The notes under the pieces are model-generated. The model was given only the letters and a program-made list of their open reading frames with translations, made no database searches and was not told the origin of the DNA. This document shows, piece after piece, positions 1 through 64,000 of a stretch of DNA of 64,000 bases. The stretch is from Lasiodiplodia sp. COLG20. Lineage: Eukaryota; Ascomycota; Dothideomycetes; Botryosphaeriales; Botryosphaeriaceae. A program made the translations under genes and the position numbers. The DNA lies in NCBI GenBank assembly GCA_009801085.1, contig VNWV01000001.1, forward strand, positions 1,364,001-1,428,000. Direction: 5' to 3'. Position 1 is the stretch's first letter; every line of letters begins with the position of its first letter.

Positions 1-804
1 AGCCGAGGCGACTGGGTCATCATGAAGCAGCCGGGCTTCGGCACCTGGCGAACACACGCGCAGACGGACGCGTCGAACCTGCTGAAGATCGAGAACAAGG
101 ACGGCCTGACGCCGATCCAGGCCGGCACCGTCAGCATCAATCCGTGCACGGCGTACCGCATGCTGCGCGACTTCTCCGACATGAAGGAAGGCGACTGGTT
201 TGTGCAGAACGGCGCCAACTCAGGTGTCGGCCGCGCCGCAATCCAGCTCGGCAAGCTCTGGGGCTACCGCAGCATCAACGTGATCCGTGCGAGGCCGGAG
301 GGCACCGACGCGCTGAAGCAGGAGCTGCTGGACCTCGGCGCGGATGTCGTCGTGACGGACGAGGAGCTGCAGGAGAAGGGCTTCAGCGAGCGCGTCAAGG
401 AGTGGACCAAGGGCGGCCGCGACCGCGTCCTGCTCGGTCTCAACTGCGTTGGCGGCAAGCCTGCCACGGCCCTCGCGAAGCTGCTCTCGCCCGAAGCGCA
501 CTTCGTCACCTACGGCGGCATGTCGAAGCAGCCCGTCCAGCTGCCCACCGCCCTGCTCATCTTCAAGAACATCCATTTCGATGGCTTCTGGGTCAGCCAG
601 TGGGGCAAGAAGCACCCTGATGAGAAGAAAAAGACGGTCGACCACGTGCTGGATCTGATTCGTGAAGGCAAGTTTAAGGATGTGCCCGTGGATGAGGTTA
701 AGTGGGAGTGGAAAACGGAACAGGAGACGCTGGTGAAGGCTGTACAGGGCACGCTTAGTGGGTTCAGGTCTGGTAAGGGCGTTTTCGTCTTTGGGGAGAC
801 GTAA
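1..804 (+). CDS. ETR1: mitochondrial enoyl-[acyl-carrier-protein] reductase (2-enoyl thioester reductase), 3' part
   Basis: Family knowledge: this enzyme performs the NADPH-dependent last reduction of mitochondrial type II fatty-acid synthesis, which feeds lipoic acid and respiratory function. Seen: the frame is open from base 1 (GDWVIM before the first Met at 22), so the 5' part lies outside the window. The visible protein has GTWRTHAQ, LTPIQAGTVSINPCTAYRML, the dinucleotide-binding NGANSGVGRAAIQLGKLWG, an NVIRARPE segment typical of NADPH-binding members, FVTYGGMSKQPV and FDGFWVSQW. These are hallmarks of the ETR1/MECR branch of medium-chain dehydrogenases/reductases. It stops at TAA 802-804. 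No intron is evident in the visible part. The family call is firm; the N-terminal targeting sequence cannot be assessed. Confidence 0.93.
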   Translation, partial: SRGDWVIMKQPGFGTWRTHAQTDASNLLKIENKDGLTPIQAGTVSINPCTAYRMLRDFSDMKEGDWFVQNGANSGVGRAAIQLGKLWGYRSINVIRARPEGTDALKQELLDLGADVVVTDEELQEKGFSERVKEWTKGGRDRVLLGLNCVGGKPATALAKLLSPEAHFVTYGGMSKQPVQLPTALLIFKNIHFDGFWVSQWGKKHPDEKKKTVDHVLDLIREGKFKDVPVDEVKWEWKTEQETLVKAVQGTLSGFRSGKGVFVFGET

Positions 805-2380
805 ATTGGTAGCTTCGTGTCAATATAAGCCTATGATTTTATTATGTTTGTTCTTGCAACTCGTGAAATCCATGCGCTGGCCACTTTTGTGACCATTTGC
901 ATATAAGTCCCTTGATGCGGCACCTCCGAATACCCTCAGAGTCCATGGAGAAGCCAGTACCGTCTAGATAAGGAAATTGCAGTTCGTCTAGAGCACTTCC
1001 TTGGCTACCTTGATCCCGTCCAGCCCCAGCTTCTTCTTTCGCGTCATGGTAGCAGTTTTGGTCTCTTGGAATGGCACTTCCCAAGCAGGAAAGGCTTGGC
1101 CATCGTATGTTTGCAACTGCGATCTTTCAGAAAGACTGAAGAGCCGTCGAAGTTGGGCCACGGGCAGTGACGGACAGCTTCCCTGGAAATGTTCCTTGAT
1201 TTCACACTATGAAACCCTATTCAACTTGCTAGGAATATCATAGGCTACGAGATTCCAAACATGAATAAACATGTAAACGTTGCAGGAATTGCAAGTCTTC
1301 GCAAAATGCGCTGGCATAATCTTGAAGTCCGTGATGCATGGTGCAAAGGGCTTGCGCCCCATGATGTTCCTTCTCTAATTCTTGAATCCGTACTTGCAGC
1401 ACTCATATTAATTGCCTTCTAGGAAGTAATTCCGCCAATTCTGACACGAGTGTGATTTCCATTCATATGGGCTGTCGCTATTTCCTCCCATCACGATTGA
1501 CCCGCTCTTTGAACTGAGCTTCCCCTCTGCCCTTCACCATACCCTCAGCATGAACTTCACGTCTCTCATCCGTTATGATGCACCTCAGTCTATTATTCCA
1601 TCGATTCTTCTCTAGCTTTGCTGTCTCCACAAACTCGTGTTTGGTCTCCGCGCACCAGCAACTCGAGTTCCGCTAGGAACGCAGCCACTGTACAGTTCTA
1701 CTCGGAATCGCCCTCTCTTCCCTACAGAACTGAACCCAATCCAACTCGATACCGCAACAACTTCAAGTCAGAGCCACCACCATCACACCATTCTAACCGA
1801 TCCCCGACAAAAGAGTCATGGGTCATGCAAGAGTGGCTTCACACAAAGACTTCGAACGGCAGCCGGATGGCGTGGTGAAGATCGGGAGAAGACCTGCATT
1901 CATGAAAGAGGTATTGCAGAGTATTTTGACGTCCTGTTCGACCTCCAATTCTCTCATATTTTGCCGCTTGTACCTATGCCCCTCCCATGCCGTTCCATTT
2001 GAACGATCACTGTCTCTGACCTATCCGGGAATCCAGACCTCAGCTACCCTGGACCATCGCCTTTCGTCGACGAGTAACTCACAGCCGCACAGCGGAAGGA
2101 AAGTCCTACGCCTCAGATCACGACGCGAGTGTCGTGAGGGAGCATTTTCATCATCGGTCTGGTTGTTTCCCAATGCCAACACACTTGCATCGCGGTACGT
2201 TCAATAAACCCTAACCCGTCTCCAATGATGAAAACAACCTTTCTGAGCGGCAGAGAGTCATTATGTGGGGCGACTCTCTGGCACGCGATGTGGACTTTAA
2301 AAAAAGTCAAGCATATGACCACACTGAAGAGACTGAAATGTTTCTGGAGAACGTTAGCATCACGGAACGAGAATCATGCT

Positions 2381-2455
2381 AACCTACATGATGGAGAAGA
2401 GAAGGGGAGCGGGTTGGTGGGTGGGGCTCCCCTTCTCTTCTCCATCATGTAGGTT
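2381..2455. repeat. perfect 30-bp inverted repeat with 15-nt loop
   Basis: Bases 2381-2410 (beginning AACCTACATGATGGAGAAG) are the exact reverse complement of 2426-2455. The loop is the G-rich 2411-2425. A third partial copy, GATGGAGAAGAGAAGGG, lies near 2808 without a partner arm. The structure is seen directly. Whether it is a transcribed hairpin, a foldback transposon remnant or a replication-slippage product is not determined. Confidence 0.85.
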
Positions 2456-3095
2456 CCCACCACGGCGGCCACGGGCCCACGGCGGTTGTGACGAAAGAAT
2501 GGCGGGGCCCGGCTTACAAAGACAAAATGAGCAAATTCACGAGTATGTGGTTCATCTTCTCTCTTTCGCACATTCTGTGTTGACGTTGTTGTAGCAGCCA
2601 ACTGCGATGGCCTTCCAGCTCGAAGTCTGCAACATCAGGGTCTTGCCTTCGCTCCTACTCCGCCCGTCACTTCTCCGATGTCTTCATCAACACAAAGGTC
2701 TCAAGACTATCGGCAAAAGGAATCTCCTATACAGAGGCAGTGGAAGGGCGAGTACTGTTATTGCGGACCTGGAGGATGGCGGTGGATCGGCGGTCGTGAT
2801 AGGTTGATGGAGAAGAGAAGGGTGTGGTTGTTGAACCGTGGAATCATGAAAGGGGTATGAAGAAGACTTACCTCGGAGTGATTAAGAAAATGAACTTGCT
2901 ACAGTGCTGGGGCAGCTATTTATCTTCTTCTCGTCAGTCAGGGTCTGTCAATGTACCGTGGCTCTGCGTAGGCTTGATTTGCAATTGTGGTTCGCTCTAG
3001 CCTCATTTGACCACAACAAGATTTCCGCTATTGAGTTGGTATATCGATACGTCGTGAATTTGCTTTTTTGTGCTTCAAATGGCTGTCTAAATATA

Positions 3096-3185
3096 TGATG
3101 AGTAGCTGAAGCAATCGTCCGGATGCAGATATGGGGTTAAGAGTTATTCGTTCACGTCCGGACAATAGCTTAGACTACCTACACA
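3096..3185. repeat. short foldback MITE-like element (copy A)
   Basis: The left arm reads GAGTAGCTGAAGCAATCGTCCGGA. The right arm, reverse complemented, reads AGGTAGTCTAAGCTATTGTCCGGACG. The two arms make up almost the whole element, with only about 20 nt between them. A TA lies just left of the element. The same terminal sequence recurs at 11841-11921 and 19968-20391, so this is one repeat family. There is no coding capacity. Confidence 0.7.
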
Positions 3186-3846
3186 AGTCGAGCATCGCTT
3201 CTCGCAGAAATTTCAAAGGACTGTTTTTCCTGGGCACTAATTACCGCCTGTTCCAACACCCTCTTTGCGCTGCCTTTCGGCTGATACCCATTTGTACTCG
3301 ATGTGTTTTCGGCAAACTAATCAGCTGACATAGACTTGGTGATTGAACGGATACAGGCCAGATCTCGACAGTCCATCCTCGTTCAGCCTGTACATTCTTC
3401 CTAATGATGAACGCTGTGGCGTGGCTCGATTGGATAAGCAATAGGTAACTGCTGGCGCACGAAATATAGAAGGGCGGAAACTTAGACAGTGGCAATATCA
3501 TCAATATACCAATGCTACACCAATATGCGTTCCAACGCGGGATATCATACAAGCTCTCTCCCCAACATAAACCAGAAATGAAGCAGAAAATAATACCGAG
3601 CTGACTAGAATACAAATGTAAAAATCCACGAAGCCATTGGCAAGAGGAAGTGTCCGAAGAAGCGAAAAATCAGTGCGTAAGCATTGCTGAACGGCCGTGA
3701 CTCGCATCACATGCAACCGAACCACCCTCCTTCTTTTTCTCTTTGTTTCACGCCACCACCGATAACGCACAAAACACCTTTATGCACCATCATCCTCTCC
3801 TCATCGACCGTAAAATACGCACAGAACGCCAAGACCCATTACTCGT

Positions 3847-6451
3847 CTAGATGATCTCCAAATCGTCATCATCGCTACTTGGCGCCTTCGTCGTGACCGC
3901 CACACTCCCCATGCTCTCCCGTCCAGGCTCTCTAATGCCCTTGCCCTCGATCATCAACCTAGCTTTCTTCTTGGGGCTGCCCTCCCTGCTCCTGCTCCGC
4001 TCAGGCAGATTTAGCACACCGCGTGGCGGCAGTTGAGAGTGCGGTTGCTGCTGCTGGTGCGGCTGCCTATCGCGACGAAGCATATCATCGATGCGGCGAG
4101 TGCTGACGAGCTTCTTGGACGGGCTGAGGAGGAGGTCGCGCTTATTGGCGCCGCCCCAGCCCATCGGTTCGGCTGTATGGCGGGCAGAAGATGAAGCAGT
4201 GGCCTGAGAGCTGCTGCCCAAGGTCGTCGTGCGCTTCCGCTTAACGGGATTGAGAGACACGTCGGACGCGCGTTTGCCTAAGAGGCCAAGGGAAGCGGCG
4301 TCGACAGGTTCTGGCGCATCTTGTGTGCGGGTGAATGGGATATCGTAAGCGCCCGCAGCGCCGGTGGCAGGCTGTCGGCTGCTTCTCGAACTGTCGGCCG
4401 TGGAGGAAGTTCCCGGTCGGCTACTTGCCTTGACCCTCATGTACTCGCTGCCCGCTTTGCCGCCCATGCGACTCAGCTTGTCCGCAAGCTCGCGTTCCCG
4501 CTCTTTCTCGGCCAGCCGTTTGCGGTGTAGCTCCTCACGGCTCATACCACGGTTCAGGGCGTCATCGTCCTGGTCCAATCGATTCGCTGCGCTTCTGCCG
4601 CTCATATGTTTCGGCAAGACATACATTGTCTCATGAAGGTAGCTGTCGTACTGTTTGTTGGTCTCTGCTGGGCGAGCACCGTTCCTACCAGCAAGCCCCC
4701 TCCCAAATCCTGCCATGGTATTCACCTCCATACGCCCGCGCTTGGACTTCTCAACCTGCAGATGCACGTGATACTCACAGAATTCGGTTTTGCGTTTGTC
4801 GATCCAGGAGCCACACTCCTGCCCATCCTTTTTGACACTCTTGCAGAAGCCGAGATCACGAGCAGTGCCAATCTCCAAGATGGTATCTTCGGAAGAGCCG
4901 AGCTTCAAGGAGAACTGCCCTGTTCTTTTATCACGTGGAGGAAAGACTCCAGGGTTCAGGATGGCAATTAGTGTCCCAGGCGTCAGCTTCCAGAAGGTTG
5001 TGAAGGCCGTGCCGAAGAGGAAAAGATCGATTTCCCATTTGAAATCGGTCAGGTGTAATACCATGAATTTTGACTTATTTGGTCCATCGTCATCATCTGG
5101 ATCTGCAGTCGAGGCCGTCTTGTGGGCTTTAACATCTCGTGGCGAGGATTTCGATGCAACCACTCCCAGAACAACATAATCTGCTTCATGGTCCGGGGGA
5201 TCGTAATTAGGGCCTTTAACAGTTGCAAGCAGCCGCGCGAGCGGATACAGCTCTTTCTGATCAAGCGCACGTGCAACAATGTTATGCGAGAGGAGTCGCT
5301 TGGAGAGATGAATCCCGGTGAATGGTTCGAAAGACGCACCCTCATCTGGAGTGGATTCAGGCAATCCAGAGAAACTAGAGTTCTTTCTAGGAGGGGCATC
5401 TGCACTAGCAGACGTTTGCGACGCAGAACGGTGGCGAGATGTTGGCCTTGTCACATTTGCGGACGAGTCGAAAGAGTTGTTAGTGCTCGAAGACTGCTTC
5501 CGCCTTAGGAAGCTTGGGCGGGCGGGTTTCTCAAATGTATGCGAACCACTTCCATTTGACAGTTGTGACGGGGTCCGGTCGTCCTGGCTGCTGCCGGTAC
5601 GCTCCGCTGCACCCAATCCAAAGCCGCGGCTTCTAGCCTTTTGGATCCTTTCATCCTTCTCTAGCTTCTCATTGTCTCTCAGCCTGCTCTCAGCCAGCCG
5701 TTCACTGAACGATTTCGGTCTCTCTATTGCTGAGTCCCGCGCGGCAGTTCCGCTGGGCCCGCTAAACGAACTTGGCCGGTCTGAGCGCGCATTCGATCCG
5801 AGTCGCGAAGAAGTATTTGAAGTGTCTCGAAACAAGGCAGGCCGTTTAAGGGAGACGTCTTGCGCGCGGAGGCCCTTGTCGATCCCAAGTTTCACACGTG
5901 CAGGGGAGGTAGGATCAAGCGGAACTCGGCGGTCGGCGGAAGGCGACAGAGGGACTTGAACGTCAGATTGAGCCCTCGTGCGACCTGCTGCCCGCGGCTG
6001 TGCTCCAGGTGCCGTAGTATTTTGAGGCCGCGGGCTGAATATATCACGCCTTTCGCTGTTCTCAGCTTCCGAATTGGCCTGCTTCGCCTTGGCGGCCTGC
6101 AATTTCTTGAGCCGGAGGCGAGCCTCGATAGCCTGAAGCTTGAGCTGCAGAGTCTCCTCGTCGTCATCCTCCTCAGTGTCACCCCCTTCTATGCCGTCCG
6201 ATAAGAGCTGCGAGGCACGCGACCCGTTTCGAGGGCTGGCCATGGCGGGCGACGATTGGTTGTGACGGCGCTGCTCCCATTTCTTGCGGCCGCTAGGAGA
6301 GCTGATGAGGGCCTGGTGGGGAGACTTGGGTGGCCAACTTGGATCATTTTGGGACGGCGCTGAGGAGCGGTTAGCATGTGGAAGGGGCGGACGGCACAGG
6401 CACGGCACAGGCAGGCATACCGTGAGACATGGCGTCGTCGCTCTTGATCAT
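3847..6451 (-). CDS. MCM10: DNA replication initiation factor Mcm10
   Basis: Proposed CDS: complement(3847..6359, 6421..6451), 847 aa. The 61-nt intron (GTATGC...CTAAC...CAG) joins MIKSDDAMSH to APSQNDPSW and gives a continuous frame. Starting inside exon 2 would need a less natural N-terminus. Role in the family: Mcm10 binds the CMG helicase, ssDNA and polymerase alpha at origins in the nucleus. Seen: a disordered, charged N-terminus with a predicted coiled coil (EEETLQLKLQAIEARLRLKKLQ); the central OB-fold (FMVLHLTDFKWEIDLFLFG... LNPGVFPPRDKRTGQFSLKL); directly after it the Mcm10 CCCH zinc finger (GFCKSVKKDGQECGSW... FCEYHV); and a basic, disordered C-terminus with NLS-like KRKR and KKKAR stretches. 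The family call is strong; the exact start is inferred. Confidence 0.92.
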
Positions 6452-6840
6452 CGGCAGGCCTTCCAATGCGCCGTAGTGTGGAGGAACGCCCAGTTCGCGC
6501 ACACCATGTCCGGGACTCGAGACGCTGCTGGGCTCTGGCCGCTCGGATCGGGTCGTGTTTTGGTGCGGGCGGAGTGTTTGTTTTGTGCTACGGCGGAAGT
6601 GGTTTCGTGCTGCGTCTAAGGCACAAGGATGGCGCTCTGGACGAGCGACAGGGCCCTGGCGGTTAGCGAGACGCGCCCGCTTGTGCCTGGCGCGCGTCAG
6701 CTCCACCGACGCGTCTTCCGCGCTACCTTCTCCATCACCCTTGCTCAGCATACACCTCACCCGCCAGCAGCTCTGCAGACTTCTGAATTGGAATCTAGAC
6801 TATCATTGGATATCTCTCTATCGTTTTCCCTCATACAAAA
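6452..6840. promoter_or_regulatory. divergent promoter region MCM10 / RNase H2B
   Basis: 389 bp separate the inferred MCM10 start (minus) from the RNase H2B start (plus). Both genes act in DNA replication and genome maintenance, so co-regulation from this shared region is plausible. I see no convincing MluI-type (ACGCGT) cluster or TATA box. The function is inferred from geometry only. Confidence 0.4.
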
Positions 6841-8172
6841 ATGAAAACGCGATCAAAAAAGCAGCCTACCAAGGACACCGGGACCGAAAAGACGGCATCA
6901 GCAACCGGTCCTGCGCCGCCCCCCACCGACCCCAATCCTCCTAAGCTTTTCATCCTTCCGAAAGATACCTCCTCGCAAGCGCGCATAGTTACAATTCCCA
7001 ATCCTGCTTCGTCGACGGCAAATCGTTACTTCTGCTGCCCAAACAAGGGATTCTACGAGTTTACCCGCGTCGCTGCGCCGAAGAGCACACCGAGAAGCTG
7101 GCTTCTTGCGCCCCAAAGGAATGGAACATCTGAAGAGAAGAATGAGGCCGATAAAATGGAGGTCGAGGAGACGGCAAATTCGCTGCGCAATGGTTACACG
7201 CTGAAGAGCCAGGATATTTTTGTGGCTACACCAGTCGACGCCCTATTCCTTGTATTGCCAGCGCTTTCTCCTTCATCGAAGGAAAATGAGAAGCAGTTGT
7301 TCCTCTCTGTGGAAGATCATATCGATTCTCTGGGAAGCTCATCCGTTCAGCTGAGAAAACTTCTATCCAATGAAACTTTGCGGGCAAGAGTAGAGCAGAG
7401 AATGGCAGCCGCATGCGACACAGTCGACGCAGGCGATGAGAAGATGTTCCGACTGTCCATCGAGAAATTGGGAAAGGAGCTGCTAGCCAAAGCCGAACGC
7501 CTTGTCGCGCAAGGACTTCCTGCTTCAATGGAAGAAAAATTCGTCCGCAAGGCCCTGGAACGGCCTGTCATGAGCATAAAGCGCGAAGAAACTACCGTAA
7601 GCCTCACTTCGGAAGGCGCCGAAGCTACAGCAACAGAAATTGTTGAGAGCGGAGCCACAACCGGAAGTACAACAGATGTGGAGATGACAATGGAATCTCA
7701 GAAATCGGAAGATCATGCAACCACAGCCGCTACTACCGATTCACAGACGACCTCTGCAAAACAGGAACCAATTGATGCTCCCGAGGGCATACCCCATCTC
7801 CTACGCTTGCGCACTGCGATTGACTTCATGTCATCTTCGTATCTGCCGCCTAGTGTTCGCGCGCTCCTTCAATCGACTTGGTCCTCAAACAGCATAGTGG
7901 ATTTTAGCCCGCTAGATAAGCATCTGCAGGATCTTGCCGCACTCAGGTCCGAAGCCCAGACGTTGCGCTCTTTATCCGACAACATTACCCGCAAGCGCGG
8001 CATGGAAGACGAGGAAGCCGCTGCGATTCGCGCAGAGAAGAAGCGTAAGAGGGACGAAGAAGAGACAAAGAAGAAGAACCAAAGCCGCGGTGTGAAGCAA
8101 TTGGCGAAGGCAGACACATCGGGGATGAAGAAACTCAGTTCGTTCTTCACTAAAGTTCCGGTCAAGAAATGA
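6841..8172 (+). CDS. RNH202: ribonuclease H2 subunit B
   Basis: 443 aa, single exon. The ATG directly follows a CATACAAAA leader. Role in the family: non-catalytic subunit of the trimeric RNase H2 that removes ribonucleotides and R-loops from nuclear DNA and links the enzyme to PCNA. Seen: an N-terminal triple-barrel-type region (KLFILPKDTSSQARIVTIPNP, GFYEFTRVAAPKSTPRSWLL, GYTLKSQDIFVATPVDALFLVLPAL); the helical segment with DHIDSLG...LRKLLSNETLRARVEQR; a long acidic/Thr-rich linker; a second helical block (PHLLRLRTAIDFMSSSYLPPSVRALL); and a C-terminal KKLSSFFTK that resembles a PCNA-interacting (PIP) box. The symbol follows the yeast subunit, and orthology is by domain pattern. Confidence 0.9.
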   Translation: MKTRSKKQPTKDTGTEKTASATGPAPPPTDPNPPKLFILPKDTSSQARIVTIPNPASSTANRYFCCPNKGFYEFTRVAAPKSTPRSWLLAPQRNGTSEEKNEADKMEVEETANSLRNGYTLKSQDIFVATPVDALFLVLPALSPSSKENEKQLFLSVEDHIDSLGSSSVQLRKLLSNETLRARVEQRMAAACDTVDAGDEKMFRLSIEKLGKELLAKAERLVAQGLPASMEEKFVRKALERPVMSIKREETTVSLTSEGAEATATEIVESGATTGSTTDVEMTMESQKSEDHATTAATTDSQTTSAKQEPIDAPEGIPHLLRLRTAIDFMSSSYLPPSVRALLQSTWSSNSIVDFSPLDKHLQDLAALRSEAQTLRSLSDNITRKRGMEDEEAAAIRAEKKRKRDEEETKKKNQSRGVKQLAKADTSGMKKLSSFFTKVPVKK

Positions 8173-8791
8173 GTGGGCGCCAAGAAAATTCTTCTAAATC
8201 AGGCGGTTGATGGTAAATTTTGGTTAGTTCATGTCGCGGTTGGAATTGTGTGAATGTCTCAGGAATATCGACCAGCATTGCGTGGCGTTGGAACAGAGTT
8301 TTATTCTAGGTGAACAAAGGGCCCGAGTTTCGTCTTCTTGAAGCGGTCGTGTAGCAATGGCCACAGTCAACACCAGAAATGGCAGCCGTTGTATACATAG
8401 CTGTCACGTGTGCGACACGGATGCGAGCGGACGCCGGACTGCGAACTCGCCGGCTTTGCGGCCGAGCTAAAACTACGCCGAAACTTCACGCGGGTCCACG
8501 GATCTGCACCGTTGCGCCCAACGCCTTGCTGAATCCAAAGGCTAGCCGCCACCGCTAGCCACGCCAGCCTGACAAACAATCCCGTTTTGCATAGATTGAC
8601 GCGTCTGTAAGTCATCTGCATGTTTTACCACATTTCGCTCCTGCTTCGTGCGCGCCCCGTCCCATACTTCGTCAACTAGCACTATATAGCTAGTGCTTCG
8701 TCACTTTTCTCATCACCCCGCCTGCCGTTGCTGTCCCGCTTTTCCTGCCGTCTCCCTCCTCGCTGCCATCGTCTTCCCACAGCCGCTTACC
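8173..8791. other. intergenic region upstream of the TTL-like gene
   Basis: No gene seen. It contains a TCACGTG-type site near 8403 and a core-promoter-like TATATAG at 8683-8689. Confidence 0.45.
8683..8689 (+). promoter_or_regulatory. putative TATA box
   Basis: TATATAG lies 103 bp before the chosen ATG at 8792, within a weak palindrome (AGCACTATATAGCTAGTGCT). The position suits a core promoter; the call rests on motif and distance only. Confidence 0.4.
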
Positions 8792-10270
8792 ATGCCTCGC
8801 TCGCCAACAGCTACCTTCGCAGTTACGGATATGACCGCAGGTCGGGCAATAGACTGCCTTTTGGACTATGAGGATCCTTATGTGCAGCCTCTGATCGTCG
8901 AGGCGTTTCAGAAGCGCCTCGCGACCGGCTCATTCAAGCTCATCAATTCCCTGGATGAGCATCGCGTGGGCCCCATGGTTCAATTCAGCGCGTATGAGGC
9001 TCTGGACTTCGACAAGGCCATAGAGATGCCCAACATCCTCATCAACGCTTACGTCATCCGCAAAGCTTTAATAAGAAAGCATTACCTCTCGACCACCGTT
9101 TCTCACTGGATCGTCAAGCATCCGGAGTCGAAGCTAAGGAACCACGTGAAGTCGAGTGTAGAGTTTGAACTCGATTATGCAGAGTTCCTCGACGATGCTC
9201 TTGTGGAAGCCTGGGAGCTGCAAGAAGCGTTCCGAAAGAATGAGGACAAGGAGCCGAAAGACCGAGAATGGTGGATTCTGAAGCCTGGAATGAGTGACCG
9301 TGGACAGGGCATCAAACTCTTCAGTACTGAACAAGAGCTTCAGGACATTTTCGAGGCCTGGGAAGCAGAACGTCCTGATTCAGATGATGAAGAGGAGGAG
9401 GAGGAAGGAGAAGAAGACCGCCAAGGCGATGGTCCTGATGGGGAGGCGACGGAGCGTGCAGACGCCCGAAGCGACCAGGGCTCTGAGACTGGGGAAGAAG
9501 CCGCGGCCACCGGCGACAGCGGATGGAATTTCGATCCCTCTGCCATCCAAGTCACGGAGGAGAAGAAGGAGTATATCATCACTTCGCAGCTACGCCACTT
9601 CATCGCACAGCCATACATACACCCACCGCTCACTTTCGACAACCGCAAGTTCCACATCCGGACGTACGTGCTGGCTGTTGGAGCTCTGCGCGTTTACGTC
9701 TACAAGCCAATGCTCGCTCTCTTCGCCGCCGCCCCCTACGGTGCGCCTTGGGAGAAGACTGGCTCCGAGGAAGAAGGCGGGCAGCCCGATCTCCGCGCCC
9801 ACCTTACGAACACGTGCCTGCAGGGCTCCGATCAGCGTGAAGGCAGTGTGCGTGCCTTCTGGGATCTGCCAGACAACCTCGACGCCTCTAATACAGCAGC
9901 GCACAAGGAGCTCGCTGGTCTCCCCGACGGCTGGAAAGAACATGTTTTCTCGCAGATTTGCAGCGTCACCGGCGAGCTATTCGAAGCAGCGGCGAGAGCC
10001 ATGATGATCCACTTCCAGCCACTTCCGCAAGCCTTCGAGCTCTTCGGCGTCGATTATATGGTTGACACACAGGGCAACGCCTGGCTTCTCGAGATCAATG
10101 CTTTCCCTGATTTTAGGCAGACTGGCGACGATCTTAAGGGGATCGTGAAGGGTCTTTTTGAAGAGACCGTGGACGTTGCTGTGAAGACATTTTTCCAGTT
10201 GGAAGGAGCTAAGCCCGAAGGAACGGAGACGCTGAAGCAGGTTCTGGACATTGACCTGGGAAGGAGATAA
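8792..10270 (+). CDS. tubulin-tyrosine ligase (TTL)-family ATP-grasp protein
   Basis: 492 aa. I chose the ATG at 8792 (ACCATGCC context, MPRSPTATFAV). An in-frame ATG 99 nt upstream only adds a Cys/Ala-rich run and lies next to the TATA box. Family members ligate amino acids to tubulin tails or related substrates; the yeast relative Pby1 is associated with P-bodies and carries an extra N-terminal domain absent here. Seen: EWWILKPGMSDRGQGI (ATP-binding lysine and glycine loop), an acidic low-complexity insertion (about residues 190-245), FIAQPYIHPPL, KFHIRTYVLAVG, LTNTCLQ, and FELFGVDYMVDTQGNAWLLEINAFPDF (metal/ATP ligand D...E.N). These are the ordered TTL motifs. The substrate is unknown. 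Confidence 0.85.
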   Translation: MPRSPTATFAVTDMTAGRAIDCLLDYEDPYVQPLIVEAFQKRLATGSFKLINSLDEHRVGPMVQFSAYEALDFDKAIEMPNILINAYVIRKALIRKHYLSTTVSHWIVKHPESKLRNHVKSSVEFELDYAEFLDDALVEAWELQEAFRKNEDKEPKDREWWILKPGMSDRGQGIKLFSTEQELQDIFEAWEAERPDSDDEEEEEEGEEDRQGDGPDGEATERADARSDQGSETGEEAAATGDSGWNFDPSAIQVTEEKKEYIITSQLRHFIAQPYIHPPLTFDNRKFHIRTYVLAVGALRVYVYKPMLALFAAAPYGAPWEKTGSEEEGGQPDLRAHLTNTCLQGSDQREGSVRAFWDLPDNLDASNTAAHKELAGLPDGWKEHVFSQICSVTGELFEAAARAMMIHFQPLPQAFELFGVDYMVDTQGNAWLLEINAFPDFRQTGDDLKGIVKGLFEETVDVAVKTFFQLEGAKPEGTETLKQVLDIDLGRR

Positions 10271-10681
10271 AAGGACTATGCTCTAAATGGTGGAGACGGG
10301 AATCTTGATGTTCCATGACAAGAAAATAGCTGTTGAATAGCTGGCTTCTTTCCACATGTTCTACAAGTATTTCGGCTTTGTGTTCCATGTAGGAAACATG
10401 TGCATACTGCCTTCAAAAAAAGTATATTGAAACAACCATTAAAGTGTTATCTGTGAGATCGGCGCGGTTGATTTGAGGTCGATAGATCGAGGAAGACTCC
10501 ATTTTTGTAGTAGGCTTTTGCATGAATTCACAGACAGAAAGGTTGTCGTCTTACCCGGCGAGTCATGGACCCGGCGCACCAAGCTCTGCAAGCAGGAGCT
10601 TGGGCCACTATCCCAATGGCTGTCCACCTTTTCGCTGCTCTAACGCTTAATTGAAACCCTCTCAATTGCAGAGCGCTCATC
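10271..10681. other. intergenic region
   Basis: A short spacer between the TTL-like gene and the PCD-like gene. I see no gene or convincing element beyond an A-rich stretch near 10417. Confidence 0.5.
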
Positions 10682-11689
<1,008 letters not shown>

Positions 11690-12081
11690 GTTGGAAGTAA
11701 ATAATGCCTATAAGCAGGTTGCGAAGAACAGCAAGCAGTTGGCCTAAGAAGAGCTGCTTACTTCGATTGAACGACCGTGCGTTACGACAGAAGTATATTG
11801 CAACCAAAGGCAAGCGTGAATTAATTTTCACTCATTTCATGGGTAGCTGAGGCTACCGCCTGGACGTGGATGTATAATTTTTAATTCGACATTTACGTCC
11901 GGACGGTAGCTTCAACTACCCACATATGTTGTATACCAGCTCCAGAGCTCATTCGATAGACCCGTAGTAGCGAAGCAGTCTTGAACAAACAAGTTATTAA
12001 TTGAAAATGTGCCAGGTCGCCGAATTTAATGAGAGGAGAAGTTGTCTATTAATACAATCAAGGGTTGCTCAGTGCTGTAAC
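11690..12081. other. intergenic region between convergent genes
   Basis: No gene seen. It contains the 81-bp foldback element at 11841-11921 and AT-rich flanks. Confidence 0.5.
11841..11921. repeat. short foldback MITE-like element (copy B)
   Basis: Starts GGGTAGCTGAGGCTACCG and ends CGGTAGCTTCAACTACCC. The arms are inverted copies of about 35 nt, and only a few AT-rich bases separate them. The right flank reads ACATATG, consistent with a TA-type target. It has the same termini as copies A and C. Confidence 0.8.
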
Positions 12082-12513
12082 TCAAGCATCCTTTGTAGAA
12101 GTTCGCTGGTTGTTCCCCTGTCGCTTCCAGCACTCGCGGAAGGCCTCCATCTGCAAGATAGAAATTAGCACATGCAGTGGCATCAGAAGCGCAGCGAAAG
12201 GTGATTCGGCCGGGAGAGCCGCGGGGTTCTCGGAGAGGAAAAGTGTTGGGCAGCGGAATCGGCGAGAACGACAGCTGAGTGACAGCTAGCTTACCTCTTT
12301 CTTACAGGCGCGCCAGTCCTTCTTCTCGTAGTAGCAATCCGTCATCCTGGAATTCTCCTGCGCGCAGCCCGTGGAGAAGATTCGCTTGTCCCTGCGCACC
12401 GGGAGTTAGTAGGTGAAGCTGAGGCTGAAGCCCCCGCTGTCGGCTTACCAGTCGTCGATCTCGTCGTCATCCGCCGCCTGCGTCGCCGCCGTCCTGTTCG
12501 CGCCGTTCGACAT
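12082..12513 (-). CDS. COA4: cytochrome c oxidase assembly factor, twin CX9C (Coa4-like)
   Basis: CDS: complement(12082..12150, 12295..12391, 12449..12513), 76 aa, three exons. It is too short and split to show as one open frame. Joined exons read MSNGANRTAATQAADDEIDD, then WDKRIFSTGCAQENSRMTD, CYYEKKDWRACKKE and MEAFRECWKRQGNNQ. The two cysteine pairs (C-x9-C in GCAQENSRMTDC, C-x9-C in ACKKEMEAFREC) and the DWR before the third cysteine match the Coa4/CHCHD8 pattern. Known role: intermembrane-space protein, oxidatively folded by Mia40, needed for complex IV assembly. Introns have GTAAGC donors and CAG acceptors; the second (144 nt) has a CTAAT branch-like site. The gene shares a 122-bp divergent promoter with BPL1. 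Confidence 0.88.
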
Positions 12514-12635
12514 CGCTATTATTGCTGGTTGTTTCTTCCTTGGTCTCTCCGTCAAAGAATCATCACGCCAACTTCGTTTCGGTTGAGGCTCGGAAGCGTC
12601 GCCGCCACCACCACTACCGCAGGTCACGCTCCATC
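12514..12635. promoter_or_regulatory. 122-bp divergent promoter COA4 / BPL1
   Basis: The start codons of COA4 (12513, minus) and BPL1 (12636, plus) are only 122 bp apart, so core promoters and 5' leaders must share this space. It includes the direct GGCGGCGACGC/GTCGCCGCC-rich stretch. No TATA box is evident. Confidence 0.55.
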
Positions 12636-14812
12636 ATGGCGAATAAGCGGACCAACGTGCTGGTCTACTCCGGTAAGTCAAGGCACATCTAGAATGATGC
12701 TATCTATTGACTTTCTCCTCCAGGCAATGGCAGTACCGTCGAGAGCGTGCGGCATTGCATGTGGAGCCTGCGCCGGCTGCTCTCGCCCAACTACGCCGTG
12801 ATCCCCGTCGACGGCAACGCCATCATCAAGGAGCCGTGGACGGCGTCATGCGCGCTGCTTGTGATGCCCGGCGGTGCTGACCTGGGCTACTGCCGCACGC
12901 TCAACGGCGAGGGCAATCGGCGCATCACCCAATATGTCAACCGCGGCGGCAACTTCCTCGGCTTCTGCGCCGGCGGCTACTATGGCTGTAAGCGCTGCGA
13001 GTTCGAGGTCGGCGACAAGAAGATGGAAGTCATCGGCGAAAGGGAGCTCGGCTTCTACCCGGGCATCTGTCGCGGCCTGGCCTTCCCCGGTTTCGTCTAC
13101 CACAGCGAGGCCGGCACCCGTGCCGTCGAGCTGAAGGTGAACAAGGAAGCTCTCATGGGCGGCGGCGGTGCTGTGCCCGAGTCTTTCCGCACCTACTACA
13201 ACGGAGGCGGTGTCTTCGTTGATGCTGAGAAACTGAAAGACCGCGGTGTCGAAACCCTTGCGAGCTACACGGGCGAGCTGCATGTCGACTCCGGAGAAGG
13301 CACCGCCGCAGTCGTGTATCGCAAGATCGGCGAAGGCGGCGCCATTTTGACCGGGCCTCACCCAGAGTAAGCTACCTGATTGCGATGGACACGTTCGACA
13401 TTACTAACATTGACAGATTCGCCGCCGTGAATCTCAGCAAAGGGGAGGACATTCCCGGCTACGACAAAATCGTCGACGCCCTCGCTCAAGACGACAAGCA
13501 AAGGACCGATTTCCTCAAGGCTTGTTTGATCAAGTTGGGACTGCAGGTTAACCAGGAGGCTCAAGCGGTACCGTCCCTTTCCCGCCTTCATCTCACCTCC
13601 TCCAACCCCTCGGACGTGGCAGAGCTGGTGTCCACATGGTCCGACGTCATCACTTTAGAGAAGGGAGAGGAGCACATAAAGGGCGAGAACGACACGTTCC
13701 ACCTTGAGAAACCGTCATCGTGGTCCATGAGCACACTCACCAAAGCTGTCACCTCCATCATCCCCGGCACTGGAGGAGAGTCAGAGGAGGGCAAGACTGA
13801 CGGCGATACCGCCGACAGAATCCTCGACTTTGACGCCGTCGTCAAGCGTCTAGTCCCGCACGAGACCGACCGGCCCTCCAGCAAAGACACGCCGTACTGG
13901 AACCACGACGCCTTCTACTCCAACCTCGCCGCCTACCAATCACGCACCCGCGACACCGACGGAGACTTCGGCAGGTACCTGCTCTACGGCGAAGTCGTCA
14001 CCAGCACCAACACGATCCTCGAAAAGAACCCCTCTCTGCTCAAGTACCTCCCCGCCGGCTTCACCGCCACCGCAACCACCCAGATCGCCGGCCGCGGCCG
14101 CGGCTCCAACGTCTGGGTCAGCCCGCCCGGCTCGCTCATGTACAGCACCGTGCTGCGACACTCGGTCGCCCTCTCGCAATCCGCCCCGGTCGTCTTCATC
14201 CAGTACCTTGCCGCCCTCGCCACCGTCATGGGCGTGCAAGCCTACGACGCGGGCTACTCAAAGCTCCCCGTGCGCCTCAAGTGGCCCAACGACATCTACG
14301 CGCTGGACCCGGCAACAGCAGCCTTCAAGGACGGCAACTCCAAAAACCCCTCCGACTTCGCCAAGATCGGCGGCGTGCTCGTCAACTCGAGCTACCAGGG
14401 CGCCGAGTACACGCTGGTCGCGGGCGTGGGCGTCAACGTCGCCAACGCCGCCCCCACCACGTCGCTCGACGCCCTCGCCCGCGCCCACGGCCTGCCTCCC
14501 TTCCGCGCCGAGAAGCTGCTCGCCAGCATCCTGGTCAAGTTCGAGGAGATGTACCGCCGCTTCTGCCGCGAGGGCTGGAGCGAGGACCTCGAGCGCATCT
14601 ACTACGGCTACTGGCTGCACGAGGGCCAGGTCGTCACGCTCGAGCAGGAGGGCGGCGTGAGGGCCCGCATCAAGGGCATCACGCGCGATTGGGGGCTCTT
14701 GGTGGCCGAGGAGCTGGGGTGGGAGGATCGGGGTACTGGGAAGGTGTGGCAGCTGCAGAGCGATAGCAACAGTTTTGATTTCTTCAAGGGGTTGTTGAAG
14801 AAGAAGTTGTAA
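12636..14812 (+). CDS. BPL1: biotin-protein ligase (holocarboxylase synthetase)
   Basis: CDS: join(12636..12672, 12724..13366, 13417..14812), 691 aa, matching the roughly 690 aa of the yeast enzyme. It activates biotin to biotinyl-AMP and transfers it to acetyl-CoA and pyruvate carboxylases. Seen: an N-terminal glutamine-amidotransferase-like domain (NVLVYSGNGSTVESVRH, LVMPGGADLGYCRTLNG, GGNFLGFCAGGYYG with a nucleophile-like Cys, YYNGGGVF), a linker, then the catalytic BPL/LplA fold: GEVVTSTNT, ATTQIAGRGRGSNVW (biotin-AMP loop), KLPVRLKWPNDIY and KIGGVLVNSS...LVAGVGVNV, and a short C-terminal SH3-like part. Intron 1 (GTAAGT...CAG, 51 nt) splits the Gly codon of YSG. Intron 2 (50 nt) joins PHPE to FAAVNLS. 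No stop or frameshift was found. Confidence 0.95.
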
Positions 14813-15010
14813 TTGGGATGGAAGCGAATGCCGATAGTCGCAATCAATGTATAGAGGGGTATCCCATCGCTCATGAAAAGAAAAAAAAAACGGCTGGATC
14901 ATAATCATCCAAGATTCGATAATCCTGCTATTCTCCATACTTTCAAAATGACCTTTTGCTTTTTATCTATCCAACCATTTCCTTTTATCTGATTTTACCG
15001 AACATCTTCT

Positions 15011-16361
15011 CTACAAGATCGTCACCACCTGCTCTTCCTCGTCATCCTCGCCACCTGCCGTGATCTGCTGCACACCGTTGCCCTTCATCTCGGGTGGCAG
15101 ATCCTCCTCCTCACCCTCCTCCTTCCGCATGATAATCTGCACGACGCGGTCGACAGCCTCGCGGACATCATCATCTTCGACATGCAAGTGGGTCTCACGG
15201 ATGATGGGATACACCTTGATGCGGCGCAGCTCGTCACGGGCTTCGCGAGTGGTGCAGAGAAGCAGCAGCGTCTCGAGATGCGTCTTCAGGATGTCATTCT
15301 CAGACTCGCGCTGCTTATCGGGCGGCAGCAATTGGACCTCATCCAGCATTCCCTCAGTGTCGTCGTCGGCGTACTCCTCGCTGCCCATCAGCGGCAGCAG
15401 CAGGTAGGGCATGATGTTGACGCGGTCGGCGTCGAGCAGCTGCGGGTGGGAGTCGACGTCGAAGCAGACATTCTTGATGGTGTTTGCGGCGCCGCGGCGG
15501 CGGATGGTTGACTTGTGCTCGGTGAAGACGGTCAGCTTGGTAATAGGGATGATGTCGGCGTCGTGGGTCTGGGGGGTCGTCAGGTACGCGCGGCCCTCAG
15601 CGTGCTTGGCCATGTCGGCGAACAAATACGACAGGTAATCGTAGTCGGCGTGCTTGTTGTACCGGCCCTCGGCGCCCTTGACGAAGCAGTCCATCAGCTG
15701 GTCCATGGCCACCTTGGACGTCGACAGGTCCTTGGGCACGGCTCGCTCTAGCGTGAGCAGGCGCTTGAGCGTGTCGGATTTGGCCAGGTTGGCGAGCAGC
15801 ATGGCGATATCATTGGCACTGGGCTCTTTGGAGCTCTGATGTGAGATTACGATGGTCAGATTCGAGGAATGTCTAGTGACCGCGCCCGGTTGACTGACAT
15901 ACTGTTATGCGCAGGAGCAGTGACTCGATGAACGCGTCATCCTTGGCCAGGTCTTCGCGGATCTCTTCGTCATCCGTGAGGTTTATGAGCATGGTAAGCG
16001 CATTTTTGGCGATAGGCTGTTGTCCGCCTGTCAGAACCCTGTCCTATGTTGTCCGAGCGGATGGCGCATACTGTGTAATCCTTCACTAGGAGCTTCAGGT
16101 CTTTTATGGGCTCTAGCTGGTTGCGCTTGAATAGCGAAGGCTGCGCGGTGGTATATCCAACCAGGTTCTCGGCGGCTGCAGAGGGCGCATGTCAGATTGG
16201 GACGGGAGAGGTTGGGCGCGCGATGGGCAAGACGGGCGTACCGATCTGGCGGATCTGAGAGTTGCCGTGGTGGAGAAACTCCACGAGCTGTAGACGAGCC
16301 GGTCAGCATGTGGCGACGAAGCCTGAGGGGGTTGTCTCACTTCTTCGAGCTCGGTAGGCAT
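15011..16361 (-). CDS. HGH1: Hgh1 family armadillo-like chaperone cofactor
   Basis: CDS: complement(15011..15835, 15903..16016, 16072..16175, 16242..16287, 16341..16361), 369 aa, five exons. Family role: Hgh1 assists folding of translation elongation factor eEF2 with TRiC and Hsp90 in the cytosol. Joined exons read MPTELEE/LVEFLHHGNSQIRQI/AAENLVGYTT...LKLLVKDYT/PIAKNALTMLINLTDDEEIREDLAKDDAF/SSKEPSANDIAMLLANLAKSDTL. The last exon carries GRYNKHADYDYLSYLFADMAKH, RRRGAANTIKNVCFD, PYLLLPLMGSEEY and LLCTTREARDELRR. These are the DUF383/DUF384 signature blocks of Hgh1. All introns are 52-67 nt with GT donors and AG acceptors. The length is close to the family norm (about 390). Confidence 0.93.
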
Positions 16362-17368
16362 TTTGGCAGGTGGTGGTGTTTTTTTGGCGGCTGGGCTGCG
16401 TCATGGGTTCGGACTTTTTTGCTGCGCGGGGCTTATCTTATCGCAACGCACGCGGTGCCTATTTTAAGCGCCCAGTCCACCGCCGCCTTCCCTCTCTCCT
16501 CCCTTCTCCGATGCACGTAGACGCACCCCATCCAGGTTGCTCATCACACAGCGCATGTTTCGTTCTCACCCGCGTGATGCCTCGGCTGCCTCTCAATTCG
16601 CCACCCCTCAGAACAGAGCGCTATTGATCAGGGATCGATACGGATGCCCCGGATTGAGCGTCTGCTGGCTGCTTACCCGTTCCTAAAATATCCACGTAAT
16701 GAAGTCTGTCTTCGTTGGTGAGGAGACGGACAGTCTCTGTTCTGCGGGTGTCATGTCCACCCTTTGTTCTGACCATGTCTTGCTTCTTTTCACACGCAAC
16801 AGCTACTCAGGCACCAGGACTCCGAGCCCTCCGAGAGCCAGAATTTGGGCAATGGTGATTTACCGCCATGGCACACCGCCACGGCTGTAGCCCCACGGAA
16901 AGAGGCTTACGAGATCCGATATCACACAATTTGGCATGCGTCTGCACTCTTCATCAGCTCACCCGACCAATGAGCGCGAGGTCGAGCACAGTCACATCCC
17001 AGTTGGGCGGCTCGTCCCCGCCAAGACAAAGTGGGCGCTTAACGTCAGCCAACCTCATCCAACCATTGCTCAGGCCTGCGCGGCCCATTGGTTCACTGCC
17101 GAATGTGAAGATGCAGGAACACCGCTTTGCAGCCGCTATTGCTTTCGAGCGGCCCGAATATGCAACACCCACTCCATCTCTTTATATCAAGTCGCCACCG
17201 CTTCCTTTTGCACAGCTTTGCTTGACCCCATAGACGCTTGGACGTCACCCTGTTTCCTTTGAATTTTCATTCTATCCATCCGCCCCACAAGACTGGCTCT
17301 TGTTCCGGCATTTGATCTACTGTAATACCTTTAATCACTAGATTCCTGTCATTAACGCAGCGCTCACC
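16362..17368. other. divergent intergenic region HGH1 / 17.4-kb gene
   Basis: About 1 kb without a supported gene. TTATATC near 17182 and a pyrimidine-rich leader precede the start at 17369. The remaining short open frames show no motif. Confidence 0.5.
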
Positions 17369-19741
17369 ATGTCTTTCCAACTTTTCCCCCCGCCGCCAAA
17401 GAAACAAAGGCCTATCAACCTTCAGCGTCCGGCACAACCTGCCAGTCCTGAACCAGCTGTTGAACTACTTGAACGTGCGAAGGTGCCGGTCGACTTCCAC
17501 GAACTTGTCATCAAAGTTAATTCCAATCCTGCATCTCCCGTTGAGTCTCCACCTCAAGCTCATGTCGCCTCTTCAATTGCCGGCAAATCCCAACCAAGAG
17601 TCCCCGTTTCCGGATCCAGCAAGAGTACGTCACAATCAAGCAGCCCTCAAACGCGCACTCGCTCTTCATCTTTCCGCTCTGGCAATGGCAGAACAACTCC
17701 AACCTCAGGCACTTCGCTGGACAACACTTCTCCATGCAAGGATCCTTCCATAGCCGAAGATACAATATCACCTTTGTCCCAAGCGGATCGCCAGTACACT
17801 GCCTCACCATCCTTCTCAGATGCGACGACCCTTGTCAGAAACCAAAGCACGGCCACCCACCGGACCAAGTTGAGCCAAACGAGCCCCAAGGAACCAGCTG
17901 TCATGCGCTCGATATTTCCGCGCTACAATCCAAGTCTTCCATTATCACAGCAACAGTACAAGCCAACACAGGCATCCCCCACGGATATTCCGAAGGAAAA
18001 AATCAGCCGCAAACCGTACTCGCCGACATTTTATGTACCCCACGCCGATGTGCTTCGGAGTGGATCTGCTGAGGAGCCATACTATACGCCAAAGATAGAG
18101 CTCGGTGCTCTATGGGATGCCGCCAATGGCAAAGCGAGACCAGAAGGCTGGCGTACTTACGCCTTGCAAATGCACTGTCGCAAGGCCAGCCCTAGCAACT
18201 CCCCCATTGAGGGCGAGAGTTTTACCTTTGGCTCTTCTCCTATCCAACCTTTCTACAACCTGGAACAAGCGCTTATCGACAAGGACACAAATGCATGCGA
18301 AGTCCTTATATCTCGCAGCAACCCAATGCAGCCAAAGAACGATACCGACTCCCTCCCTATTGCGCACCTCTCAGTCCAGACGCCCCCTCCTCACGGCCCT
18401 CCACCTCCACCAGAGGTCTTCTACGAGCGCCCCGACCTCATTCCTCAAGCCACGCACATCACAACCATCACCCCGAAACCCGCCATACTAGCTGCTCTGG
18501 AGGAGGCTGCCCAGGGTCCTCGCGGTGCAGAGATCGCTTCGATCGACCCAAAAGCAGAATCTCCCGCTGCTGCAGCACTAGCTGCTGAAGCAATAGCGGC
18601 ATGCGAGGCACTGAACGGGTGCCAACTGTTGCACTGCCCGGTGTCAGAACCACTGATGCCGCCGTACGAGGCGGACAAGACGGGTACATACGAGCTGCGG
18701 CACCCCCGGCTCGGCGCATTCCCGGTCGTCGTGCAAGGCGATGTGAAGAGAAGCCTCGAGGCGGCCCTTGAGACAGCCAGGAAGACGAAAAGCAACGGTA
18801 GCAACAAGACCGGTGCCGCATCAGGGCAGAACAACAGCAACACCACCTCTTCCGTTGCCGTCCGCAGCACCAGCCCTGTCAGCCACATCCCCACCACCAT
18901 CACCATGCTCAATCCCTTCGCCGCGCCTCGTAGCTCCACTATCACCACCGACTCGAAACAACAAAAGCACAACTCCTATTACTACAACAACAACTACACC
19001 ACCGATCGCCCTGCCTCTCCTGCACCCGACGAGGTCCTCGCACGCCTCTCTTTGCACACCGCCACCCTTACCATTGACGCCGCCGCAATCGCCGCCCTCG
19101 GCGCCGACAAGACCAGCCCTCATGCCCACTCGCCCCACCCGCACATGATCGACGTCGCCGTCTCCGCCGTCATGGCCGTGCTAGTCGCGGAGCGACGGCG
19201 CGAGCATCCTCCTCACCCTGCCACCCCTCCCGGTGCTGCTACTGGCGGCGGCGGTAGTCCAGGTCAAGTTCTGTACGGCGGCGGAACCTGGCCGAGCAAC
19301 GGGTCAGCGACGTCTATGCCGATGGTCTTCGAGGGCCCGCCGACGGCCGCGGCGCGCCGTTGGCCGGGCATGGAGACGGTCGGGCCAAAGGAGTTGGTAA
19401 TGGAGAAGGTGAAGCCGATGAGTTGGGGATGGTGGTTCGGGACGACCGAGGAGAAGGAGGCGAAGAAGGCGGCGAAGAAAGCTAAGAAGCGGAGCAAGGG
19501 GGTCGTGGATATCGAGATGGGCCAGGGGCCCAACGTGCGGGGGGCGGTGGAGAGGGGGCCGGAGCCGGAGGGGAAGCAGAAGAAGGGAAAGGGGGATGAC
19601 GAGGGGATGCATTGGTTGGTTGAGTTGATATTCATGTTGCTTGTGTTTGCGTTCAAGGTGGTGTGGTTTGTGCTGAGCTTGCTGTTTAAGGTGTTGGGGA
19701 AGGCGGTCGGGGTGGTGAATCGGTGTGCGGCGAAGCATTGA
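17369..19741 (+). CDS. hypothetical Ser/Pro-rich protein with C-terminal membrane anchor
   Basis: 790 aa, single exon, ATG in a CTCACCATG context. I do not recognise a catalytic domain. Seen: an N-terminal LFPPPPKKQRPINL motif; a long disordered Ser/Thr/Pro part (residues about 30-200); a moderately ordered segment with YSPTFYVPHADVLRS and PEGWRTYALQMHCRK; alternating Ala-rich helical pieces (AAAALAAEAIAACEAL; DVAVSAVMAVLVAERRR); a Lys-rich stretch (KEAKKAAKKAKKRSKG); and a final hydrophobic run LVELIFMLLVFAFKVVWFVLSL that would make a tail-type membrane anchor. The Lys-rich region before the anchor suggests an N-in, cytosolic orientation. It is probably a lineage-restricted ascomycete protein. 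Codon use looks coding throughout, so I regard the gene as real. Confidence 0.75.
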   Translation: MSFQLFPPPPKKQRPINLQRPAQPASPEPAVELLERAKVPVDFHELVIKVNSNPASPVESPPQAHVASSIAGKSQPRVPVSGSSKSTSQSSSPQTRTRSSSFRSGNGRTTPTSGTSLDNTSPCKDPSIAEDTISPLSQADRQYTASPSFSDATTLVRNQSTATHRTKLSQTSPKEPAVMRSIFPRYNPSLPLSQQQYKPTQASPTDIPKEKISRKPYSPTFYVPHADVLRSGSAEEPYYTPKIELGALWDAANGKARPEGWRTYALQMHCRKASPSNSPIEGESFTFGSSPIQPFYNLEQALIDKDTNACEVLISRSNPMQPKNDTDSLPIAHLSVQTPPPHGPPPPPEVFYERPDLIPQATHITTITPKPAILAALEEAAQGPRGAEIASIDPKAESPAAAALAAEAIAACEALNGCQLLHCPVSEPLMPPYEADKTGTYELRHPRLGAFPVVVQGDVKRSLEAALETARKTKSNGSNKTGAASGQNNSNTTSSVAVRSTSPVSHIPTTITMLNPFAAPRSSTITTDSKQQKHNSYYYNNNYTTDRPASPAPDEVLARLSLHTATLTIDAAAIAALGADKTSPHAHSPHPHMIDVAVSAVMAVLVAERRREHPPHPATPPGAATGGGGSPGQVLYGGGTWPSNGSATSMPMVFEGPPTAAARRWPGMETVGPKELVMEKVKPMSWGWWFGTTEEKEAKKAAKKAKKRSKGVVDIEMGQGPNVRGAVERGPEPEGKQKKGKGDDEGMHWLVELIFMLLVFAFKVVWFVLSLLFKVLGKAVGVVNRCAAKH

Positions 19742-19967
19742 AAAGTGTTTGATGATGGAAGCTGCTGGTCTTGACTTCTTATTCATGAATGATGAGCTTT
19801 TTTCTGAGTGTCACGTCTTGTTCGATTGTGCATTTGAAGTGTACAGCTTGATCCTTTTGTTGGTAGTTGTGAAAATGTACAGCTTCTCATTCTCGTTTCA
19901 AGTGCCCACGCACAGAAGGTTTTGCGTCTGTTAATCTCTTTATTTATTTATTTTTTGCACATATAAT

Positions 19968-20391
19968 GGGTAGTTGACGCTATCGCCCAGACGTAAATGT
20001 CGAATTGTATAGTGCGAGGGCTGCGGGTCAAAGCGGGAGAAGGGATTAATTTCACGAAAGCGTTGCCGCAGGGAAGGGATTTCGAGTATACTCCCGCTGT
20101 GAAGCGGCCCCAAGGAACAAACTAGATAAATCCAGAGCCCGCAGCATACGCCTATGACTGCGACGTTGAAGGATTTCTAACCCCGGTGAGAGTCCGCCGT
20201 CAGTGTGTGGCGATCGTCCTCTTACTCTCCACTGATAAAAGAAAGCAGTGGCATCCACAACCCAACGTATCGCGAGCCTTGGGCGGCACTGCTGATGTCT
20301 TCCTGTATTGGTAGCGGGTATGAGTTTTCTGGGTCACTCTAGTCAGTTCGATATTTACGTCTGGACGATAGCTTCAACGCTTCAACTACTT
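19968..20391. mobile_element. MITE-like element, about 424 bp (copy C)
   Basis: The left end GGGTAGTTGACGCTATCGCC...GACGTAAATGTCGAATTG and the right end, reverse complemented, AGTAGTTGAAG...GCTATCGTCCAGACGTAAATATCGAACTG are inverted copies. TA lies close outside both ends (CATATA left, GCATAAG right), which fits a Tc1/mariner-type TA target. The right arm carries a small internal duplication (GCTTCAACGCTTCAAC). The interior has no transposase frame, so this is a non-autonomous element. It shares termini with copies A and B. Confidence 0.75.
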
Positions 20392-20657
20392 GCATAAGCC
20401 GAAAAATTCCTCACAAATATTATAATCATCTACCACGTCTATCACGGGGAGCCACAGTCACCACCTGTTCCAAAGTCCTGCTATTTTTTGCAAGACATGT
20501 GGGGGTACGGAATATTGCTAAAATTTTACTTCGTGGCCAAGTATAATTATTCCCCATGGGAAGTTTTAGCAGTGTGCGGACATATGAGGTGTTCAAATTT
20601 ATACAAATGCATATAAATATTAATCTTCAATCCAACCACTCATGAACAAGATCACTC

Positions 20658-20683
20658 TTTCCGGACAGTAGCTTCAATTGCTC
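20658..20683. repeat. relic terminus of the same MITE-like family
   Basis: TTTCCGGACAGTAGCTTCAA matches the right-arm sequence of copies A-C. I found no matching left arm nearby. It is probably a decayed copy. Confidence 0.5.
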
Positions 20684-22017
20684 TCATTAATTGAATATGC
20701 GGTAATGTGGTATCCATCCAAAAGCAAATTGTCGGGTCATCCCCTGTTATAGTTCCTTTATACTCTACGTGATATCTTTCAGCTGCATACCCATCTATAT
20801 GTTTCAGCAGTGCATCTCTACTATTGAGCATTACTTGATGCAGGGGATCCGGCTAAGGGTGAAAATAAGACTGACTGCCGTTGGATGCTTGAGTGGCCGC
20901 TTGTATATTCCAATTGAAGGTCACATTATATTGAACAGTGCAAATGAATTGAACTGAACACTGCTGATTCAAAGTATAATTGTTGAGTAACGTTATTGTG
21001 GCGATATAAAATAAGCGGTTTGGCCTTGGTGTTGAAAAAAAAAAAAAAAAAGCAACGAAATACGGCAAATGCATCCGGTAATAGCAATGAAAATGAACAG
21101 TGGTGAGGTCTGACACATTACATTATGCTGCCGCGTCAGCTTGCCACAGATTTACTTGATTTCAGTGGAGCCATTTACTTTCCATTTCACAACGGTTTCC
21201 TCCAAGACACTGGCATTGAACCTCTCGGAGATAAAAGTAAGACGTGCATCCGTAAGAGTTGCGTACGTTCTGGATTGCCTGGCTTTATTTCAACAAATGA
21301 AATGGAAAAGAAAAGGGCGAATGCTTTTCTCAAATAAGATCAGTATACACCAATTCCCGGGGTGCCTCGGTGTGACTCGGAGAAGAAGAAAATAATACCG
21401 TCGTTGCTGCGCGAGCCAACCGGAGATGGGCAAAGATTAATCAGTTAGCATTTGAGGTGTATCAGCCCGATTTTATGAAAGGGCACTGGCGTAGACAGAG
21501 ACGACTTGTCTTCGAAAAGCACTCCAACATCCATGGCCAATACGAGTTCACGACTCTACGGAAGTATTCAGCCAACTTCGCAACGTCGAAAGGATGACGA
21601 AATATTCATCTCGGTCATCGGTCGCCTTGCTAAGTTGGAAAAGGCTGTGTGACAATTCCAGGGGCAAGTGGATTTTCAAAAATTTCAAAGTCCATGAACA
21701 TGAGAACAACCTTTGTGAGGAGTCTTTTCTTTACAGTTCGTAAGCTCCATGAAAGGATAGTATCTTAGAAGCCAGAAAGAAAGAAAAGGACCGTTTCCCC
21801 GAAAATATCCGAGCTTTTCCCGATCGGGAAATTGGGTCGCAAAAATTTCTTCTGACTCACCCATGCACTCTCGTTCCTCTTGAAAATGCCTTGGGGTCTT
21901 CTTCAGTGGTCTCTCAATGTATCTAGGTAGTTTTGAAAATCCTACAGTACATAATAGGTGCGGGAATTTGAAGTGTCATCAACGACCTCAAGAACACCAT
22001 CAGTTCTTGATTACGTC

Positions 22018-22108
22018 GCCCGGCTAGCTCAATCGGTAGAGCGTGAGACTCTTAAACACTCTCTAGAGTGCTATCTCAAGGCTGCGGGTTCGACCCCCGC
22101 GTTGGGCT
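22018..22108 (+). tRNA. tRNA-Lys (anticodon CTT) with 18-nt intron
   Basis: The acceptor stem GCCCGGC (22018-22024) pairs with GTTGGGC (22101-22107), with two G-U pairs. The D arm is GCTC-AATCGGTA-GAGC. The anticodon stem is TGAGA/TCTCA with loop CT-CTT-AA, anticodon 22051-22053. The T arm is GCGGG-TTCGACC-CCCGC. The intron is 22055-22072, placed one base 3' of the anticodon as is canonical, and contains its own CACTCT/AGAGTG hairpin. Discriminator T, no encoded CCA. An element with inverted termini begins 231 bp downstream. Confidence 0.95.
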
Positions 22109-22339
22109 CAATTCCCGACTCATCTTTTTGCAGTGTTGTTGGTGGTGAAGTTTTTTGTTCGCGGGCTCATACGAGGGCGCGAGCGCCTCTTTATGTTCGG
22201 GCCGGCGGTATCGGGGCTACCTCGGTCCGCTGCGGATCCCAGTGCTTCTGTGGAGGACTATCCGCTGTGATAAAAGTGGCTTGGTGCTTGGACAGGGGGC
22301 TTCCCAGATCCTGACCTCTGGAAGAAGTGGCTCGTCATG

Positions 22340-23088
22340 TACACCCCCTTCGCGCAGCCGGTGGCTAGCGTGAATTTGCTTTTCTTAGGCGGTGTTCGGT
22401 TACGTTTGTTTCCGCCGTTTGTTTGTGAACCAAGCGTAATACTAGCGACTGTTTGGTCAAATGTCGACGATTCGACCGCGTATTTTGCAAACGACGACCC
22501 CCTCTTACTTAGCGCGACCCACCTGCTTTTTATGGTAGATTCTACTGCTGATTCTGCTGTTTCGCACTAGTTTGTAAACGCGACCTGAGAGTGCTGTTTG
22601 CGAAACGTCGCCAGCTAACGTTTCGATCTAGCAACCATCTATAGTACTTTAAGAAATTTCTGGTAACTTCTATAGTAAAATATAGAGAATACTAATACTA
22701 TCTTAGTAACGTAGTGTTCTTATTTAATCGCTTCTTACTATTTTAGACGAAGTAAGTCTCTTAGAAGCTAGTCGCTTAGTACTATAAAAACTCTGCAGGG
22801 AGGCTAAATTTACAAACAATATATAGGATTACCGAACAGTAACAGCTGTTGTTTGCTTGTAGCAGATTTACCGCTAAGTGAAAAAATTTCACACTTAAAA
22901 TTACCTGGCAGCGATCACCGACGTTTCAAACCGAACACCGCCTTAATCTATCAGATGCCTGTAAAACTCCCGAAAACGGCAGATGCTGCGGGCTTGACCT
23001 ATCACATCATCTGAATTGACACAGTCATTCCCTGTTTTAAGCCCCTGCTATTCTTCGCGCTAGTCACCGGCTGCGCGAAGGGGGTGTA
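22340..23088. mobile_element. outer inverted-repeat element, about 750 bp, next to the tRNA gene
   Basis: The left end begins TACACCCCCTTCGCGCAGCC and continues GGTGGCTAGCG. The right end, reverse complemented, begins with the same 20 bases and continues GGTGACTAGCG. That gives a terminal repeat of about 32 bp with one or two mismatches. The outermost TA on each side is the likely target duplication (Tc1/mariner type). No transposase frame is seen; most of the interior is filled by a second inverted-repeat element (22386-22945). Confidence 0.85.
22386..22945. mobile_element. nested MITE-like element, about 560 bp
   Basis: The left end TTAGGCGGTGTTCGGTTACG and the right end, reverse complemented, TAAGGCGGTGTTCGGTTTGA form a terminal inverted repeat of about 17 bp. 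The interior is AT-rich with repeated CTATAGTA-like words and no long coding frame. It sits wholly inside the 22340-23088 element, so it inserted later. Confidence 0.8.
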
Positions 23089-23240
23089 TTTGTGTACGAG
23101 CGCAGGAACACGGGCTTGCGGTTTTTCAGGGAGTCAGATATTGTTATACACATGATCATGTGGTTGAAATTTCTAATTATGATTAAGTCTAATTATACTC
23201 TGGTATCTGAATGCTCATCCCGGGCGTCATCCCAACCAAC

Positions 23241-23984
23241 TCAGCGCTTCTGGATTCCACACTTGGCCAGGCAAGAGTCGACACCCTTGGCCACGTTCTT
23301 CGGAATCATATCACGGAACTGGTCGATATCCTTTCCATCAACCATGACCTCTCCGCCGATGGAGCCCTTGACAATCTCATTGCTGAGGCCAAAGTATTCC
23401 TGGGCAATCTGACCAACACCGGGGTCCTCATCCGGGAAGCTGGCGATGAAGGTGGCATCCTCGCAGTCAGGGTTGAACTCGGTGTGCACGGCACCCTGGG
23501 GGAAGACGGTCATCTGGAAGGTGTCGAGGTTGTGGCTGATGGTGCGCGCGCCGTTCTCATGCACCGACTGAGACACAAGCCGGCCCTTGACGACGAGGTT
23601 CAGCTCGGCGGCGCGAGGGTGTACGTGTGGCGTGTTGAATCCGCAGGGGCCCAGGAAGCCGATGGCCACGGAGCCACCAGAGCCAACCAGTGCGGGGAAA
23701 GTGGCGTGGTCTGCCCGAACGATGGAGCCGCCCTCGCCGGTCACGACGCCTTCGGCGGGTGCGTTCTTGAAGTCGAAGATGAACTGCTCGTCGTTGGGGA
23801 GAAGCTTGGTGCGCTCAACCGCATTGGGAGCGAGGACGAGTTGTTGGAAGAGGGTTAGACCCGCGGGGTTGGAGGGAGGAACGTCGGTTGGTTGAGTGTT
23901 GTCGTAGCTAGTGTTGGAGGGCGTCGGTACTGCGAGGGAGGCACCAGCCAGGAGGAGAGCCGAAGCGAAGAATGAAGTATGCAT
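23241..23984 (-). CDS. secreted cupin (spherulin/germin-like) protein
   Basis: 247 aa. I chose the ATG at 23984 (MHTSFFASALLLAGASLAVP, a clear signal peptide with cleavage near SLA-VP). The frame stays open further upstream, but only through promoter-like sequence. The mature protein has the bicupin-family motif 1, GFNTPHVHPRAAELNLVVKG (metal ligands His, His, Glu), and motif 2, FPQGAVHTEFNPDCEDA (His ligand), plus GVDSCLAKCGIQ at the C-terminus with two cysteines. Germin-like fungal cupins are extracellular metalloproteins linked to stress or wall functions; the reaction here is unknown. Single exon, with a TATA-like box about 85 bp upstream. Confidence 0.88.
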   Translation of the reverse strand: MHTSFFASALLLAGASLAVPTPSNTSYDNTQPTDVPPSNPAGLTLFQQLVLAPNAVERTKLLPNDEQFIFDFKNAPAEGVVTGEGGSIVRADHATFPALVGSGGSVAIGFLGPCGFNTPHVHPRAAELNLVVKGRLVSQSVHENGARTISHNLDTFQMTVFPQGAVHTEFNPDCEDATFIASFPDEDPGVGQIAQEYFGLSNEIVKGSIGGEVMVDGKDIDQFRDMIPKNVAKGVDSCLAKCGIQKR

Positions 23985-24068
23985 TTTGGTGGTGGTTGAT
24001 ATGTTTGGATGGTGAATGGAAAGTGATGGCGGTGGTTGATGACTCGTAAAGGTGCCATCACTGGCCGT

Positions 24069-24075
24069 CTTTATA
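24069..24075 (-). promoter_or_regulatory. putative TATA box of the cupin gene
   Basis: TATAAAG on the minus strand, 85-91 bp before the start codon at 23984. The call rests on motif and spacing. Confidence 0.45.
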
Positions 24076-25872
24076 CCGTTCTCCCTCAGAAAAAGGCGAA
24101 TACCAAGAAGCACAGCATATACAGCCTCCAAGCCCCATCTCCAAAAGGATCGTTATGGTGGAGCGTGTGATGTAGTCAGAAGGCGCAGTACCAACTCCAA
24201 TCTGACGTAACTTGTACTGCGCAACGTGGTAGCTGGACCCTGTGTGGCCTGTGCTTTTCGATGTGGGGTAGTTCGTCTGCGTCAGCTGCACGAAAACAGG
24301 TGCAGAAGTATAGGGCTTTGTTTTCGTTGGCTGAGTTGTGGAGGCTCATCATCGCTGGTTGGTGGCTGCTTACTACATGAGTTGGCCTGTACTATAAAAA
24401 GTCATTCTGGGACTATCCTTGCGGTTTTGAGCGGTATGTATTTCTGCCACCAATGGAAGAGCGATAATACGTGTACTGAGATAACTTTACCGGCATCCTA
24501 CGGAGGGATTGGTCGTGACCCCTGCCGCCAAGATGGCGAAAGGTGAGATTCTACGTTGAGCCCCACCCGAACATCGGCCCCACCCCTGTATACCTCACCC
24601 CTCACTATGATGAAAGCGGCTTGGTGTCTGAACCACAGGGCGAGGAAAGGCCACAACGGCAAGCCCAGGAGACTGAAAAAGGAACTGCAGCTCTTCTCCA
24701 GCCCCGGAGGCTCTTGTAATCTTGTGCAACGTGTTTGCCCGCGCGTTATGGAGCTGACCCTAGCGCTAGCTCCCGAACATACCCGGTCATCTTTTTTTAG
24801 GCCTAGGAGTTCCAATGCATAGTGAAGAGGTCTTGTCTTTCGAGAGCACCCCTCAATCCAATGGGTAGTATATCGGTGCCGCAATTGCTTTGTCAACGCT
24901 TTGTTCCTCGAAGTGTTCGCCGACGTTTGTCGCTTAGCTATTTTCAGCGCTCATCGAACCTCGCTTGCAGCCGTCCGCTTATCGCAATCTCGAGGTAAGG
25001 CTGTAACGAAACGGGAGTAAGCGGTGAGCTTTAGCTGCCGATTCGTGGCCCATTCCCCGGGTCGTGCTTGCTTCTAGTCCCTGAATGGTCCGAAATCTCC
25101 TTCGAGAAGGCCATTGACTTCGGTGTTCGGGCTAGAAGATGCCCGGAATTTCCGTTGCTCAGAAGTTCGGATAAGCGCTCGTATAGGGTAGTGATATGCT
25201 AAGCTCTTCCAAGAATTGATCCGTGTCAGAGCGGGACGGAGCGACACAGCATCATCGTCATGCGATGGTCGGCCTGAACAGACGGATCGTCTTTATAGCC
25301 GGCGAAAGAGTCAACATGATCGTATCTCTTACGAGGTCAATAAACCAGCCGCCATTCTTGGAAATGGTTGCGGAACTAAAGCTCCAGTTCCATGACACTA
25401 GGACCGCAGGCATCTCAAGGCGCTGCACTATTCGTAGCGTCTGGTTGTTCTACGATTCGGAGAACGGGGGTCAACGGCTCCGGGGCATAGCCGACAGCTA
25501 CATCCTTGTCCGTTCCTGAAACAGAGCCGATCCGAATATCAAATGCCGTCTCGCCAAGCAGCTATATGAGGCTATGATAGGCAAACGTCTAAAGCTGCCT
25601 TCCAAATCGGTGCATGGTGCATCGCTTACTCCACCTCTCCCGTACAGGGCTCCGTAGCGCGCAGTCCGCAGCACGTGGGCTGCTCCTTTTCGAAAATAGG
25701 GTACATCAACGGAGAAATTCCACCTACCTTCCTCTTCATCCTGACTCGAGTTTCTTAGAGCCTCGCTTGATACATTCGTTTAAGATCTATAAAGCTCGCC
25801 GGGCCCGTTCCTCTCGCCGAGACATCGTTCTTTTCTTAACTTCGCTCGCTATAATACGAACGTCAGTGCACC
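24076..25872. other. intergenic region between divergent secreted-protein genes
   Basis: About 1.8 kb shared upstream of the cupin (minus) and NLP (plus) genes. I see no supported gene. A segment near 24600-24640 (ATGAAAGCGGCTTGGTGTCTG) weakly resembles 22268-22290 (ATAAAAGTGGCTTGGTGCTTG) and may be repeat debris. Confidence 0.45.
25788..25794 (+). promoter_or_regulatory. putative TATA box of the NLP gene
   Basis: TATAAAG, 79 bp before the ATG at 25873. The spacing is typical for a regulated fungal gene. Confidence 0.45.
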
Positions 25873-26817
25873 ATGCCGCTCTCCATCCGCCACGGTCTCG
25901 TCTACCTCCTTGCCGGCGCCAGCTGCGCCACCGCTGCGGCTATCCAGCGTCGCGATGAGATCGCCCATGATTCCGTCGTCGGCTTCTCCGAGACTGTTCC
26001 GGCCGGCGCAACCGGCGATCTCTACGAGAAGTTCAAGCCCTTCTTGAAGGTCGAATCCGGCTGCGTTCCCTTCCCCGCGGTTGACGCTTCGGGCAACACG
26101 AAGTGAGTATATTTCGGGTTCCAAGTGTGATAAATGAAACCGCGATATGCCTTTTCAATCCATGCTGCGGATCGTGATTTCTCGCAGCAATCAACATGAA
26201 TGCTTCAAGATCCCCGAGCTCTTTTACTTTCTCTAAGCCCGCACAATCCACCAAAAACCCCGTCCTCATAACCAAATTTGGAAACATCATCAAACTGAGC
26301 CTCAACTAACAACGCCACCCCCATCAGCGCCGGTCTCAACCCCACTGGCAGCTCGACCGGCGACTGCAGCAGCAGCCCGGGCCAAGTGTACGTGCGCGGC
26401 GCGCAATCCGGATCCAGCTACGCGCTCATGTACTCGTGGTACATGCCCAAGGACTCGCCGAGCACGGGGCTGGGCCACCGCCACGACTGGGAGGGCTGCG
26501 TCGTGTGGCTGAGCGACAACTCGGCGTCGGCGACGCTGCTGGGCGTCGCGGCGTCGGGCCACGGCGGCTACGAAACAAAGACCGACCCGGCCGTCAAGGC
26601 GGGCACGACGCGCCCGCTGATCCGGTACTACAACGTCTACCCCGTCAACCACCAGATGGGCTTCACCAGCACCGTCGGCGGCGAGCAGCCCATGATCGCC
26701 TGGGAGAGCCTGCCCGACGCCGCCCGCGAGGCGCTGCAGAACACCGACTTTGGCAGCGCGAACGTGCCGTTCAAGGATGGAAACTTCGAGGCGAACTTGG
26801 TGAAGGCTGCGTTGTAG
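25873..26817 (+). CDS. necrosis- and ethylene-inducing peptide 1-like protein (NLP, NPP1 family)
   Basis: CDS: join(25873..26102, 26328..26817), 239 aa. Seen: a signal peptide (SIRHGLVYLLAGASCATAAA) followed by a KR-like processing context (IQRRDE); AHDSVVGFSE; the type 1 cysteine pair (SGCVPFPAVDASGNT and DCSSSPGQVYVRG); MYSWYMPKDSPS; and the NLP heptapeptide GHRHDWE, intact, followed by GCVVWLSD. Known of the family: secreted cytolysins that bind sphingolipids of eudicot plasma membranes and provoke necrosis and immunity; some members are non-toxic. The 225-nt intron (GTGAGT...CAG) restores the Asn codon of GNTNAGLNP. No break is seen, so the gene looks intact. Activity cannot be inferred from the sequence alone. 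Confidence 0.93.
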
Positions 26818-27880
26818 AGGAAGAGAGTAGTAGTACATTATGCGGGCCCACATGAGTGGGGATCCGGTTTAAGGGGAGGGGGAAAATTAATGGTGGCCGG
26901 GGGTGATGGCCCGACAGTAAAGTATCGAGTTCATGATATCCAAATGAAGAAGTTGATTGAGCATCGCAGTTTTTCGCCTTGGTGTTTTTGATGAGGCGAT
27001 GCGTGCGCGGATAATTTTGGAAACAAGTCGAAGGTAGGCGTTAATTTGCCTTGCATTGACTGACAGTAGCAGTGCGGCAAGGACTTTTCGCCTCATGGAC
27101 TTGACTCATCTAGTATTGCAGCTGCATGAAGAGGTGCAGTGAGACATGAACGTGCGACCAAATTGTCGTCCAAGACACCCGAGCAAAGCTTCGATTCACC
27201 GACTGTTGCGATGACAAGCGAGCCGAAAGCTTAGGTGGCTCATTGCGAGCAGCGACAGCAAAGCATCCCTGCGCATGACCTCAAGTTTCAGCCCTGCAGA
27301 AGCCGCTCGTTACGAATTCTAGCAGAAGCTGCATCTGTTGTGCGACCGCTACCGGACCTTCTCCCGCAGCAGTCTGGCCGACATAGCCGGCCACATCGGT
27401 TATCCGGACCGTTAGTTCCATGGAAAAATCGGCATGCGGGTAGTCCACACCGTGGAGAACTCAACTTTCCGCCTTCGGTTTCTCGGATGCATTGACTTGG
27501 AGGATGAGCGCAGGCACTGTTGCTGACGACAGCCACACGGGGCACGGGACAGACACCACCACCTCTGCCCTACAGCAGCACAGGGCAGCAAGGATGGGCA
27601 CAATCTTGCCGGAAAGTATTGAGAGACGGGTCTCTATTCAGGATCTGCGGGATCCATTGGTCAGGAGGTGCTGCAAAAGACCCTGTTTACTGACGAATCG
27701 TGGTCAGTGCAACGCCTTACCATGCCGTCTTTGCCGGGATGTGCTGTATATCCTAGGTCGTGGCACCCAACACCGTCTTTTGACCTCTCAAAGGGGTATC
27801 CTCGTATTAGCCGTCTCTAAAACGCTTTAATCGGCGCCTTCCGCAGAGCACCCAGATTTTGCGCGGAAACGACCCCATGG
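26818..27880. other. intergenic region
   Basis: About 1.1 kb downstream of the NLP gene. No supported gene. One frame at 27859 begins MRGND... and passes a strong GTAAGT at 27942, which might belong to an alternative first exon of the next gene. Confidence 0.4.
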
Positions 27881-29356
27881 ATGTCTGTCCTAACCACGTG
27901 CTCGCGTTCGGGGATGCAAGGGTGCCAGTTCAGCTTGATGGTAAGTCGCAGCAAGCTCTTTCACTCGGCCTTTGCTCGTCAAGGCTCACTGGACGCACAT
28001 CAGACAAGCCGTCGGTCGTTTCAACGCACCAAAACCACAGCCTCCACGGATTCGAAATGCCACGAACGGCGAGAATATTCCCTGCTCTCCTTCACATACA
28101 CAAAGCCGCACAAGTGCAGCAAGTCGAGGCAGCATGGAGGTTCCGAAAAGCCCAAGCCGACGCTGAAGGCCAAGGTGAAATCAATCGTGTTTGCCATGAC
28201 CCTCTGCCACGCAAAGAAACGCCGACCGTCTTCGTTTTCCGTGTCCAATGACACTTGGATCAGGAAGGAATCCCCTGATCCTCCCGAGCTCGAATGTATC
28301 GAGAGACCGGTCGAGCTTCGATCCGAGCAGGAACCCCAGGAACTCGAAGGCGACTATCCCGCGGGCTACACACCGCCTCGCGACGAACAACCTGCTCGGG
28401 CAAATCCACAGCCCGAGGCCGAATCTTCTCGGCCAAACATCCCTTCGATACAGATAACAGAAGACCAGGCGCCAATTCGGCGAAGACCAGAATCGCTGCC
28501 GCATGCCAGGAGAAAGCCACGTCCGAGAGGATCAGCAAAGTCGAGGACCCAACACCCCATTACTCCAGCCGGAAACAGCGCACGGACGACAACACAGAAC
28601 CCGAGTCGGCTCGTTTCCAGACTGCTGGTACCATCATCACCGACCACCCCCTTTCGGAAGTCCGAGAGCTACCCGTGGAGCCCAGACGAAGTCGCTGCTG
28701 AAGGGGCTAGACCACCTCGTTCTGATGCTCAATCTCGCACCCCCACAACCTCATTAACCCCTTCGACAAGCTCTCCCAAAATATCTCCAGCCCCCTTGTT
28801 CTCCTGTCTTTGCTGGCGTGAGCACAAGTCAGACTCGTTCAACCAACCGCTTCCTGCGTCCCCAACATCAACGACTAGCACCTTGGTGGAGTCACGTCCG
28901 GAATCATCTTGGTTGACGGAGAAGCAGGTGTGCGAACCACCGGATCCTGGTGATGATGGTGATGATGTCGCAGTAGTACCGCAGCCAGACCCTGCGCCTC
29001 TTGGCTCCGCAAGGTGGTTCCAACGCAACTTTCAGCCCGTATTCTCCAACACCACCAAAAGTTTGCTGAGGAATCCTCTTCCGAATACGTCAATGTTTCC
29101 GGGCCTTCAGTTTTTCGGACGCTGTGACCAGGTCCGTGTCGATTCCGCCCATGAGGAACACACCGAAAAAGTTCGAGACCGAGACGAACAGGATCCCGAA
29201 AAGCCCAAAACCTTGAACCAGCCGTCCGCTCTTTCAGAAAGAAGGGGTCGAGATGACCTGATAGATCCAGAAAAGACGGGGATTCTCATGGAACCACAAG
29301 GGATGCCAGCCGGTCATTCTCTCAGTGTCAGACATGTTGAACGGGCGCATGGCTGA
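27881..29356 (+). CDS. hypothetical low-complexity protein
   Basis: 491 aa open frame with no domain I recognise. It is rich in Ser, Pro, Arg and Glu and mostly disordered: repeated proline-directed segments (TPITPAGNS, SSPTTPFRKSESYPWSPDE, SLTPSTSSPKISPAP), an acidic patch PGDDGDDV and a charged C-terminus. The first ~100 codons look less protein-like than the rest, and MTLCHAKKRRPSSFS near 28196 is an alternative start. A competing MDVCPNHVLAF first exon ending at GTAAGT (27942) is also possible. Coding potential is supported mainly by the unbroken length and codon bias. Confidence in a real gene is moderate; in its N-terminus, low. Confidence 0.5.
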   Translation: MSVLTTCSRSGMQGCQFSLMVSRSKLFHSAFARQGSLDAHQTSRRSFQRTKTTASTDSKCHERREYSLLSFTYTKPHKCSKSRQHGGSEKPKPTLKAKVKSIVFAMTLCHAKKRRPSSFSVSNDTWIRKESPDPPELECIERPVELRSEQEPQELEGDYPAGYTPPRDEQPARANPQPEAESSRPNIPSIQITEDQAPIRRRPESLPHARRKPRPRGSAKSRTQHPITPAGNSARTTTQNPSRLVSRLLVPSSPTTPFRKSESYPWSPDEVAAEGARPPRSDAQSRTPTTSLTPSTSSPKISPAPLFSCLCWREHKSDSFNQPLPASPTSTTSTLVESRPESSWLTEKQVCEPPDPGDDGDDVAVVPQPDPAPLGSARWFQRNFQPVFSNTTKSLLRNPLPNTSMFPGLQFFGRCDQVRVDSAHEEHTEKVRDRDEQDPEKPKTLNQPSALSERRGRDDLIDPEKTGILMEPQGMPAGHSLSVRHVERAHG

Positions 29357-32312
29357 GTGAAGGGGGCATGGTTAGAGTTTTACGAACTCATGTTCCTACT
29401 CATTCCTCTGGTTAGTTCCTTCGTTATGTGGAGATGGTAGCCAGCAGTGACAACACCCACTTTGGTGTGAGGTGGTCTTGTCCATGCTGTGTTCTGTTGA
29501 GAAAGCCATCGTCCATCAGCCTCGGGAAAAGACACGGAGTCTTATCGCCCGCTCAAATGCAGATCCAGATGCCCATCACACGCTTGTGGGTTGGTCGCCT
29601 AGCAGAGATTGCAATTTCAGCCGGATGCCTGCATAGACCCCAGCAAACTCTCCAAGCCACTGCTTCTATGCGTCGGTGACGAAGTTAAACATGTGGATTC
29701 CATCGAATTGCTGCTATGTTCTCTGGCGTGGAACACTATCAGCGTTGGGAAGCGTCTCTGCAGCGTTGTCAGATTGGTATGCAGTGGTGGAAACTGACGT
29801 TCACCTAACAGAGTCTTTTACCCTTTGAGAGGGAAGGTGCAGGAAACCATATGCACGGTGTCTTGTGTGTCGTTGGGGCGCTGACAGGTGCTGCAAGGGC
29901 AAACTGATTGCCGCCTGCAGCTTCGAAGCTCTTCAACCGGAAGAACAGTGAGGCAACTGTCTTTTACTGCCCATGACCCGTTTGAAGCCTGAAGACGGCG
30001 CGGCCTTTGACGTCATGCGAATCATCGTAGTGCGAGTTTTCTTCTCGTGGACAGTGTCGGCTGTGGCTTCATGAATGTAAGCTGCCAGCTGCCGAGATTG
30101 AGACTCAAGGAACGAGGCTGGGAAACCAGGATATTTATAATAGTGGTAATTTGCAAGGGAGGGTTGCGAAGGATGGCGTGATGCCATATTTTGCTCCCAA
30201 TTGTTGCGCCGGAGAAAGAGTAGGGTGGTGTGTGCAGGTCATTGTCACCGACTGGTACTTTTAAAATGCTTGTAATGGGTTGTTTCCAAGCGGCTGTGGC
30301 TGCGTTTCGTCGACATTATTTCGAGTAGCTCTTTTGAGACCACGCAGTTTGCGTCTCCGATAATTTTCCAAGCTCTTTCTCCTCGCCGAGCCAATCCCGT
30401 ACTGTGACTCATTGCATCCATTCCAATAATAAAAATGGCGCGCTTTCCACGGCCCAAGTGCGTGCATACGCGCCAGCCTCACCGGGCAACCACTGATTCT
30501 TAAATTGGGACTTCCCACTTCTCAAGACAATGGTATTCTTACCCACAACGATGGCGTGTCCAGCCCCATGAGAATTCACGAAAACCTTGCTGTTCCGGTC
30601 CTGATGCAAGCCCGTACTGCGTGACTGGACCTGTGATTTAAAGCGGCACCAACTGCGCATCACAGTGCTCTGCACGCACTCCTCAACACGCAAAATCTTG
30701 AAATCAGGCAACGGAACAGTTTCACCAACCTGCCAAGTCCTTCACCCAATCTATCCAGTAGTGGCCAAATAAAGTTCTGGTTTGGCAGCTGTGTCTACGT
30801 CGAGAGCGGCCTCAGTCCTTTATTTACACAATCCTGCGGACTCAAATGTTGGCAATAGCATATCTCCTGGCGCAAGTCGGGACTTACCACAGCAACGCAT
30901 CTGCTGCGTCATCAAGTACTAGAGCAAATGCGTCCTCAAGTGGCACAAACGTAAGTGCACTACCTGCCCTGAGCGCCAAAGCGAGCCACGGCTGTTTAGA
31001 TGCTCCATATGCATGCTGGTTCACTCCCATGGGGTGGCGCACGAAGAGACGTCAAGATCCGTGGTTGATACCCCAAAACGCAGGAAATCAATGTCTTTTA
31101 TCACATCAGCTTGGTCTGTGATAGCAGCAAATAGAGGATGTTGGAGGAGTTTAGAGTACTGGAAATGGTCGAGTGACTTGGAGTTGGCCCTCGTAGAAGG
31201 ACAGCACTTGGACCCTGAATTGTAGAAGAAAAGCTGGAATGCACAGGGTTGAAAGCGAGGATCCAATTATATCAGCGAGCTCTGTGCAAAAGCTTAGGCC
31301 AAAATAAGCTGTTCTGGAATCACGATGGCTCGCTGGGAGTATAAAACCGGAAGTATTGATGGAAGGTGTTCATCCTGCTGTCTCTGGTTAGACTGGATAT
31401 GAAAGCAAGGACAAGCTCGGTAAAAGCTGGATGATAAGCGATGCTGGCTATTTCAAGAAGGAGCTCATGATCTCGGTGCTGGAGTGCACGGCCGGTTCGT
31501 GAAGATGCAGCGCCGGAGCATTATCCCCCATCAGGCCATCGATGAGGCACGAAGCGGGACCTGCACCGCGGCGATGTGCCCAGCACAAGTAGAATGCCGC
31601 GCAAGAAAGCAAGTTCTTGGCTCAAGATCGGCCAGCAGGTGGGCCGAGGCAGTGGGCGTAAGGGGCTGATAACGAGTGGGCGGCTCCTCAGATAGACTTG
31701 ACCAACGGGAGGGCGTATTCGACCAGTCCTGGAAGTTATCGAAGTCGCACAGAACGACAGCGTGCATTAGTGCTCACCGGCCGCATGTCGCCCTTTCTCG
31801 CGCGACGTTCGAGGTTGACGGGGTTGAATCCACCCTTTCGAAGGCGCTGCATGTGTTCTACGCCGCAGAGCGACGTTTGTAGCAGCCTGCTCCGGGCCTT
31901 AGACCGGGATTTCGCTGAGAGGAAGCAGAGAAGTGCCCGACAGCGAGAGGTGACTGGCTGCAAGCTGCACGGGCATCACTACGCAGGACCCAAGATGGCG
32001 GCAGAGTGAGACGTGATGCTGATGATGGCCAGACTGGGGGAGCTGTGGGGCGGACAGGACCCGACGAGGATCGCTCCCGGTGCTTTCGGCACAGTCACGT
32101 GGGCGCTATGCTGATGGGAGCCTAGCCTCGCGGGGAAGCGGCGGGCAGCCCAATCAACAAGGCTGAATCAGCGACGCCAGACATCGGCAAGTTCGGCAAC
32201 GACCTGGACAGGCGGTCCAGAGCAGGCCGTGACGTCGGCGGCCAAGAACGCGGGCTCTCTTCCGTCGCACTGCCCACACCACCAAAACATCTCATGCGAC
32301 CGCCTCATCACC
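29357..32312. other. gene-poor interval
   Basis: About 3 kb with only small frames on both strands, none with motifs. One at 30846 starts MLAIAYLLAQVGTYHSNASA, which is signal-peptide-like but supported by nothing else. I see no inverted-repeat element, tRNA or clear splice-linked exon series. Confidence 0.45.
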
Positions 32313-32985
32313 ATGCGGACACACGCCTCGCTGGAGAAGGATGAGGAGATCAACAGCGCCGCCTGGGTTGCTGCCAGAGGCGCCGCTGTAGGCGCTGCTA
32401 AGGTATGACCCGTCCCGCTCCCTCCGCCTGCCGCCTCACCTGCGCAGACTTGCTTTTGGCATTGAGAATGCGCTGTGCTTCCCCCATGAATATTTTTTTC
32501 CCTTCTGTGTTCGGACCAACCACCAAGTCTCAATCGCCTTTTCTCGCATCACGCCACAATTCCCAGAAGGTAGCTGACCGTATAGTGGGGCATCGCTTCC
32601 GCAGTTCTGGGCGGTGCAGGCTATGTCTTCAGCCCTATTTACCGCGGCCTCACCATCCAATTCAAAGTGTACGTAGCCCTGCCATTGGCTATTCCTTGTA
32701 TATCCTGCCTAACTGCTACTCAGATTTCTCCAAATGTCGGGGATGATCTTCGGAAGGTATCGTACAGCTGGCCAGTACCTACCATGGCTTTTCTTGCTGA
32801 TTGTTAATTGTAGTATTGTCGAAGCCGATCGTCGTTTAATTGCCCACGAGCAAATTGTGCGTGCCCAAAAACGGCTTGCCAGAGACGCTGAGGTATGGCG
32901 TCGGTACGAGGAGGAATTCGAGGAATTGGGCACGCCAGGTGTTGGTGCGGAGAGCAAAGTGAGCAATCAGAGCCAGCAGAAATGA
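32313..32985 (+). CDS. small conserved-looking membrane-associated protein
   Basis: CDS: join(32313..32402, 32586..32668, 32724..32756, 32814..32985), 125 aa in four exons. The exons join in frame at GT-AG introns of 183, 55 and 57 nt: MRTHASLEKDEEINSAAW...AAK / WGIASAVLGGAGYVFSPIYRGLTIQFKV / FLQMSGMIFG / SIVEADRRLIAHEQIVRAQKRLARD. Features: an N-terminal acidic helix, a glycine/alanine-rich hydrophobic segment with SPIYRGLTIQFKVF, then ADRR and a charged C-terminal helix (RDAEVWRRYEEEFEELG). From memory this resembles a short conserved fungal protein of mitochondrial character with two membrane segments, but I cannot name it. The consistent phase of all three introns is the main evidence that the gene is real. 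Confidence 0.75.
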
Positions 32986-33831
32986 GGTGCAATTTGCAAA
33001 GCCGGGGTCCTTTCATCTCTGGCACAAAAGTTATAGAAACGGACCAGACATTCCTAACAGCAAATCTCTCCCTCGTATCGATAACGCATACACGGCTCTA
33101 ACCTACCTGCAGCCAACTATGTAGGCGCTTGATCTCTCTCGGATGCGGTTCCACTGCCAAATGAGCTTCCATCATCAATGCCGGTATACTAGTCACGTTA
33201 TACATACCCCACTGTTGCATTCAAGGTGCTTACTGCCAGTACTGCACCTCCTGAAGGTATCCGCCAATTAACGGCGCGGTGCATGAGGTGGGTTGTGTCG
33301 AGCACAAGATTATTGGCCTGACCGCCCAAGCCCATCAGCAACCTATGTCATGGGTGCAAAAGCACAACTGCCGGGTTGTTTCGGGACTGTGATGGAATTG
33401 CTCCGTCGAGAACAAGTGCTGACACGCTAGCTCTGATTAGGAAATCGCTAAGCATCGCGATAAGCCTTGAGACGACGAATATTCCAAAGTCTGTAGCACC
33501 TGTCTTGAATATAGGCGACGCCACCTCCCTGCTCAAGCACATTCCCTACTTTAGAATATTTTGGCCAACTTTCAAATCCATTGCTGCCAAATTGCGGGCT
33601 GGACAGCACCCTGGATGTATGTCCCTCAAAATGGCCGAAACTCTTCCGACTGCGCCATCCACTAGGTAGATCCCGCGTAAGCCTGTCATCTTGCCATAAT
33701 CCCTTTCACCCAACCACTTTACGTATAAATAGTCCGCGTCGCCAACTCACCCATAAGCTGCCCCGCCAGCATCTCTTACCCAAAAGCTCACTCTTTCCTC
33801 CTGCACCTCTCATTTTCTCAACATACCCACC
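32986..33831. other. intergenic region
   Basis: No gene seen. It includes the promoter of the alpha/beta hydrolase, with TATAAAT at 33725-33731. Confidence 0.45.
33725..33731 (+). promoter_or_regulatory. putative TATA box of the alpha/beta hydrolase gene
   Basis: TATAAAT in ACGTATAAATAGTCCGCG, 101-107 bp before the ATG at 33832. Confidence 0.45.
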
Positions 33832-34748
33832 ATGGCATCCAAGCCCACCGTGATCCTCGTTCCAGGTGCCTGGCACCATGAGCACACATGGCACAAGCTC
33901 ATCCCAGACCTTGAACGCCGCGGCTACGCTACGCGCGCCATCCGCAACCCGTCGCTCGGCAAGCCCGCTGCCGATGGCCTTGTGGATGCCGACGCAGACC
34001 ACTTGCGCTCTGTCATCGACCCTTACCTTGCCGCTGGCACCGACCTGATTGTTGTTGCCCACTCGTATGCTGGGAGCGTCTTGTCTCCAGCGCTGGCGGA
34101 TTACGCTTGGAAGAAGGACGAGGGCGGCAAGGGCAGAGTATTGGGACTCGTGTACATTTCAGCCTTCATTCTGGGCGAGGGCAAGAGCCTTGCGCATATC
34201 ATGTTCCCTCCCGACGGCAATGGTAGCCCGATGAAAGCTGACGAGGTATGTTTTCCTGTGTGCCTTTCGGCCCCTACCTTCCCTCGCCATCACGTGTCAT
34301 TCTCTTTCCGCATGCAGTAACACCGCGCGAAAAACAAAAAAAAATTAAGAAAAAAACATACGATACTCATGCAAGCTGGCTCCACCAGAACGGTTTCATC
34401 CCCCCACCCGACCCGTACATCTTCTACAACGATCTGCCTGAATCCGAGCAGCAAGAGCTGCACAAAGGCCTGCTGCCCAACCCGGGCAACGTTGGCACCG
34501 TGCCCGGTAGAGGCGCCCCTTGGCACAATGTGCCCACCGTATTCATCAAGTGCTCCAAGGACGTCATCCTGCCGCCCGACATCCAGCAGAAGATGCTGGA
34601 CAGCATCGAAGGCAGCGAGAAGGTGCGCGTCGTGACGCTCGACAGCTCGCATTCGCCCATGCTGAGCATGCCGGACAAGGTGGGCGATGTCGTGGCGTTG
34701 GCGGAGGAGCTAGGGAGGGAGAAGTTGGCGAAGGAAGGATTCGCGTAG
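33832..34748 (+). CDS. alpha/beta hydrolase (EstA/AB-hydrolase-6 type)
   Basis: CDS: join(33832..34245, 34389..34748), 257 aa. Seen: the HG-type oxyanion segment ILVPGAWHHEHTWHKLIPDLERRGY, nucleophile elbow VVAHSYAGSVLSPAL (Ser in A-H-S-Y-A-G), acid-strand VFIKCSKDVILPP and the catalytic histidine region LDSSHSPMLS, so the Ser/Asp/His triad is complete. There is no signal peptide, so it is probably cytosolic. The 143-nt intron (GTATGT...CCACCAG) joins MKADE to NGFIPPPDP. Family members are esterases or lactone hydrolases of broad specificity, and the substrate is unknown. It lies alone in an accessory stretch, so its context gives no pathway. Confidence 0.85.
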
Positions 34749-36638
34749 GGTGGTGAACTTGGGCTCTGATAGATGGTAAGATGGGCAACGGCCTGTGACG
34801 GATGATAAAGAATGCGAAATTCATTATTTCATTGGATATTGAATGACTGTGCTCAGAACCCAACATTCGTCAATTCGTCATCTTCCATGTCCTGGATGCG
34901 CTCAGAAGCTGCCTGTGGTGCTTTCGTCTGGTGTTCACCTGGGAATGGTCGAGGACACGTGATCATGCTTTCCAGGTTGAGTCACGTTCAAATCAATCCA
35001 CATTTTCAGATTTTCGTTAACGTGTCGACCATCGCATCTATAGCACTACAATCAACTAGAGGGCAGACTTCAAGCAATGCATCTTCCGGAGATTCAAGCG
35101 CGGCACTTACTACTGAGAGGGGAACCTGCGTGGTCTATTGGTTCCGAGGAGGAGCAGGACGTCGTAGCGTCAATAACGAGCTCGCTTAAAATAAGCAGTA
35201 CCGAAGCGACACATCAATTAGTGCGAGATCTCTAAATAGCTATCAAGCACAAGTTTGGCCACTTCCAAAGATGATGTGAAGCTCTGGCCAGCAGTAAAGC
35301 GTTACACGCAACAGCTAGTAAAATCCGTTCACCTGTTGTGAAATTACTTCACTACATTATAGAAAAGCAGGGGCAGTAGTCACCTTCTACATCATGATTC
35401 AAACAAGAAGCGACTAATTCTACATACTGGCAACATGGAAAAGATGCGGGGCAGCGATCACCATCGCAATCCACACTACCGCAACCACCGGGTAGGAGTT
35501 GTCTTTGTGTTCATAACGTATATATAGCCGCTGTCCTCCGGATGCTGCCATGGGGTCTGGAAAACTGGTCGACGACTACGGTTGGGTGTGTATGGCTTAT
35601 GTTTGGCTCACAGCACTGGCTATGCACGAGCATGCCGACGGCAGCATCTTGCCAGCAGGCTCAGGGCTCTATAAGTATTTTGACCTCAGCAGAACTCTGC
35701 TGTCTTTCTTCCATCACGCTAGATATTCAGATAACCCGTTCTGCAGTGGGCCGGTCTTTGCTACAAATTACTGACGGCTCCGCAATTCTCCGCTGCAGTA
35801 TGACAGTATACCAGTCGAGAGTTCAACTCAAAAAGCCAGTGCTAGGAATATGACAGTGAAGAACGCAAGTACGATGAAAAACAGTCATTTCGCCGGTGTA
35901 TTCTGCATGCAGGCAGTGTTTGGATATTTTGCGCAGACCCACAGTGGATCGCCGGTGTGTTCGCCAATCTTTATTTGAGCGGCATCCTCGATACGAGTCA
36001 GGTGGGACTTTGATCGTGTACATGTTGCCCTACCCGGAGCTGCTGAGTGCAATCCTTTGCATCCGCGCATCTGGAATTGTGGAGCCCGAGATAGTCCGAG
36101 ACCTCCGATTCATCGCCTGTTGGACTTGTGCTATTGGCAAGGCTGATAGACCGCGGCTGAGACCTTGACCGCATCTGGATGATGCAACAGTTGCACTAAG
36201 CGCACAGAACCTGCAGGAGAAACGACATATCCACTGTCGGCTATTGTCATTTGAGCTGGTCTGCCTACGTGGCAACGCTATACCCCAGCTCAAGCCTCAA
36301 TCACCAATGATAGTGCTATCGTGCGAGCAGTTCTTTGTGGCTGGCGCTCGGCTTGCAGAAAATCGTAAAAGTGTGGAAATCTTCGCAGTATCGTGGTTGC
36401 CGCTAGATTTACAGCGCCGTCCTCGGCCAACGCAATGCATTGCTGTCCTCGACTAACCGAGCGGTGGAGTCGGAGGAGGTGCTCCATGCGTCTGTTCCTT
36501 GTTTTCACGTCGCATCCGCAGCAAGGCGTCCAAAATCACCCTGCTTCTCTTTCGCATCTCTTGGGCCTGTGAATCTCACAGGCTGCATTCCAGTCATCAA
36601 GTTCGCGCTAACTTTGCTGTGCCGCGAGTGGGAGTATC
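34749..36638. other. gene-poor interval
   Basis: About 1.9 kb without a supported gene. A 74-codon frame at 35550 (MGSGKLVDDYGWVCMAYVWLTALAMHEH as the general character) has a good ATG but no motif or partner exon. I see nothing else of note. Confidence 0.4.
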
Positions 36639-38242
36639 ATGGGGGAACCAAACACTGTGGAGAAGGCTGAAATCTACGAGCGAAGTGAGGAACCTAAAAC
36701 ATCCCGACGAGGACTTTTTTGACCCTTTAGGTGGTGATGTATGGGTCCACAGGCTGGGCAATCTGGATCTGGAGTTGAGAGTATGTCGCTCCAGTTATAT
36801 GGCTGAAGAGGAGCTAAAAATCGAAGAATCGTGCGGAGAAAGGGTTTCGTGTGGTGTGAGAGATGCCCGGACTCGATTCTTCCACCCCTTGCCGCTAACA
36901 ATCACCAGGTTCGCCAAATCAGAAAACATACACCCGAAATCGAAAATCAAAAGCTTGCCAGTGGTCGGAACTTCCTTCCTTAGGGCCGCTTGCGAGGATG
37001 CGAATGGCTTCTTTCGATGTCGGACACAGACAGTTGGTCAAGGGTGTCCACAAGTTATTCACGGTATGAAGCACAAAATCGACGCGATACTTTGCCAGAC
37101 ACTAAGGAATGCAGAGTCATGGTTTTGCTTCAAAACAAAACATGTCAAACCCAATTCAACGGGATACTTTTGGCAGCAGGTCAACGTGTTTGTTACGTGG
37201 TCATCCGAAGATTCTGTCACAGTGCTGCTTTGCGTAGACGCGCCGGACAAGGTCCGACAGTCTATTCTCAACGCGGCCAATATGGGTACTGTTAATGAGG
37301 ACAACCCTTACGGCTGGCATCTGCACATTATGGAACCTGTTTTGGATCTCTACAACGAATCATTTTGGGGCCTTCGTGATAAAGTCAGAAACGAGGTTGA
37401 GAAAAAGGTTCGAACAAAGAAGCCTACCGCGCTTTGTAATGCACGCGCTAACGCGTGTCATCTTCCAGAGGGAAATCGCAACCCACACAAACTTTCATGT
37501 GCTGCATGACCTTGCAAGACACCTGACTCATCTGGAAGAAACGCTGGAAGTTGCCCTCACTACCCTCGAGAGCATGGAAGCAGCGCAAGATGTTCTTCGA
37601 CGCGAAATATGTCGACTAAAAGTCAAAAGCCCTCAGTTTAGAGAGGAATTGGAGAGCATTCTCCGTGAGAATGCACTGGATATGTATCATTCGTGTGGTG
37701 CAGTCAAGGCCTCTGCCGCACGTGCAAAGTCTCTCAGCGCGCGTCACAAAAACGAAATCAATCTTGTATGTTGGCCCAAGTTCGGAAATTCAGATTGCTA
37801 ATCCTATGTTCTTATAGGCTTTCAATCTCGTTATGCAATATGAGAGCCGCACCATGAAGGTGATTGCCATAGTTACGCTTCTATTTCTTCCAGGATCCTT
37901 TGTCGCGGTGAGTGTCCCTACCTTCAAAAGAACCAGATCGAACGTATTTCAAGACCTTATCAGGCATGCCAAGCTAATTTCACTTGATGACTTTTGCAAA
38001 TATAGTCCATTTTTGGGATGGGCTTTTTCGATTGCTCTGATGAACGCAATCTCATCCTTGCTGGTGGCTTCTGGATCTACTGGGTGATCACTGTGGGCTT
38101 AACAACTCTTACCGTGGCTTGGTGGCTGCTTTGGCAACGTTTGGAGGGAACTGAAACATTAAAACCACCGCCAAAGCCATCTTGGCGGTGGAGGACTCTT
38201 TCATATAAATCGTTAAGCAAAGATTATGTAGTCGACGGCTAA
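36639..38242 (+). CDS. CorA-like transporter-related protein with two C-terminal membrane helices
   Basis: Proposed CDS: join(36639..36684, 36731..37407, 37469..37765, 37818..37907, 38006..38242), 448 aa. The 3' half is solid: exon 2 ends WGLRDKVRNEVEKK; exon 3 REIATHTNFHVLHDLARHL...SLSARHKNEINL; exon 4 AFNLVMQYESRTMKVIAIVTLLFLPGSFVA; exon 5 SIFGMGFFD...FWIYWVITVGLTTLTVAWWLLW. The long helix, first membrane span ending FLPGSFVA, the FGM loop in the place of the CorA GMN motif, and a second span match the fungal CorA-like family. That family is related to magnesium channels but usually lacks the intact GMN, so transport is unproven. The first exon, a 46-nt intron and the frame between 36840 and 37150 are uncertain. 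An alternative frame there (RMRMASFDVGHRQLVKGVHKLF) also looks coding, so an intron may be missed. Confidence 0.65.
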
Positions 38243-38644
38243 GAGAGCCAAGGAGGTGGCATGCTGCGGTCACTGGCGTTGAATCCTGCGGTACTGGAAA
38301 TCCCACCAATGAAAGAGAAGAAAGCATCTGAAGTCCAGAGCTCATCTAAAGCATTTCTCAGACTCAACAAATGCGAGACCGAAACAAAAAAGAAATTGCT
38401 CTGAACTGGAAGAGGTCCAGATGTGATATTCGGCAGCAATCTGGAAGCATCCTTTGGAAGAAAATGTATTGATTAATGGAGCGCCATCTTCTCTATGTTT
38501 CTAGTTACTTTATCCAGATGACGTGCTCCGTATAGTGCGTTATTACGATGTATGAAATCCTGACAAAGATCCTAATAGTAATCAAGGCCTGGGAGCCTCC
38601 GTGCCAGTTGAATCACAGTCTCCACCTCCTTCAACCTCACTCTC

Positions 38645-41282
38645 TCAAACCCCTCCCACCAACAGCGCCGCCAGCATCACCGCCACCGCAAACAATTCCC
38701 CACCAACCACCCTCCCGCTCCCACCTTGCGCTGTCGCTGCCGCCGCCGCTCCATCCGACGACGCCGACGCCAACGCCGACGCAGTCGATCCCGCCGATCC
38801 CCCCGACCCCGCGGACGCTGTCGTCGACGATGACGATGACGCCCTCGCACTCCCACCCAACCCAGAATTAATAAACCCGCCCAGTCCGCCCACCGTCGCG
38901 CTCGTCTTTGTCGCACTCGCTCCACCCCCTCCCTGCGCCACGACCACCGTCCTCCCCTCCCCATCCGTCGTCATCACCAGCGTCGTCTTCGCCTCGCCCG
39001 CGTCGTTGCCGCCGACCGTCACCGTCCCGCCGACCGTCAGCGTCTGCCCCGCGAAGACGTACGTGGCGCCTCCACTCGGCGTGACCGTCGTGCCGAAGAT
39101 AACGAGCGGAGAAGCGTCGTTGCTACTACCGGGTGCGGGTGTCGCAGCGGCATAAGCGACGGTGCTGCTGCTACTACCGTCCACGACGACGACGGCGACG
39201 GGCGAGCCCGCGGCGTCGGTCGTGAGCGCGATGACGGTCGGGGGAGAAGAAGAGGAATCGCCGCCGCCGCCAAGTGTGAGGGGCGGCGCGCCGGGGGTGA
39301 GGGTCGTGCCGGAGACGACGTAGGCGGTGCCGGAGGGGGCGATGGTTAGTTGGCCGTTGGCGAGGGTGAGGGTTGGGGGCGTTAATGCGGCGGCGGCGGA
39401 TGGTTGGAGGAGGGCTGGCTTTTGCGTTATGGCGGTGTAGGGGACGGTGCTGCTGTCGCCGATGAGGACGATGGAGGAGCCTGCGGCGTTGGTGGTGAGG
39501 GCGATGATGGTGGCTGGGGAGCCGGAGCCGGAGCCGCTGAGAGTGAGGGCTGGGGAGTCGGGAGCGAGGGTTTGGCCGGAGACGATGTAGACGGATCCGG
39601 AGGGGGTGACGGTCTGGCCGTCGGCGAGGGTGAGGGTCGGGGGTTCTGGTGCTGCTTCTGGAGCTGGAGAGGCGGCGGGGAGGGTGATGGTGCTGCTGCC
39701 GCCGATTATGATGGCTGGAGGCTGCGGTTGGGGCTCGGGTGGGGTTTGGTCGTCGTCGGGGCCCTGGGTAGCGGGATTGTTGGCCGTGGGGACGACGATC
39801 GGGGTGTTGTCGACCACGGCCGTTTGGCCGGCTGTGAGAGTCGTCGAGCCCACGACTACGGCGGGGATGCTTGTGCTGCTGCCTGCGATCACGGTCGGGA
39901 TAGAGGTAGGGACGACGGCTACGCTGGTCGAGCCGATGGGAATAACCTGTACGGGCTGCGATGTCTGGTCTGCGCCTCCTGGTACCTGAACAGGTGTGTC
40001 TGAAGCAGGCGGCAAGACTGTCCCGACCACCGTTGACGGCTCCGGAGCTGCTGGAGGTTGTACCGGCTGCGAAGTCTCATCTGGATCTGGGGCCTGCACC
40101 GTTGTTTCTGGATCTGGGGCTTGTACAGTTGTTTCTGGAGAAGGCGGCGATACTGTTGGAGCTTCGGTGGAAGGCGCGGGAGATTCTGGAGGGTTCCCAG
40201 GCTGCGCGGTAGTTGTTGGGACGTCGGTACGGCCCGTGGAGATGGGAACATCACCAGCAGTGGACCGTGTCGGTTGCGCGCTCGAAGGATCGCTAGTGAT
40301 ATCTTCATCATCTTCGTATGATACCGATCGAACAGTCAAAAGAGCTGCTGACGTCAGGTAATTGACCGGAACCGACACTGAATGCATGCAGCGGGGGAAT
40401 GCCTGTTCATCCGGGAACGCCGTCATTAGAAACGCTGAAAATTCGCCTACTGGGTCACGTTCTGTGAGACATCCCCAGTTGATCCCCCGAACGTCATCGT
40501 AGACGCCACTCTGAGTGCTGAAACCACCAGGCTGCCGCAGACGTGTCCTGGTACCGTCAAAGAACCATTCGTTGAAATCAGGGTGCGACTTGAGAGTCAC
40601 ATCACGTCTGTTCTCCGGACATTCGGTAAGGGTCAGCCAGTAATCAGTTCCGTAATCTCCGAGCTCTTGCGGATACGTGCTTCATGTTGTTAGCGCATAC
40701 AAGATCTCTCATTCTTGGACAAACGTACAGTGTCGTCGTGGTGTTGTCATATAGTGTGACAGGACATATTGCTGTCCCGGCTTCGTTTACGAGCTGTGGT
40801 GTGTAATTTCCAGGTAGTCCCATCGTATTTGTAACAGTTCTGGTTGTGTTCCTGCGTGTGTTGATGACTGTGATGATGGGAGCATACGTGATAGTCTCCG
40901 TAAACTTCATCGGCCTCCATATCCATTGCTGGTAATCCGGGCCATTGAGGCGACAGCCCGTCCAGCACGTCGACGCAGTGGTTGTCAGTGGAAACGTTGA
41001 TGATGTGCTATTGACCGGCGTAGTGGTAACTTGTGCGACGGTCGAGGGCGTGCTGTCAAGCGGCGTAGTGGCTGATTGTGGAACAGTTGACGATGTGCTT
41101 TCAAGCGTCGTGGAACTTGAGTGTGGAATCGAGGAACTTGGTTGTGGAATCGTTGACGACGCGTTATCAACCGCTGTGGAACTTGATTGTGAAATCGTTG
41201 ACGACGTGCTGTCAAGCGACGTGAAGCTTGGTTGTGGAACTGTTGACGATGTACCATTAAGCGGTACAGCTATCTGAGACAT
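38645..41282 (-). CDS. large Ser/Thr/Pro-rich repeat protein, GPI-type cell-wall protein
   Basis: CDS: complement(38645..40679, 40729..41282), 862 aa. A 49-nt intron (GTACGT...CTAACAACATGAAG) joins YDNTTTTL to TYPQELGDYGTDYW; the downstream frame then reads WLTLTECPENRRDVTLKSHPD. Seen: an N-terminal array of short degenerate units (STSSTIPQPSS, TPLDSTPSTVAQ); a cysteine-containing middle (CWTGCRLNGPDYQQW...); a Pro/Thr stalk (PETTVQAPDPETTVQ duplicated); at least three long tandem modules of the type TVTPSG-YVVSGQTLTPG-PLTL-...-TVIALTTDAAGS; a Ser/Ala run; and a terminal hydrophobic segment (LFAVAVMLAALLVGGV) typical of a GPI signal. No signal peptide is visible at the chosen Met, so an upstream exon is probably missing (ATGTATGCTTAC near 41328 is a candidate). 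Confidence 0.7.
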
Positions 41283-42769
41283 TAATATTCTGACTCGCAA
41301 CCTCCATCAGGAATATGTAAGCATACATTGCTGGGGAAATGCATTCCCAGATGTGAACACTAAAGAAACTGCTAGTGCTACCGCACCGAAATGCATGCTG
41401 GGCAACGAATTTTTAGTTGCGTTATTGTGTCGGATACAACAAATGCACAGAAAAAGTCCAGTGAGACAAGTAGGCCGGATGCGACGGGAACGCAGGTATT
41501 GTGCAGAAGAGCTCTACAAATACATAGTATCGCATCTGCTTCTGGGCAATATCTGGGCATCAGCAGCCACAATATAAAAAATTCTCCGTTTTTGGCTCGA
41601 TTGCGGCGTAAAATCTGCCGAAGAACTTTCGATAGGCACAAGGATTATTTTCACACCGACAGAGACCTGGTTAAATATCTGAATGGTATATTCAACTGGA
41701 TCCACGCGCGAGAAAGGGCCCACATTCTGATGTCTGGTGCAGGAAGTCGGTTTGGTGGTGTGATAATTGCCCTGGGACTAGCCTCAGGAGAGCGCAAGGC
41801 AGCAAAATGCAAGCAGTCAGCGCAGCGTTAAGAAAAGCACGCGGGCAAGACCAAAACGGAAATTGTCCCGACCGAAGGAAAGCAGTACCGCTGACAACTC
41901 GTCCGAAGATACAAGGGTGGAAAGGCTAAGCGATCTGGGGGCCAAAAAATTCCAGCAAACTTTTTCTTCGTATTCTAGGCTCCCATATCATGATCGAATA
42001 ATCGTACAAGCGAGCTCGTAATTGATAAGCGAACGCCCAGTAACCGGCTCAGCGTCACGAACCCCAGGATACAAGGGCCAGACCCTTCACAAACAGCAGA
42101 GCCGCACAACCAGAACTCCGGCACGGAAAAACTAGCTACAGGGGAACATTGCGCAGATGGGCTTAATTAAGGCAGCAGGCTACAATTTGCACAGGAACGG
42201 CATCCGCAATGGAAGGATTCAAAAAATGATGTCATACCCATGAATTCCTGATACGCCGATTCTGCTTACTGCAACTTCACACCAGTTTCATTTTCCTCTT
42301 TTCCGCTCCGGTATCACGAGATATCCAGCCTCGGGAAAGGTTTTGATTGCTGGGTCTGCGACGGGATGGAGTTTGGCGTCTATCAGAATTGCGACTCGGA
42401 AGAGTGGGGGTGAAGAAAAGTAAACAATATGTAAAGAAAATCAACAACTTCAAATATTTACCTGTACAGCAGCTGCATTCATAAGTACTAAAACTACATG
42501 TAAGAGATCTAACACTGTCGATGGGGCGCAAAATGTGTATGAAAGCACGACATGATGAAAAAAGAAAAGTGACAAGCAACATGAGTAAGTGAAATGGAAT
42601 GTTGACAAGTAAGCCGGGGTAGGCGCCAAAACATTGCAAAGTATTGTGACAGAAGTGGCTTTTCAAGACTTCTATAGTAGAGGTACCACTTCATTGGGCC
42701 TAAAATCTCAATGCCCTGTTGCAGGGCTGTGTACGTCCACGCCTTGAATGAGCATATTCTTCTCATTTG
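41283..42769. other. gene-poor interval
   Basis: About 1.5 kb. It may hold the missing first exon of the GPI-type protein close to its left end. Other frames (for instance around 41391-41831) show no motif. Confidence 0.4.
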
Positions 42770-45467
42770 CTATATTTGCTGATCGTTAAAAGCCCAAAAC
42801 ATATCTTCAGGATCCATATGAATACGAGAATCGAGGTCAAAGGAGAGACAATTGCTGATGCTGGTCGAGCTTTCCGTAGTAGCAGGATAACCATTTCCGT
42901 GTAGAGTCTCGTCCAGCTCACCAGCTGGAGACATCAACTCTACAGGCACCTCAAACGAGCTTTCGGCTGATTGTGAATCATCCGCAACGGTTGGGGAGAG
43001 TTGCGGTGAGAGAGGTGCACATCCTGGAGAATTCAAGGAGAGTGGACGGGCATTCTCGGGATGCTCTAAAGCGCTCCTGGATGAGTCGAAGGAGAATATG
43101 CCAGAATCTGCTGGCCCAGGCTTGCAATGCTCCGCAAAAATCCCTGCCAACGACCCGAAAGCATCAGCATGATCTGCTGGCGGTGTGAGCAGCACGTTGT
43201 CCAAGATATCGCCTTCTACAGTATCTTGGTTGCTAATAGCGGCTGGCGTGCTGTTGTTCGCATGATCTTCAGAGACATTGACGTTTTCTGAGCCACGCAC
43301 AGATGCGCTCAAGTGTTCTCGCCAGCTGTTGAGCATATCTTCCTGGACCATGTGCACAATATCAAGCACCATGCTTCTCAACCTGCCCTCGAGAATGATA
43401 TCTTCTCTCTCTGTTTGTATTTCAAGCCGTCGTTCAACAATTGAACGCAGGTTTTCGCGACTGAATTGTTCAAATGCTATCAGGTCGGCCAAGCTGGGAG
43501 ACATTTGGAAACACTGGGTTTGCGGATCAAAATTGCAATCTGTCATAGAGTCAGACTCTTGTCTTGTAAATTTGACGCAGTATTCACTTACATGGTGATG
43601 GTATTTCCGTCTCTCCTGGAAATAGGATGAGATAGACACGTTCCCAACGCTTTTCCTCGCTGTCATTCCCTTTCGTGCGCCTTTTGCTCTTGAGTTGCCT
43701 CTCTTGTTCAGGTGTAATGCCTTCAATTTCGGGTGCGTTGAGAACTTGGGTGCATCTCTCGGCAGCATTGTAATGAGCGCTTAAAGATGCCTCGTCCTGG
43801 AAAGTCTCATGACATCGAAGGCATGAGAGAGGTCTCATGTGAGTTCGGTAAAGATGACCTCTGGAGTGATAGTAATCAGCGTGATATCTAGGAATTAACG
43901 GAAAGGATAAGGCTCACTTTAACCGTGAGATATTGGGATATCCCGGGAAAACACATGAGGGAGCCTTCACCGTTCTGTTTGGGAAGCGCTTTGTGTATGG
44001 GCATGCGAACTTTCGGTCACTGCTATTGCGATATGGTTCCCCAAAACTAGGGGTTCGTTGTCGCTTCTTTCGATTGCCATTGTCACCTTCCTCGTCATCT
44101 TGTGACGAGCGTGTTTCGTCAACCTTGCGCTTCCCCTGCTTTGCCGCTGTGGAATATCTTTCTGACGCCTGACTTGCTGATGTTTGAGAATGACATGCAG
44201 TACTTGTTGTCACTGATCCATCCTGATCTTGCATGGTGTTTTCTTGTCCCACGTTAGCCTTCATGATTGAGCGTCTTCCACCTTCCGGAGTTACCGTCAC
44301 TTCCGCAGTTCTTTGATCCCACGACAGTGTGTCTGACTCAGTGTCGTATTCGGTATCTGATACACCCTCCTCTTCTTCAGGGAAATTGCTGAGCCATACG
44401 CCCGGAGCACGCGCATACAGCTCATAGAAAGTTTCCACGACGTCTTCAATAATTTCCTTCCTTTCATTGGATATCTGTGTGCCCTTTCGATTGAAGGAAT
44501 TTGATGTAGTGCTCGAAACAGAATGAGTTGCTTCCAGTGGCGTGTCCTTGGACGTGCAGCCGTCGATTCCAATAGCGTCTAAAGCAGGACCGTCTTTTTG
44601 AGCACCAGAAGATTGACATTTGAGGGAAGGTGAAGAATTATCTCGGACAGGGGTGTCAAGCTGTATTTCCGTGGGACTCGGCTCTGTAAGCCCAATCTTA
44701 AGGAACTTAGCATGTGCGGTGAAGAGCGTTGTATTGCCCGGTTCAGATGCTGATGTACTGAGTTGTGGGCATTCGGTCGCATTTGTGCTCGCATTTCGGT
44801 TCCCGTAGTAGGAGTGTTGATCATCTGCTGTTGTCGTGCCAGAAATTTTACTGGAAAAGCTTAACTCCGCGCTGGGTTTCTCCAAGGTTTCCTCCTGCTT
44901 CGTGTTTTTGTCATATTCGCGTCTGGTACCGCTTTTTCGGCGGCCTTTGCAGATATATCCACCACACGATGTTTCATGAATATTTCTCTCGGAAATCTTG
45001 CGGAACGGTGGACAACCACAGCGATCATGACGGCACTTGAACCGTTTGCGTCCTCGACCGCTGGTTTTCGAGGAGTTGAAAGAATGTACAGGAGGCGGAG
45101 ATGACTCGTATCCGGAGTAACCTGATTGAATGGATGTCGAAGACTGAAACGTTGACGTCGGAGGGGAGGATTTGGTAGACGATTCCGTGATATCGGACAC
45201 TTCTCCCGGGGATGGCCAAACTCTGTCTAGCGCCGTAGGAAAAGAGAAGTCGAAAGCATCAGATGCCTTCCCGAAGGCATTACGAGAACGAACGTTTCTC
45301 AAAGATGGTACCCAATCATGTGCTGGTCTGAAGATGAAGGAATTCCAAGTCAACCCTTCCACCCTTGGGGTGCTCGGACTCCACAAGGCTGGGGTAACTG
45401 CCAGCATCTTGTCAACATAGGCACTCATTCCTTGTGAACAGTCACATTCACCGATGTTGTGCGCCAT
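42770..45467 (-). CDS. C2H2-type zinc-finger protein, candidate transcription regulator
   Basis: CDS: complement(42770..43539, 43592..43860, 43918..45467), 862 aa, introns of 52 and 57 nt. The splice joins KFACPYTKRFPNRTVKAPSC...YPNISRLK to GHLYRTHMRPLSCLRCHETF and then ...EIPSP to YCNFDPQTQCFQMSPSL. Together these give the Pezizomycotina pattern FACPY-K-...-C-...-V-HLYR-H-...C-RC-...F-...L--H, a non-canonical C2H2 array near residues 490-560. Upstream is a Ser/Thr-rich part with a basic/cysteine segment GRGRKRFKCRHDRCGCPPF and acidic stretches (EEEEGVSDTEYDTESDTLSW). After the fingers come a coiled-coil-like helix (RENLRSIVERRLEIQTEREDIILEGRL) and a disordered acidic tail that could activate transcription. 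Targets are unknown. It lies about 3 kb from the exporter of the right-hand locus. Confidence 0.82.
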
Positions 45468-46531
45468 AACCTATTTGATGGCAAGGCTCAATGAAAAAAC
45501 AAAGCGCCATGCAACTTGCGTGTGTTAGCTCGACGATTGCTCAAACTCCAACAGGCGATTCAATCCCAGCCCGCTTAAACAGGGGTGGCAACCTCAAATA
45601 TACTGACCTTGCAACTCTGCAACGACCGCTATTAGCTGGAGACCCACTGTCCGTACACTTGAGAAAGTGGGATGGTGGTAGTCACGTTCCAGCCAGTTTG
45701 TTTTGCGGGTGCCAGGTTAGCCTACGATTTATGCGGAGGAGGGAATGGCTGAGCCTCAATCGAGGCTGAGCTGACGCCCAGGTCTGAAATTGCGCACATG
45801 TGCAATATTGCTCTTGTGCGTTGGCTACTACTAAGCCACATACGTGAGCATGCATGACTTGGCAGATACTAGCACCAAGGCAGCCTGGCCGACGCAAATG
45901 CCTCTTGCAAAATTGAAAAGAAAGACGCAAGGAACACATGGCAAGACTGTCGTGTTCAACAGGAAAAATTGTGCATCGCTTGACTCTTCGGCAGAGTAAC
46001 ACAAGGGACTCAGTAGTATCTCAGTCGCGTATGTCAATACGTTATCGATATGCAAGATAACGACCCCACACGCAGCCTTGCTTATGAACTGACCGGGCTG
46101 TTTGATTGGCTGCTTGTAAATTCTGAAGCAGCCTCCATATCGGCAAGAAATTTTAAACTCAGCCTGGTTATTTACGGGTAATCTCCCGCATTCGCAGCAA
46201 GAGTCAACTCGAGATATCTCGAAAAAAAAAAAAAAAAAAGAAACTCCTGAGCGTATCCCAACCAACGAAAGAAAAGACCAATGACTCCGTGGTGACACGA
46301 TTGAGTCACTGACTCATTTTGGTTTAGGGCACTGCAATTAAATGAAGAGGAGAGATGGTAGCGATGGCTTGGTGAAGGAATTTGCTGATTGGATAGTTTT
46401 TCCCACAAGATTAATGCGGCGGTACTAATACTGACTCTTTCGCTCTTTCCTCTACTACTGATGACTCTAAAATCAAAATCAATCTGAAGACGCTATCGTT
46501 ATTCATACAATTATCTTTTCAGAACCCCTTC
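45468..46531. other. intergenic region
   Basis: About 1 kb without a supported gene. It includes an A18-type run near 46222-46239 and AT-rich sequence. Confidence 0.5.
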
Positions 46532-47433
46532 TCACAGAGCGACGGCAACAATGATGGCAAATCCAACGACCGCAGCAGCCGACAGACGCACGCTCAACGA
46601 ACCAGAAGCGGCATTGCTAGGCTCAAGCGTCACGCCCGCCGCAACCTCGGTGACGGTCACGGTCCAGTACTTGACGTTGGTGGGGTTACGTGTAACGGTA
46701 TAAGCGGTAGTCGGGTCCGCCGAGACGGATGACATGCACGAGGTAATCGCGGCAGTACTCTGCTCAAAGTCAGCACATGATTTCCCCTCAAAAATAGGCA
46801 ACCTCCACTCCGATATGGAAGAGTCAAAAAAACGAAGGATTGGTAACTTGCATAAGTCCCTTGATCAACCTCGCTACGCGGGCCAGCCACATCCTCCTCC
46901 CAGCAGCGGTCCAGAGCCATCAGATCAGCCGTCTTGACAGCAGCCGGCACACTAGTAACATTGACGGTGCACACGGGGCTGGCGGAGGTCTTGGAGCCAG
47001 TGATGTCGCAGTGCATCTCGTAGCCGGCGGTGACGGGCTCGGCGAGGGTGGTCTGCGGGGCGAAGGCGTCGGTGGCCAGCGGCTGCACGAAGCCCATGGA
47101 CCAGTAGTCGTCGGCGAACTCGACGGCGACGGGCCCGGCGCCGTCGTCGTCGGCCGCGCACAGCACGCCGGCCGTGTCGTTGCCCGAACTCTTGGCCGTG
47201 TCCGACGGGCAGTGGAAGACGAGCGTCGTCGTCGACGACGTCACGTTCCACACCTTGCCGCTGACGCCGGCTGTCGGCACGTAGATGTCCGGGCTGTCGT
47301 ACACGAAGGCGAAGGAGATCTCGGTCGAGGTCGTGGTGGGACCGGTCGAGGTGGAGGAGGCTGAGAAGGCGGTGGAGGAGGCGGCGGATGAGGCGCCGCT
47401 GAGGGCGAGGGCGGTGAGTATAAGGGGGAGCAT
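46532..47433 (-). CDS. secreted, GPI-anchor-like surface protein
   Basis: Proposed CDS: complement(46532..46758, plus base 46759, 46852..47433), i.e. exon 2 46532-46759 and exon 1 46852-47433, 269 aa. Seen: a signal peptide (MLPLILTALALSGASSAAS), a Ser/Thr stalk, a beta-rich domain with paired cysteines (LVFHCPSDTA, GVLCAADDDG, EMHCDITG, PVCTVNVTS, DRCWEEDV, ITSCMSS), several NxS/T sites, and a C-terminal Ser-rich part ending in a hydrophobic tail (LSAAAVVGFAIIVAVAL) typical of GPI signals. The intron best supported by frame is a GC-AG intron (GCAAGT donor, CTGAC branch, GAGCAG acceptor, 92 nt) joining DQGTY to STAAITSC. A GT donor further up at EVDQ is the alternative. Function unknown; probably displayed on the cell surface. 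Confidence 0.7.
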
Positions 47434-48234
47434 GGTGGGTGAGTTGATGGACGGCTCTTTTGGTGTTTTGTTGCTTGTTGGTAGGGTTGGATACTGAGAT
47501 GGGGGAAGAAGGGCAACTACCCAACGCTAAGAACTCAGTCAATTGCCAGTGAAAATCTTCAGGCATACATGGAGGCGGTATTTAAGCACATCCTTCAGAA
47601 TCAATCCTCCAGGCTCCAGTCTCGCAGGATTCAGTCTTTGAGGCATCGATTACCCAATGTGGACTGATGTGGCACAGCAAGTAAGGCACAGAGCGAATGG
47701 CAAGCGGCAAAAAGAGCTTGGCAAATGTTTTAAGCAGCAGTGGCGCCTACAGCGTCGGAGCTTCGCTCAAACCGGCTTCATTGCTTGGTTGCGGCGTACT
47801 TTGCCGAGGTGGCACGGCCGTTATTGGGGCCGCGTCCGCTGCGTTGGTGCCTGGGTCTAAATTTAGTCCAGCCGACAGCCGACTTTTGGACGGACGAGGT
47901 CTGCGAGGGGCGATGAAAAAGTGGAAGAGGGCAATTGCTGAGTAGGGAATCCGCACGTATTTATTTTGTCTGGAGTAGATATAGGCTCCCGCATTTGCTT
48001 ACGCGTGTTACGCTGAACGGAAGGGCACATGGTTGGCGCTAACCGCTTGTGGAAAGTGCCAAGGGGTATGTGCGGCGAGCTAAGTCTTTCCCGATCCTTC
48101 GGCGGCAGGCATCCGTCACGAGGCAATAATAGTCGTCCTTTGCCGCGCGCATCGGAAATAATTGATGGAAAGGTGATCTAGACTATCGCCGTCAAAAAGA
48201 ATCCGGCATCCGACGAAGGAATCCTCCACCATCC
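47434..48234. other. intergenic region
   Basis: 0.8 kb upstream of the secreted protein and downstream of the MFS gene. A TTAAATA element at 47579-47585 on the minus strand could be a weak core promoter element. No gene seen. Confidence 0.45.
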
Positions 48235-49945
48235 TCAGAAATCGACCGGCCACTTATTCCTTATCAATTCACCATAGCGGTAGAACAATATAGGAAAAGC
48301 GGACAGCGCCAAAGAGAGGAATCCTAGTAGCGTGTTCCCCCAACCAAGCCCTAGAGCGGCGTAGAGAGAGGGCCCAGCCAATGGTATAAAGCACCCAGTT
48401 AAAGAGCGGAGGATCGCGCTAGCGCCCAGCGCAGACGCCGCAATAGACGCCCCAAACGCATCGACAAGATAGATCTGGACCGGCATCTACTCGCAGTAAG
48501 CTTGGTGCAATCCGGGAAAGGGGAGAATGACGGCCTACTATGATCATAAGAGCACCTATTCCAATGAAGGATGTACCGATAATGGGAACAATCCAGTGCA
48601 CCTTGTAGTACGCGCTCCATCCGTACCAGAAAAACCCTACCGTGATGACTGGCGCAAACCACACCATGAGCAACAGCCGCGACTCCGGCTTCCACGCCTT
48701 ACCTTTCGCCGCCGCTTTCTTTGCCACTCTATCCGACACGATGCTAAAAATAACGACCCCAGCCGCCATACCGAGGCCTAGGCCTAGATATGATAACCCT
48801 GACACTCCAGGCCCGAAACGATACTGCCCTTTGAAGACGCTGGAAAATGTTGTAAAAAGCAGATTCAGCAAGCCAAAGACAAAAGCACTGTAGAGGGAAA
48901 GAAGGAGCGTGATCGGTGAAAAGATGAGCAGCTTGACAGGCCGTTGGAGGGCCGTCCGTAGCGACGTAGCCGCGCTTCCGCTGCTCAGCCTGAACTTCGT
49001 GTACAATGCCGGGTTACCTGTCTCTTTCCGAAGCCGCGCTGCCTTGCGTGCGAGCAGCAGCGGCCCGAAGGTCTCCCGCATCATGGAGATGATCAATATT
49101 GTGACGACGCCAGTCTGTGGAAGCTCAGTTTCGGTATTCTTGTGAGAAGGGAATGCCTGGGTTGTTTACCGCAATGTAGAGGACCCTAAATACCCAACGC
49201 CAACCTACGTATTGGGCGACGAACCCAGCCGTCATGGGGCCAATCACGGGGCCCAAGAGAGGCCCGACGGCGAATCCGCCCATGGCGCGGCCTCTCTTCT
49301 CTGGAGTAGTGACATCTGCAATGGTGCCGCCACCCACCGTGTTTGGGCCTGATCCAGCAACGCCAGTGATGAATCGACATGCGAGAAATACCCCCAGACT
49401 TGTAGCTTGTGAGCAACCGACGAGAAAGCCGACGGACGTAATCATGCTTATTATATAGACAGGAAGGCGGCCATAGTGTTCGGAGAGAGGTGCAATGATC
49501 AGTGGCCCTACTGCGAATCCGAGGAGATATATGCTCACTGTCAAGGCGGTGACGGTTGAGTCCGTAATGTTGAACTCTTCAACAACCTGTGCAGCCGCAG
49601 GCGCGAAAGCAGTAGACGTGATATTCCTGTAGGCCGTCAAGTTGTAAGTGTAAGCTCTGTGTAGGGGCGCTACTACACTTACGCGAAGAGCGCAGCGACG
49701 CTTGCAAGGACAACATGGCCCGCTCTCTTGAAAGAAGGCCAGTTCAAGGGATTCTCCGGGTCGTTCGGGCCATCCCACTCCACCAGATTTGGATCCCGAG
49801 CCTCTTGGCTTGCACTCTCGTTTTGAGTATCTCGATCGGCGCCACTCTCAATATCCTTGGGGAGATCATTTTGCTCGTCCCTGTCTGATTTCCCGAGATT
49901 GCTCGCAGAAGAGTGGCCATCAGGCTTTTCGTTTTTGGAAGTCAT
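48235..49945 (-). CDS. major facilitator superfamily drug:H+ antiporter (DHA1-like) exporter
   Basis: CDS: complement(48235..48486, 48539..49114, 49170..49626, 49683..49945), 515 aa, introns 52-56 nt. I chose MTSKNEKPDGHSSASN at 49945 because residues before it are not protein-like. Seen: an acidic cytosolic N-terminus ending LVEWDGPNDPENPLNWPSFKR, typical of polyamine/drug transporters; VSIYLLGFAVGPLIIAPLSEHYGRLPVYIISM (MFS motif A region); ACRFITGVAGSGPNTVGGGTIADVTTPEKRGRAMG; GPVIGPMTAGFVAQYVGWRWVF (antiporter motif C region); a central loop; and the second half with LVDAFGASIAASALGASAILRSLTGCFIPLAGPSLYAALGLGWGNTLLGF. This is the plasma-membrane efflux pattern often found beside secondary-metabolite genes. 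The substrate is not determinable; export of the local polyketide is an inference. Confidence 0.9.
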
Positions 49946-51145
49946 TGTGGCGTCCACACCGACGCCTGGTGATTTTGATATGCGAAGGATCAATGGATTA
50001 GCGGAAAACTTTCGACAATAGAGCTTGTTGCAATGCCACGCGACGGGAAAGAAGTAGTTCAACTTTCCTGTCAAAAGACAAAACTTAGGAGAGGGTCCAA
50101 GGGGCACGGTCGTCTACTGAAGTGGAGCTACGCCGGACATATTGAAAACTCCGCTTTCTACTATACTGTATCTAGAGGAGATTGGCTGCGGAAGGCCTTA
50201 TTCTGGATGGACATTTGATAATACCGAACATTAATTCCGAGTGCCCCCATACATCGTTACGCAATGGTCCAAGAGAAGCATGCTTGTGCTCCAACAAGCT
50301 TAACAACCATGGTGAAGAGCACCATTGTAAGCATTAAAGCCCCAGCAGCAGCTCACTGCTCTGACACATGATCCATGCTTGGACCATGTGTACTGAAACA
50401 CGAGCAGAGTCTTGCACTGTCGCTTGCTCCATGCAGGGGAGTCAGTCGCTATCGTTCCGATGCAGGGTAACGCAAAGTTGAAGAAATGCCGTCTCAAATA
50501 AGCAGATTGTATGCTGTTCATAAACAGGTTAAACATATCAGAACCGCGCCAGGAGGTTGGTGTAGGTAATGAATCAATATGAATCTCTAGGCTGACTATG
50601 TCAATTTTTCGAGCTGGCACGTATGCGAGTTCTGATACCAGCATGTTGACTCAGTGATACACCAAGACGATGTGTGTCTCACCGCCGGCGACTTTTTGTG
50701 ATCTGCGCGGCGATTTTTGAGGTTGTTGGTCTGAGCGGGAACAGCAAACCTTCTCCCCTGCATCATGCATATACTCTGTTGCAACATGTCACGATCGACC
50801 AGAGTGGCGAAATGTGGTGAAAAGTTTAATTCTGAATTTTGGCAGTATCGCTTTTCCAGCACTAGTCAATCTTCTATTGTCTATCAGAGGCTCAGAGCAT
50901 TGATCAGAAAAATTTCCAACTTCAATGAGCTCAATGGAGTCGACAGAGGAATGTGGTGGCAATCAAGCTGCTTCTAGTTCTAATTGGAAGTTCAAAGTGT
51001 GTGAGCTCTCGAACAGCAATGAACGAGGAAAATTGAGTATCGTTTCCTCCGCACACGAAGCAAATTTAATTTACACAGGATCATGCGGAAAAAAAGTGCA
51101 TGATTGATATTGCCTTGTCTACTACTACCGTTACGATGGTCGCTG
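49946..51145. other. intergenic region between P450 and MFS genes
   Basis: 1.2 kb, AT-rich, with no supported gene. It contains the promoter of the MFS gene and the 3' end of the P450 gene. Confidence 0.5.
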
Positions 51146-53016
51146 TTAGTTGACAGGTTTGTATGTGACGGGCAATAGCGCTGGACGCCACAGTCCGAGT
51201 AGTTTTGTATTTTTATCAAAGTCCACGCCTTCATCACCCAGTGTCCAGTCGAATTGCCAGACTAGGTTGGAAATGACCAGCCTGCAAACAAGGATAAGCA
51301 TTCACTCGAAGAAGAACTGTAAAGAGGGCATACCGCATTTCCAAATATGCCAGATGCATCCCCAAGCATGCTCGCGGCCCCATTAAGAAAGGCTTCGATG
51401 CCTCTTTGACATCGTTCTCAAATCTGCTGTCGTACAATGGGTGGTCTTTAGGTAGCCATCTCTCCGGATGAAACTTCTCAGGCTCTAGGAAATACCGTGG
51501 ATCACGGGCAGTGACGTTCTCTGCTACAAATACCCTTGTCTGTTATACGACACATCAATTAGTGTGACGACTCGTCGCAATGTGATTCCACTGCTTACCC
51601 CTTTTGGAACCCATACACCATCGACCATGGCGCCCGGAGAAATGCGGGGTAGTCCAAATGACGCTGGAGACGTGAGGCGGAGGGCCTCCTCAATGACTGC
51701 GTTGAGATAGCGGAGAGTCTTGGTACTCTCACTGTCAATTTCACTGCGATCCTTGAATGCGTTGCGGACTTCATCTTGAAGCACGGATAACTTGGCGGGA
51801 TTTCGAAGGAGATGGTAAGTGGCTGCCATGAGGGTCAAGGAAGTTGTTTCGGATCCAGCACCGATGAGTGTCGGGCCCTGCAATGCAAGGACTTCTGGGT
51901 CAAGCTGTTCTGAGCTTCCTCCGACGAGATGGTTGAAAATGTCCTCGCGGTCTGTTGCACCCTTGGCAATACGTCGCTTCGCCATTTCCTGGCTCATTCT
52001 GACATGGTAAGCCCGCATCTCAGCGCTCTTATTGTTGGCCAACAGCCGTTTGAGCACAGAGATGACTGCTTTGGGCTGCCGCCGTAAGATGTAAGCAACA
52101 GCCAGGGTGGGCCCACTTCCTTGGAGCATCGTAAGCCACTGGTCGGGCTCGCCTGTTCACTTTAATCAGACTTTCTTCATTCAAGAATCAATGAATGAAG
52201 CTCACCTCGCTCCACGTTTTTCAGTGACTCGCCGAATACCAAATCGGTGATGACATCAAATGTGAACCACAGAAACCACCTGTTCATATCCAAAGGCTGA
52301 CCACTGCGCGCCTGAATCTGCTTCACCAGGGTGTTGACGTATCCCATTATGATATATCCTTGAGATCTCAGAGTCGGTGGGCTGAAGCCGGGGGAGATCA
52401 TCTTGCGAAGCTCTTGATGCTTCACCGGATCAACTTCCGTTCCCTTTGGCCAGTTAGTCTCTCTTTGCGCTCTCCGAATAGCAGGATTTCCTTAAAATGG
52501 ACGGGTATTTCACATCCGACTGAAGATAGAACGTGCTACACTTCTTAAAGAAATTGGGCGCGGTGTATTGGCGGGTGGCGTAGATATCCTTGATGGACTG
52601 GACTCCGGAGAAAGAGAGTTCATTTGTCGCAACGCGGACCACAGGCCCTGTTCAGAGACAAAAAAAAATCTTAGATATACCTTCATAGCCTACGGACGAC
52701 TTGACTTACCGTATTTTCGGTGGAGCGCTTCTATGTCTCGATGCCAAGTGCCGCTCAGCCTAGCAGTATGAGCTTCAGTCATTTGCTCAGGGCGCTTAGA
52801 ACTACTCACCAGTGAGAAGCCATCCAGAAATCACCAAGTGCTGCGGTCCAGGGGCCTGGGATGCGGGAAAGCGGGTGAAAGAATACATTGTACGAAACTT
52901 TGTACAATATCTATAGGTCTTCTGTCAGATTCTTCTGGCTAGGCGAAGGGTCGTTAGCTTACATAGCCAAAGACGCACGAAAAAAAGGTGAGCACTGTTG
53001 CGGAAGGGGAGGCCAT
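51146..53016 (-). CDS. cytochrome P450 monooxygenase, multi-exon
   Basis: Proposed CDS: complement(51146..51281, 51334..51539, 51599..52152, 52206..52443, 52514..52647, 52710..52759, 52810..52910, 52963..53016), 490 aa, eight exons. Seen: an N-terminal membrane helix (SATVLTFFSCVFGYILY), FFHPLSRIPGPW, WHRDIEALHRKYGPVVRVATNELSF, VDPVKHQELRKMISPGFS (C-helix region), FTFDVITDLVFGES, the I-helix motif LIGAGSETTS, the K-helix EEALR (ExxR), PRISPGAMVDGVWVPKG, PEKFHPERW, and heme loop FLMGPRACLG with the ligand Cys at 51366-51368. All key residues are intact. It is ER-anchored and needs a reductase partner. The 70-nt intron at 52444-52513 is the weakest junction: the flanking reading frame differs by one base, and a single-base frameshift would join YPSIL to a GNPAIRR-type sequence instead. 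It is a likely tailoring oxidase for the neighbouring polyketide. Confidence 0.87.
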
Positions 53017-53559
53017 GGTGAGATGAGTGTATGATTCTTCAATGAGTAAATCATGATGCTTCGTAGGTCCTTTAAATGGTCGAATATCGCCTTATGAAGA
53101 ATCAACTGGGAGGCATTGAGCTCCAAAATGTCAGGCCTACGATCAAACTCATTCTCAGGTCGGATGCCCACATTGTTACTACCAATCCGTATGAGGCAAT
53201 TCTTTGCGCCGAGTCAGTCAGCTTTCCATGATAAGGAGTGTGGATAGTTAACCGACTCAGTGTACATGCTGCGATGATCCGGCGAATAAAGGTCGGCGCT
53301 TTTCTCAGCTTCCTTCTAGATGCTTGACAAAGCACGTTCCAAGGCTTATGATGCCAACGCAGATCTTGCGTCACCGGACGGAATGTACGGAAAGGTGGAT
53401 CATTCCCTCTTTGAAGGAGCATGGACAACTGTGCCACCTGCAAGGCAAAACCGACAGGAGACTTTGCTGCGCATAAAAAGTAAGCTTCAACTCGCTCATT
53501 TGCGTGGCAGCATACATCGACTCATTACAAGCCTTTAATTTCACCGTTTTTGCATCCAG
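53017..53559. promoter_or_regulatory. divergent promoter region P450 / MIR1
   Basis: 543 bp between two divergent start codons. No TATA box or palindromic binding site stands out. One pathway gene and one housekeeping carrier share it, so a boundary of regulation may lie here. Confidence 0.4.
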
Positions 53560-54753
53560 ATGGCAGCTACCAGTGCTAAACCTTATGAGCCATCAAATGC
53601 CCCTTTGAGCGGTTTTCAGCTCTACTGGCGCTTCGGTTTCGCCGGAGCTGTTTGCTGCTCCCTTACTCATGGTGCCCTAACTCCAGTCGATGTGTAAGTG
53701 TCCCAGAATACCTCAGCGGATGGTCGCAGGGCTGCTCTGCTTGGTTCCCTCACTCCGAACTTGCCCACATCTTCGTATTCCCCGAAGCTGACGTCCGTTC
53801 ACCGAAGTGTAAAAACATCAATCCAGCTCGACCCAGCCAAGTACAACCGCGGCTTGATTGGTGGATTCAGGCAGATCATCGGTGAGAAGGGCTTCGGTGC
53901 CGTCTGGACTGGCGTGGGGCCCACCTTCGTTGGGTACTTCTTCCAGGGCGCTCTGAAATTCGGCGGATACGAGTTCTTCAAGCAGCTGTCCATCGACACG
54001 CTTGGATACGAAACAGCTGCTAGGAACCGCACCGCCGTCTACTTCGCCTCCTCCGCCGCCGCCGAGTTCGTCGCCGACATTGCGCTCTGCCCACTCGAGG
54101 CCACTCGGATCCGTCTGGTGTCCGACCCCGGGTTTGCCGACGGCCTTATTGGAGGTTTCTCAAAGCTTGCAAAGACCGAGGGTCTGGCCTCGTTCTACTC
54201 CGGCTTCGGTCCCATTTTGTTCAAGCAGTACGTAGAACAACAGGTCCACCCCTGCCCCTACCCACCAACTCACTTCAACGTGCCTTCCCGTCGTCCACAG
54301 GATCCCGTACACCTGCGCCAAATTCGTCGTCTACGAAAAAGTCGTCGAGGCCGTGTACAAGCGCGTCGACAAGCGCAGCCTGCCCGACGCCGCCCACACG
54401 GCCGTCAACCTCGGCTCCGGCCTCGTCGCCGGCTTCGCCGCGGCGCTCGTCTCGCAGCCCGCCGACACGATGCTCTCCAAGATCAACAAGGTCAAGCTGC
54501 TGCCGGGCGAGAAGGTCTCTGCCCGCTTGGTCCAGACTGCCAAGGAGCTCGGCGTGCGCGGCTCCTTTACCGGCGTTGGGCCGCGTCTGTTCATGGTGTG
54601 AGTGAAGAAGCAATTGCCCGCGTAAACCCGTGGCGGCTCGCTGATGATGAATCTTCTAGTGGAACTCTCACGGCTTTCCAGTTCGCTATATACGGCGACC
54701 TGAAGAAAGCTATTGGTGCGGTTGGTGGCATCGAGATTGCTCCAGTGAAGTAG
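53560..54753 (+). CDS. MIR1: mitochondrial phosphate carrier
   Basis: CDS: join(53560..53693, 53808..54227, 54301..54597, 54660..54753), 314 aa, close to the 311 aa of yeast Mir1. It imports phosphate with protons across the inner mitochondrial membrane for ATP synthesis. Seen: three tandem carrier repeats with the signatures PVDVVKT (split by intron 1), PLEATRIRL and [102 protein letters not shown]. These are specific to the phosphate-carrier subfamily. Introns are 114, 73 and 62 nt. It lies between the P450 and the polyketide synthase on the opposite strand. Nothing suggests an altered, resistance-type paralogue. Confidence 0.95.
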
Positions 54754-55177
54754 TGATGCTTAAAAAGAGCTGCAAATGGTTGTCTTGAGAAGCTTGGAGG
54801 GCGAAAAAGGGGCTGAGTTAGTAGGACATAGATTTCCTTTGCAAATAGAGACCGATAGATATATCTTACGAGCGGTAGAATGGATGTGAGAAAATGCGAG
54901 TCCTGTGTGCCTCCATAGTCGCTTCATTCTTCGAAAATTGATAAACAGTGATCCGGGTGTAAGATAGATTTCGAAAGTGAAAATGTTCAAATGGAACAAC
55001 TTAGCCAGACGTATATACTCAATAAATTGCAAAGATCAAAATCACGTTAAATAACAAAAAGCAATCAACGCCATCACCACATATCCCCCAACTCCAAACT
55101 TCAAAGAAGCCCATCTACAACAGAAGACTTACAAAAGACCCCCCCAAAAAACAACAAAAACAGACACAAAAACACCC
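54754..55177. other. intergenic region between convergent MIR1 and polyketide synthase
   Basis: 424 bp holding the 3' ends of both genes; A-rich near 55100-55170. No terminator motif stands out beyond A/T-rich sequence. Confidence 0.5.
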
Positions 55178-58100
55178 TCAACCAACCACCAACCCCGCCA
55201 CCGCCTCCGCCAACTCCACCCGATCCATAAAAGCGTAATGATCCGAATCCAGCCACAACTGCGCGCGACGTCGCTCTTCCTCATCGCGCGGCAGCTTCGA
55301 CCTCGCCACCCAAACGGGCCCGTCGAAGGCCGGCACCTTGCCCGCGGCGTGGAAGGCGAGGTAGCCGTCGTAGGCGCGCATGTTGGCGGCGAAGAGGTCC
55401 GTCAGCCGCTGCAGCGGCGCGCCGCGCAGCGAGGGCGGGATGAGCGAGATGGTCTCGTGGGTGGTGCGCGAAATGAGGTCGAGGTCGAAGGAGGACTGTT
55501 GCTTCTCTTTACCATCGTCCTCGGGGTTCTTATTGACCAGGCCGACGCGCTGCAGCGTGCTGACGATGTCGGCGGTGCCGATGACCTTGGCGCCGCTGGC
55601 CAGCAGCAGCGCGCCCATCAGGCGGATCGAATGCGCGCCGACGCCCTCCTCCGCATCATCTCCAGACTCCAACCTACACCCCAGCACCTGATCCATCGAA
55701 ACGTCAGTCGTCGGCCCGCCGTCCAGCAGCAACAGCCGCTCAGGCTGTTTTCCGCCCCCCTGCTGTTCCAGCATCCTCGCCATCTCCCACGCGACGCAGC
55801 CGCCAAACGAGTACCCCATCAGCTGCACGCGGCGGCGGCACGTCCCGTCAGCACGGCGCCCCAGCAAACCCTCGCGCTGCAGGACGCGGATGTAGTGAGC
55901 CGCCATCGACGAGACGCTGTCGGCCGGCACGTCGTCCGTCTGGCGCACGCCGACGACCCTGAACGGCAGGCGCGCCGCGAGGTGCCGGACGTGGTGGACC
56001 TCGCCGGCGCCGCCGTGGATGACGATGGCGACGGGCGTGTCCGGGTGGCCGTCGTCGGGGACGGCGTTGAGGGGGATGAGGTTTTGTTGTTGCTGCTGCT
56101 GCTCAACCTGGTCTTCTGGTGCTGTGGTGGTTGCTCCGCCGGTGCGGAGGAGCTCCTGGCGGACGTGCTGGCTCAGCGAGCTCAGCGTGGGGAAGCCGTT
56201 GAGCGCCATGGGCGAGATGGCGAGCCCCGGGCCGAAGGCGGCGTTGAGCCTGTTGCCCAGCTCCATCGAGCTGAGCGAGTCGACGCCGTGGTCCTCGAAG
56301 CGCGGGTCTGGTTCGGACGATGGTATGCTCGTCCCCGTCACGTCGGCGAGGATGCTGCGGATCGTCTCGGCGATGGATTCGAGACTTGGCACGGCTGCTG
56401 CTGCCTGTTGGGTGGTCGGCTTGGGGGCGGCGGACGTTGACTTGCTCTTTGTTGACCGTGCGGTCTTCTTGGCTGGTTTCCGCTTGGGCGGCTCGAGTTG
56501 GCGTTGGAGGGCGAGGTTCTTGCGGTACGTGGAGAAGAGCTGCCGGTGTCCGGACTGCTGCGGGCTGTTGACTGCGTCTGTCTCTGTGCCGTCACTGTTG
56601 CCCAAAAGCTTGGACCATTGGATGGGAGAGCAGAGAAGGTAGCCGGAATGGTGGATACAGCCAGCGGTGGCGGCAATGGCAGCGCAGATGGTCCGGTACG
56701 CGAGATCGGGCGAGATGCCGCCCAGTCTTTCAATGGCTGCGCGGCCGGGCGGTTGCCTCCGCAGTGTTCCTAAGCCGAGCACCATTCCCCAGGCAAGGCT
56801 CATTGCCGGCAGTCCCTCATGGCGCCACTGGGCCGCTAGTGCATCGAGCGCGGCGTTGGCAGCGCAGTGGTTGCTCTGTGTGGGACTTCCGAGAATCCCA
56901 GCAGCTGAACTGAAGAGAAGGATGAAGTCTGGTTGTGGCACCAGCGCCTGGCGCAGGGTGATGGCTCCGGTAACCTTCGGTGCAATGACGGTGTTGAGCG
57001 TCTTCTTGGATTGCTGACGGAAGGGTGCGTCGTCCAGCAAGCCTGCCGCATGGATCACACCTCGGATTTCTGGGCAGCCTTGTTCCCGCAGCGAGGCTAA
57101 TGTTTGCTCTAAAGCGGTGCCATCGCCAACATCGCATGGAAGGTGTTCTATTTTGGCTCCGATGTTGACGGCTGCGGAATGGAGCTGATGCCAGAGATGA
57201 ACATCGTCCTCTTTTATCGCTCCAGATCGGGATAGCAGGATGAGATGGCGCGCACCAGCATCCATGAGTGTCCTGGCGGCTACGAGTCCTAGGCCACTGT
57301 TTCCGCCAGTGACCAGATAAGAAGCTTCTCCTCGGATCATTGTTGACGTGTCTTTCGGGCAGTCTTCCGTGGTCGAGCTGTTGCGAGCTACGATAATGGC
57401 TGAAGACTCAAGTGCTCCATCCAGACGATCAGCACGGTCGACTGACACAAAACCGTTACTCATCAAGAGGCCACCCCAGGTGTCGAATGACAATAGCGGG
57501 TAGTCGGGTCTCAGTTCAAGGTCCTCAAACCTCCACCAACCATCAGTGAAGCCAAAGGTGCAATCAGAGATGGCAGATTGGCGGGTAGACTCGAACAACA
57601 GCATGGCGCCGGAAGGACGCAGGAGAGAGTGCATGTTGGCCACCGTCTCTTTCATCCGTCGCGTGGCGTGGATACAATTGGCAGCGAGCACGATGTCGAA
57701 CTGCGCGGGCTGGAAGCCCTGCGCGCAGGGATCCACCTCGATGTCCAGAATGTCAAACACCATGGATCCGCTGGCGGGCAAGCGGCTCGCGATGTCCCGT
57801 TTCGCCTTCTTGAGGAAGACACTGCTCACATCTGTGAAGACGTACTCGAACTCGACGGACTCCAGCACGGGAAGCAGCTTGGCGGTGGTGGCTCCGGTTC
57901 CGGCGCCAACCTCGAGGATACGTAGCTTCCTGCCGTTTGGTCGATCGCGCAGGAGAGAGGCGAGCGTCTCCTTGAGCACCGTGTTGTAGTAGTCCAGTGC
58001 CAATGATCCCACGTAGAAGCCCTCGACCACTTCCATGGCCGCTTCCGAGAAGAGAAGTGACGGTGCCTCGACGCGGCCCCTGAAAAGGTCCTCTACCTTT

Positions 58101-61100
58101 CCTTGCATGAGACCTACCAACCGTGCCTCAGGACGCACCTCTGGCCAGGCCTCAATAATTTCTTCAACTCCAAGATCCTTACCACCCTCAGCCCTCGCAG
58201 CTTCATGATGCGCATACCTGCCGTATAACTTCCGCCACCGGCTATCCACCTCATTCTCCGCAAGACTTCCAGCCGCTGCGCGAAGCTGGCGAGCGGCAAA
58301 CCGCGCCACATGCTCGATACCCTCCTGATACCTCGGCTGATCGAAAGCAACAGGAACCTCAGGCAACGAGAAGCCTGGGGAAGTGTTCGCGGCCGCAACC
58401 GTACGGGGAATAGTCGCCGCCGAATCAGGCATCATGCGCAGCACGACCTTGCCAATGTGCTTGGCCGTGCGGACGTAGCGGAAGGCATCCCTCAGCCGTG
58501 TCGGGTAGTCGAACGCGGTGACGGGCGGAGGCCGCACGCTGCCGTCCGCCACACCTTCAGCGAGCCTTGACAAGAAAGCATCCATCAGGTCGACGGAGGC
58601 GGAGCCCGTGACGTCCAGGTCGACGATTCGGTAGGCGATGTCGGGACGCGCCGCCGCGACCGCGTCGTGGCTCCAGATGGCCACCTTGCCCGTCTCGATG
58701 AACTTGCCGCCGGGCTTGAGGAGTTTCAAGGTTTCCGGGATGTAGTCGCCGGAGAGGGTGTTGATGGCCACGTCGACCTTTCCTGCAACGTGCTCCAGCT
58801 CCGCGGCGAACGCGCGCGCGTCCCTCGTCGTCGAAACCATGCGGCTGTCCACGCCCAGTGGATCGCGCAGGTACGCCCGCTTCTCCTCCGAGCCGGCTGT
58901 GGCGACGACCCGGGCGCCGCGAGCCTGCGCGATGCTGATGAGCAGGTGGCCCAAGCCGCCCGTGGCCGTGTGCACCAGCACCGTCTGCCCCGGCCGCAGC
59001 TCTGCCAGCTCGACCAGACAGTGATACGCCGTGGCGAAGACGGTGGGCAGCGATGCGGCGTCGACCATGGAGAGTGCCTCCGGCAGCTTGCGGACTAGGC
59101 GGGCGTTGCAGCGGACGACGCTCCGCATGCACGCCTCGGCCATGCCGAACACCGCGTCGCCTGGCGATATATGCGTAACTCCAGAACCGATAGCCTCCAC
59201 GGTACCGGCGAAGTCGGCGCCCAGGGCGCTGCTGCCGTGCTGCAGGCCGCCGGCCGCGAACAGGACGTCGTGGAAGTTGATACCCACTGCTCCGACGCGG
59301 ATGGACACCTGATCCTCACCGAGCTCGGCGAAACCGTCTGGCTCGATCAGTGGCACAGCCTCGAGCGAGTCCAGTCCCGTTGTCGCGGTGGCCATGGTGG
59401 GCACGTCGAGCTCGCAGAGGCGGTCCGGCACCATCTGAGGCGTGAACCACGTGTCGGTTTCAGGATCCCACGCCAGCTCGGAAATAGGGCGACTAGAGGC
59501 TTTCAGCCTGCCCAACAGCTTGAGAACGGCTTCGTGGGAAACAGCTGCATCTGACTTGCCCGCCACGAGGTCGACGAGACCGATGCTTACGGCCCGGGTG
59601 TCTTCGAGGACGACGGAGCGCATCAAGCCCCACAACGCGGCCTGCTGCGGGTGGGCGACCGGAGCCACCTGGCTGGCACGAGTGAGTATCCAGAGCGAGG
59701 ACTTAGCCGAAGTTCCGGGAGATGCGGCCTCGACTGCAGTAGTGACGAGCTCCAAGGCGGACGTGCACAGATCCGCCGCTGCGCTGGACACCGAGGGCAG
59801 GTAGTAAAGCGTCTGCGGAAGGCCCTCCTCGCTGGCTTTGTGCTCTCTTAGAAGCACCACCGTGACCGACGACGGCAACTTCGACGCAAGAGCGTCTCGG
59901 TCTTGCTCATCCTCGACGACGAGAACGCAAGGCTGGGCAACCGCCTCCAACTCAGGAGCAGTGGGCATCCTCGCCCAACAGACGGTATGCAGCGGATCAG
60001 CGAGCTTGATCTGGCTCTGGCTCTGGTCCCGCTTTCCTTCTCCCTTCGCTCCCGCGGGACGGAAGACGATCTCCTCGATGTCGAACACGGCGTTGCACTC
60101 GTCATCGAAGACGGAAAGCCTGGCCTTGACCTCGGCGGCGCCCACCGAAACCACCTCCGCCGTCGCGACGAACTCGCGACTGCGGCTCTCGCGCGGGCGG
60201 GGCGCCCAGAACCTGACTCCCGTCATGGCGAAGGGCAGGAAGGTTCGGGCAGCGCCGCTGCGGCTTTGCTCCTCTGCAGTCGACAGCTTCGCCAGCACCA
60301 CGGCGGCGCAGAGCTGCATGGCCGAGTCGAGCAAGGCAGGATGGGCGAGGAAGCCGTCTTCGCCGTTCTCAGCGAGGCTGATGTTACCGTATGCCAGGGC
60401 GGCGGCGCGCTCGTCGTCGTTGATCGAGGAGGTGTAGGCGTGTTGCAGGCTGCGGAAGAGGCCGGTGTAGCGGATTCCGACGTCTTCGAGTTTCTGCCAC
60501 ACGGACGTCATGTCGACTGCATGTTTACAAGCGTCTTGGTGCCGTCGAAGCCGGTCCAGCATGACTTGTCGTTCGTCCGCGGACGGGGAGTCTGCAGGTC
60601 CTTTGAGTCGTCCGTATGCTGTGATGTGGGACTCATCATCTTCGTCGTCAACGCCCGCCCATGAAATGGTGAACTGGCCGTCGGCTTCGTGGGCGATCGA
60701 CATGGTCTTGGAGCGGGGTGCTGACACGGTGAATGGTGCTGCGAAGACGATTTCTTGAAGATGAGCCGACGGCGAAGGTCCGCTACCGGCGGCAACGACG
60801 GAGGCAGCCAGCTCCACGAGCATGGCCCCAGGGACAGTGGGAATGCCCCTGACAACGTGTTGCTCCAGCAAGGCGAACAGGCGGTGCCCGATGAGCACCT
60901 CGTGCTCGCCTCCCATCGTCAATGCGCTGTCCCCGGCCGGAAGACGGCCAAGAAGCGCGTGCGAACCTCCCCTACGCAGCGGGAAATGGTTGCGGGAGAA
61001 CACATGGCGCTTCCGCGGCACCAAGCAGCGCTGAGACGCGCTCGCCGCCTCCAGGACGATGTGCGCGTTGGCGCCGGAGAAGCCGAATGAAGAAACACCG

Positions 61101-64000
61101 CACCTGAGCTCCGGGCCGGAAGACGAGCTGGGCACCAAGCCGACGTTGCTGCCCGATCCGGGGACGTTGACCTTGAAGCCTTCGAAATCGAGGTGGCGGT
61201 TGAGCTTCTTCAGATGTGCGATTGGAGGCAGCACGCGGTGCCTGAGGGAGAGAACGGCTTTGACGAGTCCAGCAACGCCGGCTACACCCTCTAGATGGCC
61301 GAGATTGCTCTTGATGGCTCCCAGGTGCAGAGGAGCGGACCTGTCCTCCTGGGCCGTCGGCGTGCCAAAGACGCTCTTAAGCGCGCTGAACTCAATGGGG
61401 TCGCCCAGAACCGTGCCAGTCAAATGGCCCTCAACAAACGCGATAGACGCGGGACTAACACCAGCATCCTCGAGAGCACGCTTGACAACCCTCGCCTGCG
61501 CAGGGCCATTGGGCGAAGTGAGGTTAACCGTCGTCCCGTCATGCCCAATCGAACTACCAAGAATATCGGCATGGATGTACCGTCCCTGCGCCACCGCGTC
61601 CGCGCGCCGCTGCAACACCACAGCGACGCAGCCCTCGCCGCGCGCGAAGCCGTCCGCCCCGTCGTCCAGCGGCCGGCACCGCTGCGAGGCGCTCAGCATG
61701 CCGGCGGCGCACTCGGCGACGAAGGCGGCCGGCGACATCATGACGTTGACGCCGGCGACGACGGCCGCGTCGCACTGGCCCGCGCGGAGGGCGCCGACGG
61801 CCGTGTGCAGCGCGTAGAGCGACGCGCTGCACGCCGTGTCGAGGGTGCACGATGGGCCTTCTAGGCCGAGGACGTGGCTCACGCGGTTGGACAGCACCGC
61901 GGGGGAGGCGGATGAGGCAGTGAAGGCGCTTGCGCCGGCTCCTCCTCCGCCGCCGGCAGTGAGGAAGAATTGGTCGTAGTTCATGAAGCCGACGAACACG
62001 CCGATGTTCTGGCCGCGCAGGCTGTCGCGGGTGTAGCCGGCGTCGGAGAGCGCCTGGTAGGAGACCTCGAGCAATAGTCGCTGGTTCGGGTCCATGGTGC
62101 GTGCTTCCGCGTTAGAGATGCCGAAGAAGCTGTTGTCGAACCACTCAAGCTGGTCTGGCCTGAGGAAGGAGCCCTGCCTAACATACGATCTTCCGGCTGC
62201 CTTGCTATCTGCTAGTTCAGTCTTGGGGGCGTAGAAGTTGTCATCAAGATCCCATCGAGAAAACGGTATGTCACGGAAGGGATCCTCGTCTGAGAGCAAC
62301 AAGTTCCACAGGTCTTCGATAGTGTCGGCGCCAGGAAGCCGGGCGTCCATACCCACAATCGATATGACCTTGTCCACGACCTGCGGCGCATTGCGGATCA
62401 TACAAGATATGTTTGGTGCAGGGCTTTGGATCTGTTGCTGTGGAGAAGTATCCACTGTCGAGGCGGCCGGTGCCGGCGGCGCCACAGGCTGCTGTTCGCT
62501 CTCATTCATAATGCCCATGAGTTCCGGCAAACCTTCGAGATACTCCTGTAGTCGCGCTAAGGTGGGGTAGTCGAAGACCAAGGATGCCGAAAGTTTGACA
62601 CCAGCACCCAGGCTCGACTGTAGACGGTTACGGAACTCAATTGCCGACAGAGAGTCCATGCCAACGTCGAAGAAAGTTGACGAAGCGCTCGGCATCCTAG
62701 CACCAACTGTAGCCTCGACGCAGCTTTGTATCGTCTCAAGTAGGCTAATGGCGGCAGTTGCCTGTCTGTTGGACACGGGAATAGACTTTGTTGCCGGTGT
62801 AGTGGCCGCAGGACGGGGCGGAGCGGCCTTCTGAATGACAGAGAATGCACTCACTAGCGATGGCACACGAGTTCTCATTTTGGTGAAAGTGGACCAATTG
62901 AACGGCGAGATGCACATCGGTCCCGACAGTGTGCGAGCGTGATCAGACGCAAAGACGGCCTTCAGGAAGCTCTCAGCCTCCGTCTCGGACACCTGGCCGT
63001 GGCCGAACTTGACGGCAAGTTTATTTGCGCCTTTACGAGCTGCCTCACCAATGCCACTAACGGTACCCCACTGTATGCTCAGCGCTGGCAGGCCGCAGGT
63101 ACGTCGGTAAGCGGTGAAGGAATCCAGGAATGCATTGGCCGCGGCGTGATTGCTCTGGCCCGGCGAGCCAAGAAGCGCGGCGCAGGAGGAATAGATGACA
63201 AACTGGCGCAGGAGAGGCTCGTCAAGGCTGCAAGAGTGGAGATGGCGTAGAGCCTCGACCTTGGCGGCGAATACGGTCGAGATGGTAGCGGGAGTCTGGT
63301 TGCGGAGCATGGCATCCCTCAGCGCTCCAGCCGAGTGGACGATGCCTTCAACCCATTCGCCACGTTCTCTGATGCTAGCAAAGACTTCAGCCACCTGGAC
63401 GCCGTTGCTGACATCACATGCCACCTTGACCACCTGATCGGGCTGAGCCACAGCCATCAGTCTGTCCCACAAATGGGTCGAGTTAGAAGACACCTTTCCG
63501 CTCCGGGAGAGAAGGTAGACCTTCCGGCAACCCCGCTCGATCAAGACGATGGCAGTCAGAAGGCCGATACCACCGGTACCACCGGAGATGATGTAAACAC
63601 CGCGCTCGCCACGCGCTTCGCGCTCACGGTCCATCAAATCATGATGTTCCTGGGAGGAAGCCTGGGCGACGATAACAGCCTGGGACTCGCCAGCCTTGGG
63701 ATTCTCCAGCGTCTGCACCTTGTCAAAGCCCGTCGACAGGAGCAGGCCCTCCCACCGCGCCGCCTCCATAAGCGGGTACTCAGGACGCAGGTCCTTGTCA
63801 TCAAAGCGCCACCAGCCCTCGGTCATACCGAACGACGCGTCCGTCATCGGACTCGGGCGCGTAAACTCCGAGAGAACGACAACACCACGTGGTCTCAGCA
63901 GCTGCCTGAGGTTGGCCATGGTCTCGCTCAGCACGCGCGTCGCGTGTATCACGTTGACCGCGACGATGAGGTCGAACGACGAGCTGGCGAAGCCCTGCAG
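55178..64000 (-). CDS. bimodular AT-less type I polyketide synthase, 5' end outside window
   Basis: 2,940 visible residues in one open frame, open at the right edge (LQGFASSSFDLIVAVNVIHATR). Domain order, residues counted from the edge: partial methyltransferase MT1 (1-115); ketoreductase KR1 (about 130-400, SGGTGGIG); ACP1 (about 410-490, Ser450 in GMDSLSA); KS2 (about 540-975, Cys724 in DTACSAS, EGHLTGT, KSNLGHLEG); DH2 (from His1048 in HVVRGIP, with HPALLDSAMQ); ER2 (about 1530-1860, TATGGLGHL); MT2 (about 1950-2200, LEVGAGTGATTAKL); KR2 (about 2220-2450, TGGNSGLG); ACP2 (Ser2575 in GVDSLSS); TE (about 2640-2940, Ser2731 in GYSFGG, SDHYAF). No acyltransferase fits between KS2 and DH2 (about 75 residues). 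Both KRs have SNH where SxY is usual. No intron is seen. It assembles a reduced, C-methylated polyketide released by the TE; the product is unknown. Confidence 0.93.
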   Translation of the reverse strand: MQGFASSSFDLIVAVNVIHATRVLSETMANLRQLLRPRGVVVLSEFTRPSPMTDASFGMTEGWWRFDDKDLRPEYPLMEAARWEGLLLSTGFDKVQTLENPKAGESQAVIVAQASSQEHHDLMDREREARGERGVYIISGGTGGIGLLTAIVLIERGCRKVYLLSRSGKVSSNSTHLWDRLMAVAQPDQVVKVACDVSNGVQVAEVFASIRERGEWVEGIVHSAGALRDAMLRNQTPATISTVFAAKVEALRHLHSCSLDEPLLRQFVIYSSCAALLGSPGQSNHAAANAFLDSFTAYRRTCGLPALSIQWGTVSGIGEAARKGANKLAVKFGHGQVSETEAESFLKAVFASDHARTLSGPMCISPFNWSTFTKMRTRVPSLVSAFSVIQKAAPPRPAATTPATKSIPVSNRQATAAISLLETIQSCVEATVGARMPSASSTFFDVGMDSLSAIEFRNRLQSSLGAGVKLSASLVFDYPTLARLQEYLEGLPELMGIMNESEQQPVAPPAPAASTVDTSPQQQIQSPAPNISCMIRNAPQVVDKVISIVGMDARLPGADTIEDLWNLLLSDEDPFRDIPFSRWDLDDNFYAPKTELADSKAAGRSYVRQGSFLRPDQLEWFDNSFFGISNAEARTMDPNQRLLLEVSYQALSDAGYTRDSLRGQNIGVFVGFMNYDQFFLTAGGGGGAGASAFTASSASPAVLSNRVSHVLGLEGPSCTLDTACSASLYALHTAVGALRAGQCDAAVVAGVNVMMSPAAFVAECAAGMLSASQRCRPLDDGADGFARGEGCVAVVLQRRADAVAQGRYIHADILGSSIGHDGTTVNLTSPNGPAQARVVKRALEDAGVSPASIAFVEGHLTGTVLGDPIEFSALKSVFGTPTAQEDRSAPLHLGAIKSNLGHLEGVAGVAGLVKAVLSLRHRVLPPIAHLKKLNRHLDFEGFKVNVPGSGSNVGLVPSSSSGPELRCGVSSFGFSGANAHIVLEAASASQRCLVPRKRHVFSRNHFPLRRGGSHALLGRLPAGDSALTMGGEHEVLIGHRLFALLEQHVVRGIPTVPGAMLVELAASVVAAGSGPSPSAHLQEIVFAAPFTVSAPRSKTMSIAHEADGQFTISWAGVDDEDDESHITAYGRLKGPADSPSADERQVMLDRLRRHQDACKHAVDMTSVWQKLEDVGIRYTGLFRSLQHAYTSSINDDERAAALAYGNISLAENGEDGFLAHPALLDSAMQLCAAVVLAKLSTAEEQSRSGAARTFLPFAMTGVRFWAPRPRESRSREFVATAEVVSVGAAEVKARLSVFDDECNAVFDIEEIVFRPAGAKGEGKRDQSQSQIKLADPLHTVCWARMPTAPELEAVAQPCVLVVEDEQDRDALASKLPSSVTVVLLREHKASEEGLPQTLYYLPSVSSAAADLCTSALELVTTAVEAASPGTSAKSSLWILTRASQVAPVAHPQQAALWGLMRSVVLEDTRAVSIGLVDLVAGKSDAAVSHEAVLKLLGRLKASSRPISELAWDPETDTWFTPQMVPDRLCELDVPTMATATTGLDSLEAVPLIEPDGFAELGEDQVSIRVGAVGINFHDVLFAAGGLQHGSSALGADFAGTVEAIGSGVTHISPGDAVFGMAEACMRSVVRCNARLVRKLPEALSMVDAASLPTVFATAYHCLVELAELRPGQTVLVHTATGGLGHLLISIAQARGARVVATAGSEEKRAYLRDPLGVDSRMVSTTRDARAFAAELEHVAGKVDVAINTLSGDYIPETLKLLKPGGKFIETGKVAIWSHDAVAAARPDIAYRIVDLDVTGSASVDLMDAFLSRLAEGVADGSVRPPPVTAFDYPTRLRDAFRYVRTAKHIGKVVLRMMPDSAATIPRTVAAANTSPGFSLPEVPVAFDQPRYQEGIEHVARFAARQLRAAAGSLAENEVDSRWRKLYGRYAHHEAARAEGGKDLGVEEIIEAWPEVRPEARLVGLMQGKVEDLFRGRVEAPSLLFSEAAMEVVEGFYVGSLALDYYNTVLKETLASLLRDRPNGRKLRILEVGAGTGATTAKLLPVLESVEFEYVFTDVSSVFLKKAKRDIASRLPASGSMVFDILDIEVDPCAQGFQPAQFDIVLAANCIHATRRMKETVANMHSLLRPSGAMLLFESTRQSAISDCTFGFTDGWWRFEDLELRPDYPLLSFDTWGGLLMSNGFVSVDRADRLDGALESSAIIVARNSSTTEDCPKDTSTMIRGEASYLVTGGNSGLGLVAARTLMDAGARHLILLSRSGAIKEDDVHLWHQLHSAAVNIGAKIEHLPCDVGDGTALEQTLASLREQGCPEIRGVIHAAGLLDDAPFRQQSKKTLNTVIAPKVTGAITLRQALVPQPDFILLFSSAAGILGSPTQSNHCAANAALDALAAQWRHEGLPAMSLAWGMVLGLGTLRRQPPGRAAIERLGGISPDLAYRTICAAIAATAGCIHHSGYLLCSPIQWSKLLGNSDGTETDAVNSPQQSGHRQLFSTYRKNLALQRQLEPPKRKPAKKTARSTKSKSTSAAPKPTTQQAAAAVPSLESIAETIRSILADVTGTSIPSSEPDPRFEDHGVDSLSSMELGNRLNAAFGPGLAISPMALNGFPTLSSLSQHVRQELLRTGGATTTAPEDQVEQQQQQQNLIPLNAVPDDGHPDTPVAIVIHGGAGEVHHVRHLAARLPFRVVGVRQTDDVPADSVSSMAAHYIRVLQREGLLGRRADGTCRRRVQLMGYSFGGCVAWEMARMLEQQGGGKQPERLLLLDGGPTTDVSMDQVLGCRLESGDDAEEGVGAHSIRLMGALLLASGAKVIGTADIVSTLQRVGLVNKNPEDDGKEKQQSSFDLDLISRTTHETISLIPPSLRGAPLQRLTDLFAANMRAYDGYLAFHAAGKVPAFDGPVWVARSKLPRDEEERRRAQLWLDSDHYAFMDRVELAEAVAGLVVG

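Follow-up and report, generated by a model that had tools for sequence, protein, structure and literature searches.

A bacterial-style multi-module polyketide enzyme appears to be encoded in Lasiodiplodia, with one acyltransferase that probably feeds more than one module

Fungal polyketide synthases (PKSs) are generally single modules used iteratively, and the length of the product is not readable from the gene. A locus of Lasiodiplodia sp. COLG20 raises the question of what kind of enzyme is encoded when one module follows another in a single fungal reading frame, and how the last of these modules is loaded when it has no acyltransferase (AT) of its own. We analyzed a stretch of 64,000 nucleotides (the window) together with the sequences that adjoin it and their relatives. 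Lasiodiplodia appears to have a bacterial-style multi-module polyketide enzyme, one AT of which probably feeds more than one module; for a fungus this would be unexpected.

Architecture of the synthase and the KS2-DH2 junction

The reverse strand of the window is open over the full length of positions 55181-64000 (2,940 codons). The original prediction had read this stretch as MT1-KR1-ACP1 followed by KS2-DH2-ER2-MT2-KR2-ACP2-TE in one stop-free frame and had called for extension past base 64000. When the neighboring contig stretches were joined, the frame was found to continue to C1:1436808, with module 1 and its AT (AT1) upstream and 5,876 stop-free codons in total; the part beyond the window is L010:2-9808 on the reverse strand. 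Two database models start at residue 52 of the synthase, a Met. Pfam, run on two overlapping halves, and domain HMMs built in this analysis from retrieved relatives gave the complete order: a region without recognizable domain, MT0, a possible dead KR and ACP0, then KS1-AT1-DH1-MT1-KR1-ACP1 and KS2-DH2-ER2-MT2-KR2-ACP2-TE. Pfam and the open frame thus agree with the predicted order, and the terminal module has its own TE by Pfam and by our HMMs. The features are listed below; MT0 through MT1 were called by both Pfam and our own HMMs, and 5/5 refers to the synthase and four homologues.

C1:1419181-1436808, (-): complete synthase frame, 5,876 codons, zero internal stops
Window 55178..64000, (-): C-terminal half of the synthase gene, stop codon at 55178-55180; extends 8.8 kb past the window end
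Residues 52-480 (in L010), (-): N-terminal region of ~430 residues without recognizable domain
Residues 720-873, beyond the window, (-): MT0
Residues 1225-1271, beyond the window, (-): ACP0
Residues 1336-1771, beyond the window, (-): KS1
Residues 1803-2096, beyond the window, (-): AT1, the sole AT found in the protein
Residues 2176-2470, beyond the window, (-): DH1
Residues 2845-3000, C-terminal part at window 63809..64000, (-): MT1
Window 63035..63607, residues 3068-3258, (-): KR1, NADPH motif GGTGGIG; NHAAAN, with His for Tyr
Window 62537..62680, residues 3377-3424, (-): ACP1, GMDSL, Ser present 5/5
Window 61037..62368, residues 3481-3924, (-): KS2, Cys-His-His triad in TACSA, GHLTGT and NLGHL, 5/5
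Window 60923..61036, (-): KS2-DH2 junction, the usual place of an AT, 38 residues by HMM borders
Window 60020..60922, residues 3963-4263, (-): DH2, His (QHVVRG) and Asp (DSAMQ), 5/5
Window 58436..59320, residues 4497-4791, (-): ER2, nucleotide motif TGGLG, 5/5
Window 57533..57985, residues 4942-5092, (-): MT2, SAM motif LRILEVGAGTG; lies between ER2 and KR2
Window 56756..57331, residues 5160-5351, (-): KR2, GGNSGLG; NHCAAN, with His for Tyr
Window 56162..56302, residues 5503-5549, (-): ACP2, GVDSL, Ser present 5/5
Window 55199..56038, residues 5591-5870, (-): TE, GYSFGG Ser and DHYAF His, 5/5

The polypeptide holds one AT, two KSs and three ACPs. Like an assembly-line PKS, it strings two or more KS-bearing modules together, and each of them has an ACP of its own; it departs from the single KS-AT-DH-(MT)-ER-KR-ACP module of a fungal highly reducing iterative synthase in having two KSs and an MT between ER and KR. 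The term bimodular, under which the enzyme was first described, was right in that this is a real multi-module chain but too small, as a KS-less MT0-ACP0 half-module precedes module 1. The synthase is more than bimodular; probably it acts as the second of two proteins in a line with eight KSs.

The absence of an AT from the terminal module stood up to Pfam, to our own HMMs and to the length of the junction. The stretch that separates NAHIVLEAAS (last residue 3923) from the DH2 histidine (3984) is 60 residues long, a correction of the earlier count of about 75, and by HMM borders KS2 ends at residue 3924 and DH2 starts at 3963. Pfam gave zero Acyl_transf_1 matches in the window part of the synthase; a hidden AT at the junction is ruled out by Pfam and by length. 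Such close spacing is rare: a DH starting no more than 80 residues after the KS was found for 25 of the 1,092 KS domains examined, seven of which are Lasiodiplodia's own.

For residues 52-480, an identity search by profile comparison and phmmer against local data gave zero matches, and an AlphaFold model of residues 52-1200 was unusable (mean pLDDT 33). Residues 905-1200 look like a possible degenerate KR; the match to the KR profile had a probability of 1.4%, and the best BLAST match covered 66 residues at the MT2-KR2 border (E=0.007). Both KR1 and KR2 have His at the position of the usual catalytic Tyr in all five homologous proteins, and therefore full reduction is not certain. The same replacement occurs in KR-like motifs of P0139, P0152, P0196 and P0212, all four of which have methyltransferase domains in their Pfam lists, and for this reason the His may be a working variant.

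Conserved homologues and a second giant frame

With 4,546 residues of the synthase as the query, the best 120 of 1,491 scored candidates of a protein search (lengths about 2,500-7,956) included four near-full-length homologues: P0121 (95% identity), P0122 (92%), the Lasiodiplodia hormozganensis protein P0123 (92%, covering 83% of the query) and the L. theobromae protein P0124 (89%). Behind these four, the highest-ranking of the 120 was a Neospora synthase with 39% identity over 17% of the query. When the KS2-DH2 part served as the query, the named proteins among the best 120 of 2,817 matches (lengths 1,617-5,145) were bacterial.

The KS2-DH2 junction is common to all five proteins (the synthase and P0121-P0124), which speaks against misassembly, the pitfall that the original prediction had warned of. 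Identity by domain ranged from 85% in the N-terminal region to 99% in KS1, ACP0 and ACP1. KS2 was 93-98% identical among the homologues, and in the four of them the KS2-DH2 gap (residues 3931-3975) was 89-96% and residues 52-725 were 85-94% identical. At 23 positions checked, the expected residue was kept in 5/5 proteins except for the catalytic Tyr of KR1 and KR2, which is His; the check scored motif residues, not activity. Since the catalytic residues checked in KS2 and ACP2 are kept in all five, module 2 looks maintained although it has no AT. The gene models of L. hormozganensis and L. theobromae are without residues 2051-2124 (74 residues, 60 of them in AT1) with identical borders, likely a wrongly predicted intron. 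The automatic names of P0123, P0124, P0241 and P0276 are those of bacterial enzymes (narbonolide synthase PikA1, phthiocerol synthases PpsA and PpsC), and such names on fungal proteins may have hidden them from notice.

The same genome holds a second open frame, at C43:1045-33705 on the forward strand (loci L014-L017), of 10,887 codons with six KSs. By our own HMMs the order in the first half is ACP, then KS_A-DH-KR-ACP, KS_B-AT-DH-ER-MT-KR followed by four tandem ACPs that end module B, and KS_C-DH-ER-MT-KR with two ACPs; the second half continues with KS_D-AT-DH-MT-KR-ACP, KS_E-KR-ACP and KS_F. The DH after KS_A is a weak HMM match (74 bits), and a GFDSL motif at residue 9670 in module E was picked up by motif scan but not by the ACP model. 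All six KSs have Cys-His-His, and two ATs, in modules B and D, stand against these six KSs. The KRs of modules C and D also have His for Tyr. The protein ends in a bare KS (KS_F) without ACP, plus a tail that is alike in the L. theobromae homologue. That homologue comes as two gene models, P0276 (residues 1044-6695, 93%) and P0241 (6917-10887, 92%). Among the best 120 of 2,707 scored candidates, P0242 and P0243 are 53% identical to the D-F part, which indicates that the C43 type reaches beyond close relatives.

Since a bare KS closes the C43 protein and the synthase opens with MT0-ACP0 but no KS, the simplest reading is that one module is split over two proteins. Judged from domain content, the two proteins together are probably one assembly line with eight KSs and three ATs. 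In L. theobromae, P0124, P0241 and P0276 each lie on a contig of 371828 bases, which we take to be one contig. In the genome under study, a scaffold gap of 97 N at C1:1437077-1437173 (L011:77-173) lies 268 bases upstream of the synthase frame, and the C43 contig begins 1,044 bases before its giant frame; a position of C43 in this gap may be considered, as it would fit both distances. A comparison of C43 with the edges of the gap gave a single 22-base match and no usable overlap. The largest form of the proposal, a two-protein bacterial-style line in a filamentous fungus, with eight condensing modules, three ATs that would serve their own and neighboring modules, one split module and a transferred or very old lineage unrelated to the fungal iterative synthases, is tentative, and we put it somewhat below even odds.

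Lineage of the KS and AT domains

The KS set comprised 940 domains from this genome and its database matches, 86 of which were chosen for a likelihood tree; the trees exclude algal and broad fungal sequences, and the bacterial scan covered at least 80 loci. The 86-KS tree placed the eight modular KSs in one group with two of P0124, 16 from P0192, P0197, P0209 and P0223 and four from Neospora (SH-aLRT 97). The corresponding group plus P0172_4 had a support of 97 in a differently sampled 164-KS FastTree, and the same wider group had a support of 100 in a 46-row KS tree. The modular Lasiodiplodia KSs are therefore members of the clade of the AT-sparse KS-DH group from Vibrio, Photobacterium and Corallococcus, taken as the wider group that includes Neospora. 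Branching inside the modular group was weak, and one transfer and several are not separable.

Six other KSs from the same genome, labelled iterative-type because each frame holds one KS, fell apart from the modular group, and three of them (L019-L021) adjoin it at a weak fork (43). In AU tests, which ran on quick 46-row trees with groups named after an earlier tree had been seen, holding the eight modular KSs with all six iterative-type KSs cost 86.7 log units (p=7.96e-5), and holding them with L019-L021 alone gave p=0.004. Placing the modular KSs with the sampled trans-AT KSs gave p=2.4e-5, and the same placement of the five AT-less Lasiodiplodia KSs alone gave p=0.007; here the trans-AT and cis-AT labels were assigned by us according to whether an AT domain was absent or present, and of the KSs labelled trans-AT, P0205 and four from P0139 sit among cis-AT rows in the 86-KS tree. 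Monophyly of the eight Lasiodiplodia KSs was neither shown nor rejected (p=0.127). These tests rejected two placements of the modular KSs, one with the iterative-type KSs sampled from this genome and one with the sampled trans-AT KSs.

The AT tree (68 of 910 AT domains) put AT1 and both C43 ATs with Vibrio-type and Neospora ATs, P0024 and P0131 (support 95) and the four sampled ATs of single-KS frames in another group (support 99). Of 798 KS-AT linkers, 19 were shorter than 60 residues; these belong without exception to Lasiodiplodia, Neospora, P0024, P0192, P0209 or P0223, and as a shared oddity they support the modular group. The Lasiodiplodia frames have both the short KS-AT linker and the direct KS-DH junction; the KS-DH junctions of up to 80 residues are scattered over more lineages than the short KS-AT linkers. 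Against PDB chains, KS2 scored highest by summed score with 7zma (535 bits over two stretches), presumably a trans-AT bimodule, then with bacterial CurL (311) and with lovastatin LovB (7cpx, 247). LovB, which we take to be a single iterative module with the domain kinds KS-AT-DH-MT-KR-ACP, shares these kinds with the synthase.

Taken together, the trees support a KS and AT lineage common to the synthase, the AT-sparse bacterial enzymes and those of Neospora, from which the iterative-type enzymes sampled from this genome stand apart. Nor does the enzyme resemble an altered fungal highly reducing synthase; its KS and AT domains group elsewhere in the trees and AU tests.

Loading of module 2

ACP2 could be supplied from three sources: by AT1 within the polypeptide, by an AT that belongs to the partner protein, or by a transacylase that stands alone. 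We favor AT sharing in cis, since both the C43 protein and the bacterial relatives likewise combine AT-bearing with AT-less modules and since no separate AT was seen among the flanking or C43 ORFs scanned; the loading of ACP2 by AT1 is thus predicted from sequence features. AT1 and the C43 ATs have the FHS motif, which we assume to mark malonyl-type ATs. We hypothesize that the synthase is the downstream protein of a fungal assembly-line type I PKS, and we give this reading, with all of the following steps, a probability of about 0.58. The growing chain would arrive from the C43 protein, whose bare terminal KS would complete the MT0-ACP0 half-module. AT1 would take malonyl-CoA and charge ACP1 and, across the module boundary within the synthase dimer, ACP2 as well, and perhaps ACP0. 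KS1 and then KS2 would carry out one extension each, methyl branches would come from the embedded MTs and not from methylmalonyl, and the TE would release the product as an acid or a lactone.

A different supply, in which a separate enzyme (a malonyl transacylase of mitochondrial type or the AT of another synthase) charges module 2 in trans, seems unlikely to us. A genome search with fabD listed 30 matches, of which one, C34:1431125-1432084 (-), was read as a stand-alone malonyl transacylase; this fabD-like ORF of 366 codons scores 181 bits, below the family cut-off of 260.9, and sits on another contig than the synthase. On account of the large KS-bearing frames 10-28 kb from them, the matches at C2, C6 and C15:61-62 kb were presumed to be of fatty-acid-synthase type. 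The C34 ORF or the AT of another synthase could supply module 2, and an AT in trans is described for the majority of algal multimodular synthases (PMC4661987). Yet Pfam named no AT among 10 flanking ORFs, nor among the three C43 ORFs scanned (outside C43 bases 50,001-77,636), KS2 does not group with the trans-AT KSs (for the five AT-less KSs, p=0.007), and the same polypeptide already has an AT. Were module 2 instead non-extending, with a KS2 that passes the chain on or idles, the protein would be a one-module or iterative synthase with a TE; the missing AT and the Tyr-to-His change in the KRs of both modules would suit this, but the residues of the KS2 triad, DH2, ER2, ACP2 and TE are kept 5/5 in the motif check and KS2 is 93-98% identical among homologues, and we regard the idea as improbable.

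Two further explanations concern the origin of the architecture. A tandem-duplicated fungal highly reducing synthase that lost one AT would account for the overlap in DH, ER, MT and KR kinds with such enzymes and for the weak fork (43) at which L019-L021 adjoin the modular group in one tree. It is made very improbable by the AU tests (86.7 log units and p=8e-5 with all six iterative-type KSs, p=0.004 with L019-L021 alone), by the AT tree, which separates AT1 and the C43 ATs from those of single-KS frames, and by the position of the MT after the ER and directly before the KR, whereas in fungal highly reducing synthases the MT generally stands before the ER. That assembly or annotation joined two genes, or that bacterial DNA contaminates the assembly, we find scarcely credible: the 97-N gap 268 bases upstream of the frame, the G+C content of 0.62 against 0.53 for window positions 1-55000 and the bacterial database names (PikA1) could be cited in its favor, but the junction is common to 5/5 proteins, the contig of 8.46 Mb carries fungal genes in the window (RNase H2 Ydr279, tubulin-tyrosine ligase), and the window and L010, which together hold the whole frame, have zero N.

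Having weighed these, we return to the assembly line with shared ATs and its known counterparts. The AT-sparse PKS/NRPS hybrids of Vibrio vulnificus (P0209), Photobacterium damselae (P0223) and Corallococcus (P0192), together with P0197, share the KS group with the synthase (support 97-100). Their KS1 and KS2 matches listed are 44-51% identical, their AT-less modules have KS and DH within 20-34 residues, their KS-AT linkers are 7-17 residues long, and the three with an AT have one or two ATs per four KSs. Like the synthase, P0192, P0209 and P0223 mix AT-bearing modules and AT-less KS-DH modules in one protein. Unlike the synthase, the hybrids carry NRPS domains in their Pfam lists, and our own HMMs called no MT or ER in them; no NRPS condensation or adenylation family was found in the synthase or in the three C43 pieces scanned (about residues 1-9650). 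As AT-less KS-DH modules beside AT-bearing ones exist in these bacteria, the module type is not new, and of the suggestion that this might be a previously undescribed enzyme type what remains is its presence in a fungus and its scale, which appear new.

Neospora P0125 is, like the synthase, a eukaryotic multimodular enzyme, with KS and AT domains in the same wider groups and a KS-AT linker of 25 residues; five of its KSs have their own AT next, and none was called after the first (split) and last KS. Bacterial trans-AT PKSs resemble the synthase in their AT-less modules, as in module 2, and in the NHAAAN KRs of MT-bearing proteins such as P0139, as in KR1. They differ in that the synthase has an AT in the same polypeptide and its grouping with sampled trans-AT KSs was rejected, and no dedicated AT gene was found for it among the ORFs scanned. 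Algal multimodular PKSs are likewise eukaryotic and have AT-less modules, but in PMC4661987 they are described as almost throughout without an integrated AT, whereas the Lasiodiplodia modules partly keep theirs; this separation is by description.

A 2023 survey places eukaryotic assembly-line synthases in nematodes, dinoflagellates and apicomplexans, Cryptosporidium among the latter, and does not name fungi in the portion consulted (PMC10394414); the genome papers on Botryosphaeriaceae and L. iranensis, as far as their text was available, give numbers of type I PKS clusters and describe none as multimodular. The titles and abstract openings that the literature searches listed, with most subscription papers and bioRxiv outside this coverage, contained no fungal multimodular synthase, nor the known fungal family of exactly this architecture that the original prediction had named as a refutation. 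Plasmid records matched the window half in 3,132 of 72,556 cases, none over more than 80% of it. If the assembly line is real, fungi would join the nematodes, dinoflagellates and apicomplexans (PMC10394414) and the algae (PMC4661987) as eukaryotes described as having such synthases. Their megasynthases would be collinear, readable, perhaps open to engineering and already at home in a eukaryotic host, and would serve as nature's own test of how a single AT can supply several modules in cis.

The surroundings of the two giant frames hold the following genes, by Pfam for the first four, with housekeeping genes farther off from the synthase.

L011:1186-2730, beyond the 97-N gap: P450 frame
Beyond the 97-N gap: DUF7025 frame
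Window 51524-52129: piece of a P450
Window 53698-54750: mitochondrial carrier
L017:5145-6344, (+): FSH1-family serine hydrolase frame, 1.4 kb after the C43 giant frame

These neighbors would suit a fungal biosynthetic cluster.
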